Shown here piece by piece: positions 1-64,000 of a stretch of 64,000 bases of DNA; positions within the stretch are counted from its first letter, which is position 1, and the number at the start of each line of letters is the position of its first letter. The position numbers were made by a program, and so were the translations under genes. Source of the DNA: Nitrospirales bacterium (GTDB taxonomy: Bacteria; Nitrospirota; Nitrospiria; Nitrospirales; UBA8639); the NCBI GenBank assembly GCA_012270585.1, contig JAAXIB010000088.1, forward strand, positions 64,419 to 128,418. Reading direction: 5' to 3'. Below the pieces are notes generated by a model. It was given only the letters and a program-made list of their open reading frames with translations, was not told where the DNA came from and made no database searches.

Positions 1-1450
1 ACCCGTTGAGGACCACGTCATAGGCTTGTGCGTGAACGTGCAACGGATCGGAATCCAGGTTGGGAAGATCATCCGCGCAAGGCGACGTAAAGGGATGATG
101 AAGCGCCACGTATCGTTGCTCCACCTCATCGTATTCAAACATGGGAAAATCCGCCACCCAGACCGGCTCCCATCTATCATAATCGACCAACTGCAATTCG
201 ACCCCAAGGTATGATCGAAGTCGGCCCAGTACCTCATACGTCACGGCAGGTTGATCCGCGACAAAGAGCAGGAGATCTCCGGGACCGGCGTCCGGGAGCG
301 CCCGTTGCAAGAGGGCGGCGTCAAGGAATTTGGCAATCGCCGACTCAAGCTGCCACCCTTGGACAATCTTGACCCAGGCGAGGCCTTTGGCTCCAAACCC
401 TTTGGCGACTTCAATGAGCCGGTCGATTCGGCTGCGCGCGATGTCCGCGCCGCCCTTGACCGCGAGCCCGGAGACCTGCCCGCCTTTTTCCACCGTCTCC
501 CGGAACACTTTGAACTCGACGTGTTTGGCGACCTCGTTCAGGTCACGAAGCTCCAATCCGAATCGACGATCGGGTTTGTCGGTCCCATACCGCGACATGG
601 CTTCCTGATAGGTCAGGCGTGGGAACGGAGACGGCAACGAAATGCCCGCGGCTTCCTTGCACACGAGTCTCAACAACTCTTCCGTCAGGTTCATGACGTC
701 GTCACGGTCCACAAACGACATCTCAAGGTCGATTTGCGTAAACTCGGGTTGCCGGTCGAGCCGGAGGTCTTCGTCGCGGAAGCATCGAGCGATTTGAAAG
801 TACCGGTCGGCTCCACCGACCATCAGGATCTGTTTGAACAATTGCGGCGATTGCGGCAAGGCAAAGAATGCCCCCTGATTGACGCGACTCGGCACCAGGT
901 AGTCTCTGGCTCCTTCGGGGGTACTTTTCGTGAGGATCGGAGTCTCGATTTCCAAAAACCGCCGTTCATGGAGAAACTGCCTGGTCCGATAAGCCACGTC
1001 ATGACGTAGCGTGAGTAACCGCTGCATGGGAGGCCGGCGTAAATCCAAATACCGATGTTTCAAACGAAGGGCTTCGGTGGCCTGACTGTCGTCTTCGATT
1101 AAAAAAGGCGGAGTATTAGCCCGATTCAACACTTCCAGGCCGTCAACTTGGATTTCGATTTCTCCCGTCGTGATCTGTGGGTTAATCGATTCCTCGGGTC
1201 TGAGCCGCACCGTTCCCGTGGCGGCAATCACAAATTCGTTGCGGAGTTCATTGGCTTGTTCATGAATGGCTTGGTCGCTCTCCACGTCAAACACGAGTTG
1301 CGTTACCCCGAACCGATCACGCACGTCGATAAACAACACGCCCCCGTGATCGCGCCGGCCATGCACCCATCCCATCAACGTGACGGTTTGGCCATCCTGC
1401 TCACGCGTTAATTCTCCACAATGGTGTGTCCGCTTCACTGTGTTGCTCAC
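1..1450 (-). CDS. aspS: Aspartyl-tRNA synthetase, C-terminus cut by window edge
   Basis: This gene encodes a class II aminoacyl-tRNA synthetase that charges tRNA-Asp in the cytoplasm. The visible ~483 residues begin VSNTVKRTHHCGELT, the usual N-terminus of the bacterial family, followed by an OB-fold anticodon-binding domain (GWVHGRRDHGG). The class II motif 2 region (FRDEDLRLDRQPEFTQIDLE) follows, and then part of the bacterial insertion (GAD) domain. About 100 residues are missing beyond base 1. I chose GTG at 1450 because its GTGA overlaps the rluB stop codon by 4 bp, which suggests translational coupling. A second in-frame GTG at 1438 is also possible. Whether it is discriminating or also charges tRNA-Asn cannot be told from this window. 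Confidence 0.95.
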   Translation of the reverse strand, partial: MSNTVKRTHHCGELTREQDGQTVTLMGWVHGRRDHGGVLFIDVRDRFGVTQLVFDVESDQAIHEQANELRNEFVIAATGTVRLRPEESINPQITTGEIEIQVDGLEVLNRANTPPFLIEDDSQATEALRLKHRYLDLRRPPMQRLLTLRHDVAYRTRQFLHERRFLEIETPILTKSTPEGARDYLVPSRVNQGAFFALPQSPQLFKQILMVGGADRYFQIARCFRDEDLRLDRQPEFTQIDLEMSFVDRDDVMNLTEELLRLVCKEAAGISLPSPFPRLTYQEAMSRYGTDKPDRRFGLELRDLNEVAKHVEFKVFRETVEKGGQVSGLAVKGGADIARSRIDRLIEVAKGFGAKGLAWVKIVQGWQLESAIAKFLDAALLQRALPDAGPGDLLLFVADQPAVTYEVLGRLRSYLGVELQLVDYDRWEPVWVADFPMFEYDEVEQRYVALHHPFTSPCADDLPNLDSDPLHVHAQAYDVVLNG

Positions 1451-2397
1451 CCTTCTCGAGTCCTTGTACGACCACGACCTTTCACGACTCGTCCGGACCG
1501 ACGGACATTGCCGGAAGCCGGACGCGCCTTGCGGCCCTTGCTGCTTGAATTTCTCTTTGCCGGCGAATTCGTTTGACGCACGCGCGGCGGCCCAGTATCC
1601 CTATCCGGCTTCGAGCTTTGCAAGTCGGACCGCGAAGCCCTTGCCCTGACCTTCCGGGGCTTGGTCGTTCGATGCGCGATGGCCCGCAGGGCATTGGCTT
1701 CGGCATCGGTGGCAAACCGGCAAGCGCCCACGGGCAAATCTCCCAGGTCAAGTGGGCCGAAACGAATTCTTTTGATGCGCATGACCCGATGGCCCAAGGC
1801 TTCCAGCATGCGCTTGATCTGATGCTTCCTGCCTTCGTGAATCGTGAGTTCCAGCCATGAATTGGCCTTAGCTTTCCCGGATTTTCTGATCGTAGCGGGT
1901 GCCGTCATCCCGTCATCCAAGGCGATACCATCTTGAAGATTTTGGATTTCCTCTTCCGTACACACACCCGAGACTTTTACCAGATAGGTCTTGGGCACGT
2001 GGTACCGGGGATGGACGCACGCTTGCGCCACCGTTCCATTATTCGTCAGAAGCAACAGTCCTTCGGTGTCATAGTCCAGCCGGCCGACCGGAAAGACCCG
2101 CACTTTCACCTTTGCAACCAAATCCGCGATCGTGGGCCGGCCATACGGATCGTTCATCGTCGTCACGTATCCGGGAGGTTTGTGCAAGAGAACAAAGACT
2201 TCGGGCTCGGTCGGTTGCACATGACGACCATCGATCTTCACGTGGTCTTTCGACGGATCGATGCACGTTCCGAGCACGCGCACGATTTTGCCGTTCACCG
2301 TGACGTGACCTTCCCGAATCATGGTTTCGGCCGCGCGTCGTGAAGCCACCCCACTCGCGGCAATGACTTTTTGCAATCGAACCATCATGGATTTCAA
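1447..2397 (-). CDS. rluB: Pseudouridine synthase, RluB/RsuA family
   Basis: The product (316 aa) isomerises a uridine in ribosomal RNA to pseudouridine. It has an N-terminal S4 RNA-binding domain (LQKVIAASGVASRRAAE) followed by the RsuA-type catalytic domain with the catalytic-Asp motif GRLDYDTEGLLLLTNNG and the EGRKHQIKRML segment. The last ~80 residues are a low-complexity, Arg/Lys/Ser-rich tail of the kind seen in RluB. The start is probably TTG at 2397, because a GGAGG lies 9 nt upstream, whereas it is 18 nt from the ATG at 2388. The stop overlaps the aspS start by 4 bp. RluB (23S rRNA) is my preference over RluE/F or RsuA on length and tail, but family membership is surer than the target site. 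Confidence 0.88.
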   Translation of the reverse strand: MKSMMVRLQKVIAASGVASRRAAETMIREGHVTVNGKIVRVLGTCIDPSKDHVKIDGRHVQPTEPEVFVLLHKPPGYVTTMNDPYGRPTIADLVAKVKVRVFPVGRLDYDTEGLLLLTNNGTVAQACVHPRYHVPKTYLVKVSGVCTEEEIQNLQDGIALDDGMTAPATIRKSGKAKANSWLELTIHEGRKHQIKRMLEALGHRVMRIKRIRFGPLDLGDLPVGACRFATDAEANALRAIAHRTTKPRKVRARASRSDLQSSKPDRDTGPPRVRQTNSPAKRNSSSKGRKARPASGNVRRSGRVVKGRGRTRTREG

Positions 2398-2450
2398 AGA
2401 CTTCTACCTCCCCTTCACCCTTTCTTACTCTTCCCTTAGTTCCTTTGCCA

Positions 2451-2473
2451 AGCCCTTCGCTTTGCTCAGGACA
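2451..2473. repeat. Short dispersed repeat, CCCTTCG...CTCAGGAC type
   Basis: This segment sits in the 130 bp between guaA and rluB. It is a shortened form of the element at 26589-26622: both carry AAGCCCTTCG or GTCCTGAGC at their ends on one strand or the other. It is non-coding. Elements of this look are common intergenic repeats in many bacterial genomes, and its function is unknown. Confidence 0.4.
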
Positions 2474-2527
2474 AACATGACAGGCAAATGAGGGGAAAGG
2501 GCCACGACCAAGCCGAATTGGTATCGG

Positions 2528-5642
<3,115 letters not shown>

Positions 5643-5828
5643 TCATGCCCGAGGCATCGTGGGAGACGCCATCAAATTGTCGATGAACAAAAAACGGTGA
5701 GAAAAACCGGGAAACAAGCTTAGCAGGATTTTTCAAAAAAATCGACGACAAATACTCCAACCCCGTCATTGGCTTCCACTATGTTCTCTCGCTGCATTCG
5801 ATGACCGCAACCCTTTAGAATTTCCCCC

Positions 5829-6113
5829 ATGAGTGACGCCATCGCGTTCGATACCCATAAATTCGTCAAACGCTTGACGGCGACAGGCTTTACCGAAGAG
5901 CAGGCCGAAGCCTTGGCGAATGAGCAGGTCAATCTGCTCAACAGCAATCTGGCCACCAAAACCGATACCGAAACCCTGAGACAAGTAACCAAAGCCACTA
6001 TCGAAGGTATCAAGTCCGACCTGCTGAAATTCAAGTCCGATATGGTGAAATGGCTCGTTGGTAGCCTGACTGTCCAAGGCGGGCTGATTGTCGCTCTGGT
6101 CAAGCTGTTATAG
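5829..6113 (+). CDS. Small coiled-coil protein with C-terminal membrane segment (DUF1640-like)
   Basis: This 94-residue protein starts MSDAIAFDTHKFVKRL. It contains the GFTEEQAEALANEQVNLLNS segment typical of DUF1640/CCDC90-type proteins, then an amphipathic helical stretch (about residues 35-72). A hydrophobic C-terminal segment (WLVGSLTVQGGLIVALVKLL) probably anchors it in the membrane. It lies alone on the plus strand, divergent from guaB and convergent with the NHL gene. I see no strong ribosome binding site, so its start rests on protein similarity. Its function in bacteria is not established; mitochondrial relatives are linked to the calcium uniporter, which should not be transferred here. 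Confidence 0.75.
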   Translation: MSDAIAFDTHKFVKRLTATGFTEEQAEALANEQVNLLNSNLATKTDTETLRQVTKATIEGIKSDLLKFKSDMVKWLVGSLTVQGGLIVALVKLL

Positions 6114-6150
6114 AGCACCGCTCTCAACGACACGCCCTACGGTCTCCCCT

Positions 6151-6199
6151 CCCCTCTCACCCTCCCCTCTCCCACGGTGGGGAGAGGGTTCTATAAGGC
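6151..6199. repeat. CCCTCTCC-family palindromic repeat
   Basis: The segment carries a hairpin, CCCTCTCCCacggtGGGGAGAGGG, followed by TTCTATAAGG. Closely related copies lie at 10314-10360 (opposite orientation), 16981-17022 (opposite orientation) and 26637-26682, the last with the same TATAAGG tail. All copies are intergenic, which argues for a REP-like dispersed element rather than a gene-specific terminator. Confidence 0.6.
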
Positions 6200-6237
6200 T
6201 ATTTTCGTATCAATGACGATGTTGGAGTCGGGATATG

Positions 6238-6280
6238 GAAAAAACAAGGCCCCCTGACGGCACGTGCGTCACGGGGGCCT
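6238..6280 (-). terminator. Intrinsic terminator of the NHL gene
   Basis: On the minus strand an AGGCCCCCGTGACG arm and a CGTCAGGGGGCCT arm pair around a short loop, and the hairpin is followed by TGTTTTTTCC. It begins about 30 bases after the stop codon of the NHL gene (6309), as expected for a Rho-independent terminator. Confidence 0.8.
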
Positions 6281-6308
6281 GACCAGTACACGGAATCGAG
6301 TTAGGTTG

Positions 6309-9272
6309 CTATTCTTCTCCGCCTTCGGGAAGGGACGCAACTGTTTCCGCTTCCTCTCGGAGGAACTCTTCGGCGTCATCAGCCGGCATGAAGTGTTGTA
6401 CGCGCATGTTACCGCTATCGACCACGAAGACGTGCCCTCTATGATCGATCGCTAGCCCATAGGGAAAGTTGAATTGCCCTTCGGCGTTCCCGAATCCACC
6501 CCATTGGGTGATGAAATTCCCGTCCCGATCGAATTTTTGAACCCGCTGGTTCCCCGTGTCCGTGACGTAGACATCGCCCGCGCCGTCCACCGTGATCCCC
6601 CAGGGTGAACGGAATTGGCCCGGTTCCTGGGCTTGGGCACTACTCGCGTGGCCCGGACCGATCCCACCGCCCCACTTGGCCACGAGTTGCGGAAGGACGT
6701 TCGTACTGGTATCGAACTTCTGGATCCGATGATTTCCCATGTCCACGACGTACACCATCCCGTCATTCTGATCGACGGCAATGCCACGAGCAAAATAGAA
6801 TTGCCCGTCATTGTTCCCGAAATTGCCCCACTGCATCACGAACTCACCGTCTTCATCGAATTTCTGGACGCGAAAATTGGCACTGTCCACGACGTACAGA
6901 TAGCCGCGCACCCGGTCGACGGCAACGTCCCAGGGCGCATTAAACTGTCCTTCGCCATTCCCACGTCCACCGATTTTTACAAGGTATTGGCCCAGTTTTC
7001 CGTCGAACTTCTGCACGCGATGGTTATTGGTATCACACACGTACACGTCACCTTTTCCATCGCACGCGATGCCCGTGGGATTGTTGAAATTCCCATTGGC
7101 CGTACCGAAGTTCCCCCACAGCAGGATGAAATTTCCATTGCGGTCGAATTTCTGAATACGGGTGTTGCCGTTGTCGATCACGAACAGAGATCCCTGTTGA
7201 TCGATGGCCAACCCATAGAGCGGCGCCATAAATTCACCGCCGTGCAGCAATGAGGCACCGCGACCGGGTTTCCCCCATTTCGCCGTACACACGTACCCTG
7301 AGGTATTCAGCAAAATGTTCGCACTGGCCGGGACCGAAATATTATTGCCGACGTCCTTAAACCAGGCATAGACCGTCTTGGGCCCGTCACCCGGCGATAA
7401 CGTCAGGGGAATCGTCGCCCCGAAACGATTTTCCGGTTCAATCTCGATCCAGCCAGGCAGGGTCGCACCGGGAGTCATGGGATTTTCAGAGATGAAATAT
7501 CCCGCCACCCCGGTATCCACGTCCCTGGCTGAAATGGTCGCCACCACGTCCAACGAATTGGTCATGTACGCCCCGTGATTCAGGACGATATCCGGATTCT
7601 GCGGGGCGGCCACGTCGATCAGGACGGGCATGACTTCCTGTTCTTCCGACAGGGGGCTCTCGGCCTCACTCTCATCAACACTCGTAAGCGCATAGTAATA
7701 GGCCGTATTGTTCGTCAATCCGCTATGGGTATAGGGACTCGTCACTCCTTCGATTCGAGTCGCCGTCTCCTTGGACACGCCGGGAGTGGTGCTGAAATAG
7801 AGGTTGTAGGATACGGCGCCGGGCACCTCCATCCAACTGAGCATCGCCTCCGTATCCCCGGGTTTGCCCACCAACGGTACGGCAAGCGGAGCGCCTTCCG
7901 CCTCTGCGACCTTGTCTGCTTTTTCCCGGCCCCTGGCGAGTTCTTCCTCCGTGGGCGCGAATTTCAAGACCCGATAGTTCCCGCTATCCACCACGTAGAC
8001 GTACCCTTCTTTATCAACCACGATGCCGGAAGGAAAATTCACCTGGGCTTCCGTGAGTCCCCGGTTGCCCCAAGAACACAGATACGTCCCGTTCGAATCG
8101 AACTTCTGGATTCGGTGGTTCCCGCTGTCCACGACGTACACGTTGCCCAAGGCATCGCAAGCCACGCCCCAGGGAGATTTAAATTGTCCGAGCCCATTTC
8201 CTTCTCTTCCCCACTTCGTCAGGAAATTGCCACGGGAATCAAATTTTTGAATGCGATGATTGCCTTCATCGGCCACGTAAATGTGACCGGCAAAATCGAT
8301 CGTCAGGCCTCGCGGATAGAAAAAGGCGCCGTCGAAACTCCCGTCTTTTCCCCATTTGAGCAAGGGGGTGCCGTCCGGCTGGAATTTTTGGATGCGAGCG
8401 TTACTCGTGTCCGACACGTAAAGATTCCCCTGCTGGTCAGTGGCCACCCCCCAGGGCACATCGAACTTTCCGGCCTCGGCGCCTCGCCAGGCAAAGCCAA
8501 ACTTGCCCCAGGCATGCAAAAAGTTCCCGTCAGGATCAAACTTCTGAACGCGGTTGTTGCCGCTGTCCGCCACGTACACGTGTCCTTCGGGAGCGGTCGC
8601 CAACCCTCGCGGATAATAAAACGTGCCCTCTTCCGAATCGGCTTCCCCGCCCCAGCGAGCCAGAAATTTGCCATCCTTATCAAACTGTTGAATGGCATGG
8701 TTATCGGTATCCGCCACGTAGATGTTGCCTTCGCTATCGAGGGCAATACCGGTAGGCGAGCGAAACTCTCCATCATCGACGCCTTCCTCTCCGAACTGCA
8801 TCACGGGCAAATACGGTGAAGGGATCGACATGACTTCTTCCGATTCACGACTTTCTCCATCGGCGGTCACAACCGTGACCACGTAGTGGTAACACAATCC
8901 GTTGGCAAGGTCGTTATGCGTGTAGGGACAGGAAGGGCCTTCGATACAATTCCCTTTTTCCTTGGTCACCCCGATGACAGGATTAAAATCTTCCTGACTC
9001 GCAATCGGACGAGTCAGTTCATTCGGCTTGATGCTGACCCCTTGAGAAGTCTGATAGTAGACGTTGTAGTACATCGCATCGGGCACGGCATCCCAACTCA
9101 GGGTAATAAATCCATTTCCTGCGACGGCCTTGACTCCGGCAGGCGGATCGGGGAGTTTTTCCTGCTCGGCGTCTTCGCCCGCGCCCCAGTCTTCTTCGAG
9201 ACCTTCGACCCTTGAAATCAACTGACCCCACTGCGGAATCAGATCTTGGTCCAACTCAAAAAAATCCTTCAT
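6309..9272 (-). CDS. Large NHL-repeat protein with two six-bladed propellers and fibronectin III domains
   Basis: The protein has about 987 aa. After a short acidic N-terminus comes a fibronectin type III-like domain (about residues 43-150), then six NHL repeats of the form GNIYVADTDNHAIQQFD (about 160-445). A second FN3 domain and an Ig-like module follow (about 470-650). Six more NHL repeats end near residue 970 (GHVFVVDSGNMRVQHF). Each group of six should close one beta-propeller. NHL proteins usually bind proteins or ligands; no catalytic motif is visible. There is no recognisable signal peptide, which is odd for this architecture. ATG 9272 is preferred over the upstream TTG at 9293 because GAGGAG precedes it. 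The preceding ~130 bp are unusually AT-rich. A strong terminator follows. Confidence 0.85.
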   Translation of the reverse strand: MKDFFELDQDLIPQWGQLISRVEGLEEDWGAGEDAEQEKLPDPPAGVKAVAGNGFITLSWDAVPDAMYYNVYYQTSQGVSIKPNELTRPIASQEDFNPVIGVTKEKGNCIEGPSCPYTHNDLANGLCYHYVVTVVTADGESRESEEVMSIPSPYLPVMQFGEEGVDDGEFRSPTGIALDSEGNIYVADTDNHAIQQFDKDGKFLARWGGEADSEEGTFYYPRGLATAPEGHVYVADSGNNRVQKFDPDGNFLHAWGKFGFAWRGAEAGKFDVPWGVATDQQGNLYVSDTSNARIQKFQPDGTPLLKWGKDGSFDGAFFYPRGLTIDFAGHIYVADEGNHRIQKFDSRGNFLTKWGREGNGLGQFKSPWGVACDALGNVYVVDSGNHRIQKFDSNGTYLCSWGNRGLTEAQVNFPSGIVVDKEGYVYVVDSGNYRVLKFAPTEEELARGREKADKVAEAEGAPLAVPLVGKPGDTEAMLSWMEVPGAVSYNLYFSTTPGVSKETATRIEGVTSPYTHSGLTNNTAYYYALTSVDESEAESPLSEEQEVMPVLIDVAAPQNPDIVLNHGAYMTNSLDVVATISARDVDTGVAGYFISENPMTPGATLPGWIEIEPENRFGATIPLTLSPGDGPKTVYAWFKDVGNNISVPASANILLNTSGYVCTAKWGKPGRGASLLHGGEFMAPLYGLAIDQQGSLFVIDNGNTRIQKFDRNGNFILLWGNFGTANGNFNNPTGIACDGKGDVYVCDTNNHRVQKFDGKLGQYLVKIGGRGNGEGQFNAPWDVAVDRVRGYLYVVDSANFRVQKFDEDGEFVMQWGNFGNNDGQFYFARGIAVDQNDGMVYVVDMGNHRIQKFDTSTNVLPQLVAKWGGGIGPGHASSAQAQEPGQFRSPWGITVDGAGDVYVTDTGNQRVQKFDRDGNFITQWGGFGNAEGQFNFPYGLAIDHRGHVFVVDSGNMRVQHFMPADDAEEFLREEAETVASLPEGGEE

Positions 9273-9484
9273 GACACTCCTCGAAATATTCAAGTCATAC
9301 TAAAATTTTTTCTCGCACCCATTTGAATTTACGTAGTTATTTTGATTAAAATAAAAATTTTTCAAATAAAACCAAGCAGTTGAGAAAAAAGTCTAACAGG
9401 CCGTCATTTCCGAAGTCAAGGAACGCACATCAGTTCGTCATCACAATGGTTTCCAAAATCTCGACAGCCATCCCCGGCATTGAT

Positions 9485-10195
9485 TTAATGAAGAAGCTGC
9501 TGCAATTCACCAAGATCGGCGATACAGGGTGTTATTTCACCTTTTTCGGTCCCGTCTCGATCGAGAAGAACTCCTGATAAGCCGGCATTGGCGGCTCCCT
9601 CAAAGTCTTCCTTGGGATCATCCCCCACGTGCATGGCCTCTTCCGGCTCAACCACGTGTTGGGCCAAGGCGTGTCGAAAAATCTGCAAAGCCGGTTTGGC
9701 CGACCCGGCGATGCTGGAAATCGTGATGGAATCAAAAAAGTGCTCCAACCCCAATGCCCGGACAATTTCAAAAAACCTCGTGTCGAAATTGGAGATGACT
9801 CCAAGCTCATAGCCTTGCACGCGCAATTGCTGAAGAACCTCCGACACTTCGGAATAGATTCCCCACGCCTCTGCCCTACTGAAGGCTCCATAGACTTCAT
9901 CGAAGTAGTCATCGAACTCTTCAAACATTCCAACGCGATAAAACACCGCGTGTACGATGTCAAACCACCAGAGTCTTTCGCATTGCTTTAATTTTTCCGG
10001 CTGCTCCACGGCAAAGATTGGCGGGGGAGCTTGACAAAAAGCGTCTTTGAACGCCTGATTCACCTTGGTCACCATATCGACCGAACGGGGTACGCCATAC
10101 TTTTCTGCATACCGAAGATAGACGTCCCCCACGGACCCCTTGACGTGAAACAGGGTCCCGACGGCATCAAAAAATACGACCTTTATGCTCGACAC
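9485..10195 (-). CDS. HAD-superfamily hydrolase (HAD-IA, REG-2-like)
   Basis: This is a probable phosphatase of 236 aa. Motif I is present as FFDAVGTL. The first Asp is the usual nucleophile, but the second acid two residues later (DxD) is replaced by Val, as in REG-2/HDHD3-like members. Motif II is VISNFDTRF, the motif III lysine lies in GSAKPALQIF, and motif IV is HVGDDPKEDFEGA. The cap is of the small helical type, inserted after motif I. The start is GTG at 10195; an overlapping ATG at 10200 is out of frame. No partner gene gives a hint of the substrate: the neighbours are the NHL protein downstream and a small basic protein upstream, separated by a repeat. Confidence 0.85.
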   Translation of the reverse strand: MSSIKVVFFDAVGTLFHVKGSVGDVYLRYAEKYGVPRSVDMVTKVNQAFKDAFCQAPPPIFAVEQPEKLKQCERLWWFDIVHAVFYRVGMFEEFDDYFDEVYGAFSRAEAWGIYSEVSEVLQQLRVQGYELGVISNFDTRFFEIVRALGLEHFFDSITISSIAGSAKPALQIFRHALAQHVVEPEEAMHVGDDPKEDFEGAANAGLSGVLLDRDGTEKGEITPCIADLGELQQLLH

Positions 10196-10313
10196 GGCAT
10201 GTCGGTGAGGCTAGGACAGGACGGGCACGGCCCTGTTTCCAAAGAGGGATCGTGTGGCTACAATCAGATTTTGCATACGTACATTTGTAGTGGCTGCATA
10301 CCGGGTCTTATTT

Positions 10314-10360
10314 TAATAACACCCTCTCCCCACCGAGGGAGAGGGCCGGGGTGAGGGGGC
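10314..10360. repeat. CCCTCTCC-family palindromic repeat
   Basis: The copy reads ACCCTCTCCCC then ACCGAGGGAGAGGG, followed by CCGGGGTGAGGGGG, so it is in the opposite orientation to 6151-6199. It fills the middle of the 263 bp between the HAD gene and the small basic protein gene. I see nothing else in that gap. Confidence 0.6.
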
Positions 10361-10458
10361 ATGGGACATATCTTATTGCGGCCCCATGGCCTTTCTATCG
10401 TTGTAGCCGCTGCATTTCATGCGGCCAGGAGAGGCCGTCAAGAGAAAATTGTAGAGGC

Positions 10459-10569
10459 TTATTTTTTGGTGCCGGCTTTGCGTTGTGCTTGCTCAAGAGC
10501 CTTCATACGTCGTTGATTCTTTCGGTGTTTGCGACGAAGCTCTCGATCTTTTTCTCGTCCTTTGGGCAT
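10459..10569 (-). CDS. 36-residue highly basic protein
   Basis: This short reading frame starts MPKGREKDRELRRKHRKNQR and ends KAGTKK. Over 40% of its residues are Lys or Arg, and it is predicted to be one helix. The ATG at 10569 has an ideal ribosome binding site (GGGGAG, 8 nt spacing), which argues that it is translated from there and not from the upstream in-frame start at 10653. Small basic proteins of this type accompany ribosomes or nucleic acids in several bacterial groups, but I cannot name the family. No operon partner is evident. Confidence 0.6.
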   Translation of the reverse strand: MPKGREKDRELRRKHRKNQRRMKALEQAQRKAGTKK

Positions 10570-10760
10570 CAGAAATTCTCCCCGGTCCTGCTTAGGCGTG
10601 ACCGTCAATAACTCAGTAAAATCCCTAGTAAAATCGTGGGGCAGTTCTATCACATTCGTTCCCGTGAAGACAACCCGGGTAGTGCCTCAGTTTGAAATAA
10701 TAGGGCATTTCTTTTCCGTACGCAATATGGTACACTTTCGCCCATACTGAGGGGACCGAC

Positions 10761-12185
10761 TTATCGACTGCCCCCAAACGCCCCGACCAAATCGGTGCGC
10801 TGAAGCGTTCCTACCATGCCTTCATGCCGCTCGCTGGTGAAGGTGCCCGTCACCACCCCGTCATCGGATAAATGCGTAAAGAAGTTCTCCGTGAGCTCGA
10901 CTGCATAATCCAGGTTCCGCTCAGGAAACCATCGTTCAGGGCCAGACTCCTCGAACCGGTTCACAAAATACAAATCCCGGAATTGCAATGCGTGCTCACC
11001 GTCCAAGCGGTTCAGATCTACGGTCAACGCGGCATCGCCCGCCACGGGGGAGACGCCGGAAAAACCCAAGAGGACCCCGGTCCACGTCGCCGCGCCGTGG
11101 AGATAGGGCGGATTGTCAAATAAGGTCATGGCCGGAAGCGGTCCCCGCGCCCACGGTTGCGGTAAGCCGTTAAAGAGGGCCACCCCGAAGTTCACAATCT
11201 CATCATCCGAGCGTCCCACCAAGTGGAGGGTCGTATCGGACCATTCGGCCCAATCGTTATAGTTCGTCGTGCGTTGGGACATATACATGATTTGCAAAGC
11301 TTCTCGATCAATCCGATGGAGGATGTAACCAGGATTCGGGAAGAAGTCGCCTGACTTTCCCATCAACGAGTCGGGAAATTCGAAGCTATCCACGTGACCT
11401 TGAATGCCGAGGGCATGTAAAAACTCATGCAGGACCACAGTCAGGGCCGTCTGCGGTTTTGAGAGATCGAACGTATCGGGCAGGAGAATCTGGGCGCGGC
11501 GCGTATAGCCCACGTTTCCCGTTGCCAAAGACACTCGATCGTTCCCCGCACACGCCACGACCCCACTCGGACATTCCACGGCAATCTGAGATTCCGGGGC
11601 CACGCGTACCAGAATCACGCCTTCATCGTAACGGGACATGCCCGAGACATTGGTATAATCCGGCATCAACTGAAATTCTGACGGCAACGCATCATTGAGG
11701 ATGTCAATCGCATACGAGATCAAGGGCATTGCGTCCTGGCCTCCCCCACGCCTCTGTTGCAACTCCGCATCGAAGAGCACGGTCGGCCGCACCCGAAAGG
11801 GATAGAAGCCGTCGGACGCCAGGGTCGTGGTGCCATTACGAGTGTGCAGGTCGAACTTGTAGTTCGTTAACCGATCCACGCCGACTCCATCCCGCGAGGC
11901 CCCCATTGAATAGGTAATCCCGTTTCCCGAGGCCACTGGCCGGAGCCATTCGCGCGGTTCGACATCGCCGCCTAGAGTGACGGTATTCCCCCAGAACCCG
12001 ATCGGCGACAGCGTGAAGACGGGCTCATAATTCGGGTGTTGATAGGCTGACTTGGAAAACTCATAGGCGGCGATCGCGTCGGTCAAATCTAGAGCAGGAG
12101 AGTGGAGGCTTCCCCTACTGCCTCCACATGCCGTCAACCAGAGAGCCATCGTGATGACCAGCACACTAAGCATAAGTTGCTTCAT
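10761..12185 (-). CDS. Exported lipoprotein with metzincin-type zinc protease motif
   Basis: The 474-residue product begins MKQLMLSVLVITMALWLTAC. This is a lipoprotein signal peptide with a lipobox ending at Cys20, so the protein should be membrane-anchored outside the cytoplasm. Residues 253-264 are HEFLHALGIQGH, the HExxHxxGxxH zinc site of metzincins, and a candidate Met-turn (SLMGKS) lies about 10 residues later. A long C-terminal region (about residues 300-474) resembles no domain I recognise. The ATG at 12185 follows GAGGT at a good spacing and begins the signal peptide; longer in-frame starts upstream add unrelated sequence. The gene is divergent from valS. Its substrate is unknown. 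Confidence 0.8.
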   Translation of the reverse strand: MKQLMLSVLVITMALWLTACGGSRGSLHSPALDLTDAIAAYEFSKSAYQHPNYEPVFTLSPIGFWGNTVTLGGDVEPREWLRPVASGNGITYSMGASRDGVGVDRLTNYKFDLHTRNGTTTLASDGFYPFRVRPTVLFDAELQQRRGGGQDAMPLISYAIDILNDALPSEFQLMPDYTNVSGMSRYDEGVILVRVAPESQIAVECPSGVVACAGNDRVSLATGNVGYTRRAQILLPDTFDLSKPQTALTVVLHEFLHALGIQGHVDSFEFPDSLMGKSGDFFPNPGYILHRIDREALQIMYMSQRTTNYNDWAEWSDTTLHLVGRSDDEIVNFGVALFNGLPQPWARGPLPAMTLFDNPPYLHGAATWTGVLLGFSGVSPVAGDAALTVDLNRLDGEHALQFRDLYFVNRFEESGPERWFPERNLDYAVELTENFFTHLSDDGVVTGTFTSERHEGMVGTLQRTDLVGAFGGSR

Positions 12186-12492
12186 GTTGCACCTCATGAC
12201 GTTGAAGATGGATAAACCCACCCGATCCTCACACAGGTCGGGCCGGCCCATCCAGTCAGGCAAGAGACATCCCGTGTATTTACTGTTGTGTCCCTCAGTC
12301 ACGCATGGCGATCAACCCAGTGTGACCGAGACAGTTGTTGTATTTCACAGGCAACCCGACAAAGGGCGACCTGACTGGATGAACGAGGAAATCATGCCGA
12401 AAAAAGGTGCAGGAGTCAACGTGCGGCTTTGCTTGCGAGGGTCTACCCCCCATGCTAAGATTTTTGGCTTTGTCAGCGCGAGTTTTATCCCT
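12186..12492. other. Intergenic region between divergent metalloprotease and valS genes
   Basis: These 307 bases hold no convincing gene. They must contain promoters for both flanking genes. A plausible valS promoter is listed separately at 12433-12461. I see no strong hairpin or T-box-like element upstream of valS. Confidence 0.5.
12433..12461 (+). promoter_or_regulatory. Candidate sigma-70 promoter of valS
   Basis: TTGCGA at 12433-12438 and TAAGAT at 12456-12461 are separated by 17 bp. The expected transcription start is about 25 bases before ATG 12493. This position supports that ATG over any start further upstream. Confidence 0.45.
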
Positions 12493-15236
<2,744 letters not shown>

Positions 15237-15240
<4 letters not shown>

Positions 15241-16118
15241 AATCCCACGTCATGCATCCCCTGTCTCCGTTTGAACTCGAATCGCTGGTCAACGCGGCCT
15301 TGAAAGAAGACGCACCCCACGGTGATATCACCACGCGCGCGCTTCTTGATCCGACCCTTCATGCGCAAGCCAACGTCGTAGCCAAGCAGAACCTGACCCT
15401 TGCCGGTGTCGTTGTTCTCCACGCCGTGTTTCGGGCTTTGGATCCTGCCGTGGTGGTGACGGCAAAATTCGAGGACGGAGCCACGCTTGAAGCCGGGCAG
15501 ACGTTCGCGACCCTTCACGGACCGGCCCATGCCATCTTGGGAGGAGAACGAGTGGCCTTGAACTTCCTGCAACATCTTTCCGGCATCGCCACCCTGACCT
15601 CCCGATTCCGCGCCGAGATCCGACACTATCCCACCGTTCTCGTCGATACCAGAAAAACCATTCCCGGCCTTCGACGGCTTGAAAAATGGGCGGTTGCTCT
15701 CGGCGGTGGGACCAACCATCGCATGTCACTGAGCGACGGCGTCCTTATCAAAGACAATCACCTGGTGCTGTCGGAAGCCCAAGGCATAACCGTCCGGGAA
15801 GCCTGCCGGAAAGCCAAGGAACGACTCTCCCATCATTTCCGTATCTGCGTGGAAGTCGAAACCCTCGAGCACGTTGTCCAGGCCCTGGACGGCGGAGCCA
15901 ACGTGCTGCTCCTGGACAACGTGCCCCCACCTCTCGTCAAGGAAGCCGTGGACCTCGTCAAAGGACGGGCGCACACCCAGGTTTCGGGCGGCATTACGCT
16001 CGAGAACGTCAGCGAGTACGCCGCCACGGGCGTCGATTCTATTTCAATCGGGGCACTCACCCATTCCGCACCGGCCGTCGATATCAGCATGGACGTGCTT
16101 CCTGCGTTCTCTCAATAG
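15237..16118 (+). CDS. nadC: Nicotinate-nucleotide pyrophosphorylase (quinolinate phosphoribosyltransferase)
   Basis: NadC makes nicotinate mononucleotide from quinolinate and PRPP in de novo NAD synthesis. At 293 aa it is standard. It shows the N-terminal EDAPHGDITT segment, the substrate-binding DTRKTIPGLRRLEKWAV region, GGGTNHRMSLSDGVLIKDNH and the barrel motif VSGGITLENV. The start is GTG at 15237 in a GTGA overlap with the valS stop, pointing to translational coupling. nadA and nadB are not in the window. It is followed within 6 bp by birA, so valS-nadC-birA read as one unit of a tRNA synthetase and cofactor enzymes. Confidence 0.95.
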
Positions 16119-16124
16119 CCTGAC

Positions 16125-16973
16125 GTGAGCATGGCAAATCCCATGCAATCCGTCCCGTTGAAGGCCGAAACCATTCGGCACCGGTTGACCACGCGCAGGC
16201 TGGGTCGCTCGCTTCATCTGTTCGAGGAACTCGCGTCGACCAATGCAACGGCCTTCACACTGGCAGGCTCCGGAGCAACCCATGGAACGGCGGTTCTCGC
16301 CGAGACTCAAACGGCCGGAAAAGGACGACTGGGACGGCATTGGATCTCACCACCACACCTCAATCTCTATTGCTCCGTGATCCTCAAAGAGCCGACAATT
16401 TCGCGTCACGTTTCCTGGATCCCTCTGGTCACGGGACTGGCCCTTGCCGAAGCAACCCGACGTTACTGCGACATCGAAATCTCGTTGAAATGGCCCAATG
16501 ATCTGCTGTACGTCGAAAAAAAAATCGGGGGCATCTTGTGTGAAAGCTCGAGTCAAGGTTCTCGATTCTCGACGTGCATCGTGGGATTCGGCGTGAACGT
16601 CAATTGCCGGGAGACGGATTTCCCCGAAGAGCTTCGCTCTCTGGCCACTTCGTGTCTTCAGGCAACCCGGCAATGCCATGATCGAAACGGCCTGATCGCC
16701 GATATGTTCAACCAATTGGAAAGTTGGTATGATTGCGTGGAAACGGAACAATTCGAACACGTTCGAAAATCGTATGTGGCATCGTGTGCGACACTCGGAC
16801 GAAAAGTACAGGTTGCCTGTGTTGAAGGAGAGACCATTCACGGAACGGCCATTGACATCGGGAAAGATGGGGCGTTGTTAGTAGCCACCGTGCGAAAAGG
16901 ACAACCCCACACCATGGAAATTCGCTCCGCGGACGTTCAACATCTTCGGCAACTCATCCTCCCGCTCCCCTGA
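16125..16973 (+). CDS. birA: Biotin--[acetyl-CoA carboxylase] ligase, no repressor domain
   Basis: This biotin protein ligase attaches biotin to the carboxyl carrier protein. The BirA/LplA catalytic domain is present with ETQTAGKGRLGRHW (biotinoyl-AMP binding), KWPNDLLY and KIGGILCES, followed by the small C-terminal SH3-like domain (about residues 225-275). At 282 aa it lacks the N-terminal winged helix of E. coli BirA, so it is a group I ligase with no DNA-binding role expected. GTG 16125 or ATG 16131 could start translation; neither has a strong ribosome binding site. It lies 6 bp after nadC, and a palindromic repeat separates it from coaX. Confidence 0.93.
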   Translation: MSMANPMQSVPLKAETIRHRLTTRRLGRSLHLFEELASTNATAFTLAGSGATHGTAVLAETQTAGKGRLGRHWISPPHLNLYCSVILKEPTISRHVSWIPLVTGLALAEATRRYCDIEISLKWPNDLLYVEKKIGGILCESSSQGSRFSTCIVGFGVNVNCRETDFPEELRSLATSCLQATRQCHDRNGLIADMFNQLESWYDCVETEQFEHVRKSYVASCATLGRKVQVACVEGETIHGTAIDIGKDGALLVATVRKGQPHTMEIRSADVQHLRQLILPLP

Positions 16974-16980
16974 AGCTCAT

Positions 16981-17022
16981 AGCCCCCTCTCCCCTTGAGG
17001 GAGAGGGCTGGGGTGAGGGGGT
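16981..17022. repeat. CCCTCTCC-family palindromic repeat
   Basis: The copy reads CCCCCTCTCCCC then TTGAGGGAGAGGGC, followed by TGGGGTGAGGGGG. It fills most of the 75 bp between birA and coaX. Orientation is as in 10314-10360. A transcript crossing it would form the hairpin, so it may attenuate read-through, but there is no U-run. Confidence 0.6.
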
Positions 17023-17048
17023 AGTGGGTAAGGAGAAAAAAGGTTTCC

Positions 17049-17834
17049 ATGCTCCTGACGATTGACATCGGCAATACCCAAATCGTCTTCGGTGTGTTCG
17101 ACCGGCACACTCTGCGAAGCTCCTGGCGCTTGGCGACGGACCACACGAAAACAGCCGACGAATACGGCATCGTCTTCGCGTCACTCATCCGGGAATCCGG
17201 GATTCCAGTGCAGGATATCCAAGGAACCATTATTTCCAGCGTGGTTCCTCCCCTGACCCCGACCATTGAATCCATGGTCGAAACCTTTTTTCACCATTCT
17301 CCCCTCATCGTCTCCTCTGACTTTCCCTTTGGGTTGACCCTCGAATATGCCAACCCGCAGGAAATCGGAACCGACCGCCTGGTCAATGCCGCGGCGGCGT
17401 TCGCATGCTATCGAACGAATCTCATCATCGTTGATTTCGGAACCGCCACAACGTTGTGCACCGTCACCAAAGACGGACGATATTTAGGGGGAGCGATCGC
17501 CCCTGGGGTCAAGAGCGCCGCCGATGCGCTTCATAGCCATACCGCCAAATTACCCAACGTGGAACTGGCCCGTCCCAAGAGCGTCATCGGAACCGATACG
17601 ACGAGCAGCATCCAGTCCGGCCTGATGTTCGGTTATGCGGGTCTGGTCGATGAACTGGTCGGCCGGATTGAACAGGAAATCGGCCACTCGACCAAGGTCG
17701 TCGCCACCGGCGGCCTTGCCCCGATTCTTGCACCGATTTCTCGAACCATTCAGGAAATTCGGCCGTCGTTAACGTTGGAAGGTCTGGAATTACTCTATCG
17801 CTGTAAAACCGGTCAGGAAACCCCACCCCAATAA
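17049..17834 (+). CDS. coaX: Type III pantothenate kinase
   Basis: CoaX phosphorylates pantothenate, the first step of coenzyme A synthesis. The 261 aa protein shows the ASKHA-fold phosphate motif LTIDIGNTQIVFGVF at the N-terminus, GTDRLVNAAAAF (catalytic Asp and substrate loop), VDFGTATTLCTV and the C-terminal VVATGGLAPIL. Type III enzymes commonly sit next to birA, as here. The ribosome binding region AAGGAG lies about 15 bases before the ATG, a little far. It is the last gene of the valS group; a promoter for grpE follows. Confidence 0.95.
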   Translation: MLLTIDIGNTQIVFGVFDRHTLRSSWRLATDHTKTADEYGIVFASLIRESGIPVQDIQGTIISSVVPPLTPTIESMVETFFHHSPLIVSSDFPFGLTLEYANPQEIGTDRLVNAAAAFACYRTNLIIVDFGTATTLCTVTKDGRYLGGAIAPGVKSAADALHSHTAKLPNVELARPKSVIGTDTTSSIQSGLMFGYAGLVDELVGRIEQEIGHSTKVVATGGLAPILAPISRTIQEIRPSLTLEGLELLYRCKTGQETPPQ

Positions 17835-17903
17835 GGATTCCGGCGTGAACCGGAACCCGACCATTCTTTCGAGCTTTTCCATCGTTTTTTTCACTTTTTT
17901 GGG

Positions 17904-17932
17904 TTGACTTAGCTTGTCCCGATGACTATCTG
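17904..17932 (+). promoter_or_regulatory. Promoter of grpE-dnaK-dnaJ
   Basis: TTGACT (17904-17909) and TATCTG (17927-17932) are separated by 17 bp, a good housekeeping-type promoter 22 bases before the grpE start. The overlapping CTTGTCCCGAT could also serve a sigma-32-like factor. No CIRCE inverted repeat (TTAGCACTC type) is present, so HrcA control is not indicated here. Confidence 0.55.
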
Positions 17933-17954
17933 AGCAAGATACCCGGGACACGCA

Positions 17955-18611
17955 ATGAAAGAAAATCCTCCAGTTCCAGAAAAAGCACGAGGCGAGGACA
18001 CCGTGCCCACGCCACCTGCCGATCAACCCGAAACCGCCTCCGCCGACCCGGCAGCGGGAAAATCTGATGAAAATTCTCAACAAAATGAAGAGGTTACAAA
18101 ACTGAACGACCAACTCCTCGAAAAAAACGAGGAACTGCACGCCCTTAATGACAAATATTTGCGCTTGGCCGCGGAATTCGACAACTACAAGCGGCGAGTC
18201 CAGCGCGACCAACGTGACACAATCAGATTTGCGAACGAAAAGTTGTTCAAAGACTTGCTGCCCACGTTGGACAACCTGGAACGGGCCCTTCAATCCGGGC
18301 GCGAGCAAGGCCGGATCGAAGGGCTGCTGGAAGGGGTTGACCTCACGTATAAACATTTCCTCGACACCCTTCAAAAGATGGGCATCAAACAGGTCTCCAG
18401 CGTGGGAGAAGTGTTTGATCCGGCCCAACATCAGGCCATGGGGCAGGTCGAATCAATGACCATCCCCGAAAACGTCGTCGTCGATGAATATCAGAAAGGG
18501 TATTTTCTCCACGATCGGATATTACGGCCGGCCATGGTGACCGTTGCCAAGACCAAAACGGAACCAGGCAATGGAGAAGGACAGGAATCGAAGGAAGGAG
18601 TCGAAACATGA
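17955..18611 (+). CDS. grpE: Nucleotide exchange factor GrpE
   Basis: GrpE releases ADP from DnaK and is encoded directly before it. The 218 aa protein has an acidic, Pro-rich N-terminal ~45 residues. A long coiled coil follows (about residues 50-105: [20 protein letters not shown] and [12 protein letters not shown]). The beta-domain signature is present as [17 protein letters not shown] and [18 protein letters not shown]. The C-terminal ~20 residues are Glu/Gly-rich. The stop codon overlaps the dnaK ATG by 4 bp (ATGA), as in many heat-shock operons. Confidence 0.96.
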
Positions 18612-20530
18612 GCAAGATAATCGGAATTGACCTTGGAACCACAAACTCGTGTATCGCGATCATGAGCGGTGCCGACCCGGAAGTGATCGCCAACTCGGAA
18701 GGTGGCCGAACCACGCCGTCCGTGGTGGCGGTGACGGATAAGAAGGAACGGCTGGTCGGCCAGATTGCCAAGCGTCAAGCCATTACGAACGCCGAAAACA
18801 CCATTTTTTCCGTCAAACGCCTGATGGGACGAAAGTTCAATTCCAAGGAAGTCAAAGCAGCTACCGAACGGTTGCCCTATAAGATTCTCGACGCCTCGAA
18901 CGGGGATGCACACGTGGAAATCAGGGGCAAACAATACAGCCCCCCTGAAGTGTCGGCCATGATTCTTCAAAAAATCAAACAGACGGCTGAGGACTTTTTG
19001 GGGGAAAAAGTGACGGAGGCGGTAATTACCGTGCCCGCATATTTTGACGACAGCCAGCGCCAAGCCACAAAAGACGCCGGCCAGATCGCGGGGCTCAACG
19101 TCCTGCGGATCATCAACGAGCCCACCGCGGCCTCGTTGGCGTACGGCCTGGAAAAAAAGAAGGAGGAAAGAATCGCCGTGTACGATCTTGGGGGCGGAAC
19201 CTTCGACATCTCGATCCTCGAAATCGGGGATGGGGTATTCGAAGTGAAATCCACCAACGGCGACACCTTCCTGGGCGGTGACGACTTCGACCTTCGCATC
19301 ATCGATTGGCTGGTGGACGAATTCAAAAAGGATCAGGGGATTGATTTGAAAAACGACCGCATGGCGCTTCAACGTCTGAAAGAGGCCGCGGAACGGGCCA
19401 AGATCGAACTGTCATCGGCCCAGGAGACTGAAATCAATCTTCCCTTTATCACCGCCGACGCCAGCGGGCCCAAGCATCTGGTGCTCAAACTCTCCAGGTC
19501 CAAATTGGAACAACTCGTCGACGACCTGATCACCAGATCCATCGAACCCTGCAAAAAAGCATTGGCCGATGCTGGTGTTTCCGCCAGCGACATCAATGAA
19601 GTGGTGCTCGTCGGGGGAATGACGAGAATGCCCAAAGTCATCGAACGGGTAAAAGCCTTCTTCGGCAAGGAGCCCCACAAGGGCGTGAACCCCGATGAGG
19701 TCGTGGCGATCGGAGCCGCCATCCAGGGCGGCGTCCTCAAAGGCGACGTCAAGGACGTGCTGCTCCTGGACGTCACGCCTCTGTCACTGGGTATTGAAAC
19801 CCTGGGCGGCGTCTTCACGCGGCTTATCGACCGCAACACCACGATTCCGACTAAGAAGAGCCAAATTTTCTCCACCGCCGCCGACAACCAGACCGCCGTC
19901 ACCATTCGGGTCTTCCAGGGCGAACGGGAAATGGCCAATGACAATAAACTTCTCGGCCAGTTCGATCTGGTGGGTATTCCCCCTGCCCCACGCGGGATGC
20001 CGCAAATCGAAGTCACGTTCGACATCGACGCGAACGGGATCGTCCACGTTTCAGCCAAAGACATGGCCACACAAAAAGAACAATCAATCAAGATCACAGC
20101 ATCGAGCGGCCTGAGCAAGGAAGAAGTGGAACAATTCGTGAAGGATGCCGAGGCACATTCCGAAGAGGATAAAAAACGCCGCGAAACCGTGGAAATTCGA
20201 AACCAGGCCGATTCCTTGATCTATGGAACGGAAAAGAATCTCCAGGAGCACGGAGAAAAAATACCCGAGGAAGAAAAAAGCAAAATCCAAGAAGCGATTG
20301 ACGGCATGAAAAAGGCCATGGCGGGAGACGACGTCGAAACCATGAAAGCGGCCATGCAGACCCTCACGACCGCTTCACACAAACTCGCGGAAGAAATGTA
20401 CAAAAAGACGTCGACCGAAACCGACAGCACCGGAGACGGTACAGGCTCCGACGGTGGGGCGACCAACGGAAAAGGAGAAGACGAAAAAGTGGTCGATGCC
20501 GAATTTGAAGAGGTCGATAAGGAGAAGTAA
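18608..20530 (+). CDS. dnaK: Molecular chaperone DnaK (Hsp70)
   Basis: The 640 aa chaperone has the full Hsp70 layout. The ATPase domain starts [11 protein letters not shown], with [33 protein letters not shown] and [14 protein letters not shown]. The inter-domain linker is [15 protein letters not shown]. The substrate-binding domain and helical lid run to about residue 605, followed by a Gly/Thr/Asp-rich tail ending [13 protein letters not shown], the usual proteobacterial-type C-terminus. It works with GrpE (4 bp overlap upstream) and DnaJ (98 bp downstream). Nothing unusual is seen in the active-site residues. Confidence 0.98.
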
Positions 20531-20628
20531 GGGGAGGAACCGACAAGAAGAACGGCTCAAGGCCGGCACACTCTCCCTGTCATTCTGTCAACGAATGAGC
20601 GAACACATACCCGCATAAAACGGAAAAG

Positions 20629-21756
20629 ATGGCTACAGTGACCAAACGGGATTATTATGAAGTGCTCGAGGTTGATCGAGCGGCCTCTGATGACGAGATC
20701 AAGAAGGCCTTTCGGCGGCTCGCTCGCCAACACCACCCCGACTTGCAGAGTGACCCGCAACACAAGAAAAAAGCCGAAGAAAAATTCAAAGAAGCCAATG
20801 AAGCGTATGAAGTCCTGAGCAATCCTGAATCGCGAAAGCGGTACGATACGTTCGGGCATTCGGCAGGACCGCAGGGATTCGGAGGAGCAGAGGGGTTCGA
20901 TTTCGGTCGAGGATTCGGTGATGTTTTCGGCGATATTTTTGAAGACTTCTTCGGAGGAGGGAGAGGAGGCCGCAGTCGTCCGGAACAGGGCAATGACCTG
21001 CAATATAATTTGGAACTCTCCTTTGAAGAAGCAATCGAGGGGAAAGACGCCAAGCTCAAAATTCCGAGATGGGAAGGCTGTGATGCCTGTAAAGGGACGG
21101 GAGCCAAATCGGCTGATGCCGTTCAGCAGTGTCGTGGCTGCCAGGGCACCGGGCAGATTCGCCTGCAGCAAGGCTTCTTCACGATCAACCGGACCTGCGG
21201 GCAGTGTCAGGGAACCGGGCAGATTATTACGGACCCCTGTCCTGCGTGCCGCGGTCAAAAACGGGTGTACCGGGAACGCACGTTATCGGTGACGATCCCC
21301 GCGGGAATCGAGACCGGCATGCGCTTTCGCTTGGCTCGCGAAGGCGAACACGGCGTGAATGGCGGCCCTCCGGGTGATCTCTACGTTGCGGTCACGGTCA
21401 GATCCCATCCGGTCTTTATCCGAAAGGGCAATGACATTGTCGTTGATTTGTCTCTCGACATGGTCACGGCAGCCCTGGGTGGCAAGGTCGACGTACCGAC
21501 CCTCAAGGGAAAGACCAGCGTCAAGATTCCCGAAGGCACCCAACACGATCAGGTGCTTCGACTCAAGGGACTGGGCGCACCTGCCTTGAAAGGCCGGACC
21601 ACCGGCGATCAACTCATTCGGATCAACGTCACCATTCCCACCAAACTGTCGGCAAAACAACGGGAACTGCTGGCCGCCTTTGCCGAAGAGAGCAGGGCCT
21701 CATCAAAAGGCCAGGAGGAAGGCCTGTTTGACAAGGTCAAAAACATGTTCGAGTAA
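20629..21756 (+). CDS. dnaJ: Chaperone protein DnaJ (Hsp40)
   Basis: This co-chaperone (375 aa) stimulates the DnaK ATPase. The J domain carries the HPD motif in RQHHPDLQSDP (about residue 36). A Gly/Phe-rich linker follows (GFGGAEGFDFGRGFGD). The zinc-binding domain has all four repeats (CDACKGTG, CRGCQGTG, CGQCQGTG and CPACRGQK), so it is a type I DnaJ. The C-terminal peptide-binding domains end in KVKNMFE. The 98 bp gap from dnaK contains no clear terminator, so the genes are probably co-transcribed. Confidence 0.96.
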   Translation: MATVTKRDYYEVLEVDRAASDDEIKKAFRRLARQHHPDLQSDPQHKKKAEEKFKEANEAYEVLSNPESRKRYDTFGHSAGPQGFGGAEGFDFGRGFGDVFGDIFEDFFGGGRGGRSRPEQGNDLQYNLELSFEEAIEGKDAKLKIPRWEGCDACKGTGAKSADAVQQCRGCQGTGQIRLQQGFFTINRTCGQCQGTGQIITDPCPACRGQKRVYRERTLSVTIPAGIETGMRFRLAREGEHGVNGGPPGDLYVAVTVRSHPVFIRKGNDIVVDLSLDMVTAALGGKVDVPTLKGKTSVKIPEGTQHDQVLRLKGLGAPALKGRTTGDQLIRINVTIPTKLSAKQRELLAAFAEESRASSKGQEEGLFDKVKNMFE

Positions 21757-21781
21757 CGCGACCGTCTTTCCCACCCTCTCC

Positions 21782-22537
21782 ATGTCCTTTCATCACATGC
21801 CGGTCTTTTTCATTCAGTCAAACCGGATTTCCAACCGCACCGTCACGATTGACGATCCACTCCTCTCCCACCTTTCGAAGAGCCTCCGCATTCGGAAAGG
21901 CGAGCACGTTTGGGTCGGAGACGAGCACCGGGTTCGATACCACGTTCGGGTTGAACACCTCGATTCGAGTTCCCTGCGGGCCTCCATCATTGAAACGGTA
22001 GCAGGTCCTCCACCGCCACGGGCACCTGTTATCCTGGCTCAGGCCGTCCTGAAAGGGGATCGCATGAACTGGGTGATCCAAAAAGCCACGGAACTCGGAG
22101 TCACCACGATTATTCCATTACTCACATCGAGGGTGATCGCCCGGACACCGGCCGGTCGGACCCGAACCGCACGGGAGCGGTGGCAACAGATCGCAATCGA
22201 CGCAGCCCAGCAATCGGAGCAATGGGAACTCCCCGACGTCACCTCTCCTATGACCTTGCCCGAACTCTTCCAGCACGTTCCTCACGCGGCACTCCGGTGT
22301 GCGCTACTCGAACGGAAGGCCGAGCGAAGACTCGGGGCTCTTCCCATCGATCATGCGTTCCAAGGTACCATTGTGCTGGCCGTCGGCCCGGAAGGCGGAT
22401 GGACGCCGGAGGAAATGCAGGAACTCCTCGATCAACGATTTTACGCCGTCTCACTGGGGGAAAGCCTACTTCGGAGCGAAACCGCCCCTTTGGTGGCGCT
22501 GAGCATCCTGCAACATGAATTGGGAAATTTGGGATAA
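21782..22537 (+). CDS. rsmE: 16S rRNA m3U1498 methyltransferase RsmE
   Basis: RsmE is a SPOUT-class, SAM-dependent methyltransferase that modifies U1498 of 16S rRNA. The N-terminal PUA-like domain (FFIQSNRISNRTVTIDD, then HLSKSLRIRKGEHV) precedes the knotted catalytic domain. That domain carries QKATELGVTTIIPLLTSR, VGPEGGWTPEE and SLGESLLRSETAPLVALS. ATG 21782 and ATG 21797 are both possible; family alignment slightly favours 21797, and neither has a good ribosome binding site. The gene lies 25 bp after dnaJ, a common pairing, and converges on the YCF48-like gene with only 15 bp between. Confidence 0.93.
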   Translation: MSFHHMPVFFIQSNRISNRTVTIDDPLLSHLSKSLRIRKGEHVWVGDEHRVRYHVRVEHLDSSSLRASIIETVAGPPPPRAPVILAQAVLKGDRMNWVIQKATELGVTTIIPLLTSRVIARTPAGRTRTARERWQQIAIDAAQQSEQWELPDVTSPMTLPELFQHVPHAALRCALLERKAERRLGALPIDHAFQGTIVLAVGPEGGWTPEEMQELLDQRFYAVSLGESLLRSETAPLVALSILQHELGNLG

Positions 22538-22552
22538 CCGGGACTGGAGGAA

Positions 22553-23554
22553 TCAGGATGAAGCAGGGGCGATCTTCAGGATGGTTCCGCCTTCGCCAAC
22601 GGCCCATCCGACGTTGGGGTTGGGAAAAGATAACCCATAAAAGCTGAACGGTTCCGGGAGTTCCGGTTCGTCCCACGTGAAGCCGGCGTCCGTGGTTTGG
22701 AGAAACGCGCCACGCTCTCCAATGACCCAACCCGCGAGGAACCCGGTAAACTGGACTTTTAAAAAGTCAGGCGGTCTGATACAGGGAGACCCGCATGGCA
22801 GGGTGCGGTCAACCCACTTTTTTCCACCGGTAATCGTTTGAAAAATCGCACCCTGGGATCCGACAACCCACCCGCCTTCGGCATCCGTAAAGTACAGATC
22901 GAAGAACGTCGTGGCACTGCCGGTCGTTTGCTGAATCCAGTTTTGCCCACCGTCCTGAGTGAAGAGGATTGTCCCGATCGCGCCGACCGCCCACCCGTTT
23001 TGCGCATCGACGAACTGCACCCCGAACAGATCCACCGCTGTTAAACTGCTTTGATCCTCCCAGGTCATGCCGCCGTCCACGGTCCGCAGGATGGTTCCCC
23101 GGTCTCCGACGACCCATCCCTGCGAGGGATTCAGGAAATACACGTCATAGAGTGCGGCACCCACCCCGGCAGCCTGCCGGCGCCACGTCTTCCCGTGATC
23201 GGTCGTATGCAGAATGGTCCCGTTCTGCCCGACGATCCATCCGTGTTGCGCGTCCGTAAAATAAATGCTCGTTAACAGGGCCGCAGTGCGACGAGTCACC
23301 GCCTGCCACGTCTTCCCCGCGTCCTCCGTTTTCAAGACTGTTCCCCCGGCGCCCACGGCCCAGCCGTGTCGCGCGCTCACGAAAAAAGTCCCGAGAAGCG
23401 TGGATTTGGTCCCGCTATGCTGAATGGTCGAGGCCACGTTCTCTCCGGCTTCGACCTGACCGGCAAAACCCGGGAGACAGACCATCCCCACGACCAGAAG
23501 GAGAGCATGAAAAGAGGAAAAACCTGCTTTCACGGTATCTGGTCCGTTCTCCAC
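22553..23554 (-). CDS. Exported YCF48/BNR-repeat protein
   Basis: The 333 aa protein starts with a signal peptide (HALLLVVGMVCLPGFAGQVEA). It is then built of about seven repeats of the type GWAVGAGGTVLKTEDAGKTW, which form a beta-propeller related to the photosystem II assembly factor Ycf48 and to sialidase BNR repeats. Bacterial members outside phototrophs have no assigned function. Its start overlaps the end of the upstream IPT/TIG gene by 25 bp, so the two exported proteins are very likely made together, perhaps as partners at the cell surface. No catalytic residues are recognisable. Confidence 0.85.
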   Translation of the reverse strand: MENGPDTVKAGFSSFHALLLVVGMVCLPGFAGQVEAGENVASTIQHSGTKSTLLGTFFVSARHGWAVGAGGTVLKTEDAGKTWQAVTRRTAALLTSIYFTDAQHGWIVGQNGTILHTTDHGKTWRRQAAGVGAALYDVYFLNPSQGWVVGDRGTILRTVDGGMTWEDQSSLTAVDLFGVQFVDAQNGWAVGAIGTILFTQDGGQNWIQQTTGSATTFFDLYFTDAEGGWVVGSQGAIFQTITGGKKWVDRTLPCGSPCIRPPDFLKVQFTGFLAGWVIGERGAFLQTTDAGFTWDEPELPEPFSFYGLSFPNPNVGWAVGEGGTILKIAPASS

Positions 23555-25188
23555 TTCTCTTGCGTGTAATCGAAGAAAAATTCCTTGTGCGGCAATCCAC
23601 GTGGGAGAATTTTGAATTCACCCGCCACGGCACTCAGCCACTGCTTCCGGGAACAACACCGGCCGTTTTCGAGCAAATCCCAGGACCCGCGACGCACGAC
23701 GATTTCTCCTTCGGTGGGATCTACGTAAAACCCTTCGGGATGCCCAAACCCGAACACGTGACGCCTGGGCACCTGAACCTTGATTTCAGTATCCTTCCAG
23801 GAGACCACGACGGCCGCGACGCCGTTTACCAGCACTTCCGTTCGTGAAACGTCGGGCCCCAGCCGATAGTTCTTCCAATCATGGGCGTCGGTATTCAATT
23901 CCAAACGCGTCGCCTCTGCGATTTTCAGGAACTCCCCGAACCCCTCGCCTTGCAAGGTCACGATTTCATCGATCCCGGCTTCCTTCGGCGAATAGGACGT
24001 CACCTTGGGCGTCTTCACAGTAAAGGAACCCACCTCGAAGGCTACCACGTCCCGTTTGGCACAACACATTCCATCGGGCTTGGGAATCGTGGCTCCCCTC
24101 TTCACGACAACGGGACCGGACTTGGCGCTATAGGGCACCCACACGTTGATTTCATTATCCTGCCACCGGTGAATAATAGCGGGTACGCCGCCGATTTCCA
24201 CCCGGTTCTGGCCCGGATCGAAATCGAACGCATAAGCCGTACTCCCCGCTTCGGAGAACACCCCGAAATTTTCCCCTTTAATGTAGACCAGGGTGCCGAT
24301 AGGACCCTCCGTGGGGAACAACCGTTCGAATCCAGGTTCGACCAACTCGAATTGGCCCAGGGTTCTCGTGTGACCATCCTGTTGAAACGTGACAGGCCCG
24401 CTGACGGCGTTTAACGGCACGTGGACCACGATGGTCCGCGGAGACCATTTCGAGATCGTCACCGGTTTGCCTCCGATAGAAATCGCATCCTGCGGCCCTT
24501 TGGCTTCGCCGAATTGTTGCCCGCTCAACACGATCTTGGTCCCGACGGGCCCCCTATTCGGAGAAAACGACACGCTGGGAATAAGGGAAATCGGCACGGG
24601 GTTACTCTCGGCATATGCAACCGGCGCACAGCAGGACCCATCCGTCAACGGGTCGGAAGAAGCGAGTTGCACGACCACGTCACCGGACTCGGCATTGGCC
24701 GGTATCTTGACCTCGATCTTGGAAGGCCGCCATTTCAGGATCTCCGCCAGAATGCCGTTGATCAACACTCTGTTCACGCCGAACATGGTATTGGGATCAC
24801 GCGACCCTGCCGTATTACCGAAATGCTCACCCTCGATCGTGAGCACCGACCCAGGCTCCGCTTCCGGCGGGACCAGTTTGGTAATCTTCACCCGTTGAAT
24901 GGTAAACCGGCCTGCGACCGTGGCTCCTTGAGGTCCTGAAATCGTCACGTCGCCACTCTTGGCACCCAGCGGCACCTTGACCATCACCAGGTCCAGCTCC
25001 CAGAGCTGAATCAACGCGGGCACGCCGTTAAAGTCCACTCGGTTCTCCGCAGTCGAAACAAACTCCCCGAACGTGGCCCCGCCGATTGTCACCGTGGCGC
25101 CCGGAGGCCCGGAGTCCGGAAACAATTCAGCCTGAGCAAACGAAGCCGTTCCGCATACAAACAGTAAAGCTAGAAACACGTGTCTCAT
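23530..25188 (-). CDS. Exported protein with five IPT/TIG domains and three vicinal-Cys inserts
   Basis: The 552 aa protein has a signal peptide cleaved after FAQA (residue 20). Five Ig-like IPT/TIG modules follow, each starting with a P-x-x-G-x-x-G turn: SGPPGATVTIGG, PEAEPGSVLTIEG, RGPVGTKIVLSG, EGPIGTLVYIKG and EAGIDEIVTLQG. Most end with a KIPANAESGDVVV-like strand. At the ends of modules 2, 4 and 5 sit inserts with adjacent cysteines: GSCCAP (186-187), GMCCAK (375-376) and GRCCSR (511-512). Such a regular arrangement suggests disulfides or metal binding. It is translated just before, and overlapping, the YCF48-like gene. I know of no assigned function. Confidence 0.8.
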   Translation of the reverse strand: MRHVFLALLFVCGTASFAQAELFPDSGPPGATVTIGGATFGEFVSTAENRVDFNGVPALIQLWELDLVMVKVPLGAKSGDVTISGPQGATVAGRFTIQRVKITKLVPPEAEPGSVLTIEGEHFGNTAGSRDPNTMFGVNRVLINGILAEILKWRPSKIEVKIPANAESGDVVVQLASSDPLTDGSCCAPVAYAESNPVPISLIPSVSFSPNRGPVGTKIVLSGQQFGEAKGPQDAISIGGKPVTISKWSPRTIVVHVPLNAVSGPVTFQQDGHTRTLGQFELVEPGFERLFPTEGPIGTLVYIKGENFGVFSEAGSTAYAFDFDPGQNRVEIGGVPAIIHRWQDNEINVWVPYSAKSGPVVVKRGATIPKPDGMCCAKRDVVAFEVGSFTVKTPKVTSYSPKEAGIDEIVTLQGEGFGEFLKIAEATRLELNTDAHDWKNYRLGPDVSRTEVLVNGVAAVVVSWKDTEIKVQVPRRHVFGFGHPEGFYVDPTEGEIVVRRGSWDLLENGRCCSRKQWLSAVAGEFKILPRGLPHKEFFFDYTQEKWRTDQIP

Positions 25189-25209
25189 ACCGCAATTCCC
25201 TTTCCATGG

Positions 25210-25299
25210 TCAGAACTGGTACTTCATCTCCAGACGTATTGATTCGTCCCGAGGACTGAAACGAAAAGTGGCCGCACCACAGTATATGACGCGGCCACT
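25210..25299 (-). pseudogene. Possible remnant: C-terminal end of a second barrel-protein gene
   Basis: On the minus strand the frame runs SGRVIYCGAATFRF, then SPRDESIRLEMKYQF and a TGA stop at 25210. The last five residues and about 20 bases around the stop (19 of 20 identical) match the end of the barrel-protein gene at 25417 (NMKYQF). The frame is closed upstream by a TAG. It looks like the tail left by a tandem duplication. A terminator-like hairpin lies within the same stretch, so part of the reading may be coincidental. Confidence 0.4.
25259..25298 (-). terminator. Terminator-like hairpin after the broken barrel gene
   Basis: On the minus strand GTGGCCGC and GCGGCCAC form a perfect 8 bp stem with a 15-base loop, followed by TTTTCGTTT. 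It lies about 120 bases past the stop of the gene at 25417, and could end that transcript. Confidence 0.5.
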
Positions 25300-25416
25300 C
25301 TATACTGTATAACGCGGTACTTTTTGCCGTCAACCAACGGCAAGGCCCAAGGCAAAACTTCGGCCAATCCAAAAATGGCCAGCACACTGCGCTTCCGACC
25401 GTTTCATCCTTACCGG

Positions 25417-26352
25417 TCAGAACTGATACTTCATGTTGAGGCTCACGCCCCAGAATTGAATGTCATCAGTCATGATATAGTAGGTCACGGGCCGTGGTGG
25501 ATTCCCTGCCACGGACGCATGCCCACGGAGCCTCGTATATTCAGACTCGTCCTCGAATTCACCGAAATCCGCCCACCGGAACTTGAGCCCGATGGTCACC
25601 GGATCGCTGACCTGATAGTCCACCCCGGCGAGTACCTGATACCCGAGGAGCGTATCAGACATTTTGGCTCGGTCATACGTCAAGGCCCCAGCGAGCTCTT
25701 CGTTCAATGCCCTCCCAGCAGCGCCTTCGGGACCCGTGGTATCGAAGACCGTGATGTTATCGAGGTTCGTGCTTCGCTGCCAAAGTGTCCGGTACGCGAC
25801 CGAGACGTTGGCCAGACCGATGCCCACTCCCACGTACGGGGTAAACTTCGAGTCCGAGTGGTAGTCATAATACAGGTTGCAAAAAAGTTGTGCGACAACA
25901 CGTCATCGATGGCATCCTCGACTGTCTGGAATCCCATATCATCGTTGGGATCATAAGTGGGCGTGGTAGGAACATCCGTACTGTCATAAGTTGGTGCCAC
26001 GATAGAAATACTCACCCTCCACCCTGAAATTTCCAAGACGATACCCCACGGCCAATCCCGCCAGAATCCCCGAGCCGCCCTCAAACGACTCCGCCATAGG
26101 TCCCCAGGGTTGCGGATCATCGGCACAGTCGTTCGGCCCCACCTGCGAACGATCCGGGTTGATGGTCACGTCGCATCTGGTCGCTGATACATCAGTCGAT
26201 GACCAATCATCCAACCCGCCGGTCTGGACGTCCATTTCCGGAGCGACCACGACGCCCAGGTCCATCCCCATGTAAAATCCGTCCTTGGCCCATACCTGGC
26301 CTGCGGACAGCACTAGCACCATTCCCACCAGCACGAACAAGAATTTTTTCAT
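25417..26352 (-). pseudogene. Outer-membrane beta-barrel protein gene with two compensating frameshifts
   Basis: The N-terminal part reads from ATG 26352 with a signal peptide (MKKFLFVLVGMVLVLSAGQV, WAKDG) to EYFYRGTN, then hits TGA at 25986-25984. Removing one T near 25990 restores YDSTDVP...FQTVEDAIDDVLSHNFF in the next frame. A second single-base change near 25880 (one A missing in GCAACC) returns to the first frame with NLYYDYHSDSKFTPYVG...LNMKYQF. The rebuilt ~311 aa protein aligns with the intact paralogue at 35104-36063 (EYFYRQSNYDQTADVP and SHNLFGNLLYDF). It is either a pseudogene or carries two sequencing or assembly indels. The product would be an 8- to 10-strand barrel of the OmpW/Opa-like class. 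Confidence 0.75.
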
Positions 26353-26508
26353 GATGTCACCGATCTTTCTCACAAGATTATCTCGTGACGCCTTGGGCTT
26401 AGCCATTCTCTAGTGCAGCGGATTTTATGGCAGCACTCGTTTGCTGTCAATAAGCATCACTTACAAGTTACATATGAGAATGCCAGGTCGAGAACAACCT
26501 AGATAGTA

Positions 26509-26546
26509 GCGGATGTCAGGTTAGCGAAGCGTAACCTGACATCCGC
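26509..26546. repeat. Perfect inverted repeat, 15 bp arms
   Basis: The arms are GCGGATGTCAGGTTA (26509-26523) and TAACCTGACATCCGC (26532-26546), with the 8-base loop GCGAAGCG. No U-run follows on either strand, so it is not a simple terminator. It resembles intergenic REP-type elements. I see no second copy in the window. Confidence 0.7.
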
Positions 26547-26588
26547 GTTGTGCGACAAGGAAAGAATGTGTCGGATTACCCTGCGCCC

Positions 26589-26622
26589 GTCCTGAGCGTA
26601 GCGGAAGCGTAGTCGAAGGGCT
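26589..26622. repeat. CTCAGGAC-type dispersed repeat
   Basis: On the plus strand it begins GTCCTGAGCGTAGCGG and ends AGTCGAAGGGCT. The segment at 2451-2473 carries a shortened reverse-complement copy. It is non-coding and lies between the perfect palindrome and a CCCTCTCC-family element. Confidence 0.45.
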
Positions 26623-26636
26623 AATTCGACCTACGC

Positions 26637-26682
26637 TCCCCTCACCCTGCCCTCTCCCACGAGGGGAGAGGGTTTTATAAGG
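26637..26682. repeat. CCCTCTCC-family palindromic repeat
   Basis: The copy reads CCCTCTCCCacGAGGGGAGAGGG followed by TTTTATAAGG. It is the closest match to 6151-6199, including the TATAAGG tail. It abuts the end of the gene at 26683. Confidence 0.6.
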
Positions 26683-27588
26683 TTATGGCGAAGTTTCAGT
26701 CAAGCGGGTAATCGTGTCGGACGCCGCGTTTCTGACTTCGATTTCTTTGGCGTTTTTTTCAAGGTCCCGCAACAAGGGAAGAGCCGCTATGACGTTGAAA
26801 TCACCGAACGCCTGGACACTGCGTACTTTCACGTACACGTCGGGATGGTTCAGCAGATCCGGGAGGATACCGACAATTCTGTCGTCCTTCGTCTGCACGA
26901 ACTCCTCGATCGTCCGTCTGGCAGCCACCGGTTCATACAGCGTATGGGCTGGCTGCATGCTGTGTATGCCTTCAGGAATCCAGTCAGGGTTGTCCGATAC
27001 ATTGGGAGCAACATCCTGAGCAACTTTGGTGCGCAACTCGTTCAGGAAGACGCGATGGGCATCCTGGCTTCGATGAATCTGCCCCTCTATGATCTCCCCG
27101 AGAAAATGATAGTAGGGATTGGTCAGAAAATTGTGCAGCGAGTCCAGGTAGGGCAGAGTTCCCGAAGGCGTGAGCGTGGCTCTTTCCTGAACTCTAATTT
27201 CAAACAACAAGCCTTTCTCGTGGTGTTCGATCCTGAACGTTCCCGAAAGTACCGTGCCGTATCGATTGATGCCAAAAGACCGGCCCCTGGTTTCTTCATA
27301 CGAACCGGTCAAAGTCAAAGTGTGCGGTTGAGTCTTATCCCGCACGATCTCGAAACCCACCGCAATCAATTTGGCCCGAATGTCCGCCGGGGCATCCCAC
27401 AACAGCCTCCCGCGTGTCTTCCAGGTCGAGGTCTGTACTTCCACGTAAATCGTGTTGGCAGTTTTTATGGAGGAAAAGACGTTCTGATCGGCCACATACT
27501 TCACGTTCGCCAGGGCACGGTCCGATACGATCATGCCGACCATGAACATCATGACGACCGCGAGTACCGGCCGTGTGTGTGTGTTCAT
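26683..27588 (-). CDS. Exported protein of unknown function with C-terminal HEAT-like repeats
   Basis: This 301 aa protein has an N-terminal signal peptide (PVLAVVMMFMVGMIVSDRALA). A central domain of mixed strands follows (about residues 30-190, including TYVEVQTSTWKTRG-like and LTLTGSYEETRGRSFG segments). The C-terminal ~75 residues look like HEAT/PBS repeats (ILPDLLNHPDVYVKVRSVQA, then ALPLLRDLEKNAKEIEVRNA). I do not recognise the central domain. It lies 48 bp after ridA and may be the last gene of the alaS-mltG-ridA unit. An envelope location is likely. There is no catalytic motif. Confidence 0.7.
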   Translation of the reverse strand: MNTHTRPVLAVVMMFMVGMIVSDRALANVKYVADQNVFSSIKTANTIYVEVQTSTWKTRGRLLWDAPADIRAKLIAVGFEIVRDKTQPHTLTLTGSYEETRGRSFGINRYGTVLSGTFRIEHHEKGLLFEIRVQERATLTPSGTLPYLDSLHNFLTNPYYHFLGEIIEGQIHRSQDAHRVFLNELRTKVAQDVAPNVSDNPDWIPEGIHSMQPAHTLYEPVAARRTIEEFVQTKDDRIVGILPDLLNHPDVYVKVRSVQAFGDFNVIAALPLLRDLEKNAKEIEVRNAASDTITRLTETSP

Positions 27589-27636
27589 CCTGAGGTTCCC
27601 TTATCCTGAGAACCAGCGGCTTATGGATCTCTCCGG

Positions 27637-28101
27637 TTACTGGGGCAACAGTTGGACGATCAATTCGAGTTCGACGGGAACTCCCATGGGCAATTCGGCC
27701 ACTCCCACGGCCACGCGAGCATGCCGGCCGACCTCGCCGAAAATCGCCACCAGCAAATCCGACGCGCCGTTGATCACATAGGGCTGTTCCCTGAACCCTT
27801 CGTGAGAAGCCACATAGCCCGTCATTTTGACGATTCGTTTTACCTGATCCAAAGAACCCGCAGCCTGACGGATATTGGCCAGAGCATTGAGCAACGAGAC
27901 CTTGGCCGCTTCATAGCCTTCTTCCCTGGAGAGATCGCGCCCCACCTTTCCCTGAAAAACGATCTGCCCGTCACGGCTGGGCACCACTCCACTGATAAAA
28001 AGCAATTCGCCGACTCGAACGGAGGGAACATACGTGGCCACGGGTTGGGGAGGCTCCGGTAAGATCAGGCCCAGGGACGTGACGCGTTGTTCAAAAGACA
28101 T
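27637..28101 (-). CDS. RidA family protein (YjgF/Atu1953-like)
   Basis: The 154 aa protein matches the RidA/YER057c/UK114 superfamily. Landmarks are SVRVGELLFISGVVPSRDG, AAKVSLLNALANI, VKMTGYVAS and the C-terminal MGVPVELELIVQL. The canonical RidA deaminates reactive enamines made by PLP enzymes. This one is of the longer subgroup whose C-terminus ends VELELIV rather than the classic arginine-containing VEIE-A motif, so enamine deaminase activity is uncertain. It is packed between mltG (12 bp) and the gene at 26683 (48 bp). Membership is firm and activity is an inference. Confidence 0.85.
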   Translation of the reverse strand: MSFEQRVTSLGLILPEPPQPVATYVPSVRVGELLFISGVVPSRDGQIVFQGKVGRDLSREEGYEAAKVSLLNALANIRQAAGSLDQVKRIVKMTGYVASHEGFREQPYVINGASDLLVAIFGEVGRHARVAVGVAELPMGVPVELELIVQLLPQ

Positions 28102-28113
28102 GGTCCGGAAAGA

Positions 28114-29127
28114 TTACGAGGTACGACGACGTTGACGCAACTGATATTTGCTGACGGCCCGATTATGTTCGGCAAGTGTTGTTGAGAACTCATGGCTCCC
28201 GTCGTTGCGAGACACGAAATACAGATACTCGCTCGGCTCAGGATAGAGGGCCGCATGGATCGCGGCGCTTCCCGGATTGGCAATTGGACCGGGGGGTAAC
28301 CCTACGACCCGGTAGGTATTGTAAGGACTATCGATCGACAGGTCCTGTTTGCGGAGATTGCCGTCGAATTCATTCAAGGCGTAGATGACCGTCGGATCGC
28401 TTTGCAGCGGGATTTTTTTTCGCAGTCGATTATGAAACACTCCGGAAATCAAGGTGCGTTCATCCGGCCGGGCCGTTTCTTTTTCAATCACCGATGCCAA
28501 CGTGACCGCCTGATGCATGGATAGACCCAATTCCGCGACCCGCCGCCGGTCTTCCTCGGTCACGCTTTGCTTGAACCGGGACACCATCGATGCAATCAAT
28601 CGTTTCGGTTCCACGTGACGAGCAAACTGGTAGGTATCGGGAAAGAGATAGCCTTCCAGGCTATCGACGCGGTTCTCAACGGACAGCGACAAGGTTTGAA
28701 TGAAGATCGGATCCCTGGTGAATTGGAGAAACGCCTCACGATCGGCCAAGCGTTGTTCGTGCAATAAATCGGCAATCTGGCTCACCGAAAAGCCTTCGGG
28801 GATCGTGACCGTATACTGGATCACCTCACCCTTGACGATCTTCTCCAAAATGGTCGAGGGGTCCATGCCTCCATGAAATTCGTATTCCCCCGGAATGATT
28901 TTCCGGTCCGAGCCAGCGAGACGGCCCATCCATACAAACGCCCAATCGCTCCTGATCAGATTCTGCCGGCGAAGGCGTTCCGCCACTTCGGACAACGCCG
29001 TCCCTTCGGCAATATCCAAAACCGTAACCTGCGAGGAATTGCCAACAGGTTGGAGTTGGCTCAGCACCGCGAATCCGCAGCCGAACCCGAGAAAGCCCAA
29101 GATAATGAGGAGACTCTTTTTGAGCAT
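28114..29127 (-). CDS. mltG: Endolytic murein transglycosylase MltG
   Basis: MltG cleaves nascent peptidoglycan and is thought to end glycan strand growth. The protein (~337 aa) has one N-terminal membrane segment (SLLIILGFLGFGCGFAVL), a LysM-like region (EGTALSEVAERLRRQNLI and TVTIPEGFSVSQIADLL) and the YceG catalytic domain. Catalytic-site landmarks are LEGYLFPDTYQF, SVIEKETARPDERTLISGVF (catalytic Glu), QSDPTVIYAL and SPYNTYRVVGLPPGPIANPG. ATG 29127 is used; a TTG one codon upstream is possible. It lies 21 bp after alaS and 12 bp before ridA. Confidence 0.95.
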   Translation of the reverse strand: MLKKSLLIILGFLGFGCGFAVLSQLQPVGNSSQVTVLDIAEGTALSEVAERLRRQNLIRSDWAFVWMGRLAGSDRKIIPGEYEFHGGMDPSTILEKIVKGEVIQYTVTIPEGFSVSQIADLLHEQRLADREAFLQFTRDPIFIQTLSLSVENRVDSLEGYLFPDTYQFARHVEPKRLIASMVSRFKQSVTEEDRRRVAELGLSMHQAVTLASVIEKETARPDERTLISGVFHNRLRKKIPLQSDPTVIYALNEFDGNLRKQDLSIDSPYNTYRVVGLPPGPIANPGSAAIHAALYPEPSEYLYFVSRNDGSHEFSTTLAEHNRAVSKYQLRQRRRTS

Positions 29128-29148
29128 CAATGATTCAACGGGACGGGC

Positions 29149-31794
29149 TCACGACTTTCCCGACACCTGCACTTCGACCAGATGAAATACTTTTTCAAGG
29201 GCCTGCCTCAATTTTTCAGGATGCTTCCCCCCGGCTTGAGCCATTTCCGGCCGCCCCCCGCCCGTTCCGCCGACTTCGCGAGCCATTTCCTTGATCAACT
29301 GCCCGGCCTGCAACGTGGAGGTCAGGTCGGGAGATACGATCACCAACAAGGAAACTTTCTCGTCAGCGACCGAGCCCAAGGCGATCACGCCCTTGGGGAC
29401 CTTGTTCCGTACCTTGTCGGAAAGCAGCCGGAGTTCCTGCATGGACAACCCCCGGGCTTCCTGAACGTAAACCTGAATGCCCCGGATCTCCCGAACTTGG
29501 GCCTCGCCACTGCCGGCGCTCTGGTCCATCAATTGCAGTTTGAGCTGCTCGAGTTCCCGTTCCTTTTCCTTCAACAGGGAAACGAGTTTCCGGGTTTTCG
29601 GGACGATTTCCGATGGGCTACTTTTCAACAACTCCGCCAATTCCCTGACGTCGGATTCCAGCTTTTTCCCGTGCTCCAGTGCCCCTGTCCCGGTCAGGGC
29701 TTCGATGCGCCGCACCCCGGACGCGATCCCGCCTTCCGAGGTAATGCGGAACGAGCCGATCTCCCCCGTATGCCGGCAATGCGTGCCTCCACACAGTTCT
29801 TTACTGAACTCCCCGATACCCACGACCCGCACCCGTTCGCCGTACTTGTCACCGAAAAACGCCAGCGCCCCGGCATGAATAGCCTCCTGAATCCCCATGA
29901 CGTCGGTCCGGACGAGCGCGTTGCCCAACACGTGGAAATTGACCATCGCCTCGATTTCTTCGAGGTCCCGGATGCGGAGCGGCTTGAAGTAGGAAAAATC
30001 AAAACGCAACCGGTTCGGGGCGACCAACGAGCCATACTGTTTCACGTGAGGACCCAAGACTTCACGAAGCGCCGCGTGGAGAAGGTGGGTGGCGGTATGA
30101 TTCCTGGCCGCGCCGTGGCGGGTCGTCGAGTCCACCGTGGCGGCCAGCGGCTCGCCCGTGCGAACGCGGCCGGCGACGACCGTTCCCCTGTGCAGCAAGA
30201 GCTTGCCGCCGACCTTGGTCGTCTCCTTGACCTGAATCCGGCCCTCCCGGCCCGTCAACGTCCCCTGATCCCCAACCTGGCCACCACCTTCGGGATAGAA
30301 GGGCGTGGCATCCAGGACCAGTTCCACCTCGTCTCCTTCCACGACTTCGTCCGCCAGCGCGTCTCCCTTGAGCAGGGCCTGCACCACGCTCTCGGATTGA
30401 AGCGCCTGATACCCGTGGAACTCCGAGGGGCTAAGCCGTTGCACCAGTTCGGTGACGACAGGTTTCTCCTGTTCCGCGACGAAGGCGGGCGACTTACGCG
30501 CCCGATCTCGTTGCGCTTCCAACGCGCGTTGAAACCCTTCAAGATCGGCGACCATTCCCTGCTCACGAGCGGCTTCTTCGATCAAATCCAATGGAAAGCC
30601 ATACGTGTCGTAGAGTTTAAAAACGTTTTCACCGTCCAAGGTGCCATCCGTGGCTTCGCCGATCATGCGATTGAGGATGGGCAACCCTTGGTCCAACGTG
30701 CCGATAAAACGTTCTTCTTCACTTTCGACGACGGTGCGACACGGGTCACTCGCCTGCGTCAGTTCAGGATAGGCCGCTTTCATTTCGGCGACCACCGTGC
30801 CGGTCAATTCATGCAAAAATGGTTCCGTGACGCCCAAGATCCGGCCGTGGCGTGACGCCCTGCGTAAAATCCGTCGCAACACGTATCCCCGGCCTTCGTT
30901 CGACGGAAGAATGCCGTCCGCGATCATAAACGTGATGGCCCGCAAATGATCGGCTATGACCCGCAGGGAACGATCGGGGGCTTCAGCCTTGCCGTACGTA
31001 CAACCCGTCCGGTCGGCAATCGCCGAAAGCAACGGCATGAACAGGTCGGTCGCATAATTGCTGTCTACACCCTGGACCACGGCGGCAAGCCGCTCGAGGC
31101 CCATGCCGGTATCGATACTGGGTTTCGGCAACGGATGCAGGTTGCCCTCGGCGTCGCGGTCGAATTGCATGAACACGAGGTTCCAGATTTCCAGATACCG
31201 GTCGCAGTCACACCCCACGGCACACGAGGCCCGTCCACACCCCAGCGCGACGCCCTGATCGATATGAATTTCAGAACAGGGCCCACAGGGTCCGGTTTCC
31301 CCCATTTGCCAGAAATTATCCTTGTACCCGAGCCGCACGATTCTTGCCGCGGGCACGCCCACGTGTTTCTCCCACAATTCAAAGGCCTCGTCATCGTCCT
31401 GAAAGACCGTGACCCATAATTGATCCGCCGGCAGGCCCAGCGTCTTCGTCAAATAGTCCCAGCCGTAACGCACGGCGTCTTTTTTGAAATAGTCGCCGAA
31501 CGAGAAATTGCCGAGCATTTCAAAGAACGTGTGGTGGCGCCGGGTATATCCGACGTTTTCCAGATCATTATGTTTGCCCCCGGCTCGCATGCACCGCTGA
31601 ACGGAAACGGCCCGCGAATAGGAACGCTGTTCTTCTCCCAGGAACACCCGTTTGAACTGATTCATGCCCGCGTTGGTGAACAGGAGCGTGGGGTCGGCCT
31701 GGGGAAGCAGCGACGCGCTGGGAACGACGGCATGGTCGACCGCATGGAAAAAATCCAGAAACGACTGTCGAAGCTCATTAGCCGTTAGGGACAT
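29149..31794 (-). CDS. alaS: Alanyl-tRNA synthetase
   Basis: This class II enzyme (881 aa) charges tRNA-Ala. The catalytic domain starts MSLTANELRQSFLDFF and includes FTNAGMNQFKRVFLG and RRHHTFFEMLGNFSFGDYFK. The editing domain keeps the zinc-ligand motifs HTATHLLHAALREVLG and CGGTHCRHTGEIGSF, needed to clear Ser- and Gly-tRNA. The C-terminal C-Ala domain ends the protein, with TGGGRPEMAQAGG. It heads a minus-strand unit with mltG and ridA. The 245 bp between it and recA contains a bipartite repeat. No anomaly is seen. Confidence 0.97.
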   Translation of the reverse strand: MSLTANELRQSFLDFFHAVDHAVVPSASLLPQADPTLLFTNAGMNQFKRVFLGEEQRSYSRAVSVQRCMRAGGKHNDLENVGYTRRHHTFFEMLGNFSFGDYFKKDAVRYGWDYLTKTLGLPADQLWVTVFQDDDEAFELWEKHVGVPAARIVRLGYKDNFWQMGETGPCGPCSEIHIDQGVALGCGRASCAVGCDCDRYLEIWNLVFMQFDRDAEGNLHPLPKPSIDTGMGLERLAAVVQGVDSNYATDLFMPLLSAIADRTGCTYGKAEAPDRSLRVIADHLRAITFMIADGILPSNEGRGYVLRRILRRASRHGRILGVTEPFLHELTGTVVAEMKAAYPELTQASDPCRTVVESEEERFIGTLDQGLPILNRMIGEATDGTLDGENVFKLYDTYGFPLDLIEEAAREQGMVADLEGFQRALEAQRDRARKSPAFVAEQEKPVVTELVQRLSPSEFHGYQALQSESVVQALLKGDALADEVVEGDEVELVLDATPFYPEGGGQVGDQGTLTGREGRIQVKETTKVGGKLLLHRGTVVAGRVRTGEPLAATVDSTTRHGAARNHTATHLLHAALREVLGPHVKQYGSLVAPNRLRFDFSYFKPLRIRDLEEIEAMVNFHVLGNALVRTDVMGIQEAIHAGALAFFGDKYGERVRVVGIGEFSKELCGGTHCRHTGEIGSFRITSEGGIASGVRRIEALTGTGALEHGKKLESDVRELAELLKSSPSEIVPKTRKLVSLLKEKERELEQLKLQLMDQSAGSGEAQVREIRGIQVYVQEARGLSMQELRLLSDKVRNKVPKGVIALGSVADEKVSLLVIVSPDLTSTLQAGQLIKEMAREVGGTGGGRPEMAQAGGKHPEKLRQALEKVFHLVEVQVSGKS

Positions 31795-31881
31795 ACGAAG
31801 GACAGGATCCTTTGAGGATTTCTCTTGTGTGTGCGTTCAGTCGTTTGTTGATAATTCCTGCCGTCTTCTCCTGTGTCCGAA

Positions 31882-31993
31882 TTCCCCTCCTAGGAGGGGT
31901 GAGGGGAGGTAGAGGCTACGACCAAGACGGTACCCTCGTACTCTTTGGCCGGCTGGTTCTACCCCACCCAACCTCCCCTTACAAAGGGGAGGA
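31882..31993. repeat. Bipartite CCCCTCC/CCTCCCC palindrome pair, locus a
   Basis: Half A (31882-31914) begins TTCCCCTCCTAGGAGGGG and ends GGAGGTAGAGG. Half B (31958-31993) begins CTACCCCACCCAACCTCCCC and ends TTACAAAGGGGAGG. Each half is a palindrome, and the inner GGTAG and CTACC ends can pair across the ~45-base spacer. Related pairs lie at 41928-42050, 43497-43641 and 48961-49093. It occupies most of the recA-alaS gap, which otherwise holds only the alaS promoter side. Confidence 0.75.
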
Positions 31994-32039
31994 AAAGAGA
32001 GAAGAGGGACCGCACAGTCGTTAGCGAGGATTCACTTTC

Positions 32040-33116
32040 CTAGGCTCTTCCCCGCGTGGGGGCCGGTTTCTTTTCCGCTTCAGCCGAACCCGCGGCCTTC
32101 GGCATCGAAACCAGTCCGGCCTGTTCCCGGATTCTCGCTTCAATTTCTCCGGCAGTCTCGGGGTTCTCCTTCAAAAATGCTTTCACCGCTTCGCGGCCCT
32201 GGCCCAATCGCTCCTCACGAAACGAATACCAGGCCCCGGCCTTGTCGATGATTTTCCTATCCACGCCCAGGTCGATGAGTTCCCCGACTTTGGACACGCC
32301 CTCGGCGAACATAATGTCGAACTCGGCCTGCCTGAATGGAGGCGCAGTCTTATTTTTCACCACTTTGACGCGGACACGGCTTCCGATCACCTCCTGCCCT
32401 TCCTTGATGGACTCGATCCGCCTGATGTCCAGCCGCACCGAAGAATAGAACTTCAGGGCGTTTCCGCCGGTCGTGGTTTCGGGATTGCCGAACATCACGC
32501 CGATCTTCATGCGGATCTGGTTGATGAAGACCACCGTGGTCAGGGATTTGGAAATGGCTCCGGTCAATTTACGGAGAGCCTGGGACATCAGGCGCGCCTG
32601 AAGCCCCATGTGTGAATCGCCCATTTCACCTTCGATTTCGGCGCGGGGCACCAAGGCGGCAACGGAGTCCACGACCACCAGGTCGATCGCCCCGCTTCTG
32701 ACCAACGTCTCGGCAATTTCCAGGGCTTGTTCGCCGGTGTCGGGTTGGGCCACCAGCAGATCGTCGGTTCGCACACCCAGTTTCTTGGCATAGGACACGT
32801 CCAACGCGTGTTCCGCGTCGATAAACGCCGCGGACCCGCCGGCTTTCTGCGTTTCCGCAATCGCATGCAGACACAAGGTGGTTTTCCCCGAGGATTCCGG
32901 CCCGAAAATTTCCACCACTCGCCCTCGCGGCAGCCCGCCGACGCCCAAGGCCAGATCAAGGGCCAACGACCCGGTGGAGACGGCCTGCACGTCTTCCGAC
33001 ACGTCACCTGTTCCCAGTTTCATAATCGAACCTTTCCCAAATTGCTTTTCAATTTGGGTCACGGCCAGTTCCAATGCCTTCATTTTCCCCTGATTATCTG
33101 CAGTTCGATCGCTCAT
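32040..33116 (-). CDS. recA: Recombinase RecA
   Basis: RecA (358 aa from ATG 33116) drives homologous strand exchange and LexA self-cleavage. Visible landmarks are the N-terminal [19 protein letters not shown], Walker [11 protein letters not shown], the [14 protein letters not shown] segment, Walker B ([12 protein letters not shown]), loop L2 ([20 protein letters not shown]) and a charged C-terminal tail ending [13 protein letters not shown] 33116 follows a perfect AGGAGG. No SOS box that I recognise lies in the 92 bp before it. thpR and cinA are immediately upstream, the well-known cinA-recA association. Confidence 0.98.
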
Positions 33117-33208
33117 AACGCCTCCTCGATTCAAGCCATCACGTCCCTATCATACTGAAAACCCGTAAGGAGGCCAACCATTCTTCGTAAAGAAAAGGCA
33201 CCGCACCC

Positions 33209-33781
33209 TCACGCATTCAAGGAGAGGTCCCATAATTTTGTATAGATCGGTCCAGTTGGACGGAGGTCACTCTTAAACAAGGCAATCCGTTCAACGGGGA
33301 ACTGCCCGCAGGCAAAGGGATCCGTGAACACTCCCAACGTTCCCAGCACGCGCCCGACTTCACGATGGTCCCTTTTCACGCGAGCCACGGTCAGATGAGG
33401 CCGAAACGGTCGATCCTCTTGAGGAAACCCCAAAGGGACCACTGCCCGACCGACACACCCGGCCAATGTGACCAGGCTATCGAGGGCTCCGCCAAGACCG
33501 ATCCACAACACGCGGGGCGACCGGTTATCCGGAAACGCCCCGAATCCTTTGCATTCAATGACAAAAGGAGAAACATGGGAAATCGCCGGCTCCACCGCCT
33601 GGCGGATCCGGTCAACCTGAATCTCCGTCGTTTCACCGAGAAACTTCAGGTTGATATGGAGATTTTCAGGTTTACTCCAAGCGAGTCCTGGGAATTCTCG
33701 TTTGACCGTTCGGATGTTCTGCCCTATGGCCGATTGCAGGGTTGCAGGCAGATCAATCGCCAAAAACGTTCGTAGTCCCAT
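33209..33781 (-). CDS. thpR: RNA 2',3'-cyclic phosphodiesterase (2H family, ThpR)
   Basis: The 190 aa protein belongs to the 2H phosphoesterase superfamily. Both catalytic HxTx-type motifs are visible: HINLKFLG (H-x-N-x, about residue 42) and HLTVARVK (about residue 128). Family members hydrolyse 2',3'-cyclic phosphates or ligate tRNA halves in vitro; the in vivo role is unclear. The first motif has Asn where Thr/Ser is most common, a minor variation. Its ATG overlaps the cinA stop by one base (TGATG), so the two are translationally coupled, and recA follows after 92 bp. Confidence 0.9.
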   Translation of the reverse strand: MGLRTFLAIDLPATLQSAIGQNIRTVKREFPGLAWSKPENLHINLKFLGETTEIQVDRIRQAVEPAISHVSPFVIECKGFGAFPDNRSPRVLWIGLGGALDSLVTLAGCVGRAVVPLGFPQEDRPFRPHLTVARVKRDHREVGRVLGTLGVFTDPFACGQFPVERIALFKSDLRPTGPIYTKLWDLSLNA

Positions 33782-35082
33782 CAGGCCTCGTCAAGAAATG
33801 AATCGCACAACCAACGCCGCAACACGTCGAGTGCTGCCTGCGACGACCGGAGTTTAATCGCTTCCCGTTCTCCATGGAACCGGAATGCTTTCGTTGAGGT
33901 TCCCATCGACGTGGCCAGCCCGACGTAGACCAAACCGACGGGCTTGTGCGCCGTCCCGCCTCCGGGTCCGGCAATACCCGTGATACTCAGGCCCACGTCC
34001 GCCTTGCTTCTCGTCCGAATACCCTGAGCCATGGCCTTGGCGACCTGCGCACTCACCGCCCCATATTTTTTCAACAACGATTCGGGAACTCCGAGCAGTT
34101 CCATCTTCGCCCGATTGCCATAACACACCACGCCCCGGTCCACGTATGTCGAACTTCCGGGCACTTGAGTCAGGCGATGCGCAATCAGCCCGCCCGTACA
34201 GCTTTCAGCCAGGGCGATGGTGGATCTTCGCGCACGGAGACGTTGCCCCACCACTTCCTCCATGGTCTGTCCGTCGATGGAGAAGACGTGTTGCCCCAAT
34301 TTGGCGATCACGTCGTTCATTAAGTCATCAAGTGACATGGCGGATTGCCTAGAGTTTTTCTTCCCCGCTTGCCTTCTTTCAGTCGTCCTCGATCTCGTGA
34401 GTGACACCGAAACTCCGAGCGGAGAGGCGAGAAGGCCGAGACGGAAAGGGCTTGTGGCGGGCATGATCCCTTTGAGTCGATTGTCGATCTCGCTCTCGAG
34501 AAGTCCAAAGGCCTGAATCGTCCGGGTCTCGATGGCCGGCGACAAAATCCCTTCTCGTCGAAGCATCGGCAGGACCGACTCCGTCCACATCCCGCGGACC
34601 TCGTGGCTGACTCCGGGCAGGCAAAAGATTCGACAGCGCTTCCACTGCACGGCAAAACCGGGCGCAATCCCGGCGGGATTCCGAAGCAGCACGGCGCCGG
34701 CTGGCAGGAACGCCTGCCGGCGTTGGCTTTCAGAAACGGTCCGTCCCGCGGATTGCAAGCGTGTCTTTATGGATTCGAGGGCCCGGGGACGCAAGCGTAA
34801 CGGAATTCCGGTAACCCGGGCCACGGCTTCGCGGGTGACATCGTCCACGGTTGGACCAAGACCGCCGGTGATCAGCACGAGCTTCGTCCGTTTGGCCGCG
34901 TTCGTAACGGCCACGCCTATGTCTTCGATATCGTCCCCGACCACGGACTTGAACCGGACTTCGATTCCATGCCCCGCCAGCGACTCGCTGAGAAAAATCG
35001 AATTGGTATCGACCCGCCCGCCGAGCAACAATTCGGATCCAACCGCAATGATTTCAGAAATTGCCAGCGAATCCGTGAACAT
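33781..35082 (-). CDS. cinA: CinA: NMN deamidase with N-terminal MoCF-type domain
   Basis: The 433 aa protein has the two-domain CinA layout. The N-terminal COG1058/MoCF-type domain (about residues 1-175) shows AVGSELLLGGRVDTNSIFLS and ITGGLGPTVDDVTREAVA, and acts as an ADP-ribose pyrophosphatase in some bacteria. The C-terminal PncC amidase domain (about 270-430) shows ALAESCTGGLIAHRLTQVPG and SITGIAGPGGGTAHKPVG, which deamidates NMN to recycle pyridine nucleotides. A link (about residues 225-265) is Arg/Lys-rich and variable. It sits 21 bp after the barrel protein gene and overlaps thpR by one base. Confidence 0.94.
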   Translation of the reverse strand: MFTDSLAISEIIAVGSELLLGGRVDTNSIFLSESLAGHGIEVRFKSVVGDDIEDIGVAVTNAAKRTKLVLITGGLGPTVDDVTREAVARVTGIPLRLRPRALESIKTRLQSAGRTVSESQRRQAFLPAGAVLLRNPAGIAPGFAVQWKRCRIFCLPGVSHEVRGMWTESVLPMLRREGILSPAIETRTIQAFGLLESEIDNRLKGIMPATSPFRLGLLASPLGVSVSLTRSRTTERRQAGKKNSRQSAMSLDDLMNDVIAKLGQHVFSIDGQTMEEVVGQRLRARRSTIALAESCTGGLIAHRLTQVPGSSTYVDRGVVCYGNRAKMELLGVPESLLKKYGAVSAQVAKAMAQGIRTRSKADVGLSITGIAGPGGGTAHKPVGLVYVGLATSMGTSTKAFRFHGEREAIKLRSSQAALDVLRRWLCDSFLDEA

Positions 35083-35103
35083 AGGTTGGAAGGAACGGTA
35101 TCC

Positions 35104-36063
35104 CTAAAACCGATGCTTCAGGTTCACGCTCACGCCAAAAAACTCGATGTTGTCGGTTTCGAGTCCGCCCCGGACCGGCTCACTGCCGTCTTTCCGGAGA
35201 TTGGGTTCGTGACTGCGCAACGGATCCCACATGATCCCGGTCTCGTCCCGAAAAGAATTGAACCTGACCCAGCGTCCCTTGAGCCCCAGAGACAGGGCTT
35301 CCGTGACCGCGTAATCCACCCCGAACAGGATCTGGAGACCATAGAGCACGTCGCTGAGCGTATTTTGCGAAACGCTGACCGTTCCGGCGAGGTTCTGTTG
35401 GATCTCGGCAGCGTTGGGCAATCCATAACCCGTCGTGATGGACTCCGGGTTATTGTTTCTCGCCCAGACGCTGGCATACTCGACGTCGGTAAACCCAACG
35501 CCGCCACCGATCCCGATATACGGCGTGAACCGGCTGGCGTTACGGAAATCATACAACAGGTTCCCGAACAGGTTGTGGGAGGTCAAGCTGCCTATCCGAT
35601 CCGTCGCATGCACAATTTCATCCCTGAGTTTCTGGCCCTGTGTGCCCACCCCGAGAGGAACGTCGGCTGTCTGATCATAGTTCGATTGCCGGTAGAAGTA
35701 TTCCAGTTCCACGCGAAGACCACCCAAGGGACTGTTCTTGTTCTGGATATGACCCGAAAAACTGTAGCCGATCGCCCCTCCGGCCAGAATACCGGTGGCC
35801 CTGTCGAACTCGTTCTCCCATCTTCCACCCACGCTACGATCAGGACCCGTGCAACTCGCGCGCTCCTGGTACCGTGGATTGATGTATTCATCGCAGACGC
35901 TGGCCCGATCGTTACTGGTTCCGGTCGTATCGAAGCCGCCGGCGAAATTGACCCCGATATCGCCGCTGATGTAGAAGCCCTCCGAGTGTGCCTGCGCCCA
36001 ACCCGGCACCATCACAAACGTGGCGAGGGCAAGCATCAGAAATGGAGAAATGTATATTTTCAT
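35104..36063 (-). CDS. Outer-membrane beta-barrel protein
   Basis: This ~319 aa protein starts with a signal peptide (MKIYISPFLMLALATFVMV, PGWAQA). It is followed by alternating amphipathic strands (GFYISGDIGVNFAGGF, GLRVELEYFYRQ, FTPYIGIGGGVGFTDVEYAS) and ends in the outer-membrane signature SVNLKHRF with a terminal Phe. The class resembles surface-antigen/OmpA-like barrels; the function is unknown. It is a paralogue of the frameshifted gene at 25417-26352, sharing EYFYR, SHN-F-NL-YD and FTPY-G-G. The start at 36063 places the signal peptide correctly. cinA begins 21 bp downstream, so the three or four genes may share a transcript. Confidence 0.85.
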   Translation of the reverse strand: MKIYISPFLMLALATFVMVPGWAQAHSEGFYISGDIGVNFAGGFDTTGTSNDRASVCDEYINPRYQERASCTGPDRSVGGRWENEFDRATGILAGGAIGYSFSGHIQNKNSPLGGLRVELEYFYRQSNYDQTADVPLGVGTQGQKLRDEIVHATDRIGSLTSHNLFGNLLYDFRNASRFTPYIGIGGGVGFTDVEYASVWARNNNPESITTGYGLPNAAEIQQNLAGTVSVSQNTLSDVLYGLQILFGVDYAVTEALSLGLKGRWVRFNSFRDETGIMWDPLRSHEPNLRKDGSEPVRGGLETDNIEFFGVSVNLKHRF

Positions 36064-36220
36064 TGTTTTCTCGTTTTCCCGGAATTTATGAAAAGAGAGC
36101 ACAATTAAGTATAAACTTATAGTGTTTCAGGAAGTTTTGGTCAATAGCGCCATGGATTGTATTGCGGAATACACGGTAAAAAACACATTCTTACGTAGTC
36201 GGGAGAACGCTCCGCAATCC

Positions 36221-36883
36221 CTAGGGAATGTTTGAAAATTCCACCTCGAACGAAACCTCGTCCCCTTGATTTGGAAACACCATGATCGTGGTCTTCGCAT
36301 TTGGATCGAACGCGTCATACCGAAAGGAGCCGATGACCTTGGCCTTGTAGCGCGGAGCCTTGGGCCACACTTTTGTCCGCTGGGCCACGCCATCGAATCG
36401 CACGTTCAAGGGTTTCACCAGTTTCTCGCCTTGCTTCAACACAATGTAACTGTTGTCGGCAAAAGTCCCGGTTTCGCCGAAGATCGTCACACTCACAAGC
36501 ATGGTTTCCTCGGCAAGGATGCGCCGGATCTCCGTTTCGGAAGGCGTTTCTCCCCGCAGCCCGAAATGGCTCGCCATCACGGTCAGGCCGTTCATTTTGG
36601 TCATCAAAAACCCGTTGGGGCGCAATTTCCGATCCGACCCGAACCACGTATAGAGTCGATTCGGCAGTACGCGATCCTTGGCTGCGCGGAGTCCTTGCTC
36701 CACGGCTTGCTCAACCTGCGCGTCTGTCGGAGATACTTCGATCGCCCGGCTTTCCAACGCCGGAATACCAAGCGCTGTCCCGATGCACAAAAGACAAAAG
36801 CCCACGAGAGCCATCCTGGGCCGCCACAGAGGGACGGCCCCTTCGGCATGGGCTGGATAAAACCACGATTTCGGCAACGGCAC
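36221..36883 (-). CDS. Hypothetical exported protein
   Basis: The 220 aa product has a hydrophobic segment (MALVGFCLLCIGTALGIPAL, about residues 24-43) that looks like a signal peptide or anchor preceded by a long N-terminal extension. The remainder is soluble, with strands such as MLVSVTIFGETGTFADNSYI and TTIMVFPNQGDEVSFEVEF. The start is uncertain: GTG 36883 directly abuts a GGGGG run, a TTG six bases on has better spacing, and ATG 36814 would begin at the signal peptide. I recognise no family. It is divergent from the HemQ-type gene and lies upstream of the barrel gene on the same strand. Confidence 0.6.
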   Translation of the reverse strand: MPLPKSWFYPAHAEGAVPLWRPRMALVGFCLLCIGTALGIPALESRAIEVSPTDAQVEQAVEQGLRAAKDRVLPNRLYTWFGSDRKLRPNGFLMTKMNGLTVMASHFGLRGETPSETEIRRILAEETMLVSVTIFGETGTFADNSYIVLKQGEKLVKPLNVRFDGVAQRTKVWPKAPRYKAKVIGSFRYDAFDPNAKTTIMVFPNQGDEVSFEVEFSNIP

Positions 36884-36977
36884 CCCCTGTTTCCCCGGTG
36901 CACACCGTATACGGCTTTTGACGTGGATTCAAGCGTAGGGGAAAGACACCGCCATCTCCGTCTATCCCACCTGCCCT

Positions 36978-37003
36978 GTAGGGGACGGCCCCCGTGCCGT
37001 CCC
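36978..37003. repeat. GTAGGGG-family palindromic repeat
   Basis: The copy reads GTAGGGGACGGC then CCCCGTGCCGTCCC, a stem of GGGACGGC and GCCGTCCC around a short loop. The first 23 bases are identical in the copy at 40188. It lies in the 252 bp between divergent genes, which otherwise hold only promoter sequence. Confidence 0.7.
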
Positions 37004-37135
37004 AAATGGATGAGGCCGTTACAACTACAAAAAAAGGCCGACACCCACGCTTCGTTGACAACGCCGAGGAAAAATTGATAGATACTCAACTCTATTCAAT
37101 CGCATCATATTCAGCCTGTCTGTGGAGGATTTCGT

Positions 37136-37843
37136 ATGGCTGCAGAAGAACAACCAGGCAACCGGCAATTCGTCAATTTCGTCTTTTTCAAGGTTGATCC
37201 GGCGTGGCGGAGACTCGCGCATGACGAGCGACAAGCCGGCAAGCAGGAATTCATCCGGGCTATAGAGGAATTCTCCGGCAAGGTCATCGTCGTCCCTTAT
37301 TCGACGGTCGGCATTCGCGGAGACTGCGATTTCATGCTCTGGCGGATTACCTACGAACTCGAACTCTTCCAGGAGCAAATGGCTAAGGCGCTGGCCACGG
37401 GTCTTGGAAAATATCTCACGATTCCTTATTCATACCTGTCGATGACGAAACGTTCGGTGTACGTGGACCACCACGTGCACGAGGGCCAGGAAAGCCGACG
37501 ACTGAAAATTACGCCCGGTCGCAGCAAATACATTTTCATCTATCCCTTCGAGAAGACCCGTGAATGGTACCTCCTGACCAAGGCCGCCCGGCAGGGGATG
37601 ATGGACGAGCATATTGAAATCGGCCATAAATACCCGTCGGTCAAACTCAACACGACCTACTCCTTCGGCCTGGATGATCAGGAATTCGTGGTGGCGTTCG
37701 AAACCGACCACCCCCAGGATTTTCTCGATCTCGTCATGCACCTCCGCGAGGCGGAAGGGAGTCGATATACCAAGCGGGACATCCCCATCTTCACCTGTAT
37801 CATGAAGAGTCTCAAGGAAAGTCTCGATACACTCGGCGGGTAA
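37136..37843 (+). CDS. HemQ-type coproheme decarboxylase (chlorite dismutase family)
   Basis: The 235 aa protein is a heme-binding member of the chlorite-dismutase/HemQ family. By alignment with the N. defluvii Cld and Listeria HemQ sequences as I recall them, the proximal heme His is His159 (in QGMMDEHIEIG). The HemQ tyrosine and lysine used in coproheme decarboxylation correspond to Tyr136 and Lys140 (KYIFIYPFEK). The distal residue that is Arg in chlorite dismutases and Gln in firmicute HemQ is Leu171 (PSVKLNTTY). The Tyr/Lys pair favours ChdC/HemQ, the last step of the coproporphyrin-dependent heme pathway, over chlorite detoxification. A good ribosome binding site (GGAGG) precedes ATG 37136. 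No other heme genes are adjacent. Confidence 0.8.
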   Translation: MAAEEQPGNRQFVNFVFFKVDPAWRRLAHDERQAGKQEFIRAIEEFSGKVIVVPYSTVGIRGDCDFMLWRITYELELFQEQMAKALATGLGKYLTIPYSYLSMTKRSVYVDHHVHEGQESRRLKITPGRSKYIFIYPFEKTREWYLLTKAARQGMMDEHIEIGHKYPSVKLNTTYSFGLDDQEFVVAFETDHPQDFLDLVMHLREAEGSRYTKRDIPIFTCIMKSLKESLDTLGG

Positions 37844-37917
37844 CCCCGACCGGGCTTCGATTTTCACTGCGGGCCGACCGTTCTTCCTCTCACATTTTCC
37901 CAAACGGCCTGAAGTCC

Positions 37918-38592
37918 ATGCAGCAACCGGACTCACCGGCAGCGCTCTCCGCTGAATCATCCGTCAAAGGCGCGATCCTGTCATCCCTTGTCCCGGGTCT
38001 CGGACAATGGGTGCGCGGCTATCCCCGCCACGCGGCCCGCGTCCTCGCCATGGGCGGACTACTGGGGGGCTTTACCTGGGGTCTAAGCCAGCGAGGAGGA
38101 ACCGGCGCGGGATTCTTTTTTGCCCTATTGATCATCGTGCCCTGGTGGTGTCTGCAAGCCTATGAAGCCTCTTTGCCCAGCCCACCGGGTCAAATGGAGA
38201 CCCTGAAAACGGCTTGGCGTCGTGCCCACGATATTCGATACCTGGGCGGTCTGTTTCTCTTTACCGCGTTTACAGACCTCTACATTATTTTGGCAAACCC
38301 CGAATACAGTCTCACCCTGTTCTGTACCAAACCCGAGGGAGTGCCCGGTCTCCTGGCCAAGGCCCAATCCCCCACCCTTCACCTGGCCATTGGCTATGGG
38401 TTCCTCAAGCTTCGTCCATGGGCACTGCTTGTGTACATGGCCTATGCCGGGTTCGGCTTGTGCAATGCCTTAGCAAATTTCGCCTGCTTCGGGTACGGAC
38501 GCATTCGCACGGTGTTTTTTCTTTCGCTGGTGGCGTTTACCGTCTACGTGTTTTGGCGTCGATCCTGTTTCTCCCCCGCCACGCCAAGATGA
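37918..38592 (+). CDS. Multi-pass membrane protein with PGLGQ motif
   Basis: The 224 aa protein starts with a hydrophilic ~16 residues, then SVKGAILSSLVPGLGQWVRG. This resembles the P-G-x-G-Q turn that opens TM2/DUF5683-type small membrane proteins. About five hydrophobic segments follow (VLAMGGLLGGFTWGL, AGFFFALLIIVPWWCL, YLGGLFLFTAFTDLYII, LLVYMAYAGFGLCNAL and TVFFLSLVAFTVYVF). Its function is unknown. It lies 74 bp downstream of the HemQ-type gene on the same strand and could be co-transcribed with it. A head-to-head repeat pair follows. Confidence 0.7.
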   Translation: MQQPDSPAALSAESSVKGAILSSLVPGLGQWVRGYPRHAARVLAMGGLLGGFTWGLSQRGGTGAGFFFALLIIVPWWCLQAYEASLPSPPGQMETLKTAWRRAHDIRYLGGLFLFTAFTDLYIILANPEYSLTLFCTKPEGVPGLLAKAQSPTLHLAIGYGFLKLRPWALLVYMAYAGFGLCNALANFACFGYGRIRTVFFLSLVAFTVYVFWRRSCFSPATPR

Positions 38593-38604
38593 CATGCGCG
38601 GGAC

Positions 38605-38657
38605 GGGCGAACACATAGGTTCGCCCCTACGTAAGGGCGGACCTGCGTGTCCGCCCT
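38605..38657. repeat. Head-to-head pair of GTAGGGG-family palindromes
   Basis: An inverted copy (38605-38630, reading on the minus strand GTAGGGGCGAAC then CTATGTGTTCGCCC) is joined directly to a direct copy (38631-38657, GTAAGGGCGGAC then CTGCGTGTCCGCCCT). The direct copy is 24/27 identical to the insertion in guaA. The pair forms a tight cruciform-like unit between the membrane protein gene and the 73-residue protein gene. Confidence 0.7.
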
Positions 38658-38727
38658 CCATGAGGGATTCTTTTGACAGAGTTCAGTCTGGTGTGTTATC
38701 CCGAAAGCATCGTGTTTCGTGAGGCTC

Positions 38728-38949
38728 ATGGAAGAGACGAATGATCAAGAAAAGGATATCCTGTTCGTGTACCGTCATCCGGACGGCGCCGTCACCCTGT
38801 ATTCCGATGAAGAATGGGCCATCGAGCGAGGCATGAAACTGCAAGATCTGCACGTCGTGGAAATTCCCCGAAAATTGTACGCCGAAGGAACGATTCAGGA
38901 CGTCCGTGAATACGTCGCACAATATTTGGAAGCGAAAGACGAAGCTTGA
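38728..38949 (+). CDS. Hypothetical 73-residue protein
   Basis: The small acidic protein begins MEETNDQEKDILFVYRHPDG and ends REYVAQYLEAKDEA. It is probably a compact alpha/beta fold with strands ILFVYRHP and VTLYSDEEW. I do not recognise the family and see no cysteines or membrane segment. GTG 38719 could add three residues; ATG 38728 has GAGG just upstream. It ends 3 bp before the next gene, so the two are almost certainly translated together and may act together. Confidence 0.6.
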   Translation: MEETNDQEKDILFVYRHPDGAVTLYSDEEWAIERGMKLQDLHVVEIPRKLYAEGTIQDVREYVAQYLEAKDEA

Positions 38950-38952
38950 CGC

Positions 38953-40143
38953 ATGACCACGGCCCTTACGCATTCACCGCTCACGTCTGAACTCATCGAA
39001 GCCGTCATTGAGACGCTTCCCGTCCAAAGCCGGATCATGGTCCGCCTGCTCCTGCTTCAGTATCTCGAAACGTCTGAAGAGGATATTCAGTTCATTGTGG
39101 AGGATCAGCCGGACTCTCGGTTCATGGCCGGAGATCAACCCCAGGAAAAAAAATCGCTTGTGGCCGCAACGCGTGAGGTGACCGAACGCATCAACCAATA
39201 CAGCGGGTTTCTTCGTCAAAAACGCGAACGGCCCTGGCTCCAAATCGAATGCCTCAAGAAGCAGTTGGACCTGAGCGATTTAACCATCCTGGCCGCTGAA
39301 GGGTTGCTCACGTCGAAATTTCACGTCGACCGGACGGAGTTGAAGGAACGCAAAAAGACTGCCGTATCCGCGATCCCGAAACCGGAAATCCGACACTTGG
39401 ACCGCGCATTGGAACAAGAAGAAATTTCTGAAGACGACTTTCACCGCGGACGGCTGCTTGTTGAATATCAGACCCTGCTCAGACGGCGGGAACGACAACG
39501 ACGACGACTGAAAAATGCAGAGCAGGAGTACGAACTTTCGGGCCTCTCTCCCCTGCAGGATCACGAAGTCGCTCATATTTGGGGGATCCCCTTGGGCAGC
39601 CTTTCCGCAAGAAAGGTCAAGGCGTTGACCCAATACATCACTGCTCTCCAGGCAAGGCTCGATAAGGAGTCGGCGTCATCCGGCTCTCATCAGACGTACC
39701 CGGATCTCTGGAGAGAGACGCTACGCGTTCTTTCCAAAAAACCTTCCCGGCGTTCGATTGTTACTTTCATCCCGGGTATTGAACGAACGGAAGAGGCATT
39801 GATTGAAAAACTCAAAACCTTCGCCGACGGCACGATACCTGAAGCAGTCGAATCAGGGTTTTGGCAATTGATCACTCGCGTGCATGACAGTGAACATAGT
39901 GGGCCCTGGCACAGCCACGCCCGGGCCATCTTTGCCCTGCAACGCTTGTTTGCCATTCAATCCGATTCCGAACCCACGCTGGATGAACTCGAAGAAGAAC
40001 TCCTCAAAACCACGAGACCAAAGTCCAAGGACGATGCACTCCCCGCTCACCAAGCCGATGAGCAACCGGTGGAACTCAGTGAACAGGCACTCGGTGTCCT
40101 GAATGCCCTGGCCGGGGAGATCGACGACAAACGCACCACTTAG
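38953..40143 (+). CDS. Hypothetical charged helical protein, 396 aa
   Basis: This protein is soluble, strongly charged and mostly helical. Residues 1-45 contain a leucine-rich segment (SRIMVRLLLLQYLETSEEDI). A long basic and acidic central stretch (RLLVEYQTLLRRRERQRRRL, about residues 170-190) suggests a coiled coil. A second globular region (about 235-350) includes WRETLRVLSKKPSRRSIVTF. The tail is acidic. I find no enzyme motif and cannot name a family. It is translated 3 bp after the 73-residue protein and ends 1 bp before a repeat pair. Confidence 0.65.
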   Translation: MTTALTHSPLTSELIEAVIETLPVQSRIMVRLLLLQYLETSEEDIQFIVEDQPDSRFMAGDQPQEKKSLVAATREVTERINQYSGFLRQKRERPWLQIECLKKQLDLSDLTILAAEGLLTSKFHVDRTELKERKKTAVSAIPKPEIRHLDRALEQEEISEDDFHRGRLLVEYQTLLRRRERQRRRLKNAEQEYELSGLSPLQDHEVAHIWGIPLGSLSARKVKALTQYITALQARLDKESASSGSHQTYPDLWRETLRVLSKKPSRRSIVTFIPGIERTEEALIEKLKTFADGTIPEAVESGFWQLITRVHDSEHSGPWHSHARAIFALQRLFAIQSDSEPTLDELEEELLKTTRPKSKDDALPAHQADEQPVELSEQALGVLNALAGEIDDKRTT

Positions 40144-40213
40144 GGCAACGAACAACCACAGGGGGGTGTCCCTACATCATAGGCCTGGTAGGGGACGGCC
40201 CCCGTGCCGTGCC
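40144..40213. repeat. Second head-to-head GTAGGGG-family pair
   Basis: A degenerate inverted copy (40144-40175; on the minus strand GTAGGGACACCCCCCTGTGG then TTG) is followed after 12 bases by a direct copy (40188-40213) that repeats the first 23 bases of the element at 36978. The arrangement mirrors the pair at 38605-38657. The remaining 84 bases to the tRNA hold its promoter region. Confidence 0.6.
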
Positions 40214-40297
40214 GGATGGCACCACGTGCCCCAAGTGATTCATTTTTGCATCAATTGTCGAATCTTCATACCATGTGGTATATCCATCAAAGGATGT

Positions 40298-40373
40298 GGC
40301 GGTGTAGCTCAGTTGGTAGAGCAGCGGACTCATAAGCCGCGGGTCAGGGGTTCGAAACCCTTCACCGCCACCA
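40298..40373 (+). tRNA. tRNA with CAT anticodon (Met, or Ile if lysidine-modified)
   Basis: The 76-base gene folds into a full cloverleaf: acceptor GGCGGTG/CACCGCC, D arm GCTC...GAGC, anticodon loop CTCATAA, T arm AGGGG-TTCGAAA-CCCTT, and encoded 3' ACCA. The anticodon is CAT. The top of the anticodon stem has one A-G mismatch next to the loop. Elongator tRNA-Met is most likely. tRNA-Ile2, whose C34 is converted to lysidine, cannot be excluded by eye. It lacks the initiator C1-A72 mismatch. Confidence 0.95.
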
Positions 40374-40415
40374 TTTTCCCAATCAGCTCACGCGCCTGCT
40401 TTGCCGACCCCTTTC

Positions 40416-41858
40416 CTATCGCTCACCGGTTGCTTCGGAATAATAGTTCTCCAAGAGGGAGCTTCGCTCCTGCTCCATGATCACGATTTGCCGTTGATCA
40501 AAGGTATTCGCCCAATACAGGTAATGGAGATTTCCGGCACAGCGGCCGTATTCAATGTGACGTTGTCGCCCCTCCGCCTCCTCATCGGTCTGCTGTCGCA
40601 GGACCAGCCGGCCCGGAAGCTGCCGCCACACCTGCTCGGCCACGACAGAATGGTTTTCGTAAAGAGGAGCCTGCTCGGGTGAACCGCTCTCTTGTTCCGA
40701 CCGGCTACGCATGAGTCGAGTCTCGTCAGGCTCTCGGCCTTGTTTCAGTTCATGCCTGACAAGTTCGACCATCAGGGGTTGCAACTCGATCATTCCAACC
40801 AGAAGACCGGAAAGCGTCCCATGAATCATGAGACGGACATATCCCAATCCCCCGCCCGTTCGGCCCGTTTCGTACCAGCCATTCTTGTCTCCGAACTTCA
40901 CAACCACCTTTTCCGAATGCGCGGCATCTTTCGGCAACCTGGTATACACGAAATCCGCATGAGCGCCTTGGCAACGATACAGCCCCTGTTGCGGATCATG
41001 CGGCGTGTCTTCCCGTAACACCGCAGCAGGAAAACCAGGACCTCGTTGCATCACGTACAAAGGGCCTTCCTCAACAGGCTCCCCGAGTTCCGAATACACC
41101 AGCAGCCGCGGATCCGTCATGGGAACACAACCTCTCGCTTCCAGGGCTCGCTGAAACAACACGCGTCTTCCCAGATGAACGGCCTTTTCAAAAAGTACGA
41201 AACGGCCCGAGGAATCCAGCACTTGCAACAGCCAGTCCAAACGAGGACCGATGCCCGTCCGCTCTTCCAGACCGAGTTGTTGCCCTGTATCCCGATCGCG
41301 TTCAAAGGTCGTCCAACTCCGACTTGGAAGCCCCGGATCGGATTCCGATTGAAACAGGGCCTGAGTGGACACGATGGTATCAAAAGTCCCGGGCATCCGG
41401 TGTTGAGGAATTTCGCAATGGCGGAAGCTGACGTTCTTGAGATGACATAATTCAGTGAACTGTCGCGCCACTTCAATCGATTTCAGAGACCGATCGATGC
41501 CCAGGAACGTCACGTCCGGAAAACAGGTCGCGTACCAGGTTGTGAGAATCCCGACCCCGCACCCGACGTCCAACACGCGCAGGGCCCCCTCCAGCACGTT
41601 CACGACCGCCGGGCCGAGTACGTGATAGTAGCCGTATCGCTGGCTGTATAAAACGGGAAGAACGTCGGGAGTCGCAGCCAGATCATAAAAGGCTTGGTCC
41701 GCGCTCACTCCTTCGTGTCGGGTTTGAGCCGTTTGCCGGAGAAGCCCAAGTCGCTCTCCGGATAAGGATTGCCGTTGCCAGGCATAATAAGAAACTTCAT
41801 CGGGAAACCTGCGAAGTCCCCATTGGGCAAGATGCCGGGCAATGTCCAATTCGGCCAT
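40416..41858 (-). CDS. SAM-dependent methyltransferase with unknown C-terminal domain
   Basis: The 480 aa protein has a class I Rossmann methyltransferase core. Motif I is RVLDVGCGVGILTTW (about residues 94-108), then TFLGIDRSLKSIEVARQF and the motif IV region FDTIVSTQALFQ. The first ~75 residues form an N-terminal cap. From about residue 270 the sequence (for example VVVKFGDKNGWYETGRTGGG and GNLHYLYWANTFDQRQIVIM) matches no domain I know. The substrate is unknown. It stands alone between the tRNA gene and a repeat pair and shows no operon partner. Confidence 0.75.
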   Translation of the reverse strand: MAELDIARHLAQWGLRRFPDEVSYYAWQRQSLSGERLGLLRQTAQTRHEGVSADQAFYDLAATPDVLPVLYSQRYGYYHVLGPAVVNVLEGALRVLDVGCGVGILTTWYATCFPDVTFLGIDRSLKSIEVARQFTELCHLKNVSFRHCEIPQHRMPGTFDTIVSTQALFQSESDPGLPSRSWTTFERDRDTGQQLGLEERTGIGPRLDWLLQVLDSSGRFVLFEKAVHLGRRVLFQRALEARGCVPMTDPRLLVYSELGEPVEEGPLYVMQRGPGFPAAVLREDTPHDPQQGLYRCQGAHADFVYTRLPKDAAHSEKVVVKFGDKNGWYETGRTGGGLGYVRLMIHGTLSGLLVGMIELQPLMVELVRHELKQGREPDETRLMRSRSEQESGSPEQAPLYENHSVVAEQVWRQLPGRLVLRQQTDEEAEGRQRHIEYGRCAGNLHYLYWANTFDQRQIVIMEQERSSLLENYYSEATGER

Positions 41859-41927
41859 GGAAGCAAAACTAGGCTGCGGGCACTGAGAGCTTGACGAAAC
41901 GTTTAAGAAAGTTCTGACTTTCTCGTT

Positions 41928-42050
41928 CCCTCCCCTTTGTAAGGGGAGGCGAGGTGGGGTAGAGCCAACAGCCCATAGAACATAGGATTTCGCCGTCCTC
42001 TCCGTAGACTCTACCTCCCCTTTGCCCCTCCTTACAAAGGAGGGGAAGGG
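41928..42050. repeat. Bipartite CCTCCCC/CCCCTCC palindrome pair, locus b
   Basis: Here both halves are on the opposite strand to locus a. CCTCCCCTTTGTAAGGGGAGG with GGTGGGGTAGAG (41928-41964) is followed after ~45 bases by CTCTACCTCCCCTTTG with CCCCTCCTTACAAAGGAGGG (42009-42050). It fills the 238 bp between the methyltransferase and ProA-like genes, in which I see no gene. Confidence 0.75.
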
Positions 42051-42096
42051 AAAAGCCTGTCCCAGACATTTGAAATCGGTGTTTCTTAATCGTGGA

Positions 42097-43452
42097 TCAG
42101 AATTTTGAGGACAACATCATCGCATCCTGATAAGCCTGGGGAACGGGATGAGGCTGTCGCAATTGACCAGTGCCGAACCCGACGTATTTCTCAGTCGTCA
42201 GGGATCGAAGCGTCAACGGCCCTCTCACGTGGAAATGAGACGTATTCACTCCCAGTTCCTCACCCAAATCCATCTGCGGGCCTGAATGCAGGCGCGTCGA
42301 GGCATTCACCAGCACCGAGCCGGAATCCACTTCCCGGACGAATCGCATCGCGGTTCCATAATGACGGGTCACGATGGTATCGGTATGTCCAGGCCCGAAG
42401 GCCGCAATGTGGGCAAGGCCTTCGTCGAGATCCTTGACGATCTTAATGCCCAGTTCCGGCGATTGCCTTTTTTGTTCCCAATCCTCGTCCGTGGCCGCTC
42501 GAATCCCCTTGTGCCCGGTCATGGCCATGATTCCCATCATGGAGACGGTTTTCGGACAGCCGATGAGATCCACCGTAAATTCACTGAGCAATCGCCGGAG
42601 CAGGCCAGGCAGCAACTGCCGTGCGATGGCCTGATGGACCAACACCGTATCGGCGGCATTGGTGGCAACCGGATCCTGAATCTTGGAATTCACCACGATC
42701 CCTTGAGCCAACGGCACGTCCGCGTCTTTATCGACGTAGACGTGACACACGCCGCCGTCATACCCCAAAACCGGGACCCGCGACTGCTCCATCACGACTC
42801 TGCGCAGGCTCGCTTTTCCTCTGGGAACGACGCCGTGCACCACGTTTCGCAATCGGGTCAGTTCAAGCACGCCCTCCCGGTCGGGACGATCCACAAACGT
42901 GAGAGCCCCTTGAGGGACACCATGCTGTTCCGCCGCCTCACGCAAGATCCCGGCTATTGCGGAATTGGTCCCAAACCATTCTTTTCCCCCCCGCACCACG
43001 CACACATTTCCCGAACGGAGACACATTGCCATCGATTCGGCAACCACGGACGGGCCATATTCGGAGATGACGGCGATCACCCCGATCGGGACACGAACCC
43101 GATGCACGTTCAGACCTTCTTGCGTCAACCATCCCTGCGACACTTCCCCCGTGGGATCCGGTTCCTCTGCAATCCTGCGAATAAAGGCAACGATATCGAG
43201 AAGGGTTTGTTCCGTCACGGAAATTTGTTCTCTCGCTTTCCGGTACTCCTCCGGCCCCCACTCCTTGGGAATGGCATCGAGGTCCTGTTTGTTGGCCGTC
43301 AACACGTCTTCAATGCTCGCTTCCAACTGTTCCGCCATGGCCTCGAGGGCCCTGGCACGCGCATGACCAGTCATCAGCGCCAAGGCACGAGTCGCGGCAT
43401 TGGCTTGTCTGGCAAGACCCTGAACATACAGCTTGATAGGAACTTCAACCAT
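42097..43452 (-). CDS. ProA-like aldehyde dehydrogenase lacking the catalytic cysteine
   Basis: The 451 aa protein has the length and fold of glutamate-5-semialdehyde dehydrogenase (proline synthesis). Landmarks are VRVPIGVIAVISEYGPSVVA, RGGKEWFGTNSAIAGILREA, the DGGVCHVYVDKDAD segment and the C-terminal LGVNTSHFHVRGP. At the catalytic site ProA proteins read roughly K-x-Q-R-P-G-V-C-N; here the positions are KIQDPVATN, so the nucleophilic Cys is Thr264 and the RPG is DPV. The protein is therefore unlikely to be a normal NADP-dependent aldehyde dehydrogenase. No proB is adjacent. It may be a diverged paralogue with another role. Fold assignment is firm and activity is doubtful. Confidence 0.8.
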   Translation of the reverse strand: MVEVPIKLYVQGLARQANAATRALALMTGHARARALEAMAEQLEASIEDVLTANKQDLDAIPKEWGPEEYRKAREQISVTEQTLLDIVAFIRRIAEEPDPTGEVSQGWLTQEGLNVHRVRVPIGVIAVISEYGPSVVAESMAMCLRSGNVCVVRGGKEWFGTNSAIAGILREAAEQHGVPQGALTFVDRPDREGVLELTRLRNVVHGVVPRGKASLRRVVMEQSRVPVLGYDGGVCHVYVDKDADVPLAQGIVVNSKIQDPVATNAADTVLVHQAIARQLLPGLLRRLLSEFTVDLIGCPKTVSMMGIMAMTGHKGIRAATDEDWEQKRQSPELGIKIVKDLDEGLAHIAAFGPGHTDTIVTRHYGTAMRFVREVDSGSVLVNASTRLHSGPQMDLGEELGVNTSHFHVRGPLTLRSLTTEKYVGFGTGQLRQPHPVPQAYQDAMMLSSKF

Positions 43453-43496
43453 TCTTCAAACCTCATCGCAAGAATTTGTCTATACCCCAATTCACG

Positions 43497-43641
43497 CTCT
43501 CTACCCCACCTAGCCTCCCCTTACAAAGGGGAGGAAAAAGGCGACCAATCCTTTCACCCTTTGCCTCATCTCCACCAGAAAACAATAGGTGTTCCTTCCT
43601 GATTCCCCTCCTTTGTAAGGAGGGGCGAAGGGAGGTAGAGG
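43497..43641. repeat. Bipartite palindrome pair, locus c, in the ProA-rpsB gap
   Basis: CTCTACCCCACCTAGCCTCC with CCTTACAAAGGGGAGG (43497-43534) is followed after ~68 bases by TTCCCCTCCTTTGTAAGGAG with GGGAGGTAGAGG (43602-43641). The order of halves is the reverse of locus a. The rest of the 505 bp gap (43453-43957) contains the rpsB promoter and leader and no gene that I can see. Confidence 0.75.
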
Positions 43642-43816
43642 GTGAGGAAAAGAGAAACAAGCTCACGCAGGACTGACAACCCCTTTGTCATCCATCACGT
43701 AAAAAATTACTTTACCGACATTCAGGAATCCCCGTCAAAATTTTACCCCCATTAGGGGGAATCCTTGATTGCCCTCATTCCTGCATCGCTTGACTCATTT
43801 GCAGAAGGTATGGCAA

Positions 43817-43846
43817 TTGACCTTGCATTAAAAACAAAGGTTATGT
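43817..43846 (+). promoter_or_regulatory. Candidate promoter of the rpsB-tsf-pyrH-frr operon
   Basis: TTGACC (43817-43822) and TTATGT (43841-43846) are separated by 18 bp, in an AT-richer stretch about 110 bases before the rpsB start. The leader could carry the S2 autoregulatory site known upstream of rpsB in other bacteria, but I cannot identify its structure by eye. Confidence 0.35.
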
Positions 43847-43957
43847 TAGACGTTTTTAGTTTGAGAAGGTGTACGGTAGAACAATGGACGTGTGGCACAC
43901 CGGCGTACTTTTTACAATGATTCTTTCCTTACCTGAATGGAGGCGAAAAACCCCAAT

Positions 43958-44746
43958 ATGGTATCCATTAAAGACATGTTAGAGGCAGGCGTACATTTTG
44001 GGCATCAAACCAATCGCTGGAATCCCAAAATGAAGCCGTATCTCTTCGGAGAAAGAAACGGCATCTATCTTATTGATTTACAACAAACCGCCAAATTCTT
44101 TCTCGAAGCCTATAATTTTGTCCGTGATACCGTTGCGGCCGGGGAATCGGTCCTCTTCGTGGGAACCAAGCGTCAAGCCGTCGACATCGTTGAAGAAGAA
44201 GCCCAGCGGTGTGGCATGTACTACGTCACCCAACGCTGGCTGGGAGGTATGCTCACCAACTTCGAAACGATCAGAAAAAGTATCAGCCAACTCAAGAAAC
44301 TCGAAGCCGCGCAGACCGATGGAACCCATGAACGGCTGAAGAAAAAAGAAGTGTTGTTGATGGAAAAAGAGCGGGGCAAACTGGAGAAATATTTGAGCGG
44401 CATCAAGGCGATGGAAAGTTTGCCTGGGTGTATCTACGTTCTCGACACTCGCATTCAACACATTACCGTCAAGGAAGCCAATCGTTTGGGCATTCCCGTT
44501 GTCGCCATTGTGGATACCAATTGTGATCCCACCCGAATTGATTATCCAATTCCCGGGAATGACGATGCCATTCGCTCCTTGAAACTCTTTACCGCCCGGA
44601 TTGCAGACGCCTGCCTGGAAGGCTTGGACCTTCGAAACAAGCAGGAGGATTCGGGTGGAGGAGAAGAAGACGCCCTTATGACCGACATCATCTCTGCCCG
44701 TTCAACCGAAAATCAGGTGGAAAGCGTTCAAGTGCCTTCCTCATAG
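43958..44746 (+). CDS. rpsB: 30S ribosomal protein S2
   Basis: S2 (262 aa from ATG 43958) begins with the universal [20 protein letters not shown]. It carries [36 protein letters not shown] and [20 protein letters not shown]. The C-terminal ~30 residues form a variable acidic tail. An in-frame ATG at 43937 exists, but its extra residues (MEAKNPN) are not conserved. The GGAGG at 43939-43943 overlaps it and sits 14 bases before ATG 43958. It heads the classic rpsB-tsf-pyrH-frr cluster. Confidence 0.96.
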
Positions 44747-44808
44747 AACGTCGTAGCACGTCGTCAGCCATATTTTCATCCTAGCCAAGCAAGGGAGAAG
44801 GATACACG

Positions 44809-45405
44809 ATGTCCAGCATGGGTACCTTGGTGAAAGAACTACGAGGCAAAACAGGAGCCGGAATCCTTGATTGTCAAAATGCGCTGAAAGAAACCGATTC
44901 GGATATTGAAAAAGCCATTGATCTCCTTCGTCAACGAGGTCTGGCCGCGGCTCAAAAGAAAGCCGGGCGGGAAACCAGGGAAGGTGTCGTCTCGTCCTAT
45001 ATCCACGCCGGAAGCAAAATCGGCGTCCTTGTCGAAGTCAATTGTGAAACCGACTTTGTCGCCCGCAATGAAGAGTTTCAGGAATTGGTCAAAGACGTTG
45101 CCCTGCAGATTGCCGCGGCCAATCCGTCCTACGTCAAACGCGACCAGGTCCCCCCCGAGCAGGTCGAACGGGAAAAGGCCATTTACCTGGCACAGGCGAA
45201 GGAACTCGGGAAACCTGCCGCCGCCATTGAAAAAATCGTTCAAGGCAAATTGGAAAAATTCTACCAGGAAAGTTGCCTCCTGGAGCAAAGTTTCATCAAA
45301 GATCCCAACGTCACGATCACCGAAATCCTCACGCAAAAAATTGCCAAGCTTGGTGAAAACATTACCATTGCCCGGTTTACGCGATACCAACTAGGCCAGG
45401 ACTGA
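44809..45405 (+). CDS. tsf: Elongation factor Ts, short form
   Basis: EF-Ts recycles EF-Tu by releasing GDP. The 198 aa protein has the N-terminal UBA-like domain ([20 protein letters not shown]), the core with [20 protein letters not shown] and [20 protein letters not shown], and a C-terminal [19 protein letters not shown]. coli EF-Ts is about 283 aa. This one lacks the duplicated core half and coiled coil, as in the short Thermus-type EF-Ts. An AAGGA ribosome binding site precedes ATG 44809. The stop overlaps the pyrH ATG by one base. Confidence 0.96.
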
Positions 45406-46133
45406 TGCCTGTTCGGTACCACCGCATTCTCCTCAAAATCAGTGGGGAAATGCTTGCAGGGGACCAAACCTACGGCATTAACCCCGATATCCTCACGACG
45501 CTCGCCGATGAAATCAAGGAGGTCGTGAACATGGAAGTCGAGGTCGCGTTGGTGATCGGTGGCGGAAACATTTTTCGCGGCCTTGCCGCCAGCGCGGACG
45601 GGATGGAACGCGTGGCCGCCGACTACATGGGCATGCTCGCCACCACACTGAATGCCCTCGCGTTACAAAATGCGCTTGAAAAAACCGAGGTGTCCACCCG
45701 CGTGTTATCGGCCATTGAAATGAGGCAATTGGCCGAGAGCTATATCCGCCGGCGAGCCATCCGGCACCTTGAAAAAAAACGGGTCGTGATTTTTGCCGCC
45801 GGCACCGGGAATCCCTATTTTACGACGGACACGGCCGCGGCCCTGCGAGCGATGGAAATCAAAGCCGACGTCATCATGAAAGGAACCAAGGTCAACGGCA
45901 TTTATGATTCCGATCCGCTGAATAACCCGTCGGCAAAAATGTTTGATGAACTTCCGTTCCTTTCCGTCCTCAATAAGAGCTTGAAGGTCATGGATGCCAC
46001 GGCCATTACATTGTGTATGGATAACAATCTGCCTTTGATCGTGTTCAATCTCACCGAACGGGGCAATCTGAAACGCGTGGTCCTGGGGGAGAAAATCGGG
46101 ACCCTCGTGAAACAGGAGGCGGTCCTCAATTAA
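45405..46133 (+). CDS. pyrH: UMP kinase
   Basis: PyrH phosphorylates UMP to UDP in pyrimidine nucleotide synthesis. The 242 aa protein is of the bacterial amino-acid-kinase fold, with [63 protein letters not shown] and [10 protein letters not shown]. Its ATG overlaps the tsf stop (TGATG), and frr follows after 12 bp, so translation of the three is coupled. No departure from the family is seen. Confidence 0.97.
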
Positions 46134-46145
46134 CCGGGGTGCAGC

Positions 46146-46706
46146 ATGCCGTATCAGTCAACGATTGACAAGCTCACACAAAAGATGGATGGAGCCATCG
46201 AGCACCTCAAAAAAGAACTCGCCTCGATCAGAGGCAGTCGGGCTTCCCTGTCGCTCTTCGATCATATCAAAGTTGATTACTACGGGACTCCGACCTCTTT
46301 GAAACAGGTGGGAAACCTCTCGATGCCGGACAGCCGATTGATCATGATCCAGCCGTGGGATCCCACGAGCATGAAAGACATTGAAAAGGCCATTCTTTCC
46401 TCGGATCTCGGCTTGAATCCGTCCAACGACGGAAAGGTGATTCGCATTCCGATTCCCGCCTTAAGCGAGGAACGTCGAAAGGAATTCGTGAAAGTGTGCC
46501 GAAAATACGGGGAAGAGACGAGAATCCACATTCGGGGCATTCGTCGAGAGGGTAATGATGAACTTAAGCGCCTCCAAAAAGACGCAACGATTACCGAAGA
46601 CGACTTGCGACGCGGTGAGGCGAATATTCAAAAAATCGTGGATGGCAAGACCAAGCTGGTGGATGAACTTCTCAAGAAAAAGGAGGAAGAAATTTTAGAG
46701 ATTTAA
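46146..46706 (+). CDS. frr: Ribosome recycling factor
   Basis: RRF (186 aa) splits post-termination ribosomes together with EF-G. It shows the family pattern from KMDGAIEHLKKELASIRGSR through YYGTPTSLKQVGNLSMPD and IRIPIPALSEERRKEFVK to KIVDGKTKLVDELLKKKEEE. It is the standard length and sits 12 bp after pyrH. The alr GTG starts 4 bases after its stop codon, so alr is likely part of the same transcript. Confidence 0.97.
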   Translation: MPYQSTIDKLTQKMDGAIEHLKKELASIRGSRASLSLFDHIKVDYYGTPTSLKQVGNLSMPDSRLIMIQPWDPTSMKDIEKAILSSDLGLNPSNDGKVIRIPIPALSEERRKEFVKVCRKYGEETRIHIRGIRREGNDELKRLQKDATITEDDLRRGEANIQKIVDGKTKLVDELLKKKEEEILEI

Positions 46707-46709
46707 GCC

Positions 46710-47858
46710 GTGACCATTTCTTCCGCAGTGTCCCCGACTCTGGCGACCATTCATCTTCCCGCCCTCGCCTACAATCTCCGTGAACTTCGTCGCGTTCTCG
46801 CACCACACGTTGAAATTTTAGCGGTGATCAAGGCCGACGGCTACGGCCATGGTTGCGGAGCAGTGGCCGAAACCCTGTCGCAACTCGGCGTCAGACGGTT
46901 CGGCGTAGCCACGGTACACGAGGGCGTGCTCCTGCGGGACGCCGGAAGGCTCGAAGACATAATCGTGATGGGAGGAATCTTGCCCGGGCAGGTCAAAGAT
47001 CTCGTGCAAGCCAACCTGATTCCGACGCTATCCGATACCGACACCATGCATGCCCTGAGTCAAGAAGTTGCACAAACCATTCGCCCCTACCCCGTTCACG
47101 TCAAGGTGGACACCGGCATGAGACGATTGGGATTTGCCACCAAGGAAGTGCTTCCCCTCTTGCAATCTCCCGCGTTTTCCCACTCCCTCCTGTGTCAGGG
47201 GCTCATGACTCATCTGGCCGATGCCGACAACCCGGACCCGACGTTTACTCTTCATCAACTCGACCGATTTCACGAAACCGTTTCGAGCCTGCCGGCCAAT
47301 GGGCCTAGCCCCTGCCGTCACGCAGCCAACACCGCGGGGATACTCTGGCACCCTCAGGCGCACTTGGATATGGTTCGTCCCGGACTGCTGCTATACGGGT
47401 ACACGCCGGCACCGGACAGAGACGCCCCTGTTTCCCTTCAGCCGGTCATGTCACTGAAGACCAAAGTCGTGCACCTGAAAACGGCCGGAAAAGGAGAATC
47501 CGTGAGTTACGGTGACCTCTATCGCACGCGGCGGGATTCCCGGTTGGCGATTCTTCCCATCGGCTATGCCCACGGGTATAATCGCCGGCTTTCCAACACG
47601 GGAGAGGTCATCATTCACGACCGACGCTTCCCGATTGTCGGGCGAATCTGTATGGATATGACCGTTGTCGACGTCACCGACGGCCCAACCATCAAACCGG
47701 ACGATGACGTCATTTTGATGGGCAAATCGGCGACCCAGGCGATCACGGCCTGCGACCTGGCCAATTGGCAGGACTCGATTCCCTATGAGGTCCTCTGTAA
47801 TCTCGGGCCAAAAGTTCCTCGCGTGTATGAACCGCTGACGGAACTCCGTGATGGGTAA
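46710..47858 (+). CDS. alr: Alanine racemase
   Basis: This PLP enzyme (382 aa) interconverts L- and D-alanine to supply D-Ala for peptidoglycan. The PLP lysine lies in VIKADGYGHGCGAVA (about residue 43). VHVKVDTGMRRLGF and the C-terminal barrel with LPIGYAHGYNRRLSN (catalytic Tyr) and VGRICMDMTVVDVTD are intact. The start is GTG 46710, 4 bases after frr, with the AGGAGG of the frr 3' end nearby. It ends the plus-strand translation cluster and converges on the thiamine-binding-family gene. Confidence 0.95.
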   Translation: MTISSAVSPTLATIHLPALAYNLRELRRVLAPHVEILAVIKADGYGHGCGAVAETLSQLGVRRFGVATVHEGVLLRDAGRLEDIIVMGGILPGQVKDLVQANLIPTLSDTDTMHALSQEVAQTIRPYPVHVKVDTGMRRLGFATKEVLPLLQSPAFSHSLLCQGLMTHLADADNPDPTFTLHQLDRFHETVSSLPANGPSPCRHAANTAGILWHPQAHLDMVRPGLLLYGYTPAPDRDAPVSLQPVMSLKTKVVHLKTAGKGESVSYGDLYRTRRDSRLAILPIGYAHGYNRRLSNTGEVIIHDRRFPIVGRICMDMTVVDVTDGPTIKPDDDVILMGKSATQAITACDLANWQDSIPYEVLCNLGPKVPRVYEPLTELRDG

Positions 47859-47907
47859 GGATGGGAACAGGGATGGGGGCGGCGTTTATCTCGCGTGCGT
47901 CCGCCAT

Positions 47908-48216
47908 TCACGTCTTCAGTTTCTTCTTCAGTCGTTTTTCCACGCTGGCCACTTTTCCGCTGAGGCGCCCCGTGTGGCCTTTCCGATAATCAACCTTCAT
48001 CGTACAGGAGATGCGGTCGCAATCCTTCTTCATCCGCTCATAACATTGCCGTACCACGTCCAACACTTCATCCCATTCTCCTTCGAGTACCGTCCCCATG
48101 GGATTCAGGCGGTACTCGACTCCGCTTTTGTCGATAATCTGCAAAGAGCGAGACACGTATTTCCCCACGCTTTCGCCTTTTCCCAGGGGAGACATGCTGA
48201 ATTCCAATAAGACCAT
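47908..48216 (-). CDS. MTH1187/YqgV family thiamine-binding protein
   Basis: The 102 aa protein has the ferredoxin-like fold of the MTH1187 family. Landmarks are VLLEFSMSPLGKGESVGKYV, IIDKSGVEYRLNPMGTVLEG, then VRQCYERMKKDCDRISCTMK and VDYRKGHTGRLSGKVASVE. Family members bind thiamine or related small molecules and are often found as partners of transporters, but no transport gene is adjacent here. It lies 50 bp from the convergent alr gene and 21 bp downstream of the precorrin-2 dehydrogenase-like gene, with which it may be co-transcribed. Confidence 0.88.
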   Translation of the reverse strand: MVLLEFSMSPLGKGESVGKYVSRSLQIIDKSGVEYRLNPMGTVLEGEWDEVLDVVRQCYERMKKDCDRISCTMKVDYRKGHTGRLSGKVASVEKRLKKKLKT

Positions 48217-48237
48217 ACTGCACCATCCATCAGAACA

Positions 48238-48873
48238 TTATGAATCAGAAGATGTTTGCTGTGCGATCCAGGCAGCGGGATACTCGACTTTTCCGGTCAA
48301 CCGGAACCCTTCTACAGCCGCTTTCAATTGCTCTCGTCTCTTTTCCATGCTCGGTTCATTGGCCTGGACGTCTTTGCGTAATGCACCCAGCCAATCCAAA
48401 AACTTTTCGAATTCTTCATCAAAGATCTCTTCGCCGTTTCGTCGTAAGATGCCGGCGAGCGCGGGAGACGCACCGCCCGTACTGATCGCCATGCGAAGCG
48501 CCCCTCGTCGGACCAGGGCGGGCATCATGAAATTCGACAACTCCGGCTGATCAATCGACCATACCAGAAACCGTTCCGCTTCCGATAAGTCACGTAGTGA
48601 TTTTGCAAGATCCGTATCGCCCGGCAGGGTGTTGAGGACGACGAAGGCCCCCTGGGCATCCGTCGAACGGAACCGGCGGCCCCGATGCAGGACTTTTCCC
48701 GCAGCCGTGAGTTTCCGCAGCGCCACGTTCAAGGTGGGATTCACCACGGTGACTTTGGCCCCCACGTCCAACAACAGGGCGGTCTTGTGTGCCGCTTCGT
48801 CCTCGCCGCCGATCACCACGCACAAGCGGCCATACAGATCCAACGAAATTTGAAACCCGGCATTATTCATCAT
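48238..48873 (-). CDS. Precorrin-2 dehydrogenase / sirohydrochlorin ferrochelatase-like (CysG N-terminal, Met8)
   Basis: The 211 aa protein resembles the N-terminal half of CysG. A Rossmann-type start (FQISLDLYGRLCVVIGGEDE and AAHKTALLLDVGAKVTVVNP) is followed by SNFMMPALVRRGALRMAIST and GGASPALAGILRR, the dehydrogenase/ferrochelatase signature. The enzyme oxidises precorrin-2 to sirohydrochlorin with NAD+ and may insert iron for siroheme. The canonical GGG of the NAD loop reads GGE here, a slight variation. The methyltransferase half (SUMT) is not fused or adjacent. It could also feed cobalamin, but it is 2 kb and one strand change away from the cob genes. Confidence 0.82.
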   Translation of the reverse strand: MMNNAGFQISLDLYGRLCVVIGGEDEAAHKTALLLDVGAKVTVVNPTLNVALRKLTAAGKVLHRGRRFRSTDAQGAFVVLNTLPGDTDLAKSLRDLSEAERFLVWSIDQPELSNFMMPALVRRGALRMAISTGGASPALAGILRRNGEEIFDEEFEKFLDWLGALRKDVQANEPSMEKRREQLKAAVEGFRLTGKVEYPAAWIAQQTSSDS

Positions 48874-48960
48874 GCCAACTCTTTCTTAACTCAGTCCCTC
48901 AGCCTCCGGTCGAGTCCGAGGCCGGCGCTCTCTTTCCAGAAACGAAGGCACCCTTCTTCC

Positions 48961-49093
48961 TTCCCCTCCTTTGTAAGGAGGGGATAGGGGTGGTAGGGCG
49001 CCTTTATCGAGTGGAGAAACAACGACAACATTGAAAGCAAAGTTCTCGGGAGTTGGCTCTACCCCACCTAACCTCCCCTTACAAAGGGGAGGA
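48961..49093. repeat. Bipartite palindrome pair, locus d
   Basis: TTCCCCTCCTTTGTAAGGAG with GGGGTGGTAGGG (48961-48998) is followed after ~57 bases by CTCTACCCCACCTAACCTCC with CCTTACAAAGGGGAGG (49056-49093). The order and orientation are as in locus a. It occupies the middle of the 321 bp gap 48874-49194, in which I see no gene. Confidence 0.75.
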
Positions 49094-49194
49094 AACGACA
49101 AGAGGGACCATGCAGGGCTGCCCCCCTGTGCGGCATTCTTTGTTAGCGAATCAACGAACATTGACTATTCTTCATTCTGGTAGGGGGCAGGCCC

Positions 49195-49725
49195 TTATTC
49201 ATCGGAGTCCAATTCCATATGCCAGTAGAGGTAATCCCGCCAACTTTCCGGAGCATTCCGGATACCGATCATGATGGTGAGGGTGGGATTCCATCTCGGC
49301 TTTTGTGGTTTCTTCTTCAAGTGCATACGGGCTTCTTCCGGGGTTCGCCCGCTCTTTTTATTATTGCAGCGCCAACACGCCGTCACGATGTTTTCCCAGG
49401 TTTTTGTGCCGCCTTTGGCAATCGGCACCACGTGGTCAAACGTCAGTTCTTCGGTACGGAACCGTTTACAACAGTACTGGCACGTATATTTATCGCGAGT
49501 AAAAATATTAATCCGGGAAAACTTCACGGCCCGGTGATTGGACTTTAACTTGACGACCTTCAGCAGCCGCATCACCGAGGGCAGTTTGAAACTGATCGAG
49601 ACCCCTCGAATGTCCCGATCATAGAATTCAAGGACCTCGACCTTCCCTTGGCAAAGCAGGGTAACGGCCTTTTGCCATTGCACGACCCGCAAAGGTTCAT
49701 ATGTGGCATTTAACAAGAGCGTCAT
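49195..49725 (-). CDS. HNH endonuclease family protein
   Basis: The 176 aa protein has an N-terminal domain (LLLNATYEPLRVVQWQKAV) followed by an HNH module. The module reads RDKYTCQYCCKRFRTEELTF, then DHVVPIAKGGTKTWENIVTA and CWRCNNKK, with two CxxC zinc pairs and the His-Asn-His core. This stand-alone type is widespread and chromosomal in many bacteria. It is not tied to an intron, phage or restriction system here. Its biological role is unknown. It is divergent from the Rieske gene, with about 130 bp between. Confidence 0.88.
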   Translation of the reverse strand: MTLLLNATYEPLRVVQWQKAVTLLCQGKVEVLEFYDRDIRGVSISFKLPSVMRLLKVVKLKSNHRAVKFSRINIFTRDKYTCQYCCKRFRTEELTFDHVVPIAKGGTKTWENIVTACWRCNNKKSGRTPEEARMHLKKKPQKPRWNPTLTIMIGIRNAPESWRDYLYWHMELDSDE

Positions 49726-49854
49726 CGACTGCCCCGGAGTTTGAACGCCTGTATAGCATCAGAAGCGATGCCGAAGCAACAACGGCCACGATTCCCGGCT
49801 TGCACCGGAATGAACCGCCTTGATAAGGTTCGCATTCTTTCGGAGAAATTTACC

Positions 49855-50184
49855 ATGACGCACTATCACGACGTTGCCAAACTGGAAGACCTCGAACCCG
49901 GAACGTGCCTGTCGGTTGAAGGCGACAACGCTCCCGATGTGGCATTATTTAACGTGGATGGGGACATTCTGGCCCTGGATAATACGTGCCCTCACGCGGG
50001 AGGCCCGCTTGGGGAAGGAACGCTGGAAGGAGAGGTCGTCGAATGCCCATGGCACGGCTGGGAATTCAACGTGCGCACGGGACAATGCATGAAAAATCCC
50101 ATACAGGAGTGGGCTGTGCCCTGTTACCGGACACGCGTGGAAAACGGCATCATCCAGGTCGCGTTTCCGAGTGAAACCCCATGA
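49855..50184 (+). CDS. Rieske-type [2Fe-2S] ferredoxin (NirD-like)
   Basis: The 109 aa protein holds a single Rieske domain with both cluster motifs: NTCPHAGGPLGEG (C-x-H) and ECPWHGWEFNVRTGQ (C-x-x-H). Such stand-alone Rieske proteins act as electron carriers for oxygenases or as NirD-like subunits. No partner enzyme is encoded next to it. ATG 49855 follows GGAG at 9 nt spacing; the longer in-frame ATG at 49741 adds sequence with no family match. Its 3' end overlaps the convergent gene at 50150 by 35 bp, which is unusual. Confidence 0.88.
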   Translation: MTHYHDVAKLEDLEPGTCLSVEGDNAPDVALFNVDGDILALDNTCPHAGGPLGEGTLEGEVVECPWHGWEFNVRTGQCMKNPIQEWAVPCYRTRVENGIIQVAFPSETP

Positions 50185-50626
50185 GAGGCTCAGATATCTG
50201 GTCCTGATGCGGCAACGGCGGCAACTCATGAAACGGCATGAAGTGAACGGCGGCCAGAGAAATCACCCTGATGGTTTTATCCTTTAACGTGACCCGCCAG
50301 GCAAACTCCCGTTCAATCCATTCATTAAATCCTTTCTCACGAACCAGCATCCTGACCGCGTAGACACCGGGGCGTTCTTTGCCCACCTGCCACTCGCCTT
50401 GATGCAGGGGCGTTCCCTGCGCTTTCAACTCTGCGACGTACTTGTTGATCGCATCCTCCAACGTGGGGGCATTTCGAGCGGGATGGGAACGCACCAACTC
50501 CAAGGCTTCATACGCCTCGGGATCATCGGGAACATCGAGCGTTCCCCCCTGGGGACGGGAAAACACGAAACCCACGATGACCAGCGCGCCAAGCAGAACA
50601 AACCCGATCAGGCTCCGAACGTTCAT
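50150..50626 (-). CDS. Unknown membrane-anchored protein ending the cobalamin operon
   Basis: The 158 aa product has one N-terminal membrane segment (SLIGFVLLGALVIVGFVFS). A soluble domain of helices and strands follows (LEDAINKYVAELKAQGTPLH, YAVRMLVREKGFNEWIEREF and AWRVTLKDKTIRVISLAAVH). It probably faces the periplasm. I recognise no family. Its ATG overlaps the cobD stop by 4 bp (ATGA), so it is co-expressed with the cobalamin genes under the btuB riboswitch. Its tail overlaps the convergent Rieske gene. A role in corrinoid handling is only an inference from position. Confidence 0.65.
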   Translation of the reverse strand: MNVRSLIGFVLLGALVIVGFVFSRPQGGTLDVPDDPEAYEALELVRSHPARNAPTLEDAINKYVAELKAQGTPLHQGEWQVGKERPGVYAVRMLVREKGFNEWIEREFAWRVTLKDKTIRVISLAAVHFMPFHELPPLPHQDQISEPLMGFHSETRPG

Positions 50627-51735
50627 GGTTGCGCCTTCACCACGCGTTGCATTTGTTTCACCAATCGAGCATTTTCGTGTGACGTTTTCACGGCAAACCG
50701 AAGCATTCGCTCATGAAGCCCAGGGTAATTTGAACAGTCCCTGACCAGAAAACCGCGTTCCATCAACGTCGCCTGTACCTGACGATTCGTCAGCGATCCG
50801 GACAACTCTACCAGAAAAAAATTTGCAGACGAAGGATACACCCGGACCCCGGGTATCCGCTCAAGCGCCCGCCTGAAGACCTGACGTTCCTTTTGGAAAA
50901 ACAGCAACGTCCTTTTTCTGTAATCAGTGTCCTGCATACAGGCCAAGGCCGCTTCCTGGGCCAACGTATTCACCGACCAGGGGGGAAGCCGATTCCTGAT
51001 CGCCCGGAGCCTCTTTTCCGTCCCCACGGCATACCCGATCCGAAGGCCGGGAATCCCGTAGAACTTGGTAAAACTTCGCAGCACCAGCAACGAATCATCG
51101 CAAACGGCCCGTCGGATCACCGATTTTTCCTCGCAAAACTCCACGAACGTCTCATCCACGATCAGACATCCACCCCGTCGTTTGACGGACTTCAAAAGAC
51201 GATGGACGCTGTTTCGTGAGATACTCTGCCCGGTCGGGCTGTTCGGATTACACAGGAACACGGCATCAATCGGCAAACGGCCGGAACCGGAGGAAGGCGG
51301 TTGTTCCACTTGTTCCAGTACTTCGTAAACGGGCGGACGATAATCGTTTTCCGAGCGTGCCACGATACGCGTCACGCGAGCATGTGCCAGCGTCAACACC
51401 CGTTCATATTCGGAAAAGGTCGGACCAATGATCAACCCGTGCCGGATGTCCAAGGCGGCAGGAATGGCATAAATCAGTTCCACCGTTCCATTCCCCAGCA
51501 ACACGTTACACGGGGAAAGACCGTGCCGTTCGGCAATGGCATGGACTAAGGCCAGGCATTCGGGATCAGGATAATGCTGAACTTTGTTGATGGCGGTTTG
51601 CAAAACGCGTCGTGCGGCAAGAGGAACACCCAGAGGATTGATGCTGGCGCTGAAATCGCACAAATCCGATGGATCCCGGGACAAGAGCCGGGCGGCGTGG
51701 TACACGTTCCCGCCGTGGCTTACAGGCCGTTCCAC
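50623..51735 (-). CDS. cobD: Threonine-phosphate decarboxylase-like CobD
   Basis: CobD makes (R)-1-amino-2-propanol phosphate, the linker of the nucleotide loop. The ~370 aa PLP enzyme is of the histidinol-phosphate aminotransferase fold. Landmarks are HGGNVYHAARLL at the N-terminus, DFSASINPLGVP, NPNSPTGQSISRN, the PLP lysine in RSFTKFYGIPGLRIGY, and SSANFFLVEL. GTG 51735 is preferred because the HGG motif starts six residues later. A longer open frame upstream runs antisense-like through cbiB and is not protein-like. It overlaps cbiB by 16 bp and the next gene by 4 bp. Confidence 0.9.
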   Translation of the reverse strand: MERPVSHGGNVYHAARLLSRDPSDLCDFSASINPLGVPLAARRVLQTAINKVQHYPDPECLALVHAIAERHGLSPCNVLLGNGTVELIYAIPAALDIRHGLIIGPTFSEYERVLTLAHARVTRIVARSENDYRPPVYEVLEQVEQPPSSGSGRLPIDAVFLCNPNSPTGQSISRNSVHRLLKSVKRRGGCLIVDETFVEFCEEKSVIRRAVCDDSLLVLRSFTKFYGIPGLRIGYAVGTEKRLRAIRNRLPPWSVNTLAQEAALACMQDTDYRKRTLLFFQKERQVFRRALERIPGVRVYPSSANFFLVELSGSLTNRQVQATLMERGFLVRDCSNYPGLHERMLRFAVKTSHENARLVKQMQRVVKAQP

Positions 51736-52688
51736 AATGTTGCAAAGACCACGGCCAACACGATGGCTATCCCGAATGAAATCCACATCAATTCTATCGC
51801 CAAGGGAACGTGACGGGCTTGCGGTACATTTGCGGGATCGCCTATTTGCGGGCGTTCGATTTGAACGCCATTGTAGACGGTCGGCCCGCCCAACAGGATC
51901 CCCAATGCACCGGCCATCGCCGCCTCGGGATGGCCGCTGTTGGGACTGGCATGCTTGGCGCAATCCCGTCGATAGATCCTCCATGCATTCGCCACGGCGG
52001 CATGGCGAAAGTACGCCGACACCACCAGCAACCCCGCGCTCATCCTCGAAGGAATGAGATTGGCGAAATCATCGAGTTTGGCTGACGCCCATCCAATGTC
52101 ACGATACGATGCGTCCCGATGCCCGATCATTGAATCCAAGGTATTGACGGCTTTATAGGCTAACGCCAACGGCGGTCCACCAACGACAAGATAGAGCAAC
52201 GGCGCAATCACCCCATCGGACGTATTTTCGGCCATGCTCTCAATAGTCGCTCTAGAGATTTCGGTTTCCGTCAACCGTTCGGTATCCCGCCCGACCATGA
52301 ACGAAACGGCCTGACGGGCCTCCCGCAATGAGCCGGCGCAAAGACTGTGATACACCGCCCACGCGTGACTCGCCAAATCCTTGGCCGCCAACGTCGTGTA
52401 GCCCAGCACAATCCACAGAAGATGGCCAAACCATGGATGCACAAGAAACGCAAGTTTCAACGCGCCCCATGCCGCCAAAAAGCTCAGCCCCGGCACGAAC
52501 AGGGCAAGGAGGATACCGGCGATGCGCCGCATCGCACCGGAAGTGAACCGGTTTCTGATCACCGGTTCACACCGGTTGATGCACGCCCCCATCCACCTGA
52601 CCGGATGCGGCATCCACCGGGGATCTCCCAGAAACCCGTCAAGAGCACAAACAGCCAAAAGATTGACGGCGATCATACAGCCCACCAT
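51720..52688 (-). CDS. cbiB: Adenosylcobinamide-phosphate synthase CbiB
   Basis: CbiB, an inner-membrane protein (322 aa), joins the aminopropanol phosphate made by CobD to adenosylcobyric acid. The N-terminus (LLAVCALDGFLGDPRWMPHP, then VRWMG) is the family signature. AENTSDGVIAPLLYLVVGGP and AYKAVNTLDSMIGHRDASY are the conserved central loops. Several hydrophobic segments follow. Its ATG shares one base with the stop of the CWC protein gene (TGATG), and it overlaps cobD downstream. In many genomes this protein is annotated as CobD in the aerobic nomenclature. Confidence 0.94.
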   Translation of the reverse strand: MVGCMIAVNLLAVCALDGFLGDPRWMPHPVRWMGACINRCEPVIRNRFTSGAMRRIAGILLALFVPGLSFLAAWGALKLAFLVHPWFGHLLWIVLGYTTLAAKDLASHAWAVYHSLCAGSLREARQAVSFMVGRDTERLTETEISRATIESMAENTSDGVIAPLLYLVVGGPPLALAYKAVNTLDSMIGHRDASYRDIGWASAKLDDFANLIPSRMSAGLLVVSAYFRHAAVANAWRIYRRDCAKHASPNSGHPEAAMAGALGILLGGPTVYNGVQIERPQIGDPANVPQARHVPLAIELMWISFGIAIVLAVVFATLWNGL

Positions 52689-52882
52689 CAGCCCACGTTG
52701 AGATCAAGATCCCCCGCGCACAGGGCCTTCAAGCATGACGGGCACAGGCAATCCGCGAACCGTTCGGCAATGTCCGCGTAGAGGGCGTCAGAAACCGGCA
52801 CGTCGGCACACCAGCACCCGTACAGCCCGCACGTAAAGGCACAGCCGCATTGCCCGCACGTTTTCTCGAGATGGCGTTTCAC
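52688..52882 (-). CDS. Small cysteine-rich CWC-family protein
   Basis: This 64-residue protein holds ten cysteines: CGQCGC near the start, then FTCGLYGCWCADVP (the CWC signature), and CLCPSCLKALC near the end. This spacing suggests one or two zinc or iron-sulfur sites. CWC-family proteins have no established role. It begins with GTG 52882, three bases after the cobS stop, and its TGA overlaps the cbiB ATG. It is therefore tightly embedded between two membrane-bound cobalamin enzymes and must be co-translated with them. Confidence 0.75.
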   Translation of the reverse strand: MKRHLEKTCGQCGCAFTCGLYGCWCADVPVSDALYADIAERFADCLCPSCLKALCAGDLDLNVG

Positions 52883-52885
52883 AAA

Positions 52886-53650
52886 TCAGAAAACCACCAG
52901 CAACAGGAGCGGCGGCGCGGCGAACAGAAACAGGATTTCCGTGACTTCATTGATCGCGCCAAGCACGTCTCCCGTGATCCCGCCGAAAACCCGAGAGCAC
53001 AGAAACGCCATCGCCCGCGCCGAGATTGGAGTGAGACCCAACAACAACACGCCTGCGTGCCACCCGAGGGTGGCACAGACAAAAACTCCGGCCCAAACGG
53101 TGGCCCAGAGCACGTCACTCAACCGGATCTCGTTCAAAAAGTCGGAGGCAAGACCGCCCTCCGCCCGGGCATGCGAACTGCCGAACGTACTGACCACCAT
53201 GGCCCATCTCCCGAGCACCGGCATGCATAACAACAGACCCGTTCGCTCAGGAGAAGGCAGATGCAGGATGCCTGCGAAGCGCAACCCCAGTACCAGGACC
53301 AAGCCGGTCGCACCCAGGGCGCCGATGCTCCCGTCTTTCATCACCGCCAACCGCTCCGCAGGACTGCCCCTTTTGCCCAACCCGTCAATGGTATCGGCCA
53401 ATCCATCCTGGTGTAACCCTCCGGTCAGGACAACCAGGACGCACAGGATCAGCAGCGCCGTCACGTCCGTCGTCAGAATCATGCCGAATACAGCATCGCT
53501 GGCAACAAGTATTCCCCCGATAACCAAGCCAACCGCAGGGTACCATTGCATGGAGGACGCCAGTTCCCGCGGGGCAGGCTGAGCGGGCGATGACTTCCAA
53601 AGCGGAATGATCGTGAGAAAATGCCAAGCTAACAGGGAGGATTTGATCAT
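52886..53650 (-). CDS. cobS: Adenosylcobinamide-GDP ribazoletransferase (cobalamin synthase)
   Basis: CobS, an integral membrane protein (254 aa), joins adenosylcobinamide-GDP to alpha-ribazole (phosphate), the last assembly step. The family motif GGLHQDGLADTIDGLG lies at about residue 77, with LAVMKDGSIGALGATGLVLV next, and several transmembrane helices follow. The GDP-activated partner comes from CobU and the ribazole from CobT, both encoded upstream. It overlaps cobT by 4 bp (ATGA), and the CWC protein starts 3 bp later. Confidence 0.94.
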   Translation of the reverse strand: MIKSSLLAWHFLTIIPLWKSSPAQPAPRELASSMQWYPAVGLVIGGILVASDAVFGMILTTDVTALLILCVLVVLTGGLHQDGLADTIDGLGKRGSPAERLAVMKDGSIGALGATGLVLVLGLRFAGILHLPSPERTGLLLCMPVLGRWAMVVSTFGSSHARAEGGLASDFLNEIRLSDVLWATVWAGVFVCATLGWHAGVLLLGLTPISARAMAFLCSRVFGGITGDVLGAINEVTEILFLFAAPPLLLLVVF

Positions 53651-54738
53651 GGGCGTCCGGGCTCCGACTTATGTTCCGATAGCGCACCTGAAATCCGTGC
53701 TTCCTCAAACGTGGCCATTTCACCATAGATTTTCAAGGCGGCGTGAATGAGCGTGACGGCCAGGCAGGAGCCGGTCCCCTCGCCAAGCCGCATCCGCAAA
53801 TCCAACAACGGATCGAGCCCCAAGTGCTCAAGTACGATCCGGTGTCCGGGTTCCCGGGACAGGTGCGACGCGATGAGATAGTCCCGGCACCGGGGTTCCA
53901 GTGCCACGGCGACCAACGCACTCGCTCCGGTAATGAACCCATCCAGCACCACCGGCACCTGACAGGCCGCTGCCCCGAGCATCAGACCGGCCATCCCGCC
54001 GATTTCGAACCCACCAACCGTCGTCAAGACCTCGATGGCGTCGGAGGAAGACGGGTGATGTAGATCAAGTGCCCGCTCAATAACGGAAATTTTCCGCTTC
54101 AGGGTTTGATCATCGACACCGGTTCCCCGGCCCGTGACCTTTTCCACGCTTTGCCCAGTCAGCACCGACACGACGGCGGCACTCGTCGTCGAATTACCGA
54201 TGCCCATTTCCCCGACGGCAATCAGATTTTTCCCTTCCGCGCAAGCGAACTTTGCCAGGTTCATCCCGACCTGAACCGACTGCACCGCCTGCTCACGGGA
54301 CATCGCTGGTTCACGAAGGAAATTTTTCGTTCCATAGGCGATCTTGTGATCCAGGAGGCCGGCACATGCGCTGAGGTCCTCAGCCACTCCCATGTCCACC
54401 AAACGCAGGGATGCTTCGGCATGGCGAGCCAGGACGTTCACGGCGGCACCACCCTGGACGAAATTTTTCACCATCTGCGCAGTCACGGATTGCGGATACG
54501 CGCTCACCCCCTCGGCCGTCACGCCGTGGTCGGCCGCCAGCGTAAACACAACGGAGTCGAGACGGGGAGCGGAGGCATTACCGGTCATTGCACAATAGCG
54601 CGCGGCAATTTCCTCGAGCCTTCCCAGGCTGCCCACGGGTTTGGTGAGCGAATCGAGCCGGGCTTGCGCCCGCAGCCGAACAGCCTCGTCGGGAGACCTC
54701 AAGGCCGGGACAATCAGATCTATTCCGTCTTCGCTCAT
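53647..54738 (-). CDS. cobT: Nicotinate-nucleotide--dimethylbenzimidazole phosphoribosyltransferase
   Basis: CobT transfers ribose-phosphate from nicotinate mononucleotide to the lower-ligand base, giving alpha-ribazole phosphate. The 363 aa protein shows FTLAADHGVTAEGVSAYPQS, VGEMGIGNSTTSAAVVSVL and EVLTTVGGFEIGGMAG, and a Glu-containing C-terminal LRMGEGTGS-type loop (LRMRLGEGTGSCLAVTLI). No bluB or bzaA-type gene for the base itself is in the window. It follows cobU by 26 bp and overlaps cobS. Confidence 0.95.
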   Translation of the reverse strand: MSEDGIDLIVPALRSPDEAVRLRAQARLDSLTKPVGSLGRLEEIAARYCAMTGNASAPRLDSVVFTLAADHGVTAEGVSAYPQSVTAQMVKNFVQGGAAVNVLARHAEASLRLVDMGVAEDLSACAGLLDHKIAYGTKNFLREPAMSREQAVQSVQVGMNLAKFACAEGKNLIAVGEMGIGNSTTSAAVVSVLTGQSVEKVTGRGTGVDDQTLKRKISVIERALDLHHPSSSDAIEVLTTVGGFEIGGMAGLMLGAAACQVPVVLDGFITGASALVAVALEPRCRDYLIASHLSREPGHRIVLEHLGLDPLLDLRMRLGEGTGSCLAVTLIHAALKIYGEMATFEEARISGALSEHKSEPGRP

Positions 54739-54764
54739 GGTGCGGTTGACATCCGGTGATACCG

Positions 54765-55298
54765 TTACTTTAATTTCACGGGAAGTCCGCTCACGGAAAA
54801 ATACACGGCATCGGCTGCCGCGGCAACGCGTTGATTCATGACTCCCGCGAGGTCTCGAAATTGCCGTGTCACGGCGTCGCCCGGAACGATCCCCAGGCCC
54901 ACTTCATTACTCACCAACACCACCGTACCGGGAACCATTCGAGCCGATTGCATCAGCTCATTCGTATAGACAGGGATTTGAGACGCCTGAATCCCGCTCT
55001 CGAGAAGATTCGACAACCACAAGGTCAGGCAATCGACTACCACCGTCTTGTACAAGACACCTTTGCTCCTGAGCCAACCGCTCACGTCAATCGGAATTTC
55101 GTGGGTTTCCCAGGATGGGTCACGGTCCTGTCGATGCTTTCGAATGCGCGCGGCCATTTCCTCGTCACCGGGTTCTCCGGTCGCGACAAAGGCCCTGGGC
55201 AAGGCCTGTCCCGCCAACGTGAAGACCAGCCGGCTTTTCCCGGAACGTGCCCCCCCAAGCACGAGACACAGATGAGAAGAACCGTCACCGCCATTCAT
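54765..55298 (-). CDS. cobU: Adenosylcobinamide kinase / guanylyltransferase
   Basis: This bifunctional enzyme (177 aa) phosphorylates adenosylcobinamide and then transfers GMP to it. The P-loop is LVLGGARSGKSRLVF. The segment ATGEPGDEEMAARIRKHRQD contains the His expected to be guanylylated in the second step. VVDCLTLWLSNLL and VLVSNEVGLGIVPGD complete the family pattern. It sits 60 bp after the PduO-type gene and 26 bp before cobT in the riboswitch-controlled operon. Confidence 0.95.
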   Translation of the reverse strand: MNGGDGSSHLCLVLGGARSGKSRLVFTLAGQALPRAFVATGEPGDEEMAARIRKHRQDRDPSWETHEIPIDVSGWLRSKGVLYKTVVVDCLTLWLSNLLESGIQASQIPVYTNELMQSARMVPGTVVLVSNEVGLGIVPGDAVTRQFRDLAGVMNQRVAAAADAVYFSVSGLPVKLK

Positions 55299-55358
55299 AG
55301 GAAACGACGCGGGACGGAAGACACGTGAGCATCAGACGTGGAACGTTCATCACGAATC

Positions 55359-55940
55359 TCAGGTCTCCCGTTCCCACAAATACTCGGGTTCCCCTTGAGT
55401 TTTGGCGGTCCAGCGCGCCAACACGAACAGGGCATCACTCAACCGGTTCAAGAACCGGACAAGATCGGAGGGAACCTCTTCCTCACGAGACAAGGTCACA
55501 CAGAGACGTTCGGCCCGCCGGCAAACGGTTCGGGCCTGGTGCAAGAAACCGGACACTTTCCCGCCTCCCGGCAGAATAAATTCTTTTAGCGGCTCCAGGT
55601 CTTCCTGACAGGCATCAATGAGGCGTTCCAACCGGACCACGTGATCGGCCGTCACCACCGGCATATTCTTGAAGGTCTCTCCCGGAGCCGTAGCAAGGAG
55701 CCCCCCGACGTCGAACAACTTGTTTTGGAGCCACCGCAAGTGCTCTTCGAGTTTCTCCCTGGTCGCAACCGTCCGGGGGTGCTCGGCATTCAACGCTCTG
55801 GCAATGCCGATGACCGAATTCAGCTCATCGACCGTGCCATAGGCTTCCACGCGCAAGGAGTCCTTCCACACTTCCTGCCCGCCGGCGAGCCGGGTTTTCC
55901 CGGCATCGCCCGACCTGGTATAGACTTTACTGATCCGCAT
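55359..55940 (-). CDS. PduO-type ATP:cob(I)alamin adenosyltransferase
   Basis: The 193 aa protein is the PduO/MMAB type of adenosyltransferase, which makes the Co-C bond of adenosylcobalamin. The N-terminal ATP-binding motif is RISKVYTRSGDAGKTRLAGG, followed by RVEAYGTVDELNSVIGIARA. The helical bundle has LDACQEDLEPLKEFILPGGG, ARTVCRRAERL and FLNRLSDALFVLARW. A second, unrelated adenosyltransferase (CobO) is encoded 44 bp upstream. PduO enzymes often serve salvage or a specific client enzyme, while CobO serves synthesis. Confidence 0.94.
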   Translation of the reverse strand: MRISKVYTRSGDAGKTRLAGGQEVWKDSLRVEAYGTVDELNSVIGIARALNAEHPRTVATREKLEEHLRWLQNKLFDVGGLLATAPGETFKNMPVVTADHVVRLERLIDACQEDLEPLKEFILPGGGKVSGFLHQARTVCRRAERLCVTLSREEEVPSDLVRFLNRLSDALFVLARWTAKTQGEPEYLWERET

Positions 55941-55984
55941 GGAATACCGCTTTTGCTTCCGAACGTTCGCTCGGCCAGCAAAAG

Positions 55985-56584
55985 TTAAAATTCGATTCCC
56001 TTTTGGGCTTTGATACCTTTTCGAAAGGGATGTTTTAACATTTTCATTTCAGAGACAAGATCAGCGGCCTCCAGCAACTCCGGTTTGGCTCCCCGTCCGG
56101 TAATCACCACGTGCTGCATCACCGGCCTGTTTCGAAGGACGGCCAAGACTTCCGTCACGTCAACGTAATCATACTTCATGGCAATGTTCAATTCATCGAG
56201 GACAACCATGGCATAATCGGGGTTTTGCAGAAATTCCGCGGCTTTTCCCCAGGCTTCGCGGGTGACTTTCGTATCGCGTTCACGATCCTGGGTTTCCCAC
56301 GTATACCCTTCACCCAGGCGCAAAAACGTCACCAGATCTCCAAAGTCGCGCAAAGCCCGTTGTTCGGCCGTGTCAATCGCCCCTTTGATAAACTGCACCA
56401 CCGCTACCTTCATGCCGTGTCCGATACAACGCATGACCATGCCCAACGCCGCGGTGGTTTTCCCCTTCCCTGCGCCGGTGAACACGATCATAATGCCGCG
56501 CTCTTCCTTCGCAGCCTCGATGCGGCGATCGACCGAGGCTTTCACCCGCTGCATTTTCGCTTTATGGTCAGTCGATGCGTTCAT
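55985..56584 (-). CDS. cobO: CobO/BtuR-type cob(I)yrinic acid a,c-diamide adenosyltransferase
   Basis: The 199 aa protein is the CobA/CobO/BtuR type of adenosyltransferase, with the P-loop IVFTGAGKGKTTAALGMVMR, VAVVQFIKGAIDTAEQRALR, VVLDELNIAMKYDYVDVTEV, HVVITGRGAKPELLEAADLV and the C-terminal HPFRKGIKAQKGIEF. It adenosylates cob(I)alamin or its precursors. Positioned directly after btuB, it is probably the first enzyme met by imported corrinoids. It is separated from the receptor gene by 53 bp and from the PduO-type gene by 44 bp. Confidence 0.95.
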   Translation of the reverse strand: MNASTDHKAKMQRVKASVDRRIEAAKEERGIMIVFTGAGKGKTTAALGMVMRCIGHGMKVAVVQFIKGAIDTAEQRALRDFGDLVTFLRLGEGYTWETQDRERDTKVTREAWGKAAEFLQNPDYAMVVLDELNIAMKYDYVDVTEVLAVLRNRPVMQHVVITGRGAKPELLEAADLVSEMKMLKHPFRKGIKAQKGIEF

Positions 56585-56637
56585 AAAGGTTTCCCAAATC
56601 CTCCCTACATTCTGTCCTTGCGATGAGCAATGACATA

Positions 56638-58620
56638 TTAATTCATCCCAGCCCCGAATGGCAGATCAAAATTCGCGCGAATTCCGCCGAACACGGAACG
56701 TCTGGGAGTGCCGTAGTTCAAAATTTCCTCATAAGCCTCATCAAAGAGATTATCCACCCGAACGTACGCTTGAAATCGATCGGAAAAATTATAGTTCGCT
56801 GACAAATTCACGACTTCGAACGAGCCCATACGATCGCGATCCATGCTTCCATTGAAGCGTGCTCCTACATAACGAAAATCCAGGATCATGCTTAAAGAAT
56901 CGATGGGTTGATAATAGAGGCTCAGACTGGCTTGATCGACCGGCCAACGCGGCAATCTGGCATTGGTCATAAGATCACGGGTGAGGGTTGCGGTGTATTG
57001 GCCCTTCAGTTCCAATCGTTTCACCCAAGGTTGTTCCTGAAGCATGACAATATTCACCGAGCCCTCCCAGCCTTGCGATTTGGCCGAAGCCACGTTGCCG
57101 GCACAAGAACCCCAGGTGGAAAACGGCGCACAAATCGTCTCATTGTAAAGCACCCCTATGAGATTGCGATACCGATTCCAGAAATAGCCGCCGCTGATTG
57201 TCATTCTGCCGGCAAGCAATGTCTGATCCACACCCACGTCGAAACTTTGACTTTTTTCCGGCTGTACGTTGGGATTGCCATAGTTTGGCCAGAATAAATC
57301 ATTAATCGTTGGAGCCCGGAATCCCGTGGCATAACTGCCGCGTATTTTCGTGTTCGTCTCCTTGACCAAATATCCACCGGTTATACGATACGTCGTGGCA
57401 TCGCCAAACGTGTTATAACTGTCGTGCCGGACCCCGGCCGTGGCAAAGAATCGATCAAACAGGTTAAGTTGCATCTGGCCGAACCCTGCATGGGAAGAAA
57501 GGATCTTCTCGGAGATTCCTACCTCATTCTCTCCCAATTGCTCACGAAATTGATAGCCTGCCGTCAACGTGACGTATTGATTCAGGCGAAAGTCATGTTG
57601 ACTTTCGATACGATTCGCCAGCACGCGTATTTCGTTAGGGGTATCCCAAGAGGGAATGGGTTCCACTACCCCAGTTGACAAATTTCGACGTGAAGTCCCC
57701 GGGTCATACAGACCTGTCTCTTGAGCGCGAGAAAGCGTCAACACATGATCCCACCAATCGGTCAACGGTTGTTGATACGTTCCGCTGAAAATGAATTGTT
57801 CGCTTTGACTCTTGGCATTGAAAACATCATAGGGACCGAAACCAGAACCGTTGTCGATACCGCGTGAGCCGTTCCACCACCGAAAATTGAAATCGAGTCG
57901 TCCCTCGGAAGGCAGCGCCATGCCCAATCGGGAAGAACCCTGCCAATTCCGATAAGCATCGCGTTCATTCGCTCCTCTCCGATCATTGACCGCCGAGATA
58001 CCCGTGGTATCCCACCGGGAAAGCGCAAATGAAAAATCAAACGGCCCCTTGCTGCCGGATACGGTCCCGCCTTCCCGCAACGTATTGAACGATCCGTATT
58101 CAAAGAACGCACCGGCCTTCGGAGACCCTTTTCCCCGTTTCGTCGTGATGTTGATCACGCCGCCCAAGGCATCGGCCCCCCAAAGCGTGCTCTGGGCGCC
58201 CCGAACGATTTCAATTTTTTCAATATTGTCGATGGTCAGATGTGCGAAATTAAAGCTCCCCAACGTTGAGCTATTCACGATCGCTCCGTCGATGAGAACC
58301 AGGGTTTGATTGGAACTCCCGCCTCGAATACGTACAGTCGTACTCCCGCCCGGGCCACCGTTTTGAAACACGGCTGCACCTTGTGACAAGCGGAGAGCTT
58401 CCACCACCGTCTTGATTTGACGCTGCTGGAGGTCTTCTTCGGTCCAGACTTCGACCGTACTCGTCACCTGCCGAAGGGGAACCGGTGTTTTCGTGGCGCT
58501 CACGACCACGGTGTCCAGAGTCTGAACATCCGAGCTAGTCTCAGGTGATTGACCAAATGAAAATACGGGGATAACCAGAAAGTGTAGAAGAAGAAAAATG
58601 AAAACGAAGCGATGAAACAT
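56638..58620 (-). CDS. btuB: TonB-dependent corrinoid receptor BtuB-like
   Basis: This 660 aa outer-membrane receptor has a signal peptide (FVFIFLLLHFLVIPVFSFGQ) and a TonB-box-like start (QTLDTVVVSATKTPVPLRQV). A plug domain follows (QGAAVFQNGGPGGSTTVRIR, then IEIVRGAQSTLWGADALGGV), and then a beta-barrel ending NFDLPFGAGMN. The cobalamin riboswitch directly upstream and the cob genes downstream make corrinoid uptake the most likely substrate, rather than a siderophore. The start has a strong AGGGAGG site that can be paired into a CCCTT/AAGGG hairpin, suggesting translational control by the riboswitch. Confidence 0.9.
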   Translation of the reverse strand: MFHRFVFIFLLLHFLVIPVFSFGQSPETSSDVQTLDTVVVSATKTPVPLRQVTSTVEVWTEEDLQQRQIKTVVEALRLSQGAAVFQNGGPGGSTTVRIRGGSSNQTLVLIDGAIVNSSTLGSFNFAHLTIDNIEKIEIVRGAQSTLWGADALGGVINITTKRGKGSPKAGAFFEYGSFNTLREGGTVSGSKGPFDFSFALSRWDTTGISAVNDRRGANERDAYRNWQGSSRLGMALPSEGRLDFNFRWWNGSRGIDNGSGFGPYDVFNAKSQSEQFIFSGTYQQPLTDWWDHVLTLSRAQETGLYDPGTSRRNLSTGVVEPIPSWDTPNEIRVLANRIESQHDFRLNQYVTLTAGYQFREQLGENEVGISEKILSSHAGFGQMQLNLFDRFFATAGVRHDSYNTFGDATTYRITGGYLVKETNTKIRGSYATGFRAPTINDLFWPNYGNPNVQPEKSQSFDVGVDQTLLAGRMTISGGYFWNRYRNLIGVLYNETICAPFSTWGSCAGNVASAKSQGWEGSVNIVMLQEQPWVKRLELKGQYTATLTRDLMTNARLPRWPVDQASLSLYYQPIDSLSMILDFRYVGARFNGSMDRDRMGSFEVVNLSANYNFSDRFQAYVRVDNLFDEAYEEILNYGTPRRSVFGGIRANFDLPFGAGMN

Positions 58621-58654
58621 GCGTCACCTCCCTTTGACTCGAAGGGTGTGTCCA

Positions 58655-58830
58655 GAGGTCAACGACAGTTGGGTCTCCTGACTCGCGGATCATCACTACC
58701 CTGCACCTTCCCATGAACGTTCCGTTCACAGTGGTCTATTGCAGATCATTCCCCGCTTACAGTGGCGGCACCGTGATGGGTTTGCACCATCTTCCCCGTC
58801 GCTGTCGTTGTGTTTTCCTGAGGAACGCCT
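58655..58830 (-). ncRNA. Cobalamin riboswitch upstream of btuB
   Basis: Read on the minus strand, the leader contains the conserved order GGTGCAAACCC, GCCGCCACTGTAAGCGGGGA, a second CCACTG, GGGAAGGTGC and the B12-box-like AGTCAGGAGACC. These are the hallmarks of the adenosylcobalamin aptamer. Between the aptamer and the btuB ATG, CCCTT (in ACCCTTCGAGTC) can pair with AAGGG of AAAGGGAGGT, hiding the ribosome binding site. There is no U-run, so control is probably translational. The switch should turn down the following uptake and synthesis genes when cobalamin is plentiful. Confidence 0.93.
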
Positions 58831-58917
58831 CCTGTTGAATTGGTAATCATGTGGTGAACGTTTCAAGGCCGTCACCACGTCGGCCATTTGGATCGGCTGC
58901 CCTCTTTCCCGTTCCGT

Positions 58918-59751
58918 TCAGACCGGCAAAGTGACCCGCGGCCGTCCCGATTGCGGATGTCGATCGACCAGCACGGGGCAGCCATAGACCCGTTCCAGAG
59001 ATTCCCCGGCAATGACTTCCTCGGGTGAACCCATGACCACAATCTCCCCTTCCCGTAACAGCAACAACCGGTCGCAGTATTGACTGGCCAGGTTGAGATC
59101 ATGGGACACCAGCACAACGGTCAATCCCCGTTCCCGATTCAACCGACGAATGATTCGCGCAATCTCCAATTGGTGATGGAGATCCAGAAAGGCCGTCGGC
59201 TCATCCAACAGCAGGATTTCCGGCTCCTGGGCCAAGGCCCGGGCAATCACGGCTCGTTGTCGCTCCCCGCCGGAGAGGTTGGTAATCAGCCGGACCCCAA
59301 GGTGGGCAACGTCCATGTCTCTCATCGCTTGCATGGCCACGGCACGATCCCGTGAGCCTTCCCATCCCAAACCCCACGTTCGATTGTGGTGGGGATACCG
59401 CCCCATCAATACCATTTCGCTGATCGTAAAAGGAAACGCCTGTTGGGTTTCCTGCGGAACGAAGGCCACGCGACGGGAAATCTCGGCCTGGGGAAACGCA
59501 ACATGGGATTGACCAAACAGCTCGATCCTCCCCTGTTGGGGAATCAGGATTCTCATAAGCACTTTCAACAAGGTGCTTTTCCCGGACCCATTGGGCCCTA
59601 ATATTCCCAACACTTCCCCGGATTCTATTGTGAGCGAGACGTTTTTCAAAACCGGCGTCTGAACGGCTGTTTCCTTTCGGTCGAACCCGAAGGTCACGGC
59701 ATCCATCACAAACGGCGGTTGCCACGTTGGCGTTTCCGGATATTCACTCAC
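58918..59751 (-). CDS. btuD: Corrinoid ABC transporter ATP-binding protein BtuD
   Basis: The 277 aa ATPase powers import through BtuC. Walker A is ILGPNGSGKSTLLKVL, the Q-loop lies in FVPQETQQAFPF, the ABC signature is NLSGGERQRAVIARAL, Walker B is EILLLDEPTAFLDL, and the switch His lies in LVSHDLN. It resembles the iron-siderophore/B12 (FecE/BtuD) class. The riboswitch two genes upstream assigns it to corrinoids. Its ATG overlaps the btuC stop by 4 bp. Confidence 0.92.
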   Translation of the reverse strand: MSEYPETPTWQPPFVMDAVTFGFDRKETAVQTPVLKNVSLTIESGEVLGILGPNGSGKSTLLKVLMRILIPQQGRIELFGQSHVAFPQAEISRRVAFVPQETQQAFPFTISEMVLMGRYPHHNRTWGLGWEGSRDRAVAMQAMRDMDVAHLGVRLITNLSGGERQRAVIARALAQEPEILLLDEPTAFLDLHHQLEIARIIRRLNRERGLTVVLVSHDLNLASQYCDRLLLLREGEIVVMGSPEEVIAGESLERVYGCPVLVDRHPQSGRPRVTLPV

Positions 59752-60914
59752 GCGACGACTCTCCTGCGTTGCCGGACCAGCAAATACAGAAAGACCGGGC
59801 CTCCGACCAGGGCCGTCACCACGCCCACGGGGATTTCCGTCGGACTCAACAGCGTCCTGGCCACGGTGTCCGCCAGCATGAGGAAGATGCCTCCGATCAT
59901 GCCCGACGCAATCAATAAGAGTCGATGATCGGCGCCGAACACCAGGCGAACCGCATGGGGCACGATGAGTCCCACAAATCCGATCAGGCCGCTAAAGGCC
60001 ACGACCGATCCCGTCAAGAGCGCGGCCGCGGCAAACAGGACGCGCTTGACCCGTTCAACCTCGACGCCGAGAGATCGAGCCGCCTCTTCGCCGAGCGTGA
60101 GCAGGTTCAAGGCGGACGCCTGGGAAACCAGCACAGCCACCCCCAGGAGCAGATACACGGCAAGAACCAGGACGGTCGGGAAATCCGGACCCGTCAACGA
60201 ACCCATCAGCCACGCATACATGCCCGAAGCCTTGTACGGGTCGGCCAGGGTGGTCAGAAACAGGATGAGCGCCGAAAAAATCGCATTCAGCACCACCCCG
60301 CCCAGCAACAGCGTATGAATCGAAAAACTCCCATAGGACACGGCAATGCGATAGACAATGAGGAGCGCCAGCAAGGCTCCCAGGAAGGCATAAAACGGCA
60401 GAACCGACAAACCGAGAATGGAAAGGCCGATGCCGAACAGCACGGCCACGGCCGCCCCGAGTGCGGCCCCGCTCGAAATGCCGATGACGTAGGGATCGGC
60501 CAGAGGGTTCCGAAGCAACGCCTGGAGTGACGCCCCTACGGCAGCCAGGCTTCCGCCGACCATAAAAGCGAGCAGGACCCTGGGAACTCTGACCTGCCAG
60601 AGAATAATGTAGTGGGGGGCGGCCTGCGTCTCTCCTGCGGCAAACGGCCCCTGTGCCAATAGCGCCGTGACGTTCGCGAACGAAATGGTCTCCGTGCCGA
60701 ATCCCAGACACGCCACGAAAACCAAAAGGGCCAACGTCCCCAACCCGCCGGACACACCGAGCCATTTCATCGGGGAAAGCGTGGCAACCGCTGGCACGGG
60801 CCGGGAGCCTTCTGCAAGGGGAAAGGATTCCGGCCTCGTAAGTAAAGCCGGCGCCGGCACGGCTGATGGGCCCCCGGCATAAGATTTTCCCGATGGAGAC
60901 GTAACGGAAGCCAT
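59748..60914 (-). CDS. btuC: Corrinoid ABC transporter permease BtuC
   Basis: This FecCD/BtuC-family permease (388 aa from ATG 60914) has a ~55 residue hydrophilic N-terminus and about ten membrane helices. Family landmarks are RVPRVLLAFMVGGSLAAVGA, LQALLRNPLADPYVIGISSG, AWLMGSLTGPDFPTVLVLAV, GLIGFVGLIVPHAVRLVFG and LSPTEIPVGVVTALVGGPVF. The frame is open further upstream, but that part overlaps btuF and is not protein-like. ATG 60914 falls 11 bases after the btuF stop, with GGAGG about 15 bases before it. It forms the channel with BtuD and receives substrate from the BtuF-like protein. Confidence 0.92.
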   Translation of the reverse strand: MASVTSPSGKSYAGGPSAVPAPALLTRPESFPLAEGSRPVPAVATLSPMKWLGVSGGLGTLALLVFVACLGFGTETISFANVTALLAQGPFAAGETQAAPHYIILWQVRVPRVLLAFMVGGSLAAVGASLQALLRNPLADPYVIGISSGAALGAAVAVLFGIGLSILGLSVLPFYAFLGALLALLIVYRIAVSYGSFSIHTLLLGGVVLNAIFSALILFLTTLADPYKASGMYAWLMGSLTGPDFPTVLVLAVYLLLGVAVLVSQASALNLLTLGEEAARSLGVEVERVKRVLFAAAALLTGSVVAFSGLIGFVGLIVPHAVRLVFGADHRLLLIASGMIGGIFLMLADTVARTLLSPTEIPVGVVTALVGGPVFLYLLVRQRRRVVA

Positions 60915-60924
60915 AACCGCGCGA

Positions 60925-61968
60925 TTACTCCTCCTGCCCCGCCACGGAAGAAACCGCGTCCGGGTGGAGTATGGTAATGAGTGCTTCCAGGGCGTCGAGC
61001 ACTCGAGGACCCGGTCGATTGAGGATGTCACTGTCGATCTGTACGAACTGATTCCGTTTGACCGCTTCAAGAGAGGTCCACCGCCGCCATTGATCCTGCT
61101 CGGCTTGCGGGATGCCCTCAAAACGACCCATCGGGAACAGCAAAAACTCGGGGTTCTGCCGGAGCACCTCCTCGATGCTCAGACGTGGATACGGGGTCCC
61201 CGCGTGTTCCGCGACGTTTCTGGCCCCGGCCAGTTCAATCAATTGGTGAATATAGCTCCCCGGACCGACCGTAATGAGTGGATCGGTATTGATCACGAAC
61301 AACAAGGTGGGACGTGACCGTCCTTCCAATCGAGCGGTAAGGACGGTCATTTGCTTTCGAATCGTTTCCGTTACCTTGAGGGATTCGGTGACCCGCCCCA
61401 CCACGCGGCCCAACAGTTGAATGTGGCGCAATATGTCCTCAACGGTTTGGGGATCCAGCAGGAGCGTCGGGATCTTCAATTGATCCAACCGGTTGAGCAA
61501 ATCGACTCTCAAGAAAGATTTCGGCGCCACAATGAGTTCGGGGCGTAGCGCGACAATGGATTCCAGATTAGGTTGGGCATACCCGACCTTCGGTTTGTCC
61601 AAGGCGGCAGGCGGATAGTTGCAGAATTCCGTCACGCCGACAATTTCCTGATCGAGGCCAAGGGCAAACAACATTTCCGTGATACTCGGAGCCAGGGACA
61701 CGATGCGCTTCGGTGGTTGGGCAAGATAGAGCTTACGGCCAAGGTCGTCGACAAAGGTGCGCGGCGCCACGTTGGCCATAAACGGCATGCCGGTGAGAAT
61801 CCCCTGTTGGCGGCGTTTCATGGTCGTGGAGTGATCGGAAAAACCGAACAGCGGTTCACAGACGGGGACAACCAGCGCGGTGACCGCCAGGACACAGGCA
61901 AACCCAAGGGCTCGCTTGCTCCCTTGCGCCTGACGACAACCTCGGACGAGCCGAACGCCCGGCAACAT
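60925..61968 (-). CDS. btuF: Corrinoid ABC transporter substrate-binding protein BtuF-like
   Basis: The 347 aa protein belongs to the helical-backbone class III binding proteins. A basic N-terminus and hydrophobic stretch (ALGFACVLAVTALVVPV) act as a signal peptide. The domain shows PPKRIVSLAPSITEMLFALG, IVGVTEFCNYPP, LESIVALRPELIVAPKS and PGPRVLDALEALITIL. It should bind corrinoid in the periplasm. The ATG follows directly on the U-run of a terminator hairpin, so it is exposed only when the riboswitch allows read-through. The exact start is uncertain because no ribosome binding site fits. Confidence 0.88.
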   Translation of the reverse strand: MLPGVRLVRGCRQAQGSKRALGFACVLAVTALVVPVCEPLFGFSDHSTTMKRRQQGILTGMPFMANVAPRTFVDDLGRKLYLAQPPKRIVSLAPSITEMLFALGLDQEIVGVTEFCNYPPAALDKPKVGYAQPNLESIVALRPELIVAPKSFLRVDLLNRLDQLKIPTLLLDPQTVEDILRHIQLLGRVVGRVTESLKVTETIRKQMTVLTARLEGRSRPTLLFVINTDPLITVGPGSYIHQLIELAGARNVAEHAGTPYPRLSIEEVLRQNPEFLLFPMGRFEGIPQAEQDQWRRWTSLEAVKRNQFVQIDSDILNRPGPRVLDALEALITILHPDAVSSVAGQEE

Positions 61969-61969
61969 A

Positions 61970-62005
61970 AAAAAATCCCCAAGGCCTGACCGACCCTGAG
62001 GATTG
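61970..62005 (-). terminator. Riboswitch-linked intrinsic terminator before btuF
   Basis: On the minus strand AATCCTCAGG pairs with CCTTGGGGATT around a short loop (GTCGGTCAGG region), followed by seven T residues that run into the btuF ATG. Its place between the aptamer and the gene makes it the likely off-state terminator of the second cobalamin riboswitch. Confidence 0.8.
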
Positions 62006-62094
62006 TTCCCGCGTCATCATCCTCACCCGCTCCCCAGCCCACGAGGGATCGAAGGTCGCGAATCCCGGTCTCCGCTCCGATTCGGCACCACGGG

Positions 62095-62260
62095 ATTCTC
62101 CGCTCGGGTAGGTCTTCTGGCTTCCGGATCCTAACCTACTTCCCGCACCTTCCCGTCAATGTTTGGACAGTGGCTTCTGCGGGGTTCGTTTCCGGTTACA
62201 GCGGCGGGACCGCGAAGGAATTGCACCTTCTTCCCTGCACCCGGGCATCTCACTGTTGAA
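62095..62260 (-). ncRNA. Cobalamin riboswitch upstream of btuFCD
   Basis: Read on the minus strand, the order is GGGAAGAAGGTGCAATTCC, CCGCCGCTGTAACCGG, GAAGCCACTGTCC, GGGAAGGTGCGGG and the box GAAGCCAGAAGACCTACC. This is the full cobalamin aptamer pattern. About 90 bases downstream a terminator precedes btuF, so control is probably transcriptional, unlike the btuB switch. It starts about 30 bases after the cobQ stop. Confidence 0.93.
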
Positions 62261-62289
62261 GGAACTGTAGGGAACCCTGAATCCGTTTG

Positions 62290-63801
62290 TCAAGCAGCGG
62301 GGAATTGTAAAGCCTGAAACACGGTCTTCATATCGACGTGGCGCGCAACGTGATCGGCCCAATGATCAAGAGCCGACGTCAGGCGTCGGGTCACGTTCCT
62401 GGAATCCGCAATCTCATTCGGAGCCAAACCCTTTCGCGTCCGCACACGATTGATCCAAGCCCGGCGAAAGGATGGATCATCAAACACGCCGTGAATATAG
62501 GTGCCCCACACCAAACCATCCGGGGAAATGGCGCCGTCTTCTCTGTCTTCTCCCTCGTCAAGAATTCGGAAACACGGACCGCCCCGACGACGAGACGTTC
62601 TCCCCACGTGAATTTCATAGCCCCGGACCGTTTCCGCATCAGACACGCCGGGAATCAGGGGATTCGCCTGCACCTGCCTCGTCTGTTTTTCAGAATGCAA
62701 CTCGGTCTCGATCGACAACAGTCGAAAGCCTTCCGTTTGCCCACCGCCCTCGACCTGACGAGGGTCGTCAATCCGTCCGCCCAGCATTTGAAGCCCTCCA
62801 CACAGACCGACGACCTCACGCCCGGTCCGAACGTGCGAGGCCACGACCGGTCCAAACCCTTTCTCTTTGACGTATTGAAGATCCTGAATCGTCTGTTTGC
62901 TGCCCGGAAGGATAATCACGTCCGCATCGACCACGTCTTGGGGAACCTTGGCATACCGCAACGCGACGTCGGACTCCGCGGCCAACGCGTTAAAATCCGT
63001 AAAGTTGCTCATACGAGGCAACAAGACGACCGCGACGTTCACCGTCTCCGGCGAAAAAGGAATCCCGGTCGAATCCGATTCGATCGTCACGCTATCTTCC
63101 TGATCGAGCACAAGGTCGCGTAAAAACGGAAGCACGCCGAGAACGGGGATACCCGTTCGCCGTTCGAGAATCGCCACGCCGTCATCGAAGAGACGCCGGT
63201 CCCCGCGAAATTTGTTAATCACGACTCCGAGCACCCGTTCCCGTTCGTGCGGCTCCAACAAATCCAGAGTGCCGATGACCTGGGCGAAGACTCCACCCCG
63301 ATCAATATCCCCGACGAGGATCACCTTGGCATCAGCCATCTCTACCACCGGCCAATTGACGATGTCCCGATCGCGCAGATTTACCTCGGCCGCACTGCCC
63401 GCACCTTCAATGAGGATCAACTCGTATTGCGCAGCCAACCGTTCGTAACTCTGCCGTACGAAGTGAATCAACTCCGATTTGGAATCGAAATAATCTCCGG
63501 CAACCTGACTGCCCCACACTTTTCCCTGCACGATCACCTGCGAGCACCGGTCGGCTTCCGGTTTAAGCAGGATGGGATTCATGTCCACGTGAGGACGGAG
63601 CCCGCAAGCCTGCGATTGAAGGACTTGCGCGCGGCCCATCTCCCCGCCCTCCGCGGTCACGAACGAATTCAGAGACATATTTTGGGACTTGAACGGAGCC
63701 ACCCCGAATCCGGAGCGATGAAAAATCCGTCCGAGTCCCGCCGTGACGAGACTTTTCCCAACGTCGGAACCCGTTCCAAGAATGGCAAGGGCTTTAGCCA
63801 T
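62290..63801 (-). CDS. cobQ: Cobyric acid synthase
   Basis: CobQ/CbiP amidates four side chains of adenosylcobyrinic acid a,c-diamide using glutamine and ATP. The 503 aa protein has the dethiobiotin-synthetase-like N-terminal domain with LAILGTGSDVGKSLVTAGL, APFKSQNMSLNSFVT and LLKPEADRCSQVIVQGKVWG. The C-terminal class I amidotransferase-like domain has the nucleophile Cys in VVGLCGGLQMLGG and a His in VWGTYIHGVFDD. It makes the substrate for CbiB. It lies upstream of the second riboswitch and is not under it; its own promoter or the partial gene upstream should drive it. Confidence 0.95.
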   Translation of the reverse strand: MAKALAILGTGSDVGKSLVTAGLGRIFHRSGFGVAPFKSQNMSLNSFVTAEGGEMGRAQVLQSQACGLRPHVDMNPILLKPEADRCSQVIVQGKVWGSQVAGDYFDSKSELIHFVRQSYERLAAQYELILIEGAGSAAEVNLRDRDIVNWPVVEMADAKVILVGDIDRGGVFAQVIGTLDLLEPHERERVLGVVINKFRGDRRLFDDGVAILERRTGIPVLGVLPFLRDLVLDQEDSVTIESDSTGIPFSPETVNVAVVLLPRMSNFTDFNALAAESDVALRYAKVPQDVVDADVIILPGSKQTIQDLQYVKEKGFGPVVASHVRTGREVVGLCGGLQMLGGRIDDPRQVEGGGQTEGFRLLSIETELHSEKQTRQVQANPLIPGVSDAETVRGYEIHVGRTSRRRGGPCFRILDEGEDREDGAISPDGLVWGTYIHGVFDDPSFRRAWINRVRTRKGLAPNEIADSRNVTRRLTSALDHWADHVARHVDMKTVFQALQFPAA

Positions 63802-63833
63802 GAGCGACTAAGGGGCAGACGTGCCCGGAACGT

Positions 63834-64000
63834 TCACGGTAACACATCGATCGTCAATTGGGCGGGGAAGAGGCCGTCAACGCCCCGGCGGCGCACGTCG
63901 CGGAGCAGCGTCTCGACTCGGGGTGTCACCGGACCCTGAAAACTGATTCGGCCGTCGGTCACCACGGTCACGGGTCCGGAAAAATCGACCAATGCGTCGT
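63834..64000 (-). CDS. C-terminal end of an unidentified protein, cut by window edge
   Basis: About 54 codons are visible, from DALVDFSGPVTVVTDGRISF to RRRGVDGLFPAQLTIDVLP, ending in TGA at 63834-63836, 32 bases before cobQ. The frame is cleanly open to the window edge and the composition is protein-like. The short fragment does not let me name a family. Its position suggests co-transcription with cobQ. Confidence 0.6.
   Translation of the reverse strand, partial: DALVDFSGPVTVVTDGRISFQGPVTPRVETLLRDVRRRGVDGLFPAQLTIDVLP

Follow-up and report, generated by a model that had tools for sequence, protein, structure and literature searches.

The Cys_rich_CWC family (PF14375) comprises proteins with a common cysteine framework and a CWC motif, and its function is uncharacterised. 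A member of the family from Sulfurospirillum (Campylobacterota; SMUL_1567, SUSP_RS14220) is encoded in the norcobamide cluster, where its gene is flanked by cbiA and the gene for precorrin-2 dehydrogenase. In the report on this cluster, the gene is listed in tables and is induced together with the norcobamide genes on tetrachloroethene (PCE) (PMC7755780). Apart from that paper, no description of a link between CWC and B12 was found in the open literature; an earlier description may exist in subscription papers.

Cysteine-rich proteins of other kinds are also associated with B12. The zf-like protein PF04071 is, like CWC, a small cysteine-rich protein encoded in cob operons, but its cysteine pattern differs, and homology between the two was rejected (hhalign probability 1.1% over three columns). 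The C-terminal domain of class II ribonucleotide reductase (NrdJ) is likewise cysteine-rich, probably zinc-binding and B12-related; it comprises 150-220 residues with six conserved cysteines at its end (PMC5704485). A relationship of CWC to this domain was rejected on size and pattern.

The route of corrinoids from the importer through the adenosyltransferase to the membrane assembly enzymes is poorly known in bacteria, and the CWC protein is a concrete candidate for a component of it. In this study, we analysed a PF14375 member encoded in a 64,000-nucleotide stretch of DNA (the window) from a Nitrospirales MAG (phylum Nitrospirota). The protein has the cysteine framework and the CWC motif of the family at large. 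However, it belongs to an F-x-C clade that is tied to B12 loci, whereas the Sulfurospirillum proteins are of the N-x-C type and differ in the position of their genes, and PF14375 of Comamonas adjoins a DHHA1 protein without B12 neighbours.

Results

The CWC gene lies in a predicted operon headed by a cobalamin riboswitch

The features of the window that bear on the CWC gene are as follows.

62090..62259, minus strand: second cobalamin riboswitch (RF00174, 96.7 bits), upstream of the importer operon
58918..61968, minus strand: neighbouring importer operon of the btuF-btuC-btuD type
58651..58847, minus strand: cobalamin riboswitch (RF00174, 93.0 bits) at the head of the CWC-bearing operon
56638..58620, minus strand: btuB-like TonB-dependent receptor (Plug and beta-barrel), first gene of the operon, after the riboswitch
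55985..56584, minus strand: btuR/cobO-type adenosyltransferase (PF02572, TIGR00708)
55359..55940, minus strand: pduO-type adenosyltransferase (PF01923, TIGR00636)
54765..55298, minus strand: cobU (PF02283)
53647..54738, minus strand: cobT (PF02277, TIGR03160)
52886..53650, minus strand: cobS, adenosylcobinamide-GDP ribazoletransferase (PF02654, TIGR00317)
52688..52882, minus strand: CWC protein gene (PF14375), 64 amino acids, ten cysteines
51720..52688, minus strand: cbiB, adenosylcobinamide-phosphate synthase (PF03186, TIGR00380)
50623..51717, minus strand: cobD/cobC-type threonine-phosphate decarboxylase (TIGR01140), last cob gene; start approximate, the listed reading frame opening at 51984, within cbiB

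CWC is the seventh gene in a same-strand run of nine (btuB-btuR-pduO-cobU-cobT-cobS-CWC-cbiB-cobD). Judged by the uninterrupted course of this predicted operon from the RF00174 element, the CWC gene is assigned to the cobalamin-riboswitch regulon. Only two cobalamin riboswitches were found in the 2.5-Mb genome, both inside the window. After cobD lies a gene for a 158-amino-acid protein (window 50150-50626) with no Pfam or NCBIfam match; it occupies the same place across the genus and adjoins pduO in the Nitrospirales genome G125.

A genome search found the CWC gene to be the only PF14375 gene of this MAG. The reading frame opens with GTG, a start kept as GTG or ATG among congeners, and has 64 codons. 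In a Pfam profile search, the protein matched PF14375 over positions 1-50 of 50 with 34.1 bits (E 3.7e-8), above the curated gathering cut-off of 24 bits; this full-domain score, the conserved cysteines and the CWC motif place it in the family. The dN/dS values of 0.11-0.38 against close relatives and congeners indicate that the protein is under purifying selection. The ten-cysteine gene inside a cobalamin operon, first recognised by a sequence-only reading of this DNA, is real. That reading had also described a 3-base gap to cobS and a one-base overlap with cbiB. The gap is present here and kept within the genus, while the overlap depends on the first ATG of cbiB and is probably an artefact of start-codon choice. 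A cbiB start placed 12 bases later (ATG-ATC...) is common to the congeners, so the real spacing between CWC and cbiB is probably an 11-base gap.

Conserved cysteines and predicted structure

The cysteines of the window protein are located at positions 9, 12, 14, 18, 23, 25, 45, 47, 50 and 55. In an alignment of 86 CWC sequences, which includes the Sulfurospirillum and Comamonas members, Cys 9, 12, 18, 23, 25, 45, 47 and 50 and Trp24 were invariant, and Cys14 and Cys55 varied. Of the ten cysteines, from whose density a metal site had been proposed, only eight are family-wide. These eight make a metal site likely, and it is plausible from the alignment that the CWC protein binds metal, with zinc as the first candidate.

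The sequence contains no membrane segment. The AlphaFold2 model, with two short strands and two helices, had a moderate mean pLDDT of 75, and a Foldseek search of the PDB with this model gave no significant neighbour (best E 3.2, mostly PHD fingers). Searches of the PDB by sequence and by profile returned no significant match; weak matches to RadD and to zinc fingers were at chance level and were rejected.

CWC genes of Nitrospirota are placed at many B12 loci

A search of 296 Nitrospirota genomes for PF14375 gave 93 places in 82 genomes; 92 of these places could be mapped to sequence and were counted. A B12-regulon gene on the same strand lay within 1.6 kb in 88 of the 92. Three of the remaining four had no B12 neighbour, and one was a broken fragment on a 4-kb contig. 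Because the genomes are related, the 88 places do not represent 88 independent events, and the number of different placements is the stronger argument. At least eight arrangements at B12 loci were distinguished. The most frequent, with 41 places, was btuR-CWC-pduO, in which a BluB-like nitroreductase gene often separates CWC from pduO. Next came cobS-CWC-cbiB and btuB-CWC-pduO (15 places each); cobQ-CWC-cobU, btuR-CWC-cobQ, btuR-CWC-cobU, metE-CWC, nrdB-CWC and btuD-CWC-cbiX were also found. The B12 neighbourhood is kept in 16 Nitrospirales genera. The majority of Nitrospira copies lie downstream of btuR, the cobS-CWC-cbiB order occurs only in the family of the window genome, and genomes of one genus (g4) carry copies at both positions. 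Cobalamin riboswitches were present in the window and in 19 of the 20 B12-linked CWC loci scanned, the exception (L172) being located at a contig edge.

A contig assigned to a Chloroflexi MAG (L082/L171) carries the order btuB-btuR-CWC-cobU and closely resembles Nitrospirales. It probably belongs to Nitrospirota and was mis-binned, and it was left out of the independent evidence.

A second sequence type closes B12-bypass operons

A second, paralogous type of CWC sequence has N-x-C in place of F-x-C, the type of the window protein, before the third cysteine. It formed a separate branch with support of 100/99 in a tree built on just 67 columns. In three Nitrospira loci (L161, L164, L166), an N-x-C CWC gene is the last gene of a riboswitch-nrdA-nrdB-metE-CWC operon, and in a fourth (L159) it closes a riboswitch-nrdA-nrdB-CWC operon. 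In two further loci (L162, L163), it separates a riboswitch-headed btuB/btuFCD locus from a riboswitch-cbiX unit. NrdAB and MetE stand in for NrdJ and MetH and do not depend on B12, so that these operons, too, comprise genes for B12 scarcity. Two Nitrospirota of another family, related at class level (L157, L158), carry an N-x-C CWC gene apparently in a mobile or defence island, among PAPS-reductase-like, DNA-processing and replication-like genes.

Co-occurrence with the corrinoid salvage and assembly genes

CWC was found in 85 of the 88 Nitrospirales genomes that have CobS (78 by Pfam and seven by a tailored profile) and in two of the 11 in which CobS was not detected. In one of these two (G269), the CWC gene follows btuB-cbiA at the end of a contig, and CobS was therefore probably lost in assembly. 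The other (G125, 99% complete) keeps pduO-CWC at a contig end (G125:C54:34007-34752; locus L172); CobS, CbiB and BtuR were not detected in this genome, and only pduO and CWC are retained of the operon. Three genomes have CobS without CWC: G165 possesses CobS and CobT and lacks CbiB, BtuR and CWC, and the region looks fragmentary in G255 and G261. In nine genomes without CobS, CbiB and BtuR, CWC was absent too, and PduO was present in eight of them. These results fit a role of CWC alongside the genes of corrinoid salvage and assembly as a group, not alongside CobS alone, and part of the co-loss could be explained by deletion of adjoining genes. A pairing of CWC with PduO alone was considered and dropped, as nine genomes have PduO without CWC. 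Across the phylum, CWC was found in 82 genomes and CobS in 245; most Nitrospirota outside Nitrospirales make or salvage corrinoids without CWC, which is therefore not essential to the pathway.

CWC in other phyla

CWC is rare in Chloroflexota, where it was found in two of 201 genomes with the Pfam profile and in six of 400 with the F-x-C alignment. In two of these genomes (G325, G670), assigned to this phylum by their grouping with a record named Chloroflexi, CWC forms the N-terminal part of a 436-439-residue BtuC-type permease, with PF14375 at residues 16-60 and FecCD beginning at residue 111 or 114. The fusion gene is flanked by btuF on one side and by btuD and then cobQ on the other, and a partial cobalamin riboswitch is located upstream. 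Chloroflexota matches at two further loci (L199/L200) were left out because no clear gene could be assigned to them.

B12 neighbours were not seen beside PF14375 in Comamonas and Vibrio (plasmid-collection records), in one Chloroflexota genome (L209) or in the two Nitrospirota island loci described above. The family is therefore broader than B12. A tblastn search of plasmids with the window protein gave no match. In a Vibrio campbellii record (L205:7725-8189), a fusion of CWC to DUF1289 is encoded close to the genes for heme O synthase and cytochrome oxidase.

Discussion

These results give PF14375 a context, with the caution that the B12 link is common to just some of its clades. CWC recurs, under the B12 riboswitch, at operons for corrinoid uptake, adenosylation and loop assembly as well as at B12-bypass operons, and it occurs as a BtuC-type fusion. 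The suggestion that the protein has to do with corrinoid metabolism is strongly supported by the 88 of 92 places, the variety of arrangements and the fusion in another phylum. The expected enrichment beside cob genes was found, but as a trait of certain clades and not of PF14375 as a whole. The narrower proposals of the sequence-only reading fared less well. A dose tied to CobS and CbiB is not supported as the general function of CWC, since most Nitrospira copies follow btuR and the cobS-cbiB order is restricted to one family. A complex specific to CobS and CbiB is at odds with the btuR and btuB placements, with the CWC gene of G125, where neither enzyme was detected, and with the BtuC fusions. 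On the best reading, CWC would act in the uptake, adenosylation and assembly of corrinoids, and not in such a complex.

With moderate confidence, we propose that CWC is a dedicated accessory protein of the regulon for B12 scarcity, located in the cytosol and probably metal-binding, which serves in docking or hand-over on the inner membrane face. A cytosolic location fits the lack of a membrane segment and the fusion of CWC to the N-terminus of BtuC, which is cytosolic in BtuCD structures. When B12 is scarce, CWC would be made alongside the corrinoid receptor, the adenosyltransferases and the nucleotide-loop enzymes. Its eight invariant cysteines would hold a metal, most likely zinc, and the protein may work as a docking or hand-over module at the cytosolic membrane face. 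There it could help to pass the incoming corrinoid from BtuCD to BtuR/PduO and on to CbiB/CobS. Another possibility, tentative and in our view unlikely, is a corrinoid hand-over or reduction module not recognised before: the CWC domain would receive the corrinoid at the cytosolic side of BtuC and, after its reduction or dealkylation, deliver it to the adenosyltransferases.

It is possible, though we would not expect it, that CWC is a structural zinc-finger adaptor which never contacts the corrinoid and holds BtuR, PduO and CobU near BtuCD, CbiB and CobS. The eight invariant cysteines are consistent with such an adaptor, as is the prevalence of PHD cross-brace zinc fingers among the (non-significant) fold neighbours. 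The fusion of CWC to a permease terminus that is cytosolic in BtuC also speaks for it. However, the copies with nrdAB and metE, which have no membrane partner, are left unexplained by it.

The adjacency of CWC to btuR and pduO in most Nitrospira would also suit an electron carrier, with an iron-sulfur or thiol site, that would reduce the Co(II) of corrinoids for BtuR/PduO and whose paralogue would serve NrdB of the class I ribonucleotide reductase. A ferredoxin, YfaE, serves NrdB in E. coli, and CWC adjoins nrdB in one genome and ends nrdA-nrdB-metE in three others. This explanation is nevertheless improbable: to our knowledge the cysteine spacing matches no familiar iron-sulfur motif, and electrons are required neither by MetE nor by the placement between cobS and cbiB.

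Doubtful to a high degree is a cobalt or zinc buffer or chaperone, which would deliver cobalt to be inserted by CbiX, or zinc to MetE, under B12 shortage. The richness in cysteine, the position next to cbiX in two genomes and after metE in three, and the precorrin-2 dehydrogenase gene beside the Sulfurospirillum member agree with this function. However, the main CWC sites are late-pathway and uptake operons, in which cobalt is already in the corrinoid, and eight thiolates would make an unusual cobalt site. Finally, that CWC is a mere hitchhiker in a B12 operon is hardly credible, for although most bacteria make cobamides without it and nine genomes lost it along with the operon, it has many placements in one regulon, is kept in 16 genera under purifying selection and is fused to BtuC in another phylum.

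The occurrence of PF04071 in comparable positions suggests that the cob pathway repeatedly calls for small cysteine-rich partners. PF04071 was not found in Nitrospirales. It occurs in cob operons of some other Nitrospirota, fused to or beside CobU, with apparent fusion to the CobU end in two genomes (L211, L212; G207, G072). In Sulfurospirillum, it is located between cobT and cobS (L203:3403-3660).
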